Source: a virus. From it: a stretch of 40,779 bases of DNA. A program made the position numbers and the translations under genes. Below the pieces are notes generated by a model. The model saw nothing but the letters and a program-made list of their open reading frames with translations, ran no database searches and was not told the origin of the DNA. Where the stretch lies: IMG/VR virus record IMGVR_UViG_3300042319_003448, positions 1 through 40,779 of that record; one strand, given 5' to 3'. Shown here one piece after another: positions 1-40,779 of the stretch (within the stretch, counting starts at the first letter, position 1; each line of letters opens with the position of its first letter).

Positions 1-25
1 TGGGCGTTGCTGGATAATCATACCA

Positions 26-56
26 CAAAAATGAGGCACGAAAAACACGGGACAAA
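26..56 (-). promoter_or_regulatory. Candidate late promoter upstream of amidase
   Basis: On the minus strand a TTTG (plus 53-56) is followed after 19 bases by CATTTTTG (plus 26-33), seven of eight matches to the Bacteroidota -7 consensus TAnnTTTG. The amidase ATG follows the last G after only four bases, so a transcript from here would be essentially leaderless, which weakens the call. The same sequence is at 40686-40716. It lies just downstream of a terminator, where a new promoter would be expected. Confidence 0.3.
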
Positions 57-60
57 GGAC

Positions 61-91
61 AAAAAAAGCCCTACCACTGTACAGCGGTAGA
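61..91 (-). terminator. Intrinsic terminator before the late operon
   Basis: On the minus strand the arms CTACCGCT and AGTGGTAG (plus 71-90, four-base loop) pair fully if one G-U pair is allowed, and are followed by seven T. On the plus strand that same position is an A-C mismatch, so the RNA that folds is the minus-strand transcript. It would stop leftward transcripts coming from the hairpin region before the amidase, unless they are antiterminated. Copy at 40721-40751. Confidence 0.65.
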
Positions 92-131
92 GCCTAAACC
101 CCAAAAAACCAAATGAAAACTTCTTTAAATT

Positions 132-454
132 GCCCCGCCGATTTCCTAGGCTCGACGGGGCGTTCGTCGTAAAAATATTTGTATCTGCCGGTTTACATCA
201 GTCCAATTTTTCTGACTGAAAAGGGCTTTTAATGAGTCCGGCTGCCCTCCCTCCGTGTATTTCTTTGAACCAGCCGTATCTAAGTACGGCTGGTGGATAG
301 GCTAAAAGCGTCCTATCTTATTTATCTTACCTCTTTTGCTCCTTTGCCGCTATTCCTTTTAGAGAATAGCGGCTAGAAAAAACAAAAAAATATTCACCAA
401 AACAGTATTTGCTTCTTTAATATGCTCCTTGTTTCCTACGAAGAAACAAGGAGC
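132..454. other. Gene-free array of strong hairpins
   Basis: Bases 92-603 carry no credible gene. The stretch holds a row of inverted repeats: GCCCCG/CGGGGC at 132-161, TCAGTC/GACTGA at 198-219, ACCAGCCGTA/TACGGCTGGT at 269-294, GCCGCTATTC/GAATAGCGGC at 346-373, and GCTCCTTGTTTC/GAAACAAGGAGC at 424-454. The last three are perfect 10, 10 and 12 bp stems with loops of six to eight bases. None is followed by a T tract on either strand, so they are not standard terminators. The region lies between the last early gene and the first late gene. It could be a structured leader RNA, an antitermination element, a DNA site for packaging or replication, or a non-coding RNA; the sequence does not decide. 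From 455 to 603 nothing else was recognised. Confidence 0.6.
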
Positions 455-603
455 GGTTTGCCGTTTTCTCTTTGCAGTTGATTCGGCGGTAAAGGGAGAC
501 CCAAAACAATATCTTAGTGCTAATATTACGCAATTAAGAGGCTGCTTTAGATTATTTCAGTGCAAATATACGGGGTTTATTCTCATATGTGCAAACTTTT
601 GTT

Positions 604-876
604 TTATTCTTTGTAAACTAATTGTTCGGGCTTGATACCGCACCGTGCTAGATAATCGGCAATGATCTGCGTTAACTCTTCCGAATCCTCGTGAATACGG
701 ATACCAGTACTGGCAAGATGCGGAAGAAACTGATCCGCAGATGGGCTTTCTAAGGCAGCGCATAGTGTGCCGCTCATAGATTGCATGTTGAAAATAGTCT
801 GAAATACTTTTGTTTGAGACAAGACCGTCCAGATGTCGCTGGTGGTCTCGAATAATTCTTTTTCGTTAGTTCGCAT
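604..876 (-). CDS. Small hypothetical early protein
   Basis: A 90-residue protein that I do not recognise. The start at 876 (MRTNEKELF) is preferred over the upstream GTG at 894, because those extra codons read through the U tract of a hairpin. The protein is mildly acidic, has no signal peptide or membrane segment, and looks mostly helical, with a C-terminal stretch from about residue 55 containing many Glu, Ile and Leu residues. It is the last gene of the leftward early cluster before the hairpin array, separated by about 200 bases from the next upstream gene. Its leader holds an elaborate RNA fold (881-961) that may control it. Confidence 0.55.
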   Translation of the reverse strand: MRTNEKELFETTSDIWTVLSQTKVFQTIFNMQSMSGTLCAALESPSADQFLPHLASTGIRIHEDSEELTQIIADYLARCGIKPEQLVYKE

Positions 877-880
877 AACA

Positions 881-961
881 AAAATAAAAAGCACACCGCA
901 TCACGGATGGCGAACCCATCAGTCCCGAAAAGGGAAAGAATGGCATCACGTGAGCGGTGCT
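881..961 (-). promoter_or_regulatory. Structured leader RNA ahead of the 604-876 gene
   Basis: Read on the minus strand, AGCACCGC (plus 954-961) pairs with GCGGTGTGCT (plus 890-899) with a two-base bulge, enclosing two small hairpins: TCCC/GGGA (923-935) and GATGG/CCATC (906-920). The closing stem runs into a T-rich tract (plus 880-889) directly before the ATG at 876. The octamer GCATCACG occurs twice inside (898-905, 943-950). The shape, a junction closed by a terminator-like stem, resembles an attenuator or riboswitch-like leader; no known riboswitch class was recognised. Confidence 0.4.
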
Positions 962-963
962 TA

Positions 964-1062
964 TTTTACAAGAAAAGTGTGTGTCGAATAAATTCGGCAC
1001 TGATGGATTCGCGGGGCAAAAGTAGGGTTTTGTTTTTTCTTGTGCAATGTTTTACAAGAAAA
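964..1062. repeat. Direct repeat TTTTACAAGAAAA in a gene gap
   Basis: The 13-mer TTTTACAAGAAAA occurs at 964-976 and 1050-1062, and the second copy pairs with TTTTTCTTGT at 1034-1043 to form a 10 bp AT-rich hairpin (1034-1063). Between them is a short-loop stem at 981-1000 (GTGTCGAAT with ATTCGGCAC, one G-U). The repeats lie between the genes at 1074 and 876 and may be protein-binding sites or a remnant duplication. Confidence 0.5.
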
Positions 1063-1073
1063 ACATGTAAATA

Positions 1074-1268
1074 CTACTTTTCTTTAAACAGTTTTGCCCT
1101 AACCGCGCAGTCTTTGGCTTCTAATAGTTTGCGAAGTGCTACGGTAGTTTCGGGATTTAAAGGTAGCGTTTCGACGAGATGCATAGCAAGATCACAAAAA
1201 GGCTTTGATACTTCTTGCAAATGCTGAGGCAAGTGATCGTACTTAAAAAATTGAAGTAAGTAATTCAT
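1074..1268 (-). CDS. Acb2/Tad1-like small helical protein (possible anti-CBASS sponge)
   Basis: A 64-residue protein; the start at 1268 (MNYLLQFFKY) is the first Met after the upstream gene and fits the conserved part. The pattern HLQ..SKPF.DLA..L..TLP.N.E...ALRKLLEAKD.AVRA is a motif common in small phage proteins. As I recall, it resembles the helical hairpin of the Acb2/Tad1 and DUF7681 group (small phage proteins with LP-x-s-x-e-x-x-x-A-l-r-k-l-x-E-A). Acb2 forms hexamers that bind cyclic nucleotides and block CBASS signalling; Tad1 does so for Thoeris. Family membership is an inference from sequence pattern only, and the ligand-binding residues could not be checked. It sits among small early genes, where anti-defence proteins are often found. 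Confidence 0.45.
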   Translation of the reverse strand: MNYLLQFFKYDHLPQHLQEVSKPFCDLAMHLVETLPLNPETTVALRKLLEAKDCAVRAKLFKEK

Positions 1269-1321
1269 AATTTTTATTGATTGTGGGAGGTGTTGGCCGC
1301 CCGGGTTAGTAAGAGTTATGC

Positions 1322-1519
1322 TTATCCGTAATCGTCTTCCCAAAAAAGGTATGATCGTACGGCGAATTCCCAATTATTTTTCCAATAAACTTCTTGTTTA
1401 TCGGTCGGGGTTAAATCCTCTAATTTTTTACCCGAAAACCACCCTTGCTCTTGGCACAATTGCAAGGTGAAGTCTTCGCATCGCGCAAAAATAAACGGAC
1501 GCAATTCGATTATGTTCAT
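1322..1519 (-). CDS. Small hypothetical early protein
   Basis: A 65-residue protein, not recognised. The start at 1519 (MNIIELRPFIF) is chosen because it follows the TAA of the upstream gene (1521-1523) by one base, whereas the longer open frame would overlap that gene by over 100 bases. The protein is rich in aromatic residues and ends in an acidic run (WEDDYG). Several Trp residues (QGWFSG, YWKNNWEF) suggest a compact soluble fold. It appears translationally linked to the 1521-1904 gene. Confidence 0.55.
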   Translation of the reverse strand: MNIIELRPFIFARCEDFTLQLCQEQGWFSGKKLEDLTPTDKQEVYWKNNWEFAVRSYLFWEDDYG

Positions 1520-1520
1520 G

Positions 1521-1904
1521 TTATCTAAATTTAGGGTGTTTATATAAATAGTAATCCATTCCTCCAATATGCCCAGATGGTCTGTAATTAAAGTTAGGGT
1601 GAGCGGCCAAAATATCGTATGTTTCACTGTCTATATTATACTCGTAAAACAATTCATCCTTTACCCATAATTGTAGTTTTTGAATCCAGAAGAAAGCGGG
1701 TGGCAATGCGCCGTTTATTAAAGGGATAATTCTGGTGATTCGGATACTGTTGTGCGGTTGAGTGCCTTTGCAGTACCGCTTTTTCCAATCTTCAACTTTG
1801 TGTTTTGCGTCGGAGGTGTCGATTGGACGCTTGGCTTCTTCCTCTAGGATTTTTTGTTCGGCTATTTCTTGCCGCGACATTTCAATGATTTGTTCTATTG
1901 TCAT
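1521..1904 (-). CDS. Hypothetical early protein
   Basis: A 127-residue protein, not recognised. The first 45 residues are charged and probably helical (many Glu, Lys and Arg); the C-terminal half is rich in Trp, Tyr and Phe (residues 65-127) and probably globular. It starts with an ATGA overlap on the stop of the P-loop gene (1901-2158) and is followed after one base by the 65-residue gene, so the three are likely one translational unit. No catalytic motif is visible. Confidence 0.6.
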   Translation of the reverse strand: MTIEQIIEMSRQEIAEQKILEEEAKRPIDTSDAKHKVEDWKKRYCKGTQPHNSIRITRIIPLINGALPPAFFWIQKLQLWVKDELFYEYNIDSETYDILAAHPNFNYRPSGHIGGMDYYLYKHPKFR

Positions 1905-2158
1905 ACTGTTTTAGTTAAGATGGTGAGTGAATTAAGCCGTTCAATATTAATAACCGTATAATCCGTTCTATCCCTTAGCCATTGCGGAAAAACACTTTCA
2001 CCTTGATGTGTGTAAATCGTAAGTGAAAAAAAGTATTTAGGTTGTTTTGCGGGTATTGATTCGGCTACATCTACGGTTTGTGGCCAAACGGATTTTGCTA
2101 AGGCATTGGCAAAGGTGGATTTACCCGAACCTTTTGGGCCTGAAATGATGATAATCAT
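1901..2158 (-). CDS. Small P-loop NTP-binding protein
   Basis: An 85-residue protein that begins MIIIISGPKGSGKST, a textbook Walker A motif (residues 7-15) after a short hydrophobic beta strand, as in small kinases and AAA-type ATPases. The protein is far shorter than an ordinary kinase (about 180-200 residues) and no Walker B aspartate is obvious, although the segment near residues 65-75 (YTVINIERL) could be a second strand. It may be a minimal P-loop domain or half of a complex with its neighbours; it overlaps both by ATGA junctions. The substrate cannot be told from the sequence. Confidence 0.65.
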   Translation of the reverse strand: MIIIISGPKGSGKSTFANALAKSVWPQTVDVAESIPAKQPKYFFSLTIYTHQGESVFPQWLRDRTDYTVINIERLNSLTILTKTV

Positions 2159-2412
2159 GTTGTGATGGTTTGTTTTTCCGCTTCACAAAAAGCAGAAAAA
2201 GTGATAAGTAAATTACAATTTTGCGGAATGTCCGCTACCCTATCTCTTACTATTTCGGCATACCATAGCGCGGTTGTGTATCCCTTTGCTATTGCTAGAT
2301 CGGAGAATCTCCAAGCGGTTACTCCTTGCGATATATCGTAGTCTGGAGTAAAGGATTTTGTTCCTTTTTGAGACTTGATATACTCGATTGCGGCGTTTAT
2401 ATCATATTGCAT
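2155..2412 (-). CDS. Small hypothetical early protein
   Basis: An 85-residue protein, not recognised. It is the first gene downstream of the iteron region and overlaps the P-loop gene by ATGA. It starts with a likely helix (MQYDINAAIEYIKSQKG) and has a central aromatic part (AWRFSDLAIAKGYTTALWYAEIV). Its leader is a T-rich stretch with no GC-rich hairpin. Position beside the origin suggests an early role, but nothing in the protein shows one. Confidence 0.55.
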   Translation of the reverse strand: MQYDINAAIEYIKSQKGTKSFTPDYDISQGVTAWRFSDLAIAKGYTTALWYAEIVRDRVADIPQNCNLLITFSAFCEAEKQTITT

Positions 2413-2470
2413 TTTTTACTACGGTATTTTCGTGAAAAATTTTGTGTTTTTAGCCAAAGTGCCTAAAATA

Positions 2471-2717
2471 CCTGCAACCACCGCAACCGCCTGCAACCGA
2501 AAAATAAAGTATTGATAATCAATTTGTTATACGGTTGCGGTGCTGCAACTTTCGGTTGCAGACCTGCAACCACCTGCAACCGTAAAGTGTAAAAGTTGCA
2601 GGCGGTTGCGGGAAAGTTGCGGGAAAGTTGCGGGAAAGTTGCAGGTAAAAACCTTTGTAACTTATTGATTAATAATTAATTACTTAATTATTACTTAATA
2701 AAGTTGCAGAGTTGCAG
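2471..2717. other. Iteron-type candidate replication origin
   Basis: Bases 2413-2801 contain no gene. The heptamer GTTGC(A/G)G or its complement occurs about fifteen times between 2471 and 2717, in both orientations. Four copies, starting at 2605, 2616, 2627 and 2638, are spaced exactly 11 bases, one helical turn, so a protein would bind them on one face. The array is followed by an AT-rich stretch (2646-2702, repeated TTAATTA-like words) and two more copies at 2703 and 2711. Direct repeats beside an AT-rich unwinding zone, next to the primase-helicase gene, are the usual layout of iteron origins in phages and plasmids. Which protein binds is unknown; candidates are the ParB-fold protein or the small genes at 2802-3300. 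An alternative is a large operator for early transcription. Confidence 0.7.
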
Positions 2718-2755
2718 GTAATTACTATCGGAAACTTGAGCAATTTTTTATTTTC

Positions 2756-2785
2756 CCCAAAAAAACAGATCAAAATGATCTGTTT
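2756..2785 (-). terminator. Terminator after the replication genes
   Basis: AAACAGATCA (2763-2772) and TGATCTGTTT (2776-2785) form a perfect 10 bp stem with a three-base loop; on the minus strand a run of seven T follows (plus 2759-2765). It lies 16 bases beyond the stop of the 2802-3014 gene and would keep transcription from that operon out of the origin. The plus strand has CTCTTTTT after the stem, so weak bidirectional action is possible. Confidence 0.75.
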
Positions 2786-2801
2786 CTCTTTTTCAAAATC
2801 G

Positions 2802-3014
2802 TTACTGAGCGTCTGGAATGACCATTTGTATGGTAAAATGGTACTCCTTTTGTAGTATTTCGGTGTATCTCTGTGCGGTGCCTTTGATGGTATTGTACTC
2901 TTGTTCTGTCATCTGGATGTCGTGTGTCTCTGTGCCTACTCTGTACCCTATTTTGCGTAATCTGTGTGCGGTGTTGTAGCGGCGTTTGCGTTTAGGATCT
3001 ACTTGCTTTTGCAT
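2802..3014 (-). CDS. Small basic hypothetical protein
   Basis: A 70-residue protein, not recognised. The N-terminus is strongly basic (MQKQVDPKRKRRYNTAHRLRK), suggesting nucleic-acid binding, and the rest alternates polar and hydrophobic residues as in a small alpha/beta fold. It overlaps the preceding gene by 23 bases in another frame. Being next to the iteron array and followed by a terminator, it is a candidate origin-binding protein, but this is inference from position and charge only. Confidence 0.55.
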   Translation of the reverse strand: MQKQVDPKRKRRYNTAHRLRKIGYRVGTETHDIQMTEQEYNTIKGTAQRYTEILQKEYHFTIQMVIPDAQ

Positions 3015-3300
3015 GGTACTTGATCGTTATGGCGCAACTCTCTGTACTGTTGGGTCTATTAAGTCCGCAGATGAATGTGGTCGTATTGCCTTTGGTGTAA
3101 AACCATTTCTCTACGCTTACTTTCCCTCGGTTCTTTTGCTGTGCGGTATATGCTTCTAGTTCGGTCTTTAGGTGATCTACTATTTCGTCGATGTTTTTGA
3201 ACTTAGTAGATTTCTCTTTGCATAGGTTTTCGATTAGATCGAAACCTAGTTTTGCCGTAGAATTCCACGGCTTCCGGTGTCGCGTTGAAATCAATTTCAT
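2992..3300 (-). CDS. Small hypothetical replication-region protein
   Basis: A 102-residue basic protein, not recognised. A helical N-terminal part (about residues 15-55, TAKLGFDLIENLCKEKSTKFKN and following) is followed by beta-like segments (VEKWFYTKGNTTTFICGL). It starts 21 bases after the primase-helicase stop and overlaps the next gene, so all three are probably co-transcribed. It may be an accessory replication factor. Confidence 0.55.
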   Translation of the reverse strand: MKLISTRHRKPWNSTAKLGFDLIENLCKEKSTKFKNIDEIVDHLKTELEAYTAQQKNRGKVSVEKWFYTKGNTTTFICGLNRPNSTESCAITIKYHAKASRS

Positions 3301-3321
3301 ATAATTACTGTGTTTGGATGG

Positions 3322-6300
3322 CTAGAATGGTAGTTTCGGTATTTCGATTACCTCTACTGTTGCTGGTTCTGTTGTGGCTGTCTGCTCCTGTTCTTCGATG
3401 GAGACTTTGTTCTTCCGGGCGATGACTGCGATGGTATCTTCTACTTCCCACGGTAACTTTTCTACGTCGAATACGAGGCATCGTTTGGTTATGCCGCCGA
3501 TCTTCTTTGCCTTTTTAAAGCCTTCCCATGCCGGGCTGGCTTTGAGGTAGTATTTGAGGGCTTCCATATCCAATCCTTTCGCGCTGCGCTGTCGTTGGTG
3601 CCGCTCTAGGTAGAGCGGATGGACGCGCGCGAGGTAGATATACAATAGCCTTTTGGCGGGCTTGTATGCTTTTACTTCGCGGTTTTTGCCGTTCCAATCG
3701 AGATCGAAGGTTTCATCTGTCGCTGATTCTACTAGAATATCCTCGTTGTGGGCTACTTCTCCGTTGGCCAAAAAGAATTCTACCATGCGCCACCAGATGG
3801 ATACTTCGTTTTCCTGGTACACCGATTCCTTTTGTGTAAGGATGGATTTGAGCAGGCATTGCTCTACTTGCTCCTTGGTAAAAGAGAACTTCATCTTGTC
3901 CTGTAACAACTCGAAGGTTGTGAGCATAGCGGTGTAACTTCTCACGATACGATCCATAACCGGGTTGCCGGCTAACAGGTCGGCCATGCGCTTGTACGAA
4001 TCCTCGAATTGCATGTGGAATGCTTCGAGGATGGCTGGCCGGTGCTGGTGCAGTTGCAGTATGTAATCTGTGAATTGTCCACCCTGTTCCATCTTCTTTA
4101 GCCGCTGGTGGTTGTCCTTTGCTGCTTGATCGTACTCGGTGTTGCTGAAATTGAGTGAGATACAGCGGGTAAATAGGGCTACATCGGCGGTGGGCTGTTG
4201 CTGGCCACTGAGTATAGTTCCGCTATTGACCTGGCTACTATTCGTCCGGTTTGGATTGTCCATGCTGGCGCGGCTTCGTCCTGTACCATCGGCGAATTGC
4301 TTGAGGGCCTCTACCCTTTTGTACTCAGCGTTGTTGGAGTATTCGTCGTACCAGGCTAGTCCGTTCCTGACCTGCGCGATGCGGCGGAAAAATGCTGCAT
4401 CGGTGGCGTTGATGATGTGTACCGGAGGGCGATATTTGCCAAATAGGGCGCATAGTGATGCGGCCAATTGGTTTTTACCCGATCCGGGGAGACCAAACAT
4501 GTTCAGGTGCGGGAACATGTTATCTAGCCTTTCAAATACTTTATCTCGGATGATGGTAGCGCATAGGTACAGTATGCCGATAATGGCATTTTGGCCGTGT
4601 ACTTTTACCATTAATTCGGTCCACTCGGTGAACGTGATGGGCGCGCCGCCTTCGGTGAACACATAGTACTGCTCGTCCTGGTAATCGTTGTCCACGTCAT
4701 CGGATTTGATGTGGTCGCGGATTTTGGAGAATGCTGGCAGGTAGTAGCGGGTTTGGTTGTGCGTGACTAGTCCGTACTCGTCCACTGGGTGGAACTTACC
4801 GTTGTCGATGATGCCATTCGCGAATGTAAAGAAGCCTTCTTTGTGTAGGCCGAGGGTGTAGATCGGATATGCTGTACGCATTTCGTCATACACCTTGGCT
4901 TTTACTTTACCGAAGTGTTCGGGCTTGCCCTCGAAACGGTAGTTACCACGGCTTTCGATGGTTTGCTTGAATGGGCCCAACTCCACGAAATTCCGGGAGT
5001 TGATGTCTAGGATCTTGGCCGCTTTCATTTCGTTGGTTACTTCTACTAAGCGGATACTTTCCTTTGCGCCCTCGATAAAGATGATGGGCTTGATGGTGAA
5101 GTTGGAAACACACCATCCATCGCCGGAGATATGGGAGCAGATAAAGTACTTGTGGTGTAACTCGTAGATGCCGTATTTTATGACATCTTGCTTTTGTTTG
5201 TTGGTGAGTTCACTCCTGGAGCCTTTTGTTTCTACCTGCGTTTTTATCAGTCCGTTGAGTACGTTCTTGATTGATCCGAGGTTTGATGCTTTGCACAATT
5301 CGCGGACATAGAACTCGCGGATCGTCTCATTTTCAATCAGCGATAACAGGTTGGCGGCTACTTGTGTGGCTGCATCGCGGCGGAAAACATCGTCTTTGTT
5401 GTCGCCTACTTCGAGCATGATGCGCCAGATGATACCGTCTTTGTTGTTATCGTTGATCCATAAGTCGTATGCATCTTTGCCCATACGGCGGAAAAAGGCA
5501 TCGGGGTCTTTGAATGCTGCAATGTCGGAATTGATGTGATCCATCATTTCGTACATTCCCTTCAGCAATTTTTCGCCGCGTTTTTTTGCCTTATCGTCTA
5601 GTCCTGGTTGCGCGTTTTCTTTGATCTGCTCTGCTATGTTTGCTTCCTGCCTTGCCTTGTTATCGGTAAGGGCTTTGGGCGCTTTGAGTAGTGCTACTCG
5701 GACTTTAAGCCCTGCTCTAACCAGTATTTCTACATCGCGCTTTGCGGCTTCCAGTCCTGCATCGTCGCCATCGCGAAGGATGAGTACTTCGTCGGTGTAC
5801 CTTTTGAGGGTACTGGCTTGCTCGTTGGTGAGTGCGGTGCCGCAGGGCGCGACCATCGTACGATTGCCGTAGTCGTAGGGCGTTATTACATCGAAATAGC
5901 CTTCTACAAGTGTGGCCATGCCTGCATCGCGGATGCCTTTGCGGTTTTCGCTGAGGCCGAATAGCACATCTGTCTTTTTGTAGAGGATGGATTCTTTCGG
6001 GTTGAGGTACTTCGCCCGCTTGTTTGCGAGATCATCTTCGCGTAGTCGGCGACCAGCGAGGCCAACGGGACGGCCACGGTGGTCGGTGATGCGGAATAGC
6101 AGGCGGTTGCGGAAAAAGTCGTACGTACCGTAATCACCCTTGGAAAGAAGGCCGATCTCCATCAAATCGGCCTCTTCCCAAATGGCAGCCAATAGGCTTT
6201 CTTTTGATGACTGGCACATGCCGAATGCTTCGGCGGTTTCCTGCTTTAGTTCGCGGCCATCGGCGGAGACGTAACTTGTGCCTTCGTCTCTTTTCGGATA

Positions 6301-6717
6301 ATGGCAAAATGATGTGAGTGTACCTGTCTTTTCGTAGTACTTGTGGGCATTGAACAATAAGTCCTGTAGTTTTTGGCGGTGGGCTTGTGCGGCCTTCTCG
6401 CGGTCTATAAACTCCTTGTTATTCACAGCGTTTTCGTACTCTACCTCTATTTTAGATGCTTGCGCCGCCGCGACGATGGCCTCCGGGTAGGTCATGCCTT
6501 CTTTTTCCATTAGAAAATGGATCGCGTCGCCGCCTTCGCCGCAGCCAAAGCACTTGAAGGTGTTGGTGTGCGGGTAAACGGTGAAGGATGGGGACTTCTC
6601 GTTGTGGAATGGGCATAGACCGGAGAGTACTGTCCCTCTGGATTTGAGGGAGATGTATTGGCCAATCACGTCTTGGATGTTTACATCGGAGCGAATGGCT
6701 TTGTCGTTCTTTATCAT
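3322..6717 (-). CDS. DnaG-type primase fused to a helicase
   Basis: An 1131-residue replication protein expected to lay primers and unwind DNA at the phage fork. Visible parts: an N-terminal CHC2 zinc ribbon with C35-x2-H38 and C56-x2-C59; a DnaG catalytic core with a Toprim domain whose acidic residues appear in VEGYFDV (E272) and LRDGDDAG (around 316-320); and a C-terminal P-loop ATPase with GLPGSGKN ending at N749 and a Walker B-like WYDEYSN near residue 790. The Walker A is odd: the residue after K748 is Asn where Ser or Thr normally coordinates magnesium. The start at 6717 (MIKNDKAIRSDVNIQDVIGQY) matches the usual DnaG N-terminus. It follows the ParB-fold gene by 21 bases. Identification as primase-helicase is firm; helicase activity is less certain. 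Confidence 0.93.
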   Translation of the reverse strand: MIKNDKAIRSDVNIQDVIGQYISLKSRGTVLSGLCPFHNEKSPSFTVYPHTNTFKCFGCGEGGDAIHFLMEKEGMTYPEAIVAAAQASKIEVEYENAVNNKEFIDREKAAQAHRQKLQDLLFNAHKYYEKTGTLTSFCHYPKRDEGTSYVSADGRELKQETAEAFGMCQSSKESLLAAIWEEADLMEIGLLSKGDYGTYDFFRNRLLFRITDHRGRPVGLAGRRLREDDLANKRAKYLNPKESILYKKTDVLFGLSENRKGIRDAGMATLVEGYFDVITPYDYGNRTMVAPCGTALTNEQASTLKRYTDEVLILRDGDDAGLEAAKRDVEILVRAGLKVRVALLKAPKALTDNKARQEANIAEQIKENAQPGLDDKAKKRGEKLLKGMYEMMDHINSDIAAFKDPDAFFRRMGKDAYDLWINDNNKDGIIWRIMLEVGDNKDDVFRRDAATQVAANLLSLIENETIREFYVRELCKASNLGSIKNVLNGLIKTQVETKGSRSELTNKQKQDVIKYGIYELHHKYFICSHISGDGWCVSNFTIKPIIFIEGAKESIRLVEVTNEMKAAKILDINSRNFVELGPFKQTIESRGNYRFEGKPEHFGKVKAKVYDEMRTAYPIYTLGLHKEGFFTFANGIIDNGKFHPVDEYGLVTHNQTRYYLPAFSKIRDHIKSDDVDNDYQDEQYYVFTEGGAPITFTEWTELMVKVHGQNAIIGILYLCATIIRDKVFERLDNMFPHLNMFGLPGSGKNQLAASLCALFGKYRPPVHIINATDAAFFRRIAQVRNGLAWYDEYSNNAEYKRVEALKQFADGTGRSRASMDNPNRTNSSQVNSGTILSGQQQPTADVALFTRCISLNFSNTEYDQAAKDNHQRLKKMEQGGQFTDYILQLHQHRPAILEAFHMQFEDSYKRMADLLAGNPVMDRIVRSYTAMLTTFELLQDKMKFSFTKEQVEQCLLKSILTQKESVYQENEVSIWWRMVEFFLANGEVAHNEDILVESATDETFDLDWNGKNREVKAYKPAKRLLYIYLARVHPLYLERHQRQRSAKGLDMEALKYYLKASPAWEGFKKAKKIGGITKRCLVFDVEKLPWEVEDTIAVIARKNKVSIEEQEQTATTEPATVEVIEIPKLPF

Positions 6718-6738
6718 TGATGGATGATATTTATAGGA

Positions 6739-7548
6739 TTAAATTACTTCAGGGAGAGAACTGTCCAGATTAGAGATTTTCAATACTCTTAATTTTTCGC
6801 CTTTCCGGAAGGCATTCCAGACAATGATCGTAGCCTGGAGTTTTTGAAGTGACGATAAAGAAATGGCCGATTTGGTTAGTTTCTCAAATAACAAGCGGAT
6901 AGGATCATCACCAGATACGTTTTCTAGTGATGCTAATCGTGTAAGAAACAGATCAGCGTCGGTACTTTTTGAAATGAGTAACCAATGAATAAAGGCCCAC
7001 TCCCCTACGTTAAAGACCTTTGCTACTTGTTTGTACGCCGCGCGCGCGCCAAACAAAATGTGTTCGTTTAAGTCGTTGGCTGCTACAAATTCGATGATTT
7101 CACGGTTTGTGATGGACACGCCTCTCACTTTAATATGCTTCGTTTTAAGCACATCAATATAACCGCCCTGGAATGCGATTATTTTGCGTGCCAATGCGGC
7201 TATATTATTCGCATTTTCACCGATGCCGCTGATGGTAAGTGCATCACCGGCAGAGCGCGACTTACCTGTGTCTATTACTTGTACCGTAGATTGATCGAGT
7301 CCGGTTACGACGTACATAAGGATTGTTGCCTTGCTTTCTAATACTGCGTTTAAGCGGTGTTGTCCGTCTATCAAATTGCCGGACACATCAAATTTTATTG
7401 TTTCACCGGTGCAGAGCCATTTCTGCTCTGTCATGTCTCGAGCGTAAGTTTTAACTAGTCGTTTTGAAATGGGTCTATTGCTTTTCAGGTTTTTGCCGAG
7501 CCAAGTGGTGGCCATTTCGGGCGTTATAGAAACTAAATTAATATTCAT
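6739..7548 (-). CDS. ParB/sulfiredoxin-fold protein
   Basis: A 269-residue protein whose N-terminal third carries the ParB N-terminal domain pattern: a strand (INLVSITPEMA), a helix with K.YARDM and the motif GNLIDGQHRLNAV (around residues 57-69). Proteins with this fold include plasmid and chromosome partition CTPases, nucleases and phage regulators of unknown role. The C-terminal two thirds are helical and not recognised; no clear ParB helix-turn-helix was found. It sits directly upstream of the primase-helicase in the early operon, so roles in replication control or iteron binding are plausible but not shown. Confidence 0.75.
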   Translation of the reverse strand: MNINLVSITPEMATTWLGKNLKSNRPISKRLVKTYARDMTEQKWLCTGETIKFDVSGNLIDGQHRLNAVLESKATILMYVVTGLDQSTVQVIDTGKSRSAGDALTISGIGENANNIAALARKIIAFQGGYIDVLKTKHIKVRGVSITNREIIEFVAANDLNEHILFGARAAYKQVAKVFNVGEWAFIHWLLISKSTDADLFLTRLASLENVSGDDPIRLLFEKLTKSAISLSSLQKLQATIIVWNAFRKGEKLRVLKISNLDSSLPEVI

Positions 7549-7618
7549 AATGATGGATAATTAAAAATGGATGGTAAAATTGTTAATACTCTTGCATGCT
7601 GCAAAGGACATAAGCGGG

Positions 7619-7813
7619 TTATACCTTTTCTGCTTTCAGTTTGTCGATGACTAACTGGAGGTCTGCTACTGCTCGTTCAAATGCCGCCTTGTGTTCTAGG
7701 TATGTATGTTTATCGTTTGTTGCGATGGCTAGTAATTCTGATTCACAACGATCTGCGGTAGAGTGCAGATCGGAAAGAGTGTCAAGGATTCGTTCACTTT
7801 GTATGTATGTCAT
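7619..7813 (-). CDS. Small helical early protein
   Basis: A 64-residue protein, not recognised. The start at 7813 (MTYIQSERIL) lies just after the TGA of the upstream gene; the longer open frame would overlap that gene by 37 bases. The sequence is a long amphipathic helix pattern (ERILDTLSDLHSTADRCESELLAI..., then AAFERAVADLQLVIDKLKAEKV), suggesting a helical hairpin or coiled coil. It contains an 8 bp perfect stem (7749-7772). Probably co-expressed with the next gene upstream. Confidence 0.55.
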   Translation of the reverse strand: MTYIQSERILDTLSDLHSTADRCESELLAIATNDKHTYLEHKAAFERAVADLQLVIDKLKAEKV

Positions 7814-7815
7814 AT

Positions 7816-8049
7816 CTATGGTATTTGGCGGCGCATGATCTCTGCTTCGCATAGTGAACTAAATCTGGTTGCGTATGCCAAATCTGATAAAAACAATTTT
7901 TTTTCATCATCACTCTGAGCCTCTTCGTGAGATTTCAGTCCGATACTCATTATTCGTTTTTGCAATCTTTGTTCGCTTAACAATTTATTCTTTGATAACT
8001 TTTTTAGTTCGGCGGCGTAATCCGCGCATCGTTGCTGGAAATGTGTCAT
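7816..8049 (-). CDS. Small helical early protein
   Basis: A 77-residue charged protein, not recognised. The start at 8049 (MTHFQQRCADYAAELKK) is preferred to 8073 because the extra residues are encoded by the T-rich leader. Nearly the whole chain is predicted helix by eye, with many Lys, Glu and Leu residues. It ends two bases before the ATG of the 64-residue gene, and both may form one complex. A duplicated leader region lies upstream (8059-8148). Confidence 0.55.
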   Translation of the reverse strand: MTHFQQRCADYAAELKKLSKNKLLSEQRLQKRIMSIGLKSHEEAQSDDEKKLFLSDLAYATRFSSLCEAEIMRRQIP

Positions 8050-8058
8050 TTTAAAAAT

Positions 8059-8148
8059 AAAAGTTGTGTGCACTACTGGGGGGAGTGTAGCGCGGTGAAT
8101 TAAAAAGTTGTGTGTGTAATCGACTTTTTATGTCGTGGGTGGGGGGAG
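8059..8148 (-). repeat. Duplicated leader words upstream of 8049
   Basis: AAAAGTTGTGTG occurs at 8059-8070 and 8103-8114, and TGGGGGGAG at 8077-8085 and 8140-8148, in the same order. The gap 8074-8220 has no gene. On the minus strand the words read as C6 runs and CACAACTTTT. It may be a partial duplication of a 5' leader or paired protein-binding sites. Nothing else was recognised in this gap beyond a short CGAC/GTCG hairpin. Confidence 0.45.
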
Positions 8149-8220
8149 ATTAAAAACGGCTCACGTAGTTGCTACGGTTGTTGCCTTACACTAAACTGTC
8201 GTATTAATTCCAAAATGTAC

Positions 8221-8373
8221 TTACTCTTCTGTGCTTTTATTGAGTGGATCCATTAGATGGAAGAACTCAAGCATTGCCACGCCGATAAAGGCCAATAACC
8301 ATGTTATAAAATAACTTGCGGCTATTGCTAAGGCGTATATTAGAAACCGTTGGTGAATGGTTGGCCAGTTCAT
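8221..8373 (-). CDS. 50-residue single-pass membrane protein
   Basis: A short open frame of 50 codons starting with an ATGA overlap (8370-8373) on the stop of the 433-residue membrane protein, which makes translational coupling likely. The protein begins MNWPTIHQRF, has one membrane segment (LIYALAIAASYFITWLLAFIG, residues 11-31) and a short polar tail ending in KSTEE. It may be a partner subunit of the larger membrane protein, or a small holin or antiholin-type protein; no family was recognised. Confidence 0.6.
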   Translation of the reverse strand: MNWPTIHQRFLIYALAIAASYFITWLLAFIGVAMLEFFHLMDPLNKSTEE

Positions 8374-9671
8374 GCTTTGTTGCCCTCCCTTGCGCGGTTG
8401 AATAGTAGTGTGTCTAATTCGCTGCTATCGTACGGGAATCCTTTTTGCTGTAATACTGGTAGTGCTGTGTTGTGTATGTACTCGTGCGCCTCTTTGTATA
8501 GGGTGTTACTGCACCACCCTACTCCGTGGAGGGTACTTACAATTGCCTGTAATGCTTTATGCATTCGGTCTGCAACTGTTTCCGTTTTAGCGTGCGGGTT
8601 ATTGAAGTTAGATGGCTCTCTTTTCAGTGCGTTGAGGTAATGACGAATTGCATCGTCTGCTTGTTGGCCGCACAATAGGCCGTTTCCCTGTGTCACAGGC
8701 TGTGACAACTGTGTCACAGGTGGAGGCTCTGTGGGTGGATGTGGGCGTTTGAAACCTATTTGGGTACGGCTATTAATAGGTGGGTTTTGATTTTCTGCGT
8801 TGGCTGTACTAAACTGCTTGTATCCAATATTTTGTTTTTCATCGCGCTGAGTAGGGGATTGGGTGCTAGTATTCATCCTTCCATCCAAAACCCTTTCGCA
8901 AAATGCGCATACGAATATTAAAATGATTTGGAGTGCTTCGAGCCATCCACCAATTGCCAGTGCAATACTCGCCGAGTGGGAATTGTTTTTATCATCAATG
9001 TTTCGCCCACGCTCAAAATCTGCCCTTTGCTGTGTTACGGCTTCTTTCTTTTGTTCTTGCAATATTGCAAGGCTTTGCTCGGCGGCGCGTACTGATTCAG
9101 GATCTTGATAGTAATATTTCTTTTTCCACTTCACCTTAGGTGCTTTGTTAATTCGCTCCTGTGTAGATGCAATTTGCTGATCAATATCCTGTGTAGATGT
9201 AGTAAATGCCTTTTCTGTACGTTCCTGTGCGCTCGTTTCCGCATATTTGGCAGCACCATTGGTGCTGTTATAAATAGATATTGCAAAAATTAGGAGACCG
9301 AATAGAGTAGTGCCTATCCACACACCGGTATTCCACGGTGTTGCAAATATGTAACGCCATCCTTGCATTAAAGGCATACGAACGGCCATAATGCCCAGTT
9401 TGTTTTTGCCAAACTCTACTAAAACCGTAATTACAATAGATGCTAAAAAAGCCGCCTCCCAAGGTAAAAATCTTTCGAGAAAAAGAACGTAAGAAAAAAA
9501 ACACATGACTCCTGTGAATATCAGGGTAAGCCAAAGAAACCGTTTTGAGTATCGCAGTATTTCATCTGCGAAAGTACCAGGATCACGTAATTTGTGAATC
9601 CTTTCAATTCGGGCATTCATGCCTGCGTCTGGTTGTTGAGAAAACCAAGGACGATTTTGATTAGTTGCCAT
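8370..9671 (-). CDS. Multi-pass membrane protein with coiled coil
   Basis: A 433-residue protein, not recognised. Three membrane segments lie near residues 43-66, 73-93 and 115-137, followed by a polar, helical, Gln/Glu-rich stretch (about 145-225, QDIDQQIASTQERIN, EQSLAILQEQKKEAV) likely to be a coiled coil, then a fourth membrane segment (around 232-255, IALAIGGWLEALQIILIFVCAFC) and a long soluble tail. The tail contains a duplicated PVTQ motif encoded by two copies of CTGTGTCACAGG (8691-8720 region). The topology recalls phage or mobile-element membrane proteins that sense or block other elements, but no function can be assigned. The gene is early and has a highly structured upstream region. 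Confidence 0.7.
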   Translation of the reverse strand: MATNQNRPWFSQQPDAGMNARIERIHKLRDPGTFADEILRYSKRFLWLTLIFTGVMCFFSYVLFLERFLPWEAAFLASIVITVLVEFGKNKLGIMAVRMPLMQGWRYIFATPWNTGVWIGTTLFGLLIFAISIYNSTNGAAKYAETSAQERTEKAFTTSTQDIDQQIASTQERINKAPKVKWKKKYYYQDPESVRAAEQSLAILQEQKKEAVTQQRADFERGRNIDDKNNSHSASIALAIGGWLEALQIILIFVCAFCERVLDGRMNTSTQSPTQRDEKQNIGYKQFSTANAENQNPPINSRTQIGFKRPHPPTEPPPVTQLSQPVTQGNGLLCGQQADDAIRHYLNALKREPSNFNNPHAKTETVADRMHKALQAIVSTLHGVGWCSNTLYKEAHEYIHNTALPVLQQKGFPYDSSELDTLLFNRAREGNKA

Positions 9672-9710
9672 TTTAAAAATGTTTAAAAAAAAGTGAAAAA
9701 TGTGTTAAAA

Positions 9711-9820
9711 ACGGGACAATTCCCGTATTTTTGTGGCGAGTAAAGCAGGGTGGTTAGTTGCCAGCCCTAACTTTACTCGCTGGGATCAATGGTGCGCGCC
9801 ATTGGTCCCTATTTTTTTTT
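9711..9820 (+). ncRNA. Candidate plus-strand small RNA with terminator
   Basis: In the gap 9672-9823 the plus strand shows TATTTTTG (9726-9733, perfect match to the Bacteroidota -7 box TAnnTTTG), then a 10 bp stem GCGAGTAAAG/CTTTACTCGC (9736-9745, 9771-9780) with a pairable inner part, then GGGATCAATGG/CCATTGGTCCC (9782-9809, one G-U) followed by nine T (9812-9820). That is a full intrinsic terminator in the plus direction with no plus-strand protein gene to serve. A transcript of roughly 80 bases starting near 9740 would fit. No good -33 element is seen. A simpler alternative is that the stems belong to the leader of the minus-strand gene at 9671. Confidence 0.45.
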
Positions 9821-9823
9821 GGG

Positions 9824-10081
9824 TTACAATAATTCGTGTGTGATTGAAATATCCCTTGAATTAAAGTACTTCCTTTGGATTAGTTCTTTGATGGATTCTT
9901 TTGTGGCCTCTATGTTGCCCGCTATAATAGCCGAGTAACCTGTTATTTTTACTTCCTCTTCCTTTACAAACTTGGCTTCGGGTGTTCTAAATCCTAATGC
10001 GTGCAAAGCGTGCTGGACTTGTTGGCTATCTTCCCAAAGGGTTTTGGAGTAAGTGAATTTTATTGTGAATTGTACATTCAT
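9824..10081 (-). CDS. Small hypothetical early protein
   Basis: An 85-residue protein, not recognised. The start at 10081 (MNVQFTIKFTYSKTL) is preferred because upstream codons read through the A-rich tract behind a strong leader hairpin. The pattern is an alpha/beta fold: strand (VQFTIKFTYS), helix (WEDSQQVQHALHALG), strands (EVKITGYSAIIAG), helix (TKESIKELIQRKYF). It is the second leftward gene after the Cro-like regulator, so it is likely expressed early. Confidence 0.6.
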   Translation of the reverse strand: MNVQFTIKFTYSKTLWEDSQQVQHALHALGFRTPEAKFVKEEEVKITGYSAIIAGNIEATKESIKELIQRKYFNSRDISITHELL

Positions 10082-10099
10082 TTTGATAGTGTTTTTTTT

Positions 10100-10148
10100 G
10101 GGATAAGAGCCGCCCAAAACTCGTTTGTTTCGGGCGGGGGTTTATCCC
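10100..10148 (-). promoter_or_regulatory. Nested leader hairpin ahead of the 9824-10081 gene
   Basis: GGGATAA (10100-10106) pairs with TTATCCC (10142-10148), and inside it CCGCCC (10110-10115) pairs with GGGCGG (10132-10137). On the minus strand the fold ends 18 bases before the ATG at 10081, with an A-rich spacer. Such a stable leader could protect the 5' end or regulate translation. It lacks a T tract in the leftward direction, so it is not a terminator there. Confidence 0.5.
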
Positions 10149-10171
10149 GTATATAACCTCATGAAAAGTGG

Positions 10172-10447
10172 CTAAATTTGTGTGGCTAATTCTTTCGCTC
10201 TAATCCTAAGCCTTTCTTGTTGCTCGGCGATTTCATCTAGTTCATTTGAAATCGCTTCGGTCTTAAGTTTTAAATGTTCCTTTGCGGCATCTATAACCGC
10301 CTTCATAGAGCGGCCTTGGGTTTTTCCGTTCAGTACGTTAGTGACAGTGTTACGATGAACACCAGCCATTTCTGCTATCTGAATGCGGTCGCCATAGTCG
10401 TTACCGAGTTCCCTTTTAATTTTTTCTAAAATCTCTGTAAGTTGCAT
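10172..10447 (-). CDS. Cro-like helix-turn-helix regulator
   Basis: A 91-residue protein with an N-terminal XRE-type helix-turn-helix (about residues 18-50; RIQIAEMAGVHRNTVTNVLNGK, recognition helix around HRNTVTNVL), followed by a charged helix that may dimerise (DEIAEQQERLRIRAKEL). It is transcribed leftward, divergent from the repressor at 10559, as cro is from cI. It would bind the shared operator region and favour the lytic programme or start early transcription; it could also act as an excisionase-type accessory protein. The start at 10447 is the only sensible Met. Confidence 0.8.
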   Translation of the reverse strand: MQLTEILEKIKRELGNDYGDRIQIAEMAGVHRNTVTNVLNGKTQGRSMKAVIDAAKEHLKLKTEAISNELDEIAEQQERLRIRAKELATQI

Positions 10448-10476
10448 AAATTATCTACTTTTGTGCGTTGCTTGTG

Positions 10477-10550
10477 CAAAGGTATGTCAGATGAAATAAT
10501 CCTGCAACTTTTTTGACATCTTTTTTTAAAAAAAATATTTCATTTGACAT
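10477..10550. promoter_or_regulatory. Divergent immunity switch: promoters and operators
   Basis: Leftward promoter: on the minus strand TACCTTTG (plus 10477-10484), a perfect TAnnTTTG box, with a TTG 20 bases upstream (plus 10505-10507). Rightward candidate: TTTG (10512-10515), 23 bases, then TTCATTTG (10539-10546), seven of eight matches. Operator-like words: ATGTCAGATGAAAT (10484-10497) is the inverse, with one change, of ATTTCATTTGACAT (10537-10550), and TTTGACAT occurs at 10512-10519 and 10543-10550. These sites overlap both promoters, as expected for a repressor/Cro switch. Confidence 0.65.
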
Positions 10551-10558
10551 AAAGCGTT

Positions 10559-10984
10559 ATGGATCAAATAATTACAAATTCTCATCCCGGTGAAAGATTG
10601 GAAGAGATTAGGCTGCATTTTGGATTTACTCAAAAAGAGTTTACTCTTTTATTTGAAGGAAATCAGGGTAACTATTCTAATATTATTTCAGGGAAACGGC
10701 CATTGCCTGAAATATGGATATACAAACTGAAAGAAAAATATGTCAATTTAAATGAAGAGTGGGTTTTCACTGGGGAAGGGACGATGTTTAATGAATCAGG
10801 TAATAAGGGTAAGTATGATTTATTAGAAAGTGTGGACTATTACAAGGTGGGAGAACCTGAACTTTTATCTGAAGCAATGAAAAAATTAAGCCTTCCCGAA
10901 CTTCAAAGGATGGTGCTGCGGCTGGTGTATCGGGTTGAGGAGTTGGAGCGGAGGGTTAGGCAACTAGAAGGTGTCACTAAATAA
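10559..10984 (+). CDS. XRE-family phage repressor
   Basis: A 141-residue protein with an N-terminal helix-turn-helix (residues about 10-65; GERLEEIRLHFGFTQKEF, then GNYSNIISGKRPLP). The phrase NEEWVFTGEGTMF is typical of Bacteroidota XRE repressors. The C-terminus is a charged helix rich in Glu, Arg and Leu (about residues 110-138), probably a coiled coil for oligomerisation. No S24/LexA peptidase domain is present, so induction must work by some other route than RecA-aided self-cleavage. It is divergent from the Cro-like gene and followed after nine bases by a secreted-protein gene. It likely maintains lysogeny. Confidence 0.82.
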   Translation: MDQIITNSHPGERLEEIRLHFGFTQKEFTLLFEGNQGNYSNIISGKRPLPEIWIYKLKEKYVNLNEEWVFTGEGTMFNESGNKGKYDLLESVDYYKVGEPELLSEAMKKLSLPELQRMVLRLVYRVEELERRVRQLEGVTK

Positions 10985-10993
10985 CTTAACAAT

Positions 10994-11344
10994 ATGAGAA
11001 AGTTTTTTTTATTAATACTTGTGCTGAGCACACTAGGAGTAAATGGTCAAATCGTAGATGGAGTTGACATCTGGAAGGATTCCACTGTGCAGTATATCCA
11101 AATTGTTGGGTCATCTGGACTGCTGAACCGGAAGGTTGTGATCTCGGTGGATTATGGCCAGAAGGTAGACTGGGGTACTGATTCCCGTATGGAGGATGAG
11201 AACGGGAAGATTATTAAATTGAATAGCCTTATTCATGCTTTGAACTATTTCTATGCGAAAGGGTGGGATTTTGTTACGGCTTATACCGTTACAGTGGGCA
11301 ATTCTAATGTGTACCACTACACGCTGAGGAGGGCGGGGAAGTAG
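10994..11344 (+). CDS. Secreted protein co-transcribed with the repressor
   Basis: A 116-residue protein with a clear Sec signal peptide (MRKFFLLILVLSTLGVNG, cleavage before Gln19 likely). The rest matches a pattern I recall from small Bacteroidota exported proteins: KVVISVDYGQ, then ALNYFYAKGWDFVTAYTVTVGN-NVYHYTLRR at the C-terminus. The function of that family is unknown to me. Because it sits nine bases behind the repressor on the plus strand, it is probably made in the lysogen and placed in the periplasm, making it a candidate for superinfection exclusion or lysogenic conversion. That role is inference from position only. Confidence 0.7.
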   Translation: MRKFFLLILVLSTLGVNGQIVDGVDIWKDSTVQYIQIVGSSGLLNRKVVISVDYGQKVDWGTDSRMEDENGKIIKLNSLIHALNYFYAKGWDFVTAYTVTVGNSNVYHYTLRRAGK

Positions 11345-11356
11345 GGTCTTTGCTTT

Positions 11357-11539
11357 TTTTGACACTGTTTTGACACTACTGTTTTTGACGGTGGTGTAAG
11401 TTGTTGATTGTTAGGGGGTTGTTGTGTGGGGTTCTGGTATCGCCAGCTCCACGGGACGAAAATGAACCTCACTTAACTAATTGAAAATCAATCAACAGCA
11501 GGAATATTTTTGACACTATTTTGACACTAAATTGTCACT
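11357..11539 (+). other. Candidate attP with ssrA-type core and arm sites
   Basis: The gap before the integrase holds CGCCAGCTCCAC (11441-11452), which equals the conserved 3' end of tmRNA genes (ssrA). It is preceded by GGTTC (11430-11434) at exactly the six-base spacing found in the T-arm of ssrA. On each side are 11-base-spaced direct repeats TTTTGACACT: 11357-11366 and 11368-11377 on the left, 11508-11517 and 11519-11528 on the right, with partial copies at 11383 and 11532. An inverted pair TGTTGATTG/CAATCAACA (11402-11410, 11489-11497) flanks the core. Core plus symmetric arm repeats next to int is the layout of tyrosine-integrase attP sites; integration into host ssrA is inferred. Confidence 0.75.
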
Positions 11540-12715
11540 ATGCAAAAATTGAACTATCGGTTTACGCTTCGCCGTGACCAACCTGCTAAAGACGGATCGT
11601 GCAAACTTGTATTAGTTTGCACGATCAACGGTGACCGGCTAAGGATGTCGGTCGGTATGAGTGTGCACCCCAACAATTTTGACGAAGTAAAAATGCAGAT
11701 GCGGAGCAAGGGCGACCTCGACCACGCAAAACAGGTGAATACCTATCTGCTAAAAATACGCAGGAAAGTAGATGAGATTTTTTTCGACCACCTGAATACC
11801 GATACCATTTTGACGGTAAAGAAATTTGAGGAGGCGTTTAGTCGTAAAGCTGCCAGCGGTGATTTCCTTACATTTATGCAAAACGAAATGGACGCGGCGA
11901 AGGATAGCCAAGCACCCGGCACTATAAAGGCGTGGAATAGCACTTATAACCACTTGCGTACCTGTTTTACAAAAATTCCCTATGCTGATATTTGCCTCGA
12001 TCTTGTAAAAAAGTTTGATTCTTACTTGAAAAAAAAGAAGTTCGAGAGTGCCTACATTGCAAAAAACCATTCGTTCCTGCGTAAATATATCTTACTTGCA
12101 AACAAAAAAGGCAAAAAAGTACCGAACCCTTACACAGAATTTAAGGTGGTGATCCAGCAAAAAGAGCGTGAGTTCCTTAATGCTAAGGAGGTGCAAGGCT
12201 TGCGGGAGTTGTACAATAAAAAGGAATTGCCCGCACACTTGCAAAGGGCTTTACGGCACTTCCTATTCCAGATCGGGACTTCGCTGAGGTATAGCGATTT
12301 GGCGGCTATGACTAAGGAAAATGTAATTAATAACATGCTTGTGTTTTGCCCGATTAAAACCCAAAAACATGGGAAACTGGTAAAATGCCCCTTATCGGAT
12401 ATGGCAAAAAGCATGCTGGATGATTCCGAAAGTGTAACGGATAAACTGTTTTCTGTCTATGCAGAGCAAACAATGAACCGATGGTTAAAGGATATTGCCG
12501 CTTTTGCGGGGATTTCTAAGAAACTTACTACACACTTGGGGCGGCATAGTTACGGGTATCTGTTTATTGCGGCGGGTGGACAGGTGGAAGTGTTGCAAAA
12601 GATCATGGGTCACTCGGATATTAAAACGACGATGATCTATACACACATAGATACCAGGCAGATTACGGAGGGGGTGGATAGGATTAATAGTTTCCTTTCG
12701 GTGGTGGCTGAATGA
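11540..12715 (+). CDS. int: Tyrosine integrase
   Basis: A 391-residue tyrosine recombinase of the Bacteroidota phage type: an N-terminal arm-binding-like domain (residues 1-100), a SAM-like core-binding domain (about 105-205) and a C-terminal catalytic domain. Catalytic residues are visible: R250 (GTSLRYSDL), a Lys around 274-277, H332-x-x-R335 (THLGRHSYG), H358 (MGHSDIKTT) and the nucleophile Y367 (MIYTHI). It would recombine the attP immediately upstream with a host site, probably ssrA. A perfect 13 bp hairpin lies inside codons about 19-29. The gene ends at a strong terminator facing the accessory island. Confidence 0.95.
   Translation: MQKLNYRFTLRRDQPAKDGSCKLVLVCTINGDRLRMSVGMSVHPNNFDEVKMQMRSKGDLDHAKQVNTYLLKIRRKVDEIFFDHLNTDTILTVKKFEEAFSRKAASGDFLTFMQNEMDAAKDSQAPGTIKAWNSTYNHLRTCFTKIPYADICLDLVKKFDSYLKKKKFESAYIAKNHSFLRKYILLANKKGKKVPNPYTEFKVVIQQKEREFLNAKEVQGLRELYNKKELPAHLQRALRHFLFQIGTSLRYSDLAAMTKENVINNMLVFCPIKTQKHGKLVKCPLSDMAKSMLDDSESVTDKLFSVYAEQTMNRWLKDIAAFAGISKKLTTHLGRHSYGYLFIAAGGQVEVLQKIMGHSDIKTTMIYTHIDTRQITEGVDRINSFLSVVAE
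11595..11626 (+). repeat. Perfect 13 bp inverted repeat inside int
   Basis: GATCGTGCAAACT (11595-11607) and AGTTTGCACGATC (11614-11626) are exact inverse copies with a six-base loop, 55 bases into the integrase gene. The encoded residues (SCKLVLVCTI) fit the normal N-terminal strand of such integrases, so the repeat is not an insertion that breaks the protein. It may regulate int translation or mRNA stability, or have arisen by template switching. Confidence 0.85.
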
Positions 12716-12716
12716 A

Positions 12717-12757
12717 AACGCCCCGGACGGTTGCTGATCGTCCGGGGCGTTTTTTTA
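12717..12757. terminator. Bidirectional terminator between int and accessory island
   Basis: AACGCCCCGGACG (12717-12729) and CGTCCGGGGCGTT (12739-12751) form a perfect 13 bp GC-rich stem with a nine-base loop, followed by T on the plus strand (12750-12757) and a shorter T run (plus-strand AAAA, 12715-12718) on the minus strand. It lies between the stop codons of two convergent genes and should end int transcription from the left and, less strongly, the island operon from the right. Confidence 0.9.
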
Positions 12758-13177
12758 TTCGGGTATTTTTGATTCCCAAAAAGTTATGTGGGCGCGGAGT
12801 TCGTCCCACTGCTTGGATAGTAAGGAGTGCAAAGATTTTTCTTCCTCCGTCCAAGCCTCGTCTGCTTCCATACCGTTTGCATCGCGGCGATGCTCGAGCA
12901 TTTGTGTAGCGAAGGAATTGGCGTTGTAAACGACCCGGCACATGTCTGTGCCGGGTGTTTCCCATTGCTGCCATTTTTTGCCGTCCCATTTGCCTAAATA
13001 GGGTAGCATGATTTCCATGCCTTTGTGACAAATAAATGATTTTTTTTGTTTTTTTAGCATTTGGTTTGTCTCGCTGTCAACTCTGAATTTAACAATAGAT
13101 TCTTTGTTTGTTTCAGGGGCTGGATTAGATTGGCGACCTGCGTTTTCACGCTGGCCACCGTGTGTGTTTTTCTTCAT
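12755..13177 (-). CDS. Accessory protein with GGxRxxAGR motif
   Basis: A 140-residue protein. The start at 13177 (MKKNTHGGQRENAGRQ) is chosen because GGxRxxAGR near the N-terminus is a common opening of small phage and plasmid DNA-binding-like proteins, and the longer frame would overlap the upstream gene. After a Pro/Asn linker comes ESIVKFRVDSETNQML (residues about 26-41), which resembles a ribbon-helix-helix strand and helix. The rest, with several Trp residues and a charged end, is not recognised. It is the last gene of the terminator-bounded island. Confidence 0.6.
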   Translation of the reverse strand: MKKNTHGGQRENAGRQSNPAPETNKESIVKFRVDSETNQMLKKQKKSFICHKGMEIMLPYLGKWDGKKWQQWETPGTDMCRVVYNANSFATQMLEHRRDANGMEADEAWTEEEKSLHSLLSKQWDELRAHITFWESKIPE

Positions 13178-13182
13178 AAAAA

Positions 13183-13440
13183 TTAAGGATTTGGGAAAAT
13201 ATATGTACCGCAGTTGCCACAAGGATACTGATCTTCAAATTCTTCCTGATCGGAAAGGTATTTTTGATCTCCTCTATTAGGGTTCAAATAACCACAATTT
13301 TCACAAGGGAAAAAGAAATCGTGATCTACTCCGTTTGAATTTAATACTTTTATTATTGTCTGCATTGTTTGCATATCTGCTTCTAAGGGCAGGTCATTGG
13401 CTTTTGCAAATTGTTTATATATTTCTTGTATGTTGCTCAT
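13183..13440 (-). CDS. Small zinc-ribbon-like accessory protein
   Basis: An 85-residue protein with a helical N-terminal half and two PCxNCG motifs (PCENCGYLNP around 45-54 and PCGNCGTYIF near 73-82), two C-x2-C pairs that would bind one zinc ion. Zinc ribbons of this form bind nucleic acids or proteins. It ends five bases before the next gene of the same operon. No family was recognised; it may be a regulator or an inhibitor. Confidence 0.6.
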   Translation of the reverse strand: MSNIQEIYKQFAKANDLPLEADMQTMQTIIKVLNSNGVDHDFFFPCENCGYLNPNRGDQKYLSDQEEFEDQYPCGNCGTYIFPNP

Positions 13441-13492
13441 ATCTGATTTAAGGTTTCAGTAAGTAAATCGATTTTTTGTGATAACTTTTGTT

Positions 13493-13810
13493 CTAAACTA
13501 GGTACTGTTTGGCCCATTCAATAACCTGTTGAGAATTGGCAAATGTCTGATGGTTATTAAAGTCTCCGTAGATGTATTGGCTTGTGCCTAGTTTTGATGT
13601 GCCAGATGGAATAATAAATTTACGTCCATCAACTATGCAATAAGCCGCCCAATACGTAAACTGACTGCCACCGAAATCATGGATTCTAAGTTCTTTCCAA
13701 AATTCACTAGGAACTTCTGATTTCACTTGTTCAACATACTCGTCAATACGATCGAGTAATCCCTGTACGCAGTTCGTGTAATTTGCAATTTTTCCAATTA
13801 AATTAGTCAT
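13493..13810 (-). CDS. Accessory hypothetical protein
   Basis: A 105-residue soluble protein, not recognised. It begins with a helix (NLIGKIANYTNCVQGLLDRIDEYVEQV), continues with strands rich in aromatic residues (FGGSQFTYWAAYCIVDGRKFIIPSG) and ends with a helix (ANSQQVIEWAKQYLV). The alpha/beta pattern resembles small immunity or inhibitor proteins but there is no firm match. A 12-base palindrome lies 19 bases before its start. Confidence 0.55.
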   Translation of the reverse strand: MTNLIGKIANYTNCVQGLLDRIDEYVEQVKSEVPSEFWKELRIHDFGGSQFTYWAAYCIVDGRKFIIPSGTSKLGTSQYIYGDFNNHQTFANSQQVIEWAKQYLV

Positions 13811-13828
13811 TTCTTTATCTGTTTATTT

Positions 13829-13840
13829 GGCAACATTGCC
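13829..13840 (-). promoter_or_regulatory. Palindrome GGCAACATTGCC before the 13493-13810 gene
   Basis: The site lies 19 bases upstream of the ATG at 13810. An almost equal palindrome, AGCAACATTGCT, lies 21 bases upstream of the next gene of the island (14100-14111). The gap 13811-13896 also has a C-rich/G-rich pair around 13845-13867. A shared operator or a translational control hairpin would explain the repeated position. Confidence 0.45.
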
Positions 13841-13896
13841 AATTCCCTCCCACTTGTTAGGCGGGGGACTTTCGTCCATGGTTCGATTAAAATTTA

Positions 13897-14079
13897 TTAT
13901 TTACAGTGGTGCATATAAAGAGAAGTTAATGCGCCGCCTTTATCTTCTATCTCAATTTTGTTTTCAGTTGAAACAGAATTGTTGCCCAATAAATATGCGT
14001 ATGTAATACTAATGAATCTATTTGCTAATTTATGGGATTTGTAAATCACTACTGTTTTTGAAAAATCTTGCTTAGTCAT
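13897..14079 (-). CDS. Small accessory hypothetical protein
   Basis: A 60-residue protein, not recognised, first gene of the island operon. It is basic at the N-terminus (MTKQDFSKTVVIYKSHKLANRF), followed by a partly hydrophobic stretch (ISITYAYLLG) that is too short for a firm membrane call and an acidic segment (NKIEIEDKGG). It follows a promoter/operator candidate at 14129-14170. Confidence 0.5.
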   Translation of the reverse strand: MTKQDFSKTVVIYKSHKLANRFISITYAYLLGNNSVSTENKIEIEDKGGALTSLYMHHCK

Positions 14080-14099
14080 AATTTTGATCTTTTCGCGTC

Positions 14100-14111
14100 A
14101 GCAACATTGCT
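14100..14111 (-). promoter_or_regulatory. Palindrome AGCAACATTGCT before the 13897-14079 gene
   Basis: Second copy of the GCAACATTGC palindrome, 21 bases upstream of the ATG at 14079, the same position as the copy before the 105-residue gene at 13829-13840. The repeat in two leaders of one operon suggests a common regulator or RNA element. Confidence 0.45.
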
Positions 14112-14128
14112 ACCGCTTTATTGTGATA

Positions 14129-14170
14129 CGAAGGTACGTCAACTTGATTAATGTGTACACAAAAATCAAG
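14129..14170 (-). promoter_or_regulatory. Promoter and operator candidate for the accessory island
   Basis: On the minus strand a TTTG (plus 14160-14163) is followed after 23 bases by TACCTTCG (plus 14129-14136), seven of eight matches to TAnnTTTG. Over and beside it lies a dyad: CTTGATT (14143-14149) and AATCAAG (14164-14170) around the perfect palindrome TGTGTACACA (14152-14161). The overlap of dyad and -33 element suggests repression by a dimeric regulator. The rest of the gap 14112-14246 is AT-rich with nothing else recognised. Confidence 0.45.
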
Positions 14171-14246
14171 ATTATTTTTACAAAAAAGTGTTAAATATTT
14201 TTCATTTTTTATTGAAAGATTATAAGTAGTTGATTGTCAATGAAAT

Positions 14247-14282
14247 AAAAAAGGCGACAACCGGGTGGTTGTCGCCTTTTTT
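14247..14282. terminator. Bidirectional terminator at the end of the late region
   Basis: GGCGACAACC (14253-14262) and GGTTGTCGCC (14267-14276) form a perfect 10 bp stem with loop GGGT, flanked by A6 on the left and T6 on the right, so either strand has a U tract. It lies about 20 bases past the stop of the connector gene and should end late leftward transcription before the accessory island. Confidence 0.9.
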
Positions 14283-14302
14283 ATTATGGATTTTACTTTA
14301 TT

Positions 14303-15352
14303 TTACCCTAAAAACACCGCACCATCATCAACACAAACAATTTTATCCGCATCCTCTAATCCTGCCTTATTACAGGGACTATCGCGCCATAACGGATAAG
14401 TATCTTTGTTTGAGTACAAGAAACTTATTAAGTCGGCGGTGGCTGTGCGTGCGGAGTTCTCTGCTTGCTCTTTTATGCCCATGATTGCGCCCTTTATAGT
14501 ATCGGTTGAAAAGGTTCTGGAGTCTATTCCGTCGTAAGATGTTATTACCCGGAAACCATCTTGTTCGGGTAGCACTGCCAGCGCATCAGCACTGTAACAA
14601 ACCGTCCATTTCGCAACTGATTTTTGTACAAAAACTAACAGTTTTTTGTTCGCGTCAGAAAGGTTATTCGCTCGTATTTGTGTTTTTAGTTGCTCATATA
14701 AGTCCGCGCAAAGGATTGGCAGTATCTTTTCTGCGCTAGATTCCCGCATAATGGGCAACATTGAAATGTATGTGCGGCGACTGTTGTTGATCGGGTGGAA
14801 GTACTGGAACTCTTTGGTGTTTCTAAAGAACTCGCTACTCCCAGCCTCAAATGATTCTGAATTTTTCCAAAGGTTAAAATATGCAATATTCGCCGACACA
14901 TAACGCTCTAAAAGCATTAGGCAGTTGTCCAATATCTTATCTGCATCCTGAATAACGCTCCATAAAGTGGCCTTAAATCCCCAAAGGCTGCTCTGTGTTG
15001 TGCCATTGTCGGCACTATTTTCGACAACTCCCATACTTGCCAGTACTGTTTTCTTCTTAGGGAGTGCCATCATTATTGTATAATAGGCGATACTATCTTT
15101 AAGCAATGTCGCAAACCGAGATTGTTCCGCTGTCAAGATAGCATTTGCCTGTATTTTGGAGGCAATATCATCGTATAGTTCTTCACCGATAAATGGCAGC
15201 ACATACAATTCCGTTGCTTGACGCACAAAAGGGCTGATTTCCTTCCACATCATGTTCATATTTACACCCGGATAATGCAAAGCGAAATCGGTATCTGATA
15301 TTTTTTCTTTCCCTGGAGGGCTGGTTGGTGTTACTTTGAATACTAAATTCAT
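14303..15352 (-). CDS. Duplicated-domain head-tail connector candidate (DUF6712-like)
   Basis: A 349-residue protein built of two related halves: residues about 37-100 (ISPFVRQATELYVLPFIG, ELYDDIASKI) and about 195-265 (MLPIMRESSAEKILPIL, DLYEQLKTQI) share the same spacing of helices. This matches my recollection of a Bacteroidota phage structural family (DUF6712) found near terminase and portal genes and thought to serve as head-completion or connector protein. It is the last late gene before a terminator. Placement beside the terminase supports a head role; the exact function is inferred. Confidence 0.6.
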   Translation of the reverse strand: MNLVFKVTPTSPPGKEKISDTDFALHYPGVNMNMMWKEISPFVRQATELYVLPFIGEELYDDIASKIQANAILTAEQSRFATLLKDSIAYYTIMMALPKKKTVLASMGVVENSADNGTTQSSLWGFKATLWSVIQDADKILDNCLMLLERYVSANIAYFNLWKNSESFEAGSSEFFRNTKEFQYFHPINNSRRTYISMLPIMRESSAEKILPILCADLYEQLKTQIRANNLSDANKKLLVFVQKSVAKWTVCYSADALAVLPEQDGFRVITSYDGIDSRTFSTDTIKGAIMGIKEQAENSARTATADLISFLYSNKDTYPLWRDSPCNKAGLEDADKIVCVDDGAVFLG

Positions 15353-15460
15353 GTTAATATTTAATTTACTGATTTACAAACGCTTTTTATTGGCATCGTT
15401 TTAAATGATTTCTTGCTCGCTCTCTTCCTATATGCAGCGCGGTTTAGGCTTTTGTTAATT

Positions 15461-15484
15461 ATAACGCCCAAAAATGGACGTTAT
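15461..15484 (-). other. Intergenic hairpin between terminase and connector genes
   Basis: In the gap 15353-15495 the arms ATAACG (15461-15466) and CGTTAT (15479-15484) extend inward by CC/GG. The single A-C mismatch on the plus strand becomes a G-U pair in the minus-strand transcript. No T tract follows, so it is more likely a processing or stabilising stem in the late mRNA than a terminator. Nothing else was recognised in this gap. Confidence 0.45.
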
Positions 15485-15495
15485 ATGCCATGCCC

Positions 15496-16932
15496 CTACA
15501 TGAAACCGTAATCACCGGGCCGTTCGTTGCTTTCGTTGCTGAAACGCCAGTAGTACTTCTGATCTATGTAGTTGTCCATGGTGTCGCCATAGTGTGGCTC
15601 TTTCTCTTGTGGGTACTGCTCGTTGCCTTCCCTCGACTTATCCTTTTGAAAGTCATTCTTGATACCAGTGTTCTCAATGGATACGATCACATCTTCGCAT
15701 GTCTCGATGTTGATCCTTATCTTCGGTAGAGAAGGATCGGTCTCATTGAACAATGTTTCAAAGATTAAGTGGCGTTGCTTGTGCCTCTTGGCTTGCTTGC
15801 CTGCTGGTATGCGTTGCTCTACCTCCCAACGCTCTGACCTAAACACCTTTTCGATCTGGGTATATAGGTCATCATCACTATAAGGATTGTCGTCCTTACC
15901 ACGTGGCTCACCATATAGGCGTATGTACCTGAACGCATGATTCTTTAACTCCTCACATATAAGCCTAGCCACACCCACGGCCTTGTCTTCCCCTTGCTTG
16001 GTATGGAAGCGGCGTACACAATACTCTGTCCCCATGCGCTCCTGCCATACTGTAGCACAGTTGAAATGCCCGGAGAAGTCGAACGATACTTCCAGTAGGG
16101 CATTGGGGTCGAGGTCTAATAGTTGGCCATTTGCTCCCTTATCTGCCGTGTATCCCTGCTTATCCCTGTCAAACCTGTGATAAAACGACTGTGGTAACTT
16201 CCTGCTCTTTACATTCTCCACCTCTTTTAGGTACTCGGAGTAGCCCATCGTCTTACGCATAAGGGCAAACCATTCTTCACCCAGCACCAATTTGTTTTCT
16301 AGTGCAGATGTCCACAAAAACAAAACCTCATTAGGATCTGCGAGTTGCTCTTTCTCAAATTCCATGATGAAGTTCCCATCCGCCGTTTTCGGCTGCGATG
16401 TAAGCAGAAAAATGCAATGGTGCAGATCGCTTTCATAACGATATAGATTAGCCCGCACCATTGGTACCAGGACACTGCGAAATGTGAGCGCCTTAACAAA
16501 AGCCGCCTCATCCACTATCGCCGCATCATAAGAGCCGCCCCGTTTGCCGACTGGCTTTGCGGTGGATATAAAAACCAGCGTAAAACCGTTAAAAAACGTA
16601 AGTGTGTTTTCGTACTCCGTTGGAGCAGTGTAAGGCTTTTTAAACCATTCAGGCGGCTTTTTACGGAGTACGTAATGAATATTCTCCTTAAACTCTAATT
16701 CATTGAGTTTTTCAATCACCGGTGGCAATGTAGAGTTGTATATCTGCTCTAGCGTTGTAGAGCCGAATAAACACTTGCCACGTGGCAACTCTTCAATCAT
16801 TCGGCGGATAACAAGCGCAATGCCCGCTGATTTGCCCGATCCGCGACCTCCAACCCAAACCCTTAATTTTTGAGTTGCTGACGCAAACTCGATTTGGCGT
16901 TTATTAAAATATACTTCTTTAGGTCGCGTCAT
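15496..16932 (-). CDS. terL: Terminase large subunit
   Basis: A 478-residue packaging motor. The start at 16932 (MTRPKEVYFNKRQIEF) is preferred because it overlaps the small-subunit gene by only 14 bases. The ATPase has Walker A GGRGSGKS (residues 28-35), preceded by the RVWVGG strand, and Walker B AAIVDEAA with the catalytic Glu (around residues 135-142). The C-terminal half carries the RNase H-like nuclease, beginning at LEVSFDFSG with its first Asp. It cuts and pumps DNA into the prohead through the portal. Its place at the 3' end of the late region, after the portal, is unusual. Confidence 0.93.
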   Translation of the reverse strand: MTRPKEVYFNKRQIEFASATQKLRVWVGGRGSGKSAGIALVIRRMIEELPRGKCLFGSTTLEQIYNSTLPPVIEKLNELEFKENIHYVLRKKPPEWFKKPYTAPTEYENTLTFFNGFTLVFISTAKPVGKRGGSYDAAIVDEAAFVKALTFRSVLVPMVRANLYRYESDLHHCIFLLTSQPKTADGNFIMEFEKEQLADPNEVLFLWTSALENKLVLGEEWFALMRKTMGYSEYLKEVENVKSRKLPQSFYHRFDRDKQGYTADKGANGQLLDLDPNALLEVSFDFSGHFNCATVWQERMGTEYCVRRFHTKQGEDKAVGVARLICEELKNHAFRYIRLYGEPRGKDDNPYSDDDLYTQIEKVFRSERWEVEQRIPAGKQAKRHKQRHLIFETLFNETDPSLPKIRINIETCEDVIVSIENTGIKNDFQKDKSREGNEQYPQEKEPHYGDTMDNYIDQKYYWRFSNESNERPGDYGFM

Positions 16933-17536
16933 TTTCGTCGTTTTCTTCTCGTCTGCTTCGGTAAAATGCCTCTGGATCACTCGTAATAATCAAAGGCGGT
17001 ATTTGAAACATGCTTGGATCAAGTATAGGTACTTCTTTGTCGTACCTTTCTATCGTAGCTATGTCGGCCATTAGTTTGCGCGATATTTCGAACCATTCCT
17101 TATCGCACACCTCTTTTTCATCAACACTTCCATCCTCATTTTCTACTTTTACAAAGAAAATTGCATTTTGGTAAGCCTTATCCGCCAAAATGGCCAATCG
17201 TTCGGTTATCTTACCTTTTTGAATCCTTTTATTCGTATCCACCACTGTACCAAACAATTCCGATACATTTTCATACGCAATAATGGCGTGGCTATGCGTA
17301 ATGTCCGGGTAAGCGGTCTTTATCTTCTGTACGGCCACTGTCCTGGACAACTCATTGATCACCAAGTGGAAACACCCTTCCAAAAAAATATAGTAATCCC
17401 AATCTTCCGAGGTCAATTCAAATTTACCCGGTTCAATCATATACATCCGTAATCGGTTCAACCGATCCGCGTCCTTAAAATCCTTATGACTATACGCTTT
17501 CAGGCTGCTGCCTGCGTTCGATTTCTTTTGATACAT
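16919..17536 (-). CDS. Probable terminase small subunit
   Basis: A 205-residue protein just upstream of the large terminase and overlapping it by 14 bases, the normal place of the small subunit. The middle has a helix-turn-helix-like stretch (LSRTVAVQKIKTAYPDITHSH, around residues 62-82) and the rest is helical with a C-terminal acidic tail (RREENDENDAT). The first Met at 17536 overlaps the preceding gene by 47 bases; a later start at 17446 (MYMIEPGKFEL) is possible. It would recognise the packaging site. The call rests on position and size more than on a firm motif. Confidence 0.65.
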   Translation of the reverse strand: MYQKKSNAGSSLKAYSHKDFKDADRLNRLRMYMIEPGKFELTSEDWDYYIFLEGCFHLVINELSRTVAVQKIKTAYPDITHSHAIIAYENVSELFGTVVDTNKRIQKGKITERLAILADKAYQNAIFFVKVENEDGSVDEKEVCDKEWFEISRKLMADIATIERYDKEVPILDPSMFQIPPLIITSDPEAFYRSRREENDENDAT

Positions 17537-18134
17537 GCTTCAAGTGTAATTCATAAGATTTCAAAGCCTTATCGGCTTTGTCAATCTTGTTTTGAATAGT
17601 CGTTGTCTGCTCTTCGTGCATTAACCCCTTTATTTCACTCTTTTTCCTCGATATAGAGGCTCTAAGCGTGTTTTGAAGCCTCGCAAGTGCCAATCCGTCC
17701 GTTGGTATTCTAAATTCGCCGCCATCATCGGGCATTACACCGGTTGCGCGGTATTGCCGTATTGCTTCAAAAATATCCTCGATCTCCCTTTGCACCTGAA
17801 GTATATTATCTACTACTTCAGATCGTTGGTGATCGTTTTCGCACTCGTGTAACCGGTTGGAAAACTTCGCCCTGGTCACGAAAAGATTACTCTTTTGGAC
17901 AAAGAGCATCTTCAAGTTTTCATCGTCCGAATCCATCATCATCACCTCCTCTCGCTCTGCTTCTTTCTCCTTTTGCTCTTGATGAATGCGCTGAGTGCTC
18001 ATTTTTTGCAAAATGGAGATCACACGCATCTCATTCAGTGCCGTGTGTCCCTTACGTAGCGATGGTAGCAAGGGGTTACCATCATCGTATGCCTCTATTT
18101 GCCCGATTGCCGCAAAGTAGTTTTCGCTCGTCAT
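17490..18134 (-). CDS. Coiled-coil protein between portal and terminase
   Basis: A 214-residue, highly charged helical protein, not recognised. It has runs of Glu, Lys and Gln (QRIHQEQKEKEAEREEVMMM around 48-67) and a C-terminal heptad-like region (KIDKADKALKSYELHLKHVSKEIERR). It begins by an ATGA overlap with the portal stop and overlaps the small terminase gene, so the three are tightly coupled. Packaging accessory or head assembly roles are possible. Confidence 0.6.
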   Translation of the reverse strand: MTSENYFAAIGQIEAYDDGNPLLPSLRKGHTALNEMRVISILQKMSTQRIHQEQKEKEAEREEVMMMDSDDENLKMLFVQKSNLFVTRAKFSNRLHECENDHQRSEVVDNILQVQREIEDIFEAIRQYRATGVMPDDGGEFRIPTDGLALARLQNTLRASISRKKSEIKGLMHEEQTTTIQNKIDKADKALKSYELHLKHVSKEIERRQQPESV

Positions 18135-19459
18135 ACCGCTGTCGTTTCTTGTGTACCTGCCTTATTGTCGTCCAAAGAGGTCAATTCTATGTCGCGGAAG
18201 CCAAATTTTATCTTAGGATCCCAGCCGTTCTTTTTTGCGGCCAAATAAATTGGCTCGAGCAATAGATCGCGAGGGATTGGAGCCTTAGTAGCCAGCCAAA
18301 CGTTGAAAGAATTACGGGTTTCCGATCCCGATCCCAATTTCCCTGGAGTTTGGATACTGGCTAGCGCGGGCGGCACACCTTGCCCTGAAATATTGGCATC
18401 GTTAGACGCTGCGAACACACCGAGCAGTGCATTGTCTTTGATATCGACATTCAAAGCCGTGATCTTAATACCAGGGAATTCTTTGCCCAATTGGCGATTG
18501 ATTTCATACTCCGTAATCACCGCGCGCCCTGCTCCATCTTCCCCGGCAAGGAACTCGTTGAGTTTCTTCAAAAACTTCTTACGCGCTTCGGTCTCTTTGA
18601 CCTTTGTCGTCTCCATGTCTCCGGCAGCCTGCATTGCTGCGGAATAGTCCCTGAAATAATCCTTCGGTATTTCAATGTGCCACCGGATCAGGTAACCATT
18701 GTCCAAGTTGCGGTTATGAAACACCGGCACCCGGTTCGAGAGTATAATCCAGTCCTTACCGCCCCACCAGCGCGGGATAAAGTAGTAGTCGTCATACAGT
18801 AAGTCGTCGCCAGTATGATACATGAATTTGGCCTGAAATTCCTTTTGCGGATTGTATGCAGGTACCTGGCTTATGGTCGCATCCTTATCCGACAACTTTT
18901 GCCACTTACCACACACGTAGTAGTTCGGGATGTCTCCATTCTCGTCCTGCTCCTCGGCTCTTGTGTGCCTGCATTCGTGCGCCTTCATCATATCAATTGC
19001 GCCACCCGCCAAACAGGTCATTTCCGTGAAGGTGTTGGCGTGGATCATCAAGTTTTTGCAACTTGATCGCAAGTACTTATTCACCTGTATTTTATCAAAA
19101 AACGCTTGAATCTCCGCAGGTGTCTCTATTGCATCTCGCATAACGGTCTGTTTGCCTGCCACCTCCACAATGCGCTCCTGGTAGCAATAGATACCACCAG
19201 CCACCAGTATATCGCGCTTGGTACCAAGCAATTCAGGTATAATATTGTTTTCAGAAATCAGTTTCTCCCGTTCCTGCGGCAACAAGTTCCTTGATCCCCA
19301 ATGCATTATTTTAGCAACTTTGTTTTTGTCTTTGCCGTAAGTAATGCTTACAATTCGGCCTGTATTAGGGTGTACGGTAGGCGTGGTGGATGAGGATTGA
19401 AATGAGACGACGGCTTTACCGTGCTTGAGTACCCAAATATTTTCGTTGATTTGCTCCAT
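18131..19459 (-). CDS. Portal protein
   Basis: A 442-residue portal-type protein. The start at 19459 (MEQINENIWV) is used because it follows the stop of the upstream gene (19461-19463) by one base; the longer frame would run through that gene. Features typical of Bacteroidota phage portals: an N-terminal beta part, the DILVAGGIYCY segment, a central helical part and the late motif ISGQGVPPALASIQTPGKLGSGSETRNSF. The portal forms the dodecameric ring at one capsid vertex and docks the terminase. It is coupled to the coiled-coil gene by ATGA. An 8 bp stem lies inside (near 19046). Confidence 0.85.
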   Translation of the reverse strand: MEQINENIWVLKHGKAVVSFQSSSTTPTVHPNTGRIVSITYGKDKNKVAKIMHWGSRNLLPQEREKLISENNIIPELLGTKRDILVAGGIYCYQERIVEVAGKQTVMRDAIETPAEIQAFFDKIQVNKYLRSSCKNLMIHANTFTEMTCLAGGAIDMMKAHECRHTRAEEQDENGDIPNYYVCGKWQKLSDKDATISQVPAYNPQKEFQAKFMYHTGDDLLYDDYYFIPRWWGGKDWIILSNRVPVFHNRNLDNGYLIRWHIEIPKDYFRDYSAAMQAAGDMETTKVKETEARKKFLKKLNEFLAGEDGAGRAVITEYEINRQLGKEFPGIKITALNVDIKDNALLGVFAASNDANISGQGVPPALASIQTPGKLGSGSETRNSFNVWLATKAPIPRDLLLEPIYLAAKKNGWDPKIKFGFRDIELTSLDDNKAGTQETTAV

Positions 19460-19460
19460 T

Positions 19461-19790
19461 TTAATGAGTGACTTTATATCCGTTATATGTGATAATTGTG
19501 GCGATAAGTGGCGTAATGTATTCGCCCGTATCGTTGTCGGTAAGTGGGAGCGTGCCTTTATCGGTGTGTAGCGGCGTATTGCGCTCTCCGCTGCCTCCTG
19601 GGCGATTAATAGCCAGTTCCCGCTTAGGCGCGCCGTACAGCACATTGGCTACGGTTTTTATACTACCTTTTCTTTTGCCGGATGTACGCACAAATTGCAG
19701 GAAGAATGATTCTCCCATGCCCGCCCGCATATCAGCAATAACCTGCTGGATGCTTATTTCGCCCCTGTATTGTGTTGTTAATTGATTCAT
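19461..19790 (-). CDS. Small late protein preceding the portal
   Basis: A 109-residue protein, not recognised. It has a helical N-terminal part with a basic patch (VRTSGKRKGSIKTV), then a Gly/Pro-rich middle (INRPGGSGERNTPLHTDKG) and a C-terminal beta segment. It ends one base before the portal start. It is the first gene after the two terminators that follow the moron, so it may have its own promoter. Role unknown; a head or packaging helper is likely from position. Confidence 0.55.
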   Translation of the reverse strand: MNQLTTQYRGEISIQQVIADMRAGMGESFFLQFVRTSGKRKGSIKTVANVLYGAPKRELAINRPGGSGERNTPLHTDKGTLPLTDNDTGEYITPLIATIITYNGYKVTH

Positions 19791-19834
19791 TGCGACACAA
19801 AGGTGCGGGCGTTAATTAACCTCCAAAAGGACAT

Positions 19835-19869
19835 AAAAAAGCCCGCGCCCAAGCATTCTCGGACACGGG
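19835..19869 (-). terminator. Second terminator downstream of the moron
   Basis: On the minus strand the arms CCCGTGTCC and GGGCGCGGG (plus 19861-19869 and 19842-19850) pair along their whole length with two G-U pairs, and are followed by six T (plus 19835-19840). It lies between the first moron terminator and the start of the next gene at 19790. Confidence 0.65.
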
Positions 19870-19935
19870 TAACAAGTATATCCCTATAAATTATTCGATA
19901 CAAAGATACCCACAGGTCGCCCTTCAAAAAAGGGC

Positions 19936-19965
19936 ATAAAAAAAGGCACACCGTATGGTGTGCCT
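19936..19965 (-). terminator. Terminator of the moron gene
   Basis: AGGCACACC (19944-19952) and GGTGTGCCT (19957-19965) form a perfect 9 bp stem with loop GTAT; on the minus strand at least seven T follow (plus 19937-19944). It starts six bases after the moron stop codon. A further short stem GCCCTT/AAGGGC is at 19919-19935. Confidence 0.85.
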
Positions 19966-19970
19966 AAAAA

Positions 19971-20408
19971 TTATTTTTTAATCCCAATACCCAGTTCTTT
20001 TATCGCCTCCCTTCTCATGTGTCCGTATCCAGATTGCAAAACAGATTCCAAATCATGGCCTAATTCAGCCAATTTGTCCGTCGTATCACACGCTTCTAAT
20101 CTCTCAAAAAAAGGGAGACAATCATAAAGCCCTAAAGCACCTATATCGCCAATCAATTGAATCGCATACGCTAATTTTAACCGAAAATCAAAGTCGAAAG
20201 CAATTGACTTTTTAACCCCGTAGGCTAATATTAGTCTTTGTGGAACTTCAAGAGCCTCCGTCCATTTCTGATCAAGAATACGCTTGATCGCCTTCTTATT
20301 CTCGTGCGTGCCAAATATTACACTACACTTAACCATAGCATTTTGTATCCTTGCTAATGATTGACCTATCAATAGGTCTAATTCCGTAATGTTTTTGTAG
20401 TCAAACAT
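19971..20408 (-). CDS. Moron: terminator-flanked gene of unknown function
   Basis: A 145-residue, probably all-helical soluble protein, not recognised. It has no signal peptide or membrane segment; helices include ITELDLLIGQSLARIQNAMVK and a late stretch ending REAIKELGIGIKK. Unlike its neighbours it does not overlap adjacent genes: it has its own -7 box (20433-20440), a terminator upstream (20462-20495) and two downstream. This is the classic form of a moron, a gene carried in the late region but expressed on its own, often in the lysogen, and commonly acting in host fitness, exclusion of other phages or defence. The exact role is unknown. Confidence 0.65.
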   Translation of the reverse strand: MFDYKNITELDLLIGQSLARIQNAMVKCSVIFGTHENKKAIKRILDQKWTEALEVPQRLILAYGVKKSIAFDFDFRLKLAYAIQLIGDIGALGLYDCLPFFERLEACDTTDKLAELGHDLESVLQSGYGHMRREAIKELGIGIKK

Positions 20409-20432
20409 AGTTAATTATCAGTTTTGATACCA

Positions 20433-20440
20433 CAAATATA
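20433..20440 (-). promoter_or_regulatory. Moron promoter, -7 box
   Basis: The minus strand reads TATATTTG, a perfect match to the Bacteroidota -7 consensus TAnnTTTG, 24 bases before the moron ATG, giving a leader of about 18 bases. No clear -33 TTTG is seen in the AT-rich stretch upstream, so strength is uncertain. Confidence 0.5.
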
Positions 20441-20461
20441 CGAGTTGTTTAATTAATTCAT

Positions 20462-20495
20462 AAAAAAAACCGCGCCCACATTGCTGCGGCCACGG
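20462..20495 (-). terminator. Terminator after the tape measure gene
   Basis: On the minus strand CCGTGGCC and GGGCGCGG (plus 20488-20495 and 20470-20477) pair with one G-U and one mismatch and are followed by eight T (plus 20462-20469). It should reduce late transcription from the tape measure gene into the moron. Confidence 0.7.
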
Positions 20496-20538
20496 CACTC
20501 AACATAATTCCTATAACCATCAAAACAAAAACATCTTT

Positions 20539-23403
20539 TTAAAAATTGGCCTCATTGGTAATGGTATTCACCACCTTGCCAGTGGCCTGTATATCGCTGT
20601 ACACCAATTGCACTTTGAAATATCGCTGCCAGTTGGCCACATCGGCGCGCAACCCTGCTATTTCGGCCATCAGTCCATCCAACTGCGCGGTGTTGCCGCT
20701 GGCCGTACTACTTGTGTCCTGGACAGAAAACGAGGGCGTAGTAGATACCGTGGCCAAGCCTCCGCGTGCGAAATATGGATCACCGTGGCCATTCATGCTA
20801 TTGATCCGGCTAAGCATCCTCAGCATAGGCGCGTTCCTTCTATTCACCACCGCAAATGCCTCGTCACGTTCTACCTCAAATCGGCTGCCATCGCTGCCCA
20901 CCAGTTGCGTGCCGCCTGCGCTGTGGTAATTGCCGCCAAAGAAACCGATCTGCGCTCCACGACCAAATTGGAGCAACTTGCCGCGCTCGAACTTGGTACT
21001 TTCTATTTTACCGATCGCTATGCCCGCGCGCGCGGTGGCCAAGCCTGCTTGTATGGTCGCCAACACATTACCCGCAATAGGCCCTAACAATTGGGCGACG
21101 GGTGATTTCTGTGCGTTCGCAAAAATGCTCGATACTTCCGAAAACAAATTGATCGTAACATTCGCTTTTTGTAACGCCTTTATCGTCTCCGCGTGCTTCT
21201 TTTTAGAGGCTTCATCTTTGCCCAATATTTCGGCTGCAGCCGCGAATATATCACCAGTCGTTTGTAGTCCTTGTTGTAGCACCTCAGTCCTTAGTGCTTC
21301 GAGCCGCTTTTCGTTTTCTATACGGCCTTGGCTAATTTCGGCCTCGATTTTCGCTTTCTGCTCTTCCCTGCTCTTTATTTCATCCACCTGCGGATTGGTG
21401 GCTTCTTTCAGTATCGCTATTTCCTGTGCCAGGTAATTGCGTTTCATCTGAAGCCGTTGCTCCTCGTATTGCTGCTCCACCTCTACAGTCTTCAGCAATT
21501 TATCTTTTACAATTTTGAGTTGTCCTTCTTGCGCCGCCTCATCCACGCCCAACACCGCCAATTTGGTGGCTGTGCCTGCCTGCTCGCTCTGTACGCCGCC
21601 TAATGGCCGGCCACCTAATTGCGCAAGCGGAGCAACACCGGGCCGCGCATTGTCGGCATTTAGTTTGGCTAGTTCATTTTGCAGTTTGAGTGCCTCTACG
21701 GTTTGGTCTTTGGCGTATTTCTTATACAACTGGAGGCTTTCCTCCAGTTGTGTTTTCTTTATGGCCACCAACTCATTGCCGTACTGGATCTCGTTCTTGG
21801 TATTGGCCAATCTCTCGCCTTCCAGTATCGTTTCCTTACGGAGCGTTGCGGCTTGTAGTGCCTTTAGGTCTAATTCGAGGGCTTCTTTTGCCTCCTTGGC
21901 GACATCTTCTTTCGACTTCTTGGAATTGGCTTTAATGATGGCAAACTGCGCATCGTAGCCACCACCGAACGCGCTGGCCAATTTGCGCCCTTCTCCCTCG
22001 GCTTTGCCCTGGTCTGCTGGTGCTACCTCCGCAGTGGGAGACTTTACGCTTTTCCAGCCATCCACTACGCCATTAGCAAGATTAATACCCACGCCAACGG
22101 GGTTCAGATTACTAAACGCCGTTCCGAATGAATCCGCAGCCTTTGAAAATTCTCCACTAAAAAGGTTCACAAAACCATCTGCCACCGCGCCAATTCCTCT
22201 CACTACGCCGCTGATCGCGCTCGCAACGCCGCCAAAAGCCGCTGAAACAACCGCCCGGAAGGTTTCAGCACGTTGTATAAGGTTGAATAGAGACGTGCCA
22301 AAATTAACGATCCAATCCACCACCGGTATAATCACGCCCAGCACTTTATTGAATACCGGAATCATGCCTTTGCCCATGCCGTCAACGATCTCGCTGATGC
22401 GCGAGCGGAGTTTCGCTTTCTTCTCCTGAAGGTCTTCTGTCTGCTTCGCGAAGGCCGCGTTGGCGTTGGAGGATTGCTTAGTGATCTGCTCTAGCGTAAT
22501 CAAGGCTTCTGCTTGCCGGAGTTCGTTACCCGTCAACTTCTCCAAGCCTTTGCGTTTCAATTCGGCCTGTATCGTCGCATCCTTAATATCGATACCAAGG
22601 CTATTCAGTGCGTCGCGTTCACCCAGTAGCGACTTGTTAAGGATTTCGGTGGCGGTTTTGGTATCTACTTTGCCTTTTGTCCAGCGCGACAATACGCCAG
22701 CCTGGTTCACAAGTTCCACTGAAAGTTCGGCTGCAGTCTGCTTTGTGAAGCCCATTGGCGTGAGCAAGTCGCCCACATCGGTGGCCAATCCTTGGTACTC
22801 TCTGCGGCTTAGCCCGATGGCAGCCGCGTTTTTTTCGGAGAAGTCTTTTACAATATTGGCACTTTCGCCGAATACCGCCGCCATTTTTGTTTGTAATGCC
22901 TCCGCGTCCGTACCTATTTCAAACAATTTCTTTACACCTTCAAAAAGCGTTTGAAGACTTATCAAACCTAATGCAATAGGCCCCAAGGCAGTAAGGAATG
23001 CGCGCGCGCCGCCCGATGCCGCAGCAAAAGCCGCTTGCCCTCCAGCGGCCACGCCTTTATTGCTTTCCCGTATGGTGGCCAATTGGCTGTTGATCCCCTT
23101 CAATTCATCATTCAGTATCTTATACTGAGGTGCAGATTGCGGAATGAGGTTGATCGTTTCGGCCAATTGTTTCGCCCTGGCATTCAATTGTGCCGGTGCA
23201 AGTTGACTGAGATCTATTTTGGCGGCGGCTTGCCCCGAAGCAGCCATTTTGTCCAACACTGCGGTAAGGTCGCCGCCAGCCTTGGCGGTCGCCTTTAGTT
23301 CTTGAGCAAACTCTCTGTTTTTATTAATCAGTTTGGCGTACTCCTTACTTTCGTCGGTAAGGAATGCGATGCTTATCTGTACACTGTCTTTTCTTGCTGC
23401 CAT
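20539..23403 (-). CDS. Tail tape measure protein
   Basis: A 954-residue protein with the usual tape measure make-up: an N-terminal helical part (residues 1-110), a hydrophobic segment (about 125-165, ALGPIALGLISLQTLF), a tail-length-setting middle rich in Ala, Lys and Glu, further hydrophobic patches (around 350-410) and long coiled coils (about 470-720). The N-terminal half includes ITLEQITKQSSNANAAFAKQTEDL, typical of phage minor tail proteins. By the general rule of about 0.15 nm per residue, the tail would be near 140 nm, indicating a siphovirus. It starts by a TAATG overlap with the gene before it. It contains a perfect 11 bp hairpin (21726-21751). Confidence 0.92.
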   Translation of the reverse strand: MAARKDSVQISIAFLTDESKEYAKLINKNREFAQELKATAKAGGDLTAVLDKMAASGQAAAKIDLSQLAPAQLNARAKQLAETINLIPQSAPQYKILNDELKGINSQLATIRESNKGVAAGGQAAFAAASGGARAFLTALGPIALGLISLQTLFEGVKKLFEIGTDAEALQTKMAAVFGESANIVKDFSEKNAAAIGLSRREYQGLATDVGDLLTPMGFTKQTAAELSVELVNQAGVLSRWTKGKVDTKTATEILNKSLLGERDALNSLGIDIKDATIQAELKRKGLEKLTGNELRQAEALITLEQITKQSSNANAAFAKQTEDLQEKKAKLRSRISEIVDGMGKGMIPVFNKVLGVIIPVVDWIVNFGTSLFNLIQRAETFRAVVSAAFGGVASAISGVVRGIGAVADGFVNLFSGEFSKAADSFGTAFSNLNPVGVGINLANGVVDGWKSVKSPTAEVAPADQGKAEGEGRKLASAFGGGYDAQFAIIKANSKKSKEDVAKEAKEALELDLKALQAATLRKETILEGERLANTKNEIQYGNELVAIKKTQLEESLQLYKKYAKDQTVEALKLQNELAKLNADNARPGVAPLAQLGGRPLGGVQSEQAGTATKLAVLGVDEAAQEGQLKIVKDKLLKTVEVEQQYEEQRLQMKRNYLAQEIAILKEATNPQVDEIKSREEQKAKIEAEISQGRIENEKRLEALRTEVLQQGLQTTGDIFAAAAEILGKDEASKKKHAETIKALQKANVTINLFSEVSSIFANAQKSPVAQLLGPIAGNVLATIQAGLATARAGIAIGKIESTKFERGKLLQFGRGAQIGFFGGNYHSAGGTQLVGSDGSRFEVERDEAFAVVNRRNAPMLRMLSRINSMNGHGDPYFARGGLATVSTTPSFSVQDTSSTASGNTAQLDGLMAEIAGLRADVANWQRYFKVQLVYSDIQATGKVVNTITNEANF
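21726..21751 (-). repeat. Perfect 11 bp inverted repeat inside the tape measure gene
   Basis: ACAACTGGAGG (21726-21736) and CCTCCAGTTGT (21741-21751) are exact inverse copies with a four-base loop, within the coiled-coil coding part. The frame is intact. Confidence 0.85.
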
Positions 23404-23936
23404 TATTTCGGGAATGAGTTTGTGATTTGTTCCGACACGATGTCGGGTATTCCAGCCGCTACCTTATTGAATAGGTCGGTGATGGCCGCGCTTTTCGATT
23501 TGTTGTACCAGGCGCGGCGTTGGAAACGACCAGTAGCCCGCTTCTTTGCTATGCCCCACGCGATGTACACCAACACACGCTCCGGCGCGGCTCGTAGTTT
23601 CCTGCGCTCCATATAGGATTGCGTCATTTTTTCGGCCAATCCTTTGCGCTGCATCCAGTCCACTAAGCCCGTAATATAATCCGCGCCACCGGCTGGCACA
23701 TCTAGCCGCTTCATGTCAGTGTATCGGCCATGGTCGGCGAATGCCAGGAGCGTTTCTACGGCTTCGCGGCTGGCCTGAGCATTAATCGTTGTCTCAAAGG
23801 AATTGATCAATTCCCCTGAAGCATCTATTTTGCGCTTAGTCAAATAAGCCTTGCGCGCAGCAATGAAATCCTGCGCCCACAACCGCGATTCTTCCTCGAT
23901 GAATCGCTTTAGTTCGATTAATGTATCTTCGGTCAT
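23403..23936 (-). CDS. Tail assembly protein upstream of the tape measure
   Basis: A 177-residue helical, basic protein. It lies between a tail-completion-like gene and the tape measure, joined to both by TAATG overlaps. Its Lys/Arg-rich centre (MERRKLRAAPERVLVYIAWGIAKKRATGRFQRR) and the C-terminal NKVAAGIPDIVSEQITNSF recall small tail or head-tail joining proteins of Bacteroidota phages. A specific family was not identified. Confidence 0.6.
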   Translation of the reverse strand: MTEDTLIELKRFIEEESRLWAQDFIAARKAYLTKRKIDASGELINSFETTINAQASREAVETLLAFADHGRYTDMKRLDVPAGGADYITGLVDWMQRKGLAEKMTQSYMERRKLRAAPERVLVYIAWGIAKKRATGRFQRRAWYNKSKSAAITDLFNKVAAGIPDIVSEQITNSFPK

Positions 23937-24385
23937 TATAAACAGTCGGTACCAGAAGCGTGTAAACCCATCAAATTGAATTCTGTGAACCAGCCCCAGG
24001 CATCATCCGCCGTTTGTCGGCCACGGTAGTAGCTGGTAGCGTCTTCTATATCGAATTCAAATTGATTGGCCATGGAGTCATCTTGCATTTTGGCCAATAT
24101 GGATTCGGTCTTTTGCTCCATCAAGTCCACAATATTGTCCTGCTCCGCATAGTCGTCGGTGGGCGCGTCATCCAGTACGATAAACCAACCGTCGAATACT
24201 TTCTTCTTAATGCCTCCATCGTGCTTGCGCTTCACCTCCGGCACGCCGAGCCAAAGGCATGGGTACCGAATATCCATGTTCTGGCGGCTCAGTATGCGCT
24301 CGCTGCCACCATACACGAAATCCATGCCCATTGTGGTGGCCATAGATTGGAAATAGTTTTTGTACTCCGTTATCGTCCTTATCAT
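23936..24385 (-). CDS. Tail completion-like protein
   Basis: A 149-residue protein. The start at 24385 (MIRTITEYKNYFQSMA) is fixed by an ATGA overlap with the preceding stop. It reads as a beta-rich protein with helical ends (YPCLWLGVPEVKR, KKVFDGWFIVLDDAPTDDYAEQDNIVDLMEQ) and resembles tail terminator or completion proteins encoded just ahead of tape measure genes. It probably helps stop tail growth or joins head and tail. The call is by position and fold impression. Confidence 0.55.
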   Translation of the reverse strand: MIRTITEYKNYFQSMATTMGMDFVYGGSERILSRQNMDIRYPCLWLGVPEVKRKHDGGIKKKVFDGWFIVLDDAPTDDYAEQDNIVDLMEQKTESILAKMQDDSMANQFEFDIEDATSYYRGRQTADDAWGWFTEFNLMGLHASGTDCL

Positions 24386-25209
24386 TTGCCGAAATCCTTG
24401 TTTTGTAGTTTTATCTGCATTTCTCGGTCGTCTGCGTCTTTCTTTTTCTTTACGAGCATGAGACAAACTGTGTGAAAATTCATTTGGTACACCTTGTCCA
24501 GGTTGGTGATGTTCTCCGCCAAATCCATATAAATACCCCACCAACCGAACAAACTGCCTTTCTTTTGCGGCACATCTTCGCCCTCTGTTTCTTGCTCAAA
24601 TAGCACCTTGCCGTATGTCTTGTGTACCAGGGCCTTTACGCCTGAAAAATACAATAGCGTCGCCATCTGATATTCCACGGGTAGCCCCTTCATCCGGGCG
24701 GCGCGTTGCTCTATTTCAGAGCGGGTAGTGAGTGGTACCCGTATGTCACCCTCTTGCGCGATCGTATCTTTTGCCTCTCTGCAAAGCGTTGCGGTGAGTT
24801 TGAGCAGATCGGATTCATTGTTGGTCTCTAAGAACTTGGTGTAGAATTCATCGGCCAGCGGGTACTCTATTGCGCGGCCATTCCTAAAGTTTTCTTCCGG
24901 CAGATGGTAGGCGATCCCACGGTGCGCAAAAGAGCGCACCGCAGGTGTAGCCGAAGGATTCAGAGCCATCCACGCCAATGCCTCGTATAGAGCGCATTGG
25001 TCGTCGTGTGCCATTAATAGAATTACTACAGGCTTTACCTGTAGTAATTCTAGCAGCACATAAGGCATTGCCTCGTCGCGTTCCATCGTGAGTAGCAGCC
25101 GTAAACACGCCAAAAGGCGCGCCTGCGGCACTTCATCCCATGAAGTGGGCAGGACACGCCTTTTAGTTCTTATCCACCAGCGGTGGCCTTTTATCTTTAT
25201 GTTAAGCAC
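24382..25209 (-). CDS. Tail assembly chaperone-like protein
   Basis: A 275-residue protein, helical in the middle (RLLACLRLLLTMERDEAMPYVLLELLQ and following), with a charged C-terminus rich in Lys and Asp. Position two genes ahead of the tail proteins preceding the tape measure suits a tail assembly chaperone, but no classic frameshift pair is present and no family was recognised. It contains two perfect hairpins, 8 bp at 24920-24941 and 15 bp at 25018-25052. Confidence 0.5.
   Translation of the reverse strand: MLNIKIKGHRWWIRTKRRVLPTSWDEVPQARLLACLRLLLTMERDEAMPYVLLELLQVKPVVILLMAHDDQCALYEALAWMALNPSATPAVRSFAHRGIAYHLPEENFRNGRAIEYPLADEFYTKFLETNNESDLLKLTATLCREAKDTIAQEGDIRVPLTTRSEIEQRAARMKGLPVEYQMATLLYFSGVKALVHKTYGKVLFEQETEGEDVPQKKGSLFGWWGIYMDLAENITNLDKVYQMNFHTVCLMLVKKKKDADDREMQIKLQNKDFGK
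25018..25052 (-). repeat. Perfect 15 bp inverted repeat inside the 24382-25209 gene
   Basis: TAGAATTACTACAGG (25018-25032) and CCTGTAGTAATTCTA (25038-25052) are exact inverse copies with a five-base loop. The reading frame is open across it (LLELLQVKPVVILLM). A stem this long and perfect would form in the mRNA and could pause ribosomes or RNA polymerase. No slippery heptamer was seen just before it. Confidence 0.9.
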
Positions 25210-25773
25210 CTAAGTGGGTACGGTTGCGGGTTTGTCCTTTTTGGGAATCAACCCGATTATTAATTTGTACGCACTGTAAACCATGCCCGCGTATGCAAAA
25301 TTGGGGAGGAACTGTTTCGTTATCATCGTGAAAAAGTTTTCCGTAAACGCCCCTTCTCTAAAGACGACCAAACTGGTTAAGGCGAGTAATACGACCACCC
25401 CGGACGTTACCAGTTTCATGCCTTTGCTACTGGCGGATAATTTTCGCAGTGCTGGTATAAATCCACCTAGTGCAGCGATCAGCGCGAGCAATCCTGCTTT
25501 AATCGTCCCGATCAGTCCTTCATCGTAGAAGGTATCCGGTTTGGTATAGTCGATAATAACAGGATCACCGGCTTCGGGCGTGTACACTTTTACCAGTGCC
25601 AGATCTACGGGTGCTTTGGTTTCAGCGGCGTTTTTTTCGGCCAGTGCCTTTGCTTCTGCATCGGTGAGTTTTACGGCTCCAGATCGGGTTTTGGTGTCTT
25701 CAGGTTCAGGTGGTTGTTGGGCATAGGTCACAAAAGGAATGATGGCCAACAAGAAAATAATAATTTTTTTCAT
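25210..25773 (-). CDS. Membrane protein with signal peptide, holin candidate
   Basis: A 187-residue protein starting with a Sec signal peptide (MKKIIIFLLAIIPFVTYAQ), followed by a polar, acidic region (residues 20-78) and three membrane segments (about 88-108, GTIKAGLLALIAALGGFIPAL; 120-138; 150-175). It ends in a short basic tail (IPKKDKPATVPT). The layout could be a holin, but a cleavable signal plus three helices is unusual for one; it could also be an exclusion or conversion protein. It lies among tail genes with no overlap of more than one base. Confidence 0.55.
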   Translation of the reverse strand: MKKIIIFLLAIIPFVTYAQQPPEPEDTKTRSGAVKLTDAEAKALAEKNAAETKAPVDLALVKVYTPEAGDPVIIDYTKPDTFYDEGLIGTIKAGLLALIAALGGFIPALRKLSASSKGMKLVTSGVVVLLALTSLVVFREGAFTENFFTMITKQFLPNFAYAGMVYSAYKLIIGLIPKKDKPATVPT

Positions 25774-25806
25774 TGTATAGTACTGGTTGAAAAGTTGAAT
25801 GATAAT

Positions 25807-25989
25807 TTAAGCGGCTTGCATTTTACCGATAGCAGTCTTCACTGCCTTTTTGATAATTTTGTCCGCTGGCTTTTGTGTTTGCACTTCCTTTACGTCCGGT
25901 TGTGCAGGCAGCCCATTCGTCGCAAATCGACTAATGTTGTCCTGTAAAGATCGGCGTTTATTGTCAGTTGCTGAAATAGATTTTAGCAT
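25807..25989 (-). CDS. Small basic late protein
   Basis: A 60-residue protein, not recognised. It is Lys-rich at the C-terminus (KPADKIIKKAVKTAIGKMQAA, an amphipathic helix that might touch membrane) and polar elsewhere. It sits between two membrane-protein genes in the late operon. It might be an accessory lysis or tail peptide; the evidence is its placement only. Confidence 0.45.
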   Translation of the reverse strand: MLKSISATDNKRRSLQDNISRFATNGLPAQPDVKEVQTQKPADKIIKKAVKTAIGKMQAA

Positions 25990-26001
25990 TAGATATGGTG
26001 G

Positions 26002-26214
26002 CTAACTGTTTTTAATATGCACAATGTTTTCAAGCGTGTTGTTGAGATCACCTAAGGTTTTGATACTTTCTTCGCTGAGCGATATGTATTTCTTGAACAA
26101 ATACACTACGGCACTGGTGAGTGCAACAACAGCGGCAGCAAGAAAATACACAAGTAGCCTTAAAATCGGATTATCAATGGCCTCGTAAGTCGTTGTGATT
26201 AATTCTGGCTGCAT
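26002..26214 (-). CDS. Small single-pass membrane protein
   Basis: A 70-residue protein. The start at 26214 (MQPELITTTYEAIDN) is preferred over the long frame because that overlaps the upstream gene by over 140 bases. One membrane segment (LLVYFLAAAVVALTSAVVYLF, about residues 18-38) is followed by a polar helix with heptad-like spacing (SLSEESIKTLGDLNNTLENIV). This form, one helix and a short coiled coil, fits a small holin or spanin-like subunit. No family was recognised. Confidence 0.55.
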   Translation of the reverse strand: MQPELITTTYEAIDNPILRLLVYFLAAAVVALTSAVVYLFKKYISLSEESIKTLGDLNNTLENIVHIKNS

Positions 26215-26236
26215 TTTACGCGGTAGTAAAAAGTAA

Positions 26237-26482
26237 TTATTCGGGTGTATCTCCCGGTTCATCGCTGGCTTGGACGGCAACGGTGAACCAATCCGTGTAT
26301 TGCGGAAAAGATTGAACGAATTCTTCAATTTGTTCCGGTGTGAAATCGCGGGGGGATACTTCGCGGGAATTTCGTCGACCACCGCCTAACCAAATACTTT
26401 TATCGTAATTGGGCCCGGTGTAAACGAAGGCTGGAGATTTGTCCCCAGCCTTCGCGACTTTCGTTTTTTTAGTATTTGTCAT
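26237..26482 (-). CDS. Small late protein
   Basis: An 81-residue soluble protein, not recognised, following the tail tube candidate by five bases. It has a basic N-terminus (MTNTKKTKVAKAGDKSPAF), a Gly/Arg-rich loop (WLGGGRRNSREV) and an acidic C-terminus (DEPGDTPE). Its first codons contain a perfect 10 bp hairpin (26425-26454). Possibly a tail tube partner or assembly factor. Confidence 0.5.
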   Translation of the reverse strand: MTNTKKTKVAKAGDKSPAFVYTGPNYDKSIWLGGGRRNSREVSPRDFTPEQIEEFVQSFPQYTDWFTVAVQASDEPGDTPE

Positions 26483-26487
26483 ACTGC

Positions 26488-27018
26488 CTAGTAAGTAATG
26501 GTACCGCTATACCAAAGTGGTGCTTCCGCACTCGTCCAGGTAATAGATACCTCGTAGCCGTTTTTAGGTGAAGTCGTTTCCTTTACCGAAACCATACAGC
26601 CTTTCACCAAGTCGCCGATGAGCCTACGACCCTCTGCGTTAAAATCTTCGATGATGGCGATATGGTTGTCTCCCTGTAATCCGCTGAAGGTGTACGTCGT
26701 GCCTTTCTTCATTTTAGGAACGAAGATTTTTACCTCTGTGTTCCATACTCCAGATTCCTTATCTTGCTCGCAAGAGTAAGTCGCGTCCTTGTAATCAAAG
26801 TTCCACTTACGGAACTTACCCGCCGTAACGGCTGGTGGTCCCACAGCGGCGGCGCGCATAGTAATGTTGGTGGCGATCTCGTGCGTATTTGCCGTCCGCG
26901 CCGGAATGGTGGCCACCTCATCAATGCAGGTGATACTTAGCAGCGGTTGTAATCCCGCTGCGTTGTTCTCTCCGCAAAGTTTTGCTATATTATCAATCGT
27001 GCAATCGCAGATTTCCAT
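26488..27018 (-). CDS. Probable major tail tube protein
   Basis: A 176-residue beta-rich protein, about the size of siphovirus tube subunits. It starts MEICDCTIDN and has alternating strands (KFRKWNFDYKDATYSCEQDK, NTEVKIFVPKMKKGTTYTFSG, IAIIEDFNAEGRRLIG). Placed downstream of the capsid gene and upstream of the tape measure, where the tube protein belongs. No direct family match was seen, so the call is from size, fold impression and place. Confidence 0.6.
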   Translation of the reverse strand: MEICDCTIDNIAKLCGENNAAGLQPLLSITCIDEVATIPARTANTHEIATNITMRAAAVGPPAVTAGKFRKWNFDYKDATYSCEQDKESGVWNTEVKIFVPKMKKGTTYTFSGLQGDNHIAIIEDFNAEGRRLIGDLVKGCMVSVKETTSPKNGYEVSITWTSAEAPLWYSGTITY

Positions 27019-27058
27019 GTTTGATATTTCTTTTTGAAAATGAATAAAAAAGGATGGA

Positions 27059-27409
27059 CTACTGCTCTACGAATAGACCAGGGTTTTCCTCGATGAGTTT
27101 TTTGGCGAGTTTTTGATCAAGCAAAAGATCATCTTCGGTAACATCTTTACCCGCCACATTGAAGGTTGGGTATTTGAGTACGTACTTCTTTTTGCCAGCC
27201 TCGAAAACGTGGCCTTTGAGTGCTACTGCTTCCGCTTTTTTTGCCTTAGCCGGTTGCTGCTTTTCGAGCAAGGTGCTAACGGCCTCCTCTAGGCTTTCCA
27301 GTTGCGCCTCCAATGCGATAACCTTTTCTTCGAGTGCCAGCAACTTTGCTTCAACACCTACGAGGGTTACGTCTGTCTCCAGAGGCATTTTATTTGATGT
27401 ATTTTCCAT
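27059..27409 (-). CDS. Coiled-coil protein following the capsid gene
   Basis: A 116-residue protein. Residues 18-50 form a strong coiled coil (EAKLLALEEKVIALEAQLESLEEAVSTLL) followed by a small globular end (GHVFEAGKKKYVLKYPTFNVAG and after). The domain pair, helical stalk plus head, could decorate the capsid or form a neck fibre. It lies 40 bases after the major capsid gene. Not recognised as a named family. Confidence 0.55.
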   Translation of the reverse strand: MENTSNKMPLETDVTLVGVEAKLLALEEKVIALEAQLESLEEAVSTLLEKQQPAKAKKAEAVALKGHVFEAGKKKYVLKYPTFNVAGKDVTEDDLLLDQKLAKKLIEENPGLFVEQ

Positions 27410-27449
27410 TATTAGTTAGAAAAAATAGATTGTGAAAAAGGAGAAACGA

Positions 27450-28439
27450 CTACAGTTGATCGTTAACGATCAGGAATCCTGCGCGCTTCAAAAGGATTTG
27501 TACGCCAACTGGGAAAAAGTTGAGCATCCAGTGTTCCCAACCGTGCTTTTGTATATCCCATTCGCCGTTTTGTCCTTCGTAATCGAAGCCGTAAGCGAGG
27601 AACTCCGGGCGTGTAGCGATCAGCGCGTCATCATCGCCCATTCCCGCCACTGGTACCAGGTACGTTTTGCCTCCGCCCAACGTGATCGGTACGCCTCGGA
27701 AAGTGTACTGCATGCGCTTTACTTCCTCCAGCGGCAGTTCGCGGCCTTGGTGTGTTGCAGCGTAGTTGATCTGGTAATCCTCAAACGTAGTGTAAGTACA
27801 GTAGATATTAAAGCCAGACTTCTTCATCGTCTTGTGGGCCGCACGATACATGCTGTTGATTTTCTCCACTGCATTCAATGAAGTAACCGCGCCAGTAGCG
27901 ACAATAGTCGCTTTACCAGCGACACCCGCATCTTTTGCCAACTTACGGTAACCATTGAAACGCGCCGCAAATTTGCGCGCGCCAATATTGCCGGGTGTCG
28001 TGTCCAATACTGCCTGCCAAACGCCATCTTCCAATTCTTCGCCCATCTTGTTCATGCTCGCCATGATAAGATATTCTACAAAGTGCAGGTCATCCATGCT
28101 CATGCCTGCGCCTTTTAGGTACGCCCGGTAGGCTTTCATTTGCTGGTCGTGTACAACTGCTTTCAATTCGACTTTAAAGTCGGTAGTAGAAAGGCGAACA
28201 TCCGTTACCTCGATCGCATCTTCCGTGCGGGCAAGGCCCATCGTAGAGTTGTATTCGTAGATGAGGTCTTTTACGATCTGCATTTCTGCGAGTACAAGCG
28301 TCTCATTTACGCCATCAAATTTTGTGACCGCTCCGGCCGTCTCAAAACCGTAAAACATTCTTTGAATGACCTCTCTTCCCTTTTCGGTAAGAAACTCTGT
28401 GATAAGAGTACTGGAGGGCATTTTCAATACATCTGCCAT
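27450..28439 (-). CDS. Major capsid protein
   Basis: A 329-residue protein with the sequence character of an HK97-like or Bacteroidota phage coat protein: an N-terminal helix, long central helical part (LIYEYNSTMGLARTEDAIEV), the loop YRAAHKTMKKSGF, the hydrophobic-aromatic C-terminus (WEHWMLNFFPVGVQILLKRAGFLIVNDQ). It directly follows the S49 protease and the scaffold genes, the normal order for such capsids. It forms the icosahedral shell. Family identity rests on context and size. Confidence 0.85.
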   Translation of the reverse strand: MADVLKMPSSTLITEFLTEKGREVIQRMFYGFETAGAVTKFDGVNETLVLAEMQIVKDLIYEYNSTMGLARTEDAIEVTDVRLSTTDFKVELKAVVHDQQMKAYRAYLKGAGMSMDDLHFVEYLIMASMNKMGEELEDGVWQAVLDTTPGNIGARKFAARFNGYRKLAKDAGVAGKATIVATGAVTSLNAVEKINSMYRAAHKTMKKSGFNIYCTYTTFEDYQINYAATHQGRELPLEEVKRMQYTFRGVPITLGGGKTYLVPVAGMGDDDALIATRPEFLAYGFDYEGQNGEWDIQKHGWEHWMLNFFPVGVQILLKRAGFLIVNDQL

Positions 28440-28479
28440 CTTTTAATTTTTATTTTAGTAGTGATTAATATGCCCTTCT

Positions 28480-28890
28480 TTAAAGGGATTTTATGTATTC
28501 CTGTGCCGCCTTCCATGCTGGCATATTAGTGCCGGCGTTTTCGTCAGTGCTTTCGCTTTTTACTTTTGTGATCTCAGCCGTAGTCCGTTTTTCTAATTCG
28601 GCAATACGGGTATTTGCCGCCGCCAAATGGCGCTCTGTTTCTGCGAGTCCAGATTTTAAACTGGTCAACTCGGCCTCCATGTCGGTTTTCTCTTTCGTGA
28701 TCTTCTCGATCTCTGCGGCATGTGCGGTGTTGGCCTCGCTGATAGCATCGGCTTTGATCTTTGCTTTTAATCCATCCAGCCCGCCCGCTTCCTCCATAGC
28801 GGCGTGGATTTCGCTTTCTGTAGCATCTTCGCCCTGATTGAACCAACTGCGAAGTGTACTGAGTATATCATTAACCCATTTGTTATTCAT
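28480..28890 (-). CDS. Capsid scaffold protein
   Basis: A 136-residue, helical protein with a long coiled coil (about residues 40-105; HAAEIEKITKEKTDMEAELTS and following) and a short C-terminal part (AWKAAQEYIKSL) that may bind the capsid protein. It lies between the S49 protease and the capsid gene, where scaffold proteins are found. It would guide prohead assembly and then be removed by the protease. Confidence 0.75.
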   Translation of the reverse strand: MNNKWVNDILSTLRSWFNQGEDATESEIHAAMEEAGGLDGLKAKIKADAISEANTAHAAEIEKITKEKTDMEAELTSLKSGLAETERHLAAANTRIAELEKRTTAEITKVKSESTDENAGTNMPAWKAAQEYIKSL

Positions 28891-28896
28891 AAAAAA

Positions 28897-29778
28897 CTAT
28901 ATTTTTTTGCGTTTATTAATATTTGCCTGAAGGCGTTGTAAAGCGTAATTCAGATCTCCAGTACCGTCCACCAAACCACGTTTTTTTGCATCAGAGGCGA
29001 AGAACATGCCCCCTTTGAGGGTATCTTCGGCTTTTGCGCCTAGCGGTCGGTGGTCGCGAACTTCCTGCTGGAATATTTTCGCGTTTTCGGTAATGGATTT
29101 GCGTAATGGGTCGGAGTTACCTGCAAGGTACTGCCGGAACTCATTGTTCTTTTCTGGTGAAACATCCGCGTAGATATCATCTACGTTCTGCTGGTACCAG
29201 GTAAGGAACTCTTTGTCGATACTGGCGTATGTTCCTATGCTTCCAATTCGGCTTTGTGGGCCTGCTGCTATAATTTCATCTGCCGCTAGTGTGCCGTGTA
29301 CGCCTGCGCTGGCCAGCAGTTCGGCATACACCACTACTGCCTTTTTGGATGACTTGATGGCGTTGTGCAAAATTTGGCCGCTGATCGCTTCGCCGCCGCC
29401 TGTGTTGGCGCGGATAAACACACCATCTACGTTCGGATTATCGGATGCTGCTTGTATAGCGGCTTCGTAGTCGTACATACCCCAACTGCACATTCCTCCC
29501 TCTGCAACCATCGCGCCAAACAGATTGAGCCGCAACACAGAACCCGGAGGTGCTGCGCCGCGCAGTACTGTATTTGCGCCTACCTGTATGAGTGCTCCTT
29601 TGATATCCATGTAAGCGGGCGCATTCATCTGTTTAAGACGCTCAAATACTTCTTCGCTCTTTGCGGCCTCTATATTGCTAAGGTATTTACCCAGTTCGCT
29701 CCACGCCCATTGCTGCTCGATATGCCAGGGCATAGCGAGTCGGGCGCGGATATGATCGGGTATTAGTTTGCTATTCAT
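28897..29778 (-). CDS. S49/SppA-type prohead protease
   Basis: A 293-residue serine protease of the SppA/ClpP-like S49 family. The conserved block reads VDGVFIRANTGGGEAISG, then AELLASAGVHGTLAADEIIA with the catalytic Ser157, then RIGSIGTYASIDKEF; these match the family nucleophile and oxyanion segments. It probably processes the scaffold and capsid during head maturation. Its stop is six bases before the scaffold ATG. Confidence 0.88.
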   Translation of the reverse strand: MNSKLIPDHIRARLAMPWHIEQQWAWSELGKYLSNIEAAKSEEVFERLKQMNAPAYMDIKGALIQVGANTVLRGAAPPGSVLRLNLFGAMVAEGGMCSWGMYDYEAAIQAASDNPNVDGVFIRANTGGGEAISGQILHNAIKSSKKAVVVYAELLASAGVHGTLAADEIIAAGPQSRIGSIGTYASIDKEFLTWYQQNVDDIYADVSPEKNNEFRQYLAGNSDPLRKSITENAKIFQQEVRDHRPLGAKAEDTLKGGMFFASDAKKRGLVDGTGDLNYALQRLQANINKRKKI

Positions 29779-29832
29779 GTTGCAAAAATATGGTGTGCGC
29801 TAGCGGGTAAAAAAGGATAGTAAATTGTGTTG

Positions 29833-30162
29833 TTACTTTACCTTCAGATCGCGTACTGGTTCGCGGAGGTTAGCCTCTACCTTCTGGCGGAGGGCTTTTG
29901 CTCCCTTGAATTGTAATTTGAGGTATTTAGGCGTAATGCCTACTACACCCAGCGGTGTTTTATAACCTTTCGCTTGTCGGCCTTCGATAGAGAATGTACC
30001 GATACCCTTCAAAATAACGGGGTTCACCGCAGCACCTACGCGAGTGGCAATGTTGGTGAAAAGATGGTCGATCAATTCCCGAATAAGATCGGGATGTAAA
30101 TGGGTCTGTGCCTCTAGTTCATTCACCAGATCGGTGAGGTCGTAATTATGCTTTACGTCCAT
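29833..30162 (-). CDS. HU-family DNA-binding protein
   Basis: A 109-residue protein matching the HU/IHF fold: helical N-terminus (LTDLVNELEAQTHLHPDLIRELI), a beta ribbon with GIGTFSIEGRQAKGYKTPLG (residues about 51-70), then IPKYLKLQFKGAKALRQKVE-like end. HU proteins bend and wrap DNA; here it could compact DNA for packaging or aid site-specific recombination at attP. Its place between a membrane protein gene and the S49 protease is unusual. Confidence 0.85.
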   Translation of the reverse strand: MDVKHNYDLTDLVNELEAQTHLHPDLIRELIDHLFTNIATRVGAAVNPVILKGIGTFSIEGRQAKGYKTPLGVVGITPKYLKLQFKGAKALRQKVEANLREPVRDLKVK

Positions 30163-30168
30163 TTTGTT

Positions 30169-30762
30169 TTAAAAATTTAAAGTGTGTAAAATGATGGCTG
30201 CTACAATAGATATAGTGGCCAATATGATTCTTGTGGTGAAGTTGAGCCGTGGCACTTTTATCCCTAGTGAGGGTATGCCATAGGTTTTACCTGTTTCGTC
30301 ATCGGTTTTTTCTGCGTTCCATGCCAATCCAGATAGCAGGTTGATCGCTATCTTTTGCAGGATTACGCCCGGATATGCGGCCAACACGCAAGCGGCTAAG
30401 GTTGTAAATCCTGATACCGCACAGAAGCCGCTGTAAAAAGCGCTTTCGAGTGTGGTTTTCAAATGTATATCGTTGATGTACTTGTTTTTTGAGGTAACAA
30501 GTACCAGGATACTGGCAATTGTTGAGAGCGCAACGCAACCTATTTGCGTTGTGTCGATTAATCCGTGTATCGCGCTGCGTACTGGCCAGTTGGGAATGTT
30601 CCAGCCATAGCCCACTATGCAGTAATAACCGGCAGCGAGTGTGCAGCCTATTGTTGCGAAGTTGGCGGCTAGTGCGGCGTTCTGGTTGGCGGAGTAGATG
30701 AAGCCGTTGCGGAGACCGCTGAATAGGTAGCGAGCTATGGAGAGGAGTAGGATGGTTATCAT
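30169..30762 (-). CDS. Multi-pass membrane protein, holin candidate
   Basis: A 197-residue protein. The start at 30762 (MITILLLSIARYLF) is fixed by an ATGA overlap. Hydrophobic segments lie near residues 1-15, 25-50, 72-90, 110-140 and 175-197, so about four to five membrane spans. It could be the holin that opens the inner membrane for the amidase, but no family was recognised. The gene is six bases from HU. Confidence 0.5.
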   Translation of the reverse strand: MITILLLSIARYLFSGLRNGFIYSANQNAALAANFATIGCTLAAGYYCIVGYGWNIPNWPVRSAIHGLIDTTQIGCVALSTIASILVLVTSKNKYINDIHLKTTLESAFYSGFCAVSGFTTLAACVLAAYPGVILQKIAINLLSGLAWNAEKTDDETGKTYGIPSLGIKVPRLNFTTRIILATISIVAAIILHTLNF

Positions 30763-31499
30763 TTTATCAGATCCCAAGTTTTTTTGCGTAAATTGTACTT
30801 GTAAATTTTCCCGTCTTCAAGAATTAATCTGCCATCACCTAATAAAATAGTTTTACGCAAAGCAGGGGGATCTTCCTCTTGAACAGGCGCGGCGGCTATA
30901 CGGCTACTTACATCCGATATGGGTCGCAAATCGTACTGGTTGTTTATACTTTTATACACTTTCCCGGTGCGGCCAGTTCGATATAAGTCGGTTGTGTAGC
31001 CGTTAAAATCGTTAAGGCGGATAACACTTCCTAAGAATGTCATTTGCCTCCAGGTCGCGCTGGTATCGGCGCGGTATTGAAAGTTTGTAGCGGTGCGGCG
31101 GAAACGGATAGGGGTTTGGTTTATCCTCCAGTGGCCTGTTTTGTATAGGTCAGGTTCGTCTTTTGCTATTGTATCTAGGAGGTTGCGGCCTAGGATTGTA
31201 GGGAGAAACCTATAAAACCTTACTTTTTCAGTTACGTTTTTACGAGATTGTAAGGCATATTCAGCAACTCGTGAGAAATCTAATGCATCATTTTCTAGTT
31301 GATTCGTAAAAGATAAAACCGTATTAGTCGTGTCTCCTAGGGGTATTATAGTTGTCGTTTCTGCCCCAGTTGCAAATACGACTTTTCGTGCTTGGAAAAA
31401 TTCACCGGTGCGGTTGAATATCCAAGCACTATCAATTTCCTGTGCAGATGCTGCACAGGAAATTGATAAAAAGGAAATTAAAAAAAGTATATTTTTCAT
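30759..31499 (-). CDS. Exported protein with signal peptide
   Basis: A 246-residue protein with a Sec signal peptide (MKNILFLISFLSISCAASA, cleavage before Gln likely). A Cys in the signal (ISCAASAQ) does not make a proper lipobox. The mature part is beta-like with many Arg and Thr residues (AWIFNRTGEFFQARKVVF) and ends in a basic stretch. It is the last of four consecutive signal-peptide genes. A perfect 17 bp hairpin covers the region around the cleavage site. Not recognised; it may be a lectin-like or surface protein associated with the fibres. Confidence 0.6.
   Translation of the reverse strand: MKNILFLISFLSISCAASAQEIDSAWIFNRTGEFFQARKVVFATGAETTTIIPLGDTTNTVLSFTNQLENDALDFSRVAEYALQSRKNVTEKVRFYRFLPTILGRNLLDTIAKDEPDLYKTGHWRINQTPIRFRRTATNFQYRADTSATWRQMTFLGSVIRLNDFNGYTTDLYRTGRTGKVYKSINNQYDLRPISDVSSRIAAAPVQEEDPPALRKTILLGDGRLILEDGKIYKYNLRKKTWDLIK
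31431..31467 (-). repeat. Perfect 17 bp inverted repeat at a signal-peptide cleavage region
   Basis: ATCAATTTCCTGTGCAG (31431-31447) and CTGCACAGGAAATTGAT (31451-31467) are exact inverse copies with a loop of three bases. It begins 32 bases into the gene and encodes SISCAASAQEID, covering the cleavage site. It is the longest in-gene stem found in the window. Confidence 0.95.
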
Positions 31500-31550
31500 A
31501 TTATTTTATGTTTATGATAGAATGATTTCCGCGTTTAAGGTATAAGATGA

Positions 31551-33683
31551 TTATCTTGTTGTGTTAAAACTTTCGCTGTAACCGATCGCGTCGATGGTTA
31601 CAGTTCGAGCGGTTGTTCCTATTGTTTTGAATAGTGCTGATCCCGCGCCCGTTTGCCGCGCCACTCCCGATGGGATATTAGCGGTATGCGTTGCGACAAG
31701 TACGTTATCTATATAAAATTCAACACTGGTAGCGGCGGTGTTCACTTCTACCCTAAAGTCATAGGGCGTAGCCGCTGCTACTGGTATAGTTGTAGTAGTG
31801 TTTGTCGAAATGCCGTTACTTTCTGTTGTGCAAATAAAGTTGGCGCTATTTTCTTCGTTGTAGGCGATATATGCTCCGTCGACTATGCCTGCTAGGCTGG
31901 TGCCATCCTGTAACCCAAAGGCGTACTGATACCGTTCTGTGGCATTAGACAATACTGGGAAACGTGTATTAAGCGACTTGACTACGACGGGTCCTTGTCC
32001 TAGGCTTATCGTGTTGTTAGTTAAAAATACCGCACGCGCTAAGGCTGTTGTACCTGTGCTGTGCTGTAAGTTGCCGCGTTCTTCGGGTACGGTAGATACA
32101 AGAAGTGTGTTCGATGCGCCTGTCCCCGCTGCTGCTGCGGTAAATACAGGATCGACTATACTTGTCCCCATAAACTCTGCAAATGTGCTGATGGCTACGG
32201 AGTAATCGTTTTCGTATAGTGGCTGCCACTGACTACCGTTCCATGTGTATTTTTGGCCTTTTACTGGTGTTTGAGAGCCGACTATGCGGCCTCTTATGCC
32301 ATCTACGACGATGCTGCTATATGTTCCATCTATGTCCCCGGCAATGCGGATACCGCCTAGGCTTACATCATCTGCGCGGTGCATTTGAATGGTAGAACCG
32401 CTGATGGATAGGCCGTTGTCGTTGGGTGGGGCGATGTTTGCGCCTACGGTGGTTACTCCGCCGCCGCCTGATCCGTTGCTGGCCGCTGTGATGCGGCCAT
32501 CTGCGTCAACTGTTATGTTTGCGGAGGTGTAAGAGCCTGCGGTTACAGCGGTGTTTATTAGTTCGTTGGGGCCGACTGAGTTGTCGGCCATTTTGTCGTT
32601 TGTGATCGCGTTGGGGATGATTGTTGCAAAGTTTAGGTTGCCGGATATTTCGCCGCCGATAGGGATGGCGCTGGAGGATATTGAGAGAACCCCGCCTGAT
32701 AAAGAAAAACCGCTTCCTAATGCAATGTCTCTGCTAATATTATCACTGCCCCATCCCGCAATTGTAGTAGCCGATCCTCCTCTCGTTGTAAGTCGAAAGT
32801 TCCCTGCTACATCTAGCGAACAAACTGGAGATGTAGTATTTATTGCAAATTTTCGACCCTCAAAGCGTGCCACCTCTTCTAATGTAGAAGAGGTAATTGG
32901 CACTTCTATCTTAATTAACCCTTCTACGGTATTGGCTTGTCTTGTAAGAGCGGAAATACGTGCGACCGTATTGCTGCCGCCGCCAACAAATTTGAAACCT
33001 AATACCCCGGGTGTATTATTACTTCCGAACACTGTTGTTTCCGCAGTTACAAATGTGTTCGCATCGTTCGATCGGATATGAAAGTAGTCTGTAGGATTGT
33101 GATTGTTTACTCCAAATCTGCCGGTGTTTGTAACACTAAAAACAGGGTATCCGATAGCGTTTTTAGTAAAAAGATGAAACCCTTGCTTTGCCACAATAGT
33201 TAAATCATCAAATCCTGCATAAGGCAAATTATTATATCCTTCTCCAAACTCATGCCCATTAATACCTATCCGATTCCCGTCAAAAGTTAATGCATCTTGG
33301 TCTAATATAAACCCCGTAGTATTAGCTGTTAAAAGTCGGGTTGTGGGGCCTGTAAGGCTATTAGAAGCAATAACCCCTCCGACATGAAGCGGTGCCAATG
33401 GTGTGGCCACTCCGATTCCTATATCAGAGCCGTTATTAACTAAAAGACTAGATGGAATCCACCCGCCAGAATAGCGCAACGTTTGGTTCGCTGAACCATT
33501 GGGGAGTAGCAAAGTCCCTTGTAATGTACTAGGATTTACCCAAGCACCAACCCCATTTACCACCTGCCCTATATTACCATCCGGGGCAGAATACGCACCA
33601 ATTTGCCCCGGATGCAACTTCGGCTCCACCACCTGCCCAAAGCCCAACCAAGGCAGCAACAAAAATAAAAGTAAAATCCTCAT
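31551..33683 (-). CDS. Tail-fibre-like protein with signal peptide
   Basis: A 710-residue protein that begins with a Sec signal peptide (MRILLLFLLLPWLGFG before Gln). Then come low-complexity beta repeats with phage-fibre character (PGQIGAYSAPDGNIGQVVNG, LLLPNGSANQTLRYSGGW, IGIGVATPLAPLHVGG, FAINTTSPVCSLDVAGN; the latter resemble collar repeats found next to endosialidase-type fibres). The last 210 residues (from about 500) look like a jelly-roll carbohydrate-binding module. No S74 autoprotease was seen at the end. It may bind host glycans. Why a fibre has a signal peptide is unexplained. A 10 bp hairpin lies at 32872-32894. Confidence 0.7.
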   Translation of the reverse strand: MRILLLFLLLPWLGFGQVVEPKLHPGQIGAYSAPDGNIGQVVNGVGAWVNPSTLQGTLLLPNGSANQTLRYSGGWIPSSLLVNNGSDIGIGVATPLAPLHVGGVIASNSLTGPTTRLLTANTTGFILDQDALTFDGNRIGINGHEFGEGYNNLPYAGFDDLTIVAKQGFHLFTKNAIGYPVFSVTNTGRFGVNNHNPTDYFHIRSNDANTFVTAETTVFGSNNTPGVLGFKFVGGGSNTVARISALTRQANTVEGLIKIEVPITSSTLEEVARFEGRKFAINTTSPVCSLDVAGNFRLTTRGGSATTIAGWGSDNISRDIALGSGFSLSGGVLSISSSAIPIGGEISGNLNFATIIPNAITNDKMADNSVGPNELINTAVTAGSYTSANITVDADGRITAASNGSGGGGVTTVGANIAPPNDNGLSISGSTIQMHRADDVSLGGIRIAGDIDGTYSSIVVDGIRGRIVGSQTPVKGQKYTWNGSQWQPLYENDYSVAISTFAEFMGTSIVDPVFTAAAAGTGASNTLLVSTVPEERGNLQHSTGTTALARAVFLTNNTISLGQGPVVVKSLNTRFPVLSNATERYQYAFGLQDGTSLAGIVDGAYIAYNEENSANFICTTESNGISTNTTTTIPVAAATPYDFRVEVNTAATSVEFYIDNVLVATHTANIPSGVARQTGAGSALFKTIGTTARTVTIDAIGYSESFNTTR

Positions 33684-34570
33684 TACTGTAATGGATATTT
33701 AAAAGTTACTACTTCTCCTGTCGCTAAAACCCTAGCAAACGTAAGCGTACCGCCTGATCGAGTAACATTACAACCCGAACAACCGGACGCACCGACAACG
33801 TGCCTTACCCCGTTTCTATACACCCAAAGTTTGCTGTTTTCTGCGGGTAGTGTACCCGCCATTGTGGCCGTGGTTTGACCTGCTGTAAACGTCGCAGTCG
33901 CTTCTACAAATAAATCTTCGACATTCACAGTGCCGCCCGAAAGAGAAAGCGTAACGACGTTATTTGTCGCTACGTTTCTTGATACACTCTGTATTTCGTT
34001 TGTTGGATTACCATCTAACTCTGTACCCGTTACCGTTATCGTAGTGCCGGATGTAGTAGCAACATTAATCCCCGCCCCGGCTACGGTGAACGCGCCGCCG
34101 CCATTGCTGAGTGTTACAGTGTTCGTTGCGGTTGCGATCGTTTGTAGTTCGTTGGTATTACTTAGGTCGCCCGTATTAGAAATAGTCACGCCTGTTATGT
34201 CTATTCCCGTTCCTGCGGTGTATGTCGTTCCTGCATCGGGCTGTAATGACCATGCAGTGCCGTTCCATTTATAGACTTGTCCGGCTGATGTACCATTGGC
34301 GATCATTGCTGGAGTAACGACTCCATTTGCGATTACGGTTGCATTTGCCGCACCCGTTACGTTGCCCGAAAGAGTAATATTCGGCACTAATGCCGCAGCA
34401 AGCGCGGCGCGAGTAATATGTGTGTGAATAGTTGCGCCCGATGCAACGGTCGGAATGTCGCCCACGCCCGCGCCATACGCGCCAATAGTTGCGACGGGAA
34501 TAAGTGGCTCAACGGGTTGTGCCAAAAGTGCCAAAGGCAACATTAAGATAAAAGCAATAATAAATCTCAT
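33683..34570 (-). CDS. Fibre-like protein with signal peptide and CSGC domain
   Basis: A 295-residue protein with a signal peptide (MRFIIAFILMLPLALLA before Gln) followed by Ala/Thr/Gly-rich beta repeats (GTSAGQVYKWNGTAWSLQPD is a common phage-fibre phrase; TATNTVTLSNGGGAFTVAGAG). The C-terminal 60 residues form a small domain with VYRNGVRHVVGASGCSGCNV, alike to the end of the next gene. The two Cys in C-x2-C could form a disulphide after export. It joins the 710-residue gene by TAATG overlap. Confidence 0.65.
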   Translation of the reverse strand: MRFIIAFILMLPLALLAQPVEPLIPVATIGAYGAGVGDIPTVASGATIHTHITRAALAAALVPNITLSGNVTGAANATVIANGVVTPAMIANGTSAGQVYKWNGTAWSLQPDAGTTYTAGTGIDITGVTISNTGDLSNTNELQTIATATNTVTLSNGGGAFTVAGAGINVATTSGTTITVTGTELDGNPTNEIQSVSRNVATNNVVTLSLSGGTVNVEDLFVEATATFTAGQTTATMAGTLPAENSKLWVYRNGVRHVVGASGCSGCNVTRSGGTLTFARVLATGEVVTFKYPLQ

Positions 34571-35115
34571 TGTATAATTTGTAATTGAATTGTTTCCTGT
34601 GCTATGACAGCACGGGAAAGGGTGAATGTTTGTGTGCTTGAATTATATGAAACCTGACAATCGGAGCAGTTTGAAAGTCCAACTTTGTAAAGTTGTCCGT
34701 TCCGGGTTACTCGCATATTGTCGAGCGAAATTCCTGTGAGTGAACCGAATGCGGTAAAATTAGGGCTACCGATGGTTGTTGTAACCGTTCGGTATTGCCA
34801 TGCTCCAGCGTCGGTAGATGGTACCCAGTTTGTTCCATTCCATTTTATTGTTTGCCCTGTAGTTGGAGTGCCTGTAACACCTATATATCCCTGTGCTACG
34901 ATGAAATCATATACAGCCTTTGCAGTAGTGCCTTGCCTATGCGTAGCCGCATTGGTGATTATAGTAGATATTGTTGTCCAATACTTCGACGTATCCAGCC
35001 CCACCCTAAGCCGCTGACGTGCAACTAGAATATCTTTGGTCTCCGTAGTAGGGCCTTGCGCGCTTGCAACAAAAGCGGAGCAGAGAAGGAAAAAGATTAT
35101 TGCTCTAATACGCAT
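34567..35115 (-). CDS. Fibre-like protein with signal peptide and CSDC domain
   Basis: A 182-residue protein with a signal peptide (MRIRAIIFFLLCSAFVASA before Gln), a short helical part, the fibre phrase TTGQTIKWNGTNWVPSTDAG and a C-terminal domain with TRNGQLYKVGLSNCSDCQV that is clearly related to the end of the 295-residue protein. The two genes are joined by ATGA. The pair probably arose by duplication and may form a hetero-oligomer. Confidence 0.65.
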   Translation of the reverse strand: MRIRAIIFFLLCSAFVASAQGPTTETKDILVARQRLRVGLDTSKYWTTISTIITNAATHRQGTTAKAVYDFIVAQGYIGVTGTPTTGQTIKWNGTNWVPSTDAGAWQYRTVTTTIGSPNFTAFGSLTGISLDNMRVTRNGQLYKVGLSNCSDCQVSYNSSTQTFTLSRAVIAQETIQLQIIQ

Positions 35116-35912
35116 ATTTGAATTGTATTTGTCCCAGCCAAGCCGGAAATATAAATGTTGATATTTGAATCCGCGAGTATCCAGTTGTCACCGAACTGGT
35201 ACTTCACACCTGCCACCATATCCACGGGGCCTGCTAACTCGGAATTACCCGCGCTGTAACCGATAGATACGGTTTGATCAGAGGTGCTTTTGATGAAAAT
35301 AGCCATTAGGAACTTGCCAGCGGTGAGGCTGTATATGTAGCCGCTGGATGAGGTGGTTACTTCCACGGGTGCGAAGCCGCCGCCGCCGCCACTGCCACCG
35401 CCGCCCGGATCGGGTGGTATGTATGGCGGGCCTATTACATTTACTACTGCTCCTATCCAGGGCGCGGGATTGATTAGCAAACTTTGTCCGGAAAAGGAAT
35501 AGCCATTTCGGGTGCCACGGTCGCCGGAGTCTTCACCGCCGAAAAGCCGAATGTTGGGAACGCACTTTTGTCCGCCTGCTTCGTAGGTACATATGGCGTG
35601 CACCCTTCGGTTTTTTACCTTGGCTCGGAAGTAATCCATCTCTACCCGAACGCCGCGACTGGTGAGTGCAAGCGCGTACTCGTAGTAGTCGCCCGCAGCA
35701 CTGGCGAGGGGCTTGCCTGTAAGTCTGCCAGAAAAAGCATCTTGGTGTAAAAAGAAGGCTGCCTTACCCGGCAGGAACGAGAGTTCCAGGATAGAGGGAA
35801 TGGCGTACCATTTTGGCTGGGTAACCAAATCGGCGGGATCAATGATTGCGATTTGGCTAAGCCCTGCCGTTAGGTCGCCGCATTTCTTTTGTACTGCATG
35901 CAGATCTAGCAT
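35097..35912 (-). CDS. Tail-tip or fibre-adaptor protein
   Basis: A 271-residue protein without signal peptide: an N-terminal soluble domain (residues 1-160, with Cys in AICTYEAGGQKC), a proline/glycine linker (IPPDPGGGGSGGGGG, around 165-180) and a C-terminal beta domain (about 182-271). Two folded parts joined by a flexible glycine linker fit a tail-tip adaptor that holds a receptor-binding part. It overlaps the start of the first signal-peptide fibre gene by 19 bases. Confidence 0.55.
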   Translation of the reverse strand: MLDLHAVQKKCGDLTAGLSQIAIIDPADLVTQPKWYAIPSILELSFLPGKAAFFLHQDAFSGRLTGKPLASAAGDYYEYALALTSRGVRVEMDYFRAKVKNRRVHAICTYEAGGQKCVPNIRLFGGEDSGDRGTRNGYSFSGQSLLINPAPWIGAVVNVIGPPYIPPDPGGGGSGGGGGFAPVEVTTSSSGYIYSLTAGKFLMAIFIKSTSDQTVSIGYSAGNSELAGPVDMVAGVKYQFGDNWILADSNINIYISGLAGTNTIQICVLEQ

Positions 35913-35950
35913 GCAACAAAGATAATTGTCTTATATAGCCGAATTAAAGG

Positions 35951-36700
35951 TTAAGACGCGGGCAAATGCGGCGTTACGATCTTACTTATATGTGTATCTA
36001 TTACGAGTATGGCCGATACTGATTGGATTCCGTTCCATACTGTGTTGCGTTTGCCGTCCATTTTGGCGGCGATCTTCCGAACGCTGTACCTGTTTAACTT
36101 GTAAAGCAGGTAAAACGACAAGTGCCGCTCAAAACATTTGCCAACCACACGGTTGGTGGCTTTTATTTCGGCAACCAAGGTGCGTGCTAGTTCTATGGTT
36201 TTCTTGTCGCAGGGCGGTATTATTACCTCAATTTTCTGGGACGGAGCAGGGGCGCGTTTTGTCCCAAATTTTTTATAAATTTTCCCTCTTTTCGATTTAA
36301 AAAAAGTAAAGCGACGATCTGCGGCCTCCATGCTGTAGTCTTCGTCGGTGAGTTTGTACTTCCTGTAAAAGCGTTCTATTGCATCGTCGATCTTCATGCC
36401 ATTTTCTGCCAATGCCTCTACATAGCGTAGTAAGCAGTCCCGGTGGTAGGCCAAAAGGACGAGTCCTACACTTGTGTTATTTTTTGCGATGAATTTGGCG
36501 AGCGCGTCATAGACCTGTATTTCTACTGGTTCGCTGATCCATTCCAGGGATCGCGGTTTGAGGGCGGTGGTATGGCGGCGCATGATCCGCATTTGATCGT
36601 AGATCATGCCGTTCTTGTCTAACTGTAATGGCTCTTCGCCATATTCGGCTAGAAGGATTTTTTTTGATAACTTGGAGACAAAGATGGTTATAGTAGTCAT
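35951..36700 (-). CDS. DNA-binding protein with DnaA-C-like helix-turn-helix
   Basis: A 249-residue protein. The start at 36700 (MTTITIFVSKLSKKIL) follows a dyad-rich gap. The N-terminal half is helical and not recognised; residues about 195-240 (HLSFYLLYKLNRYSVRKIAAKMDGKRNTVWNGIQ) resemble the DnaA domain IV helix-turn-helix, where an S-x-x-x-I-A helix is followed by R-x-T-V. It therefore probably binds DNA as a regulator, perhaps of late transcription, or an origin-type site. Its place amid tail genes, with its own operator-like upstream region, is odd. Confidence 0.55.
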   Translation of the reverse strand: MTTITIFVSKLSKKILLAEYGEEPLQLDKNGMIYDQMRIMRRHTTALKPRSLEWISEPVEIQVYDALAKFIAKNNTSVGLVLLAYHRDCLLRYVEALAENGMKIDDAIERFYRKYKLTDEDYSMEAADRRFTFFKSKRGKIYKKFGTKRAPAPSQKIEVIIPPCDKKTIELARTLVAEIKATNRVVGKCFERHLSFYLLYKLNRYSVRKIAAKMDGKRNTVWNGIQSVSAILVIDTHISKIVTPHLPAS

Positions 36701-36713
36701 AGTTATATCGCAC

Positions 36714-36788
36714 ACACTTTTTGTTTAGAGCCGCAATGTATGTAAAACAAAAAGTGTACCATAATTTTTTTGACTATTTGGCAAATAG
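36714..36788. promoter_or_regulatory. Two operator-like dyads before the DNA-binding gene
   Basis: ACACTTTTTGTTT (36714-36726) and AAACAAAAAGTGT (36745-36757) are a perfect 13 bp inverted pair with an 18-base spacer, 14 bases before the ATG at 36700. Further upstream CTATTTGGCAAATAG (36774-36788) is a perfect palindrome around a central G. They would be natural sites for a dimeric regulator, possibly the product of the downstream gene acting on itself. No clear TAnnTTTG box is seen. Confidence 0.55.
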
Positions 36789-36794
36789 ATGACA

Positions 36795-38510
36795 CTATAT
36801 CACCGACAAAAGGGTGGCTTCGGTAGGTGATATTCCGGCCATTGTGATGTTTATTTTGAGGGTTTTTACTACGTAGTCCATATTATCGACCCGTACTTTT
36901 TCGTCGAACTGGAAGGCGACTATATCCTGTAACGAAAGGGTGAATTTGCGGATTACGGTTTTGCCATCGCGGAGTAACTGGTGCCACTCGCGCCACCATT
37001 TCAGATAGATACCGTACTCTCCATCCCAGCGCAGGGAGACCTCCCCTATTGTATCGGAAAGTGGGCCGTATGGCAGGCCGCTGGCGTAGGGATAATTATT
37101 GCCCGATCCGTCTTCGATGTATCCACGGTAGATGGTAAAGCGATCGGGGCAATCGCTTTTTTGTTCTTTCCAAACATCTGCACCGGTATCGGTTTCTCCG
37201 TCGATATACTCGACTGTACCAGGCTGATCTATTCGGGGCAGTCGGGTATATGTGTGCGGATCTACAATGGAATACCCGTGCGCATCGAGCAGCGGTGCAA
37301 ATGTTGCCTCTAGGTTGTTGGTCTCGCTGTTGGTGTTGCGGGTTTTAATGCCTAGATCTACTTCGGAATCTTGTGGCATGCAGCCCAGTGTTGTGTAAAG
37401 AAATTCGGTACGCGCTCCCCTTCTCCAGTAGGCGTGTGTTGCTACTACGTAGTAAGTGCCAGGCGCGGCGAATATTTCTGCAAATGTTTGTACGGTGGTG
37501 AATACCTGCGGCTTAATTAACGAACGTAGGTAAGCAAACCGACCATCTCGGTCATCCTCAGCATAGCATAGGTTTTCGGGTGTATCGCGTTCGGTGTTCG
37601 GGATTTGGTATTCGTAGTGTGCTCTATCTGTCCAGTCTAATTTGGATGGGCGGCTCAGTACTTTTTTAAGCGGCACTAGGCGTATTTTTTTGCTCAGGAA
37701 ATCGGTAAAGATTCCGAGACAAAAGACGGCACTTACTTTTTTTAGGAAATCGGAACAATTGGTTTGTGATACGTGGTTGGATAAATTTATGCTACCCGAA
37801 ACGCCATCCTGACTGTAAAGGCTGTAATTGTTATAAACTACGATGTTTTTTAGTTCGTCGGTGTCTTGGAATTCGTTGATAAAAAAGAACCCTGTTTGTG
37901 ACATTAATTCCGAAAGCAGGTATTCAAGCCTGATAAAAGGCATTAAAACGGGTTTATCATCGTCGAGTTCAAACGCTTCTGTGGCAGAGTTCCAGTAGTT
38001 CTGAAACCAGTAAAATATTTTGGATGACTTATTGGATATGAAGTTTTGATTTAGGATTGGGAAAAACACATAGTCGAAATCTAGTGGATTTTGAGCCGTG
38101 TCTTTGGCGTGTGCCAGCAGCGCGGCTTTGTTGCCAATATCGCGAGCACCGCCCAATGGCAGGTCGCTTAGTTTCGTCTTTTTAATATCCGTTACCTGTG
38201 CCGATACTACATAGAGCGATATAGAGCGGCGGTCGCTACTTTGCACTGTAAGTATGCCCGAAAACAGTAGCGTACCGCTAAAATAGATTTCGCATTCGCC
38301 TGCCTGGTACTTGGTAGCAGCGGTAACGAGATTGGGGTGCTTTAATACCTGCAAATTGTGACCGGTGACGGGTACCGTAAACGGGAACGAGTACGATCCG
38401 GGCAACTGCGAGGTATCGGATGAGGTAAATACGCTATTGTTGAGCGTGTAACTGATAGATGTATCTGCATTGAGATCGAGGGATACGCCTTCTACTTTTA
38501 CGTCAATCAT
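36795..38510 (-). CDS. Tail-tip structural protein
   Basis: A 571-residue protein with no signal peptide. The N-terminal 110 residues (IDVKVEGVSLDLNADTSISY, then SYSFPFTVPVTGHN) have a beta-rich pattern that I recall from Bacteroidota prophage tail proteins next to the tape measure-like region. The remainder is mixed and aromatic-rich. It starts three bases after the stop of the 521-residue gene. It is likely a large tail-tip or hub component; the family was not named. Confidence 0.6.
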   Translation of the reverse strand: MIDVKVEGVSLDLNADTSISYTLNNSVFTSSDTSQLPGSYSFPFTVPVTGHNLQVLKHPNLVTAATKYQAGECEIYFSGTLLFSGILTVQSSDRRSISLYVVSAQVTDIKKTKLSDLPLGGARDIGNKAALLAHAKDTAQNPLDFDYVFFPILNQNFISNKSSKIFYWFQNYWNSATEAFELDDDKPVLMPFIRLEYLLSELMSQTGFFFINEFQDTDELKNIVVYNNYSLYSQDGVSGSINLSNHVSQTNCSDFLKKVSAVFCLGIFTDFLSKKIRLVPLKKVLSRPSKLDWTDRAHYEYQIPNTERDTPENLCYAEDDRDGRFAYLRSLIKPQVFTTVQTFAEIFAAPGTYYVVATHAYWRRGARTEFLYTTLGCMPQDSEVDLGIKTRNTNSETNNLEATFAPLLDAHGYSIVDPHTYTRLPRIDQPGTVEYIDGETDTGADVWKEQKSDCPDRFTIYRGYIEDGSGNNYPYASGLPYGPLSDTIGEVSLRWDGEYGIYLKWWREWHQLLRDGKTVIRKFTLSLQDIVAFQFDEKVRVDNMDYVVKTLKINITMAGISPTEATLLSVI

Positions 38511-38513
38511 GTG

Positions 38514-40079
38514 TTAGATGTTGTATGCTTCCTGATCCACCCAAGCCGCTTTTATTTTTAGTTGAATGCTATAAAGATTGGTATCGTCTTTGGTTACGTT
38601 GTCGATCACCGAATTATCTATTAATACCCTTAGAAAACGGTCGTTTTCTATGTCCACCAGCCAGCACTTGGCATGCATTAATTGCTGAAGGTGCAGTAGG
38701 TAATACGACTCGCTGTAATACCCGCTGGAAACATTGATCTGTGGTGATCCTTCGCTCAGTAAGGTATCGTAATCGCCGAGGTATTTGCGCCAGGTCTCTC
38801 TGGTGGCGGCGTATCCGGTCTCTGAAACTCCAGATAACGAACAGGTTTCCAATCCCCCTACCCCATTGGTGTAGAGTAGCACCATATTGCCGAGTTCGGC
38901 CAATTGGTTGACTTCGTATTTGACGGTGATAATGGGTACGGTAGAACCTCCGGTTTGAATCAATCGGAAATCGTAGGCGACGATATGTGCCGTGGCATCT
39001 GTGCCTCCAGATGGCGATAAGAGGTGTAAATTGTTTTGCCGATAACCCGATTTTAGATAATTAACTTTACTCATCGTAAAGTTGCGGGCGGTGGTGCCGA
39101 ATGGCGTGGATACGGATGTAGTACCATCGGACCAGTAAACCAATATGGAAACATAAAAACCTGTACCATCTACGCCATCGGGAGTGGGCAAGAAATACAC
39201 CCAATCCGGTTGGTAAGGCATGACGGGCTTAATGAACGATAACCCTCCTATGCGGGAATAATTGTGCAATACTAGGTTGCTTGGATCGGCAAAGATGGCA
39301 TTGGGCGCAGCTGCGCCGAGCAGAGCAAGGTAGTTGCTGGGTGATCGGCGTAATCGCTCGGCAATGGCCGGTGTGCCAAATTTGTCGGCATAGCGGAGGT
39401 AGTACTCGCGCAGGTGCGATTCGGCGAGGTGTATCTGAAAATTGGAGGGCGAAGGATTGATCGTGGTGGTATTGGGCAAGGTGTATTCCATATCGGCAAA
39501 AGCGGGGCTGATGTCGATCTGTACCGTATCGGAATCTGTTGGATAAGTGGCGTGTGCCTGTAGTAGGGTTTGGTCGTTGTTGAAACCGTTTTCGGTAAAT
39601 ACATCTACGCGCGCGCGCAGGGCGGCGGGTGTGGTATTGGTCGTTTTGGGGAATGCTGTAACGGCCACATTGGCAAGGGTATCGGTGTGGATGGTGATGC
39701 CAAATATTTCCTTTACGCTGCGGGTCATCAGAATTACCTCATCGGCACCGATGGCGGCGGCGCGGGTGATGGTGAATACGTCGGTAATATCCTCGCGCTC
39801 GCGGAGTGCATCGGCGATACGATCGGCGTAATCGGGAAGCGATTCGCCTGGTAACTGGATAGGAAATGTGAGGCCAGTATCGGCCTGTACTGCGGCTGCA
39901 GTATAGGTGATAGTGCCTCCGGTGTAGTCGATTCGGAGTACCTGTGCGGCAGCAGGTGAACCGGATACCCGTATTTGAACATACGCCTGTGTGTTGTCGA
40001 TAGCATCGGTTTGGATGGCGACAAAAATGGGATTGCCAGCGTACGATACTGGATTGGGTTCGGTTACAATTTCGGCCAT
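38514..40079 (-). CDS. Tail-tip structural protein
   Basis: A 521-residue beta-rich protein with no signal peptide. Its first 150 residues (AEIVTEPNPVSYAGNPIFVAIQ, TFPIQLPGESLPDYADRIADAL) and the Thr/Ser-rich remainder fit a siphovirus tail-tip or fibre-anchor protein. It overlaps the amidase gene by 16 bases and precedes the 571-residue tail-tip protein. It contains a perfect 9 bp near-palindrome (38631-38650). Exact role not shown. Confidence 0.55.
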   Translation of the reverse strand: MAEIVTEPNPVSYAGNPIFVAIQTDAIDNTQAYVQIRVSGSPAAAQVLRIDYTGGTITYTAAAVQADTGLTFPIQLPGESLPDYADRIADALREREDITDVFTITRAAAIGADEVILMTRSVKEIFGITIHTDTLANVAVTAFPKTTNTTPAALRARVDVFTENGFNNDQTLLQAHATYPTDSDTVQIDISPAFADMEYTLPNTTTINPSPSNFQIHLAESHLREYYLRYADKFGTPAIAERLRRSPSNYLALLGAAAPNAIFADPSNLVLHNYSRIGGLSFIKPVMPYQPDWVYFLPTPDGVDGTGFYVSILVYWSDGTTSVSTPFGTTARNFTMSKVNYLKSGYRQNNLHLLSPSGGTDATAHIVAYDFRLIQTGGSTVPIITVKYEVNQLAELGNMVLLYTNGVGGLETCSLSGVSETGYAATRETWRKYLGDYDTLLSEGSPQINVSSGYYSESYYLLHLQQLMHAKCWLVDIENDRFLRVLIDNSVIDNVTKDDTNLYSIQLKIKAAWVDQEAYNI

Positions 40080-40681
40080 AATGCTGCTATTTCGGGGTAA
40101 TATTGTTTGAATGCGGGCGATACATCGGTTTTGTCAGCACGTACATTGTGGTGTGCGTATATGCCGAATTGATATGGAACATTTAAGTCCAGTACGCCGA
40201 ATGGTGCGATGCTGGTGGGGATTTGGTGCTTTTTGGTGAGCATAAGAAGCAGGTCTTTTAGTGCCTCAATCTGCGCGGCGGGATAGATTGGCCATGCTTT
40301 GCCGCTGCGCCACTCCTCTGTGATGGTTTCTCCTTTGTAGATAGGCCCGTCCGGGTGCAACCATTTTAGTTCACCGCTTTGGGTTGGCCATAGGAAGCCT
40401 TCGTTTACCAGTTCTATGCCAATACTCTGCTGGTTGAGCATTACGTTACGCGCTGATCGGATGCCCAGGTGATGCGCCCAAAACTTGTCGTCAAATGCTT
40501 GAATTACGCTGCCATCCTTTTCAATTAAGAATGCGGTAGCGATCCGCTCCGGGGTATGCGCCCACCAGCGGAGCGCAGAAGCGGCACTGCTACTGACGGT
40601 GTGGTGCAGTACGATGTTGCTTTTTTTGTGGATGCGAGCAAAGTACTGGTTCGGTGTGAGTGGGCGTTGCTGGATAATCAT
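40064..40681 (-). CDS. N-acetylmuramoyl-L-alanine amidase (endolysin)
   Basis: A 205-residue T7 lysozyme-like amidase (Amidase_2 type) that cuts the bond between MurNAc and the peptide stem. The start at 40681 (MIIQQRPLTPNQYFARIHKK) is preferred to an upstream GTG inside the terminal repeat. Zinc ligands: His26/His27 in IVLHHTVS and the late YAHHNVRADKTDVSP (around residues 175-190), which also has the conserved Lys and Asp. The middle GIELVNEG is typical. No signal peptide or membrane segment, so a holin is needed. It is the first gene of the late operon, ahead of tail genes, which is an unusual place. Confidence 0.92.
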   Translation of the reverse strand: MIIQQRPLTPNQYFARIHKKSNIVLHHTVSSSAASALRWWAHTPERIATAFLIEKDGSVIQAFDDKFWAHHLGIRSARNVMLNQQSIGIELVNEGFLWPTQSGELKWLHPDGPIYKGETITEEWRSGKAWPIYPAAQIEALKDLLLMLTKKHQIPTSIAPFGVLDLNVPYQFGIYAHHNVRADKTDVSPAFKQYYPEIAALWPKL

Positions 40682-40779
40682 ACCACAAAAATGAGGCACG
40701 AAAAACACGGGACAAAGGACAAAAAAAGCCCTACCACTGTACAGCGGTAGAGCCTAAACCCCAAAAAACCAAATGAAAA
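40661..40779. repeat. Terminal direct repeat, right copy
   Basis: Exact second copy of bases 1-119. It holds the first codons of the amidase gene (start codon 40679-40681) and, at 40721-40751, the same terminator hairpin seen at 61-91. Joining the two copies gives a circle of about 40,660 bp in which the amidase reads continuously from the hairpin-rich region. Confidence 0.95.

Follow-up and report, generated by a model that had tools for sequence, protein, structure and literature searches.

Four consecutive genes in the tail operon of an uncultured Bacteroidota phage code for proteins with predicted Sec signal peptides, and we read them, with a probability of about 0.45, as a tail-fibre-like module that would be adapted for Sec export, its fibres attaching to virions at lysis. 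The DNA under study (the window) is the whole IMG/VR record IMGVR_UViG_3300042319_003448 of 40,779 bases, whose ends share a 119-bp direct terminal repeat, indicating that it is circular and probably complete. Its genes include an integrase, a large terminase and a primase, as well as an Amidase_2 endolysin, an S49 peptidase and an HU protein, and it looks like the genome of a temperate tailed phage, the minus strand being that of the late genes. The 954-aa product of gene 20539-23403 is probably the tape measure, as inferred from its length and position. A tandem 11-bp repeat, GTTGCGGGAAA, is found at 2605-2648. The preliminary description of this DNA had recognized export signals typical of Bacteroidota, and a host from this phylum is indeed supported; a search of genome contigs with the integrase returned only distant recombinases from Bacillota and one gammaproteobacterium, and none from Bacteroidota.

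Table 1. Features of the window discussed in the text (SP, signal peptide; a slash marks the predicted cut).
Feature	Coordinates	Strand	SP	N-terminus	Remarks
SP-bearing small fibre-like protein, 182 aa	34567-35115	-	35059-35115	MRIRAIIFFLLCSAFVASA/QGPTTE	KWNGTNWV; CSDC pair in the C-terminal head
SP-bearing fibre-like protein, 295 aa	33683-34570	-	34520-34570	MRFIIAFILMLPLALLA/QPVEPL	KWNGTAW; CSGC pair in the C-terminal head
SP-bearing long modular fibre-like protein, 710 aa	31551-33683	-	33636-33683	MRILLLFLLLPWLGFG/QVVEPK	YTWNGSQW
SP-bearing companion protein, 246 aa	30759-31499	-	31443-31499	MKNILFLISFLSISCAASA/QEIDSA	Homologue behind SP-bearing fibre in G004
Predicted multi-pass membrane protein, without SP	30169-30777	-			Travels with cassette; 66% identical in G001
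HU-like DNA-binding protein	29833-30162	-			Travels with cassette in G001 (61%)
Upstream gene without SP	35097-35912	-			N-terminal domain, Gly-rich linker, C-terminal domain (our own domain reading)
Q-rule SP protein, holin-like	25210-25773	-	25720-25773		C-terminal half hydrophobic; G001 homologue adjoins endolysin
Q-rule SP protein, 116 aa	10994-11344	+	10994-11047		Adjoins integrase; absent from G001

The open reading frames starting at 31499, 33683, 34570 and 35115 are confirmed on the minus strand, each with a compact Sec signal peptide at its N-terminus, as had been described. Using a rule-based detector, which is our own rule set and not SignalP, a basic n-region, a hydrophobic core and small residues at -1 and -3 are found in the four peptides, and in all four the residue at +1 of the predicted cleavage site is Gln, which corresponds to the Bacteroidetes Q-rule; in Bacteroidota, Gln occupies this position in an average of 71% of the predicted signal peptidase I substrates (PMC5837995). 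The detector finds such peptides in 6 of the 46 window genes, two of which had been overlooked (25210-25773 and 10994-11344), and in none of the other window ORFs of at least 60 aa. The chance rate with shuffled N-termini is 0.0002 per gene (0.02%), and the six positive proteins pass at a rate of at most 0.7% when their own first 30 residues are shuffled. Among 834 ORFs from cultured Bacteroidota phages only one doubtful match resulted, a 63-aa membrane protein; this survey covers the whole set of 11b, 6H, P12024S, B40-8 and RAP44, most of crAss001 and phi12:1, and the tail regions only of phi18:1, phi17:1, phi38:1 and Molly. The crAss001 tailspikes have no signal peptide.

These shuffling and survey statistics weigh against an artefact, be it wrongly placed starts, contamination with host DNA or N-termini that are hydrophobic by chance, an explanation to which the use of a rule set instead of SignalP and the metagenomic nature of the records lend some weight. 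Also against it, the records are circular with terminal repeats, the cassette lies among phage genes in three genomes, and overlaps of 19, 4 and 1 nt with the upstream gene at three of the four starts make it unlikely that the signal peptides result from ORFs wrongly extended upstream. An artefact is thus hardly credible. Judging from the sequences, the four signal peptides are very probably functional and the export genuine, and we would expect with high confidence that the four proteins are exported. Tailed phages are generally assumed to complete their assembly in the cytoplasm, and the earlier remark that export is unexpected for such a phage is supported. In gene 30759 the cleavage codons of the signal peptide lie within a perfect inverted repeat of 17 bp with a loop of 3 nt (31431-31467); this repeat was considered as part of the mechanism and rejected, being absent from both relatives described below.

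The fibre-like character ascribed to this block holds for three of its four genes; the fibre phrases are found in all but 30759-31499 (Table 1). The lectin-like end that had been noticed is found on gene 31551, the C-terminus of which matches an SO2946-like lectin-type domain (PF22237, E 3.7e-18). Together with a weak match of gene 34567 to PHROG 9627 across its WNGT region, this makes up the fibre-domain evidence of the window, in which the Pfam S74 domain was not found. Searching a phage collection gave no matches for 33683, 30759 and 36795, and for 31551 gave matches to the C-terminal domain only, whereas AlphaFold models had a mean pLDDT of 50 for 34567 and 54 for 30759 and were left unused. 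The phrase KWNGTxW alone is no predictor of a signal peptide, since one was found in 1 of 80 phage ORFs of the phrase set; the proposition that every phage protein with this phrase has one is rejected by the other 79. Each of the mature proteins 34567 and 33683 has just two cysteines, which lie in the C-terminal head as a conserved CSxC pair, possibly a disulphide or a metal site. The idea that export serves the oxidative folding of this pair was discarded, as the pair is not general across the signal-peptide-bearing fibres.

All four genes are found in the same order in two further IMG/VR phages, G001 (42.9 kb) and G002 (26.4 kb). G002 is related to the window across most late genes, and the genome of G001 is largely unrelated, its structural proteins being 18-39% identical to those of the window or rearranged. 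In G001 the four genes are 56-96% identical to those of the window, the downstream membrane and HU genes 61-66%, the integrase 99% and the endolysin 93%. That the cassette, the integrase and the endolysin are common to both phages despite their divergent structural proteins is expected of host-interaction genes, and the cassette behaves in this comparison as a putative exchangeable host-interaction block. The integrase (11336-13177) and a 203-bp stretch at 14077-14279, 98.5% identical over its length, are nearly the same in G001, which suggests a common attachment site in the host for the two phages. A sequence of about 40 bp at 1270-1310 matches five places at 28.8-30.1 kb in G001 and is perhaps a repeated regulatory element.

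Within the cassette, the +1 Gln of the signal peptides is retained in both relatives. The signal peptides of gene 34567 are strongly divergent in the three phages (MRIRAIIFFLLCSAFVASA, MKRIILVLALFSHFFVSA and MSFVRTLFFLLFAQVVCA, each followed by Q) but maintain their architecture and the +1 Gln, as expected under selection for export. Protein 33683 is 95-96% identical across the three phages, its gene differing from that of the window by 71-99 synonymous and 13-16 non-synonymous codon changes; this conservation is unlike that of a typical receptor-binding tip and counts against a virion fibre. Gene 31551 is modular and in G002 is devoid of the lectin-like end.

A profile of 33683 reached four more contigs (G003, G004, G005 and G006), each with Q-rule signal peptide genes in or beside the matched gene. 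Two such fibre-like genes close a long co-directional block in G003 (131 kb, with an end overlap), and G004 (57 kb, with a terminal repeat of 123 bp) has a fibre-like gene of 1251 aa with a signal peptide, behind which lie a homologue of 30759 of 207 aa (98.7 hhalign probability) and then the tape measure. Another four Q-rule signal peptide genes in a row, one of 889 aa, are found in G004 (L169) at 10704-15045, with no family match. G005 (46 kb, 127-bp terminal repeat) has three consecutive signal peptide genes ahead of the endolysin, and in G006/L098 the fibre with a signal peptide comes directly behind tape-measure and tail genes; the tail-operon position of the fibre is clearer in G005 and G006 than in the window. 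The complete G005 fibre has 1092 aa, begins with MKKILLLILSISLFASANS followed by Q and has a Peptidase_S74 chaperone at its C-terminus, the G005/L097 protein matching PF13884 and tail-fibre PHROGs. With a Q-rule signal peptide and an S74 end in one protein, a fibre of a known type is also a predicted Sec substrate. Residues 35-190 of the L098 fibre share 96% identity with the G005 fibre, but its signal peptide is a different one that also follows the Q-rule.

The next G005 gene, coding for a partner of the fibre, starts with MKSRLLIILLIVGLNVFA followed by QVPNTTTFTL. Its homologues in the cultured phages phi18:1, phi17:1 and phi38:1 of Cellulophaga and Molly of Maribacter begin with M[AS]VPNT[NT]TF and have no signal peptide, their start coinciding exactly with the mature N-terminus predicted for the G005 partner; in phi38:1 and Molly the partner gene lies behind a fibre that also lacks a signal peptide. 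The existence of fibre and partner pairs with and without signal peptides indicates that a phage fibre module can acquire or lose them, the fibre and its partner agreeing in whether they carry one. Hydrophobic segments for DNA entry do occur in some tail proteins, and the N-terminal segment might serve a tail protein assembled in the cytoplasm as a hydrophobic anchor or as an injection peptide rather than as an export signal. However, homologues beginning exactly at the predicted cut, together with a basic n-region, a short h-region, small residues at -1 and -3 and Gln at +1 in every member while the peptide sequence diverges freely, render this quite improbable.

According to the explanation we favour, each protein would be expressed from the tail operon, late in infection as gene order suggests, and would carry a signal peptide of the Bacteroidota type. 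It would then cross the inner membrane through Sec and be cut by signal peptidase I before the Gln, which would probably become pyroglutamate, as the Q-rule implies. The mature fibres would fold and assemble in the periplasm, virions being finished in the cytoplasm, and we propose that the two pools join at lysis, when the fibres would bind to tail tips as adhesive appendages. As the proteins have no recognized outer-membrane route, they should remain periplasmic until lysis. In extracts, finished particles can still receive T4 long tail fibres or P22 tailspikes, which makes attachment at this stage feasible. Attachment to virions is favoured because the S74 fibre at the usual locus in G005 is the exported protein, and we would give it not quite an even chance.

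An alternative is that the proteins are exported but never become virion parts, being soluble periplasmic lectin-like binders freed at lysis, which might cover receptors on debris, hinder competing phages or alter neighbouring cells. The genuine Q-rule signal peptides fit this possibility, as does, in a suggestive way only, the lectin-type end of 31551, and PblB of the S. mitis prophage SM1, once released, attaches to other live cells (PMC4508584). The window also has genes without signal peptides (35097, 36795 and 38514) that could be its adsorption genes, the product of 35097, which has no family match, being a candidate virion adsorption protein; this counts against the fibre explanation. 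So do the facts that the cultured Bacteroidota phages in the comparison manage without export, and that the phi18:1 homologue gp62, devoid of a signal peptide, does not bear the mark of detection by mass spectrometry which its neighbours gp59-gp61 have. Contrary to what free binders would suggest, the exported G005 protein is an S74-type tail fibre at a normal fibre locus, and its homologues at the fibre locus of cultured phages have no signal peptide. The comparison thus leans to loading on virions outside the inner membrane over a secreted binder released at lysis, since the G005 S74 fibre has a signal peptide and the partner homologues without one start at the mature N-terminus; free binders would be a tentative second possibility, for which we see an appreciable minority chance.

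A distinct scenario is lysogenic conversion, in which the lysogen would display or secrete the proteins as adhesins or superinfection-exclusion factors. The phage is temperate and has an integrase, and Q-rule proteins of P. gingivalis phages have been suggested to modify the outer membrane (PMC10367356). However, the display on the lysogen surface envisaged in the preliminary description did not find support: a lipobox is absent, +1 being Gln in all four proteins, there was no Pfam or NCBIfam match to a T9SS C-terminal sorting domain in any of them, and no other outer-membrane route was found. The Cys in the 30759 signal peptide lies outside any lipobox and is missing in the relatives. Moreover, the four genes overlap one another within the tail operon, which makes late expression more likely, and a lysogen-expressed role better fits gene 10994-11344, a candidate for a secreted protein of the lysogen, for example in superinfection exclusion. 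Lysogenic conversion by the four proteins is thus unlikely.

Returning to the favoured explanation, we would tentatively extend it, at somewhat less than even odds, to a group of Bacteroidota tailed phages in which fibres and partners may leave the cytoplasm through Sec, fold in the periplasm and join the virions no earlier than lysis, with gain or loss of signal peptides switching modules between the cytoplasmic and the exported state. If true, some tailed phages export fibres rather than completing them in the cytoplasm. With a recurrent module and marine counterparts devoid of signal peptides, it is now directly testable whether these proteins are host-range determinants exported and then loaded or free adhesins. 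Either outcome alters the annotation and prediction of Bacteroidota phage fibres, which would be overlooked by pipelines that discard genes with signal peptides as host genes. In a search of open-access PMC papers, we found neither a multi-gene fibre module with signal peptides nor their gain or loss on phage fibres described.

In respect to known systems, phage T5 Llp is an exported receptor-blocking lipoprotein acting on the host envelope to the benefit of the phage; the window proteins are likewise phage proteins that are very probably exported, but Llp is a small lipoprotein, not fibre-like, and lies outside the tail operon. The S74 fibres of Cellulophaga phi38:1 and Maribacter Molly have a C-terminal part homologous to that of G005 and the same downstream VPNTTTF partner gene, but neither fibre nor partner has a signal peptide, and the window fibres lack the S74 domain. 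Phage-encoded Q-rule proteins are already known: the 'Nixviridae' phages of Porphyromonas gingivalis, like the window, are temperate Bacteroidota phages encoding such proteins, in five genes of unknown function that are not described as fibres, as a block or as having counterparts devoid of signal peptides (PMC10367356). Also known is a prophage tail adhesin with a predicted signal peptide, the pneumococcal PblB, whereas PblB of S. mitis has none by SMART and is released via phage-induced permeabilization (PMC4508584). PblA and PblB resemble the window proteins, for which an adhesin role is putative, in being prophage tail proteins that act as adhesins outside the virion, and differ from them in being encoded by single genes in Gram-positive hosts, whereas the window has a multi-gene block with Q-rule signal peptides.
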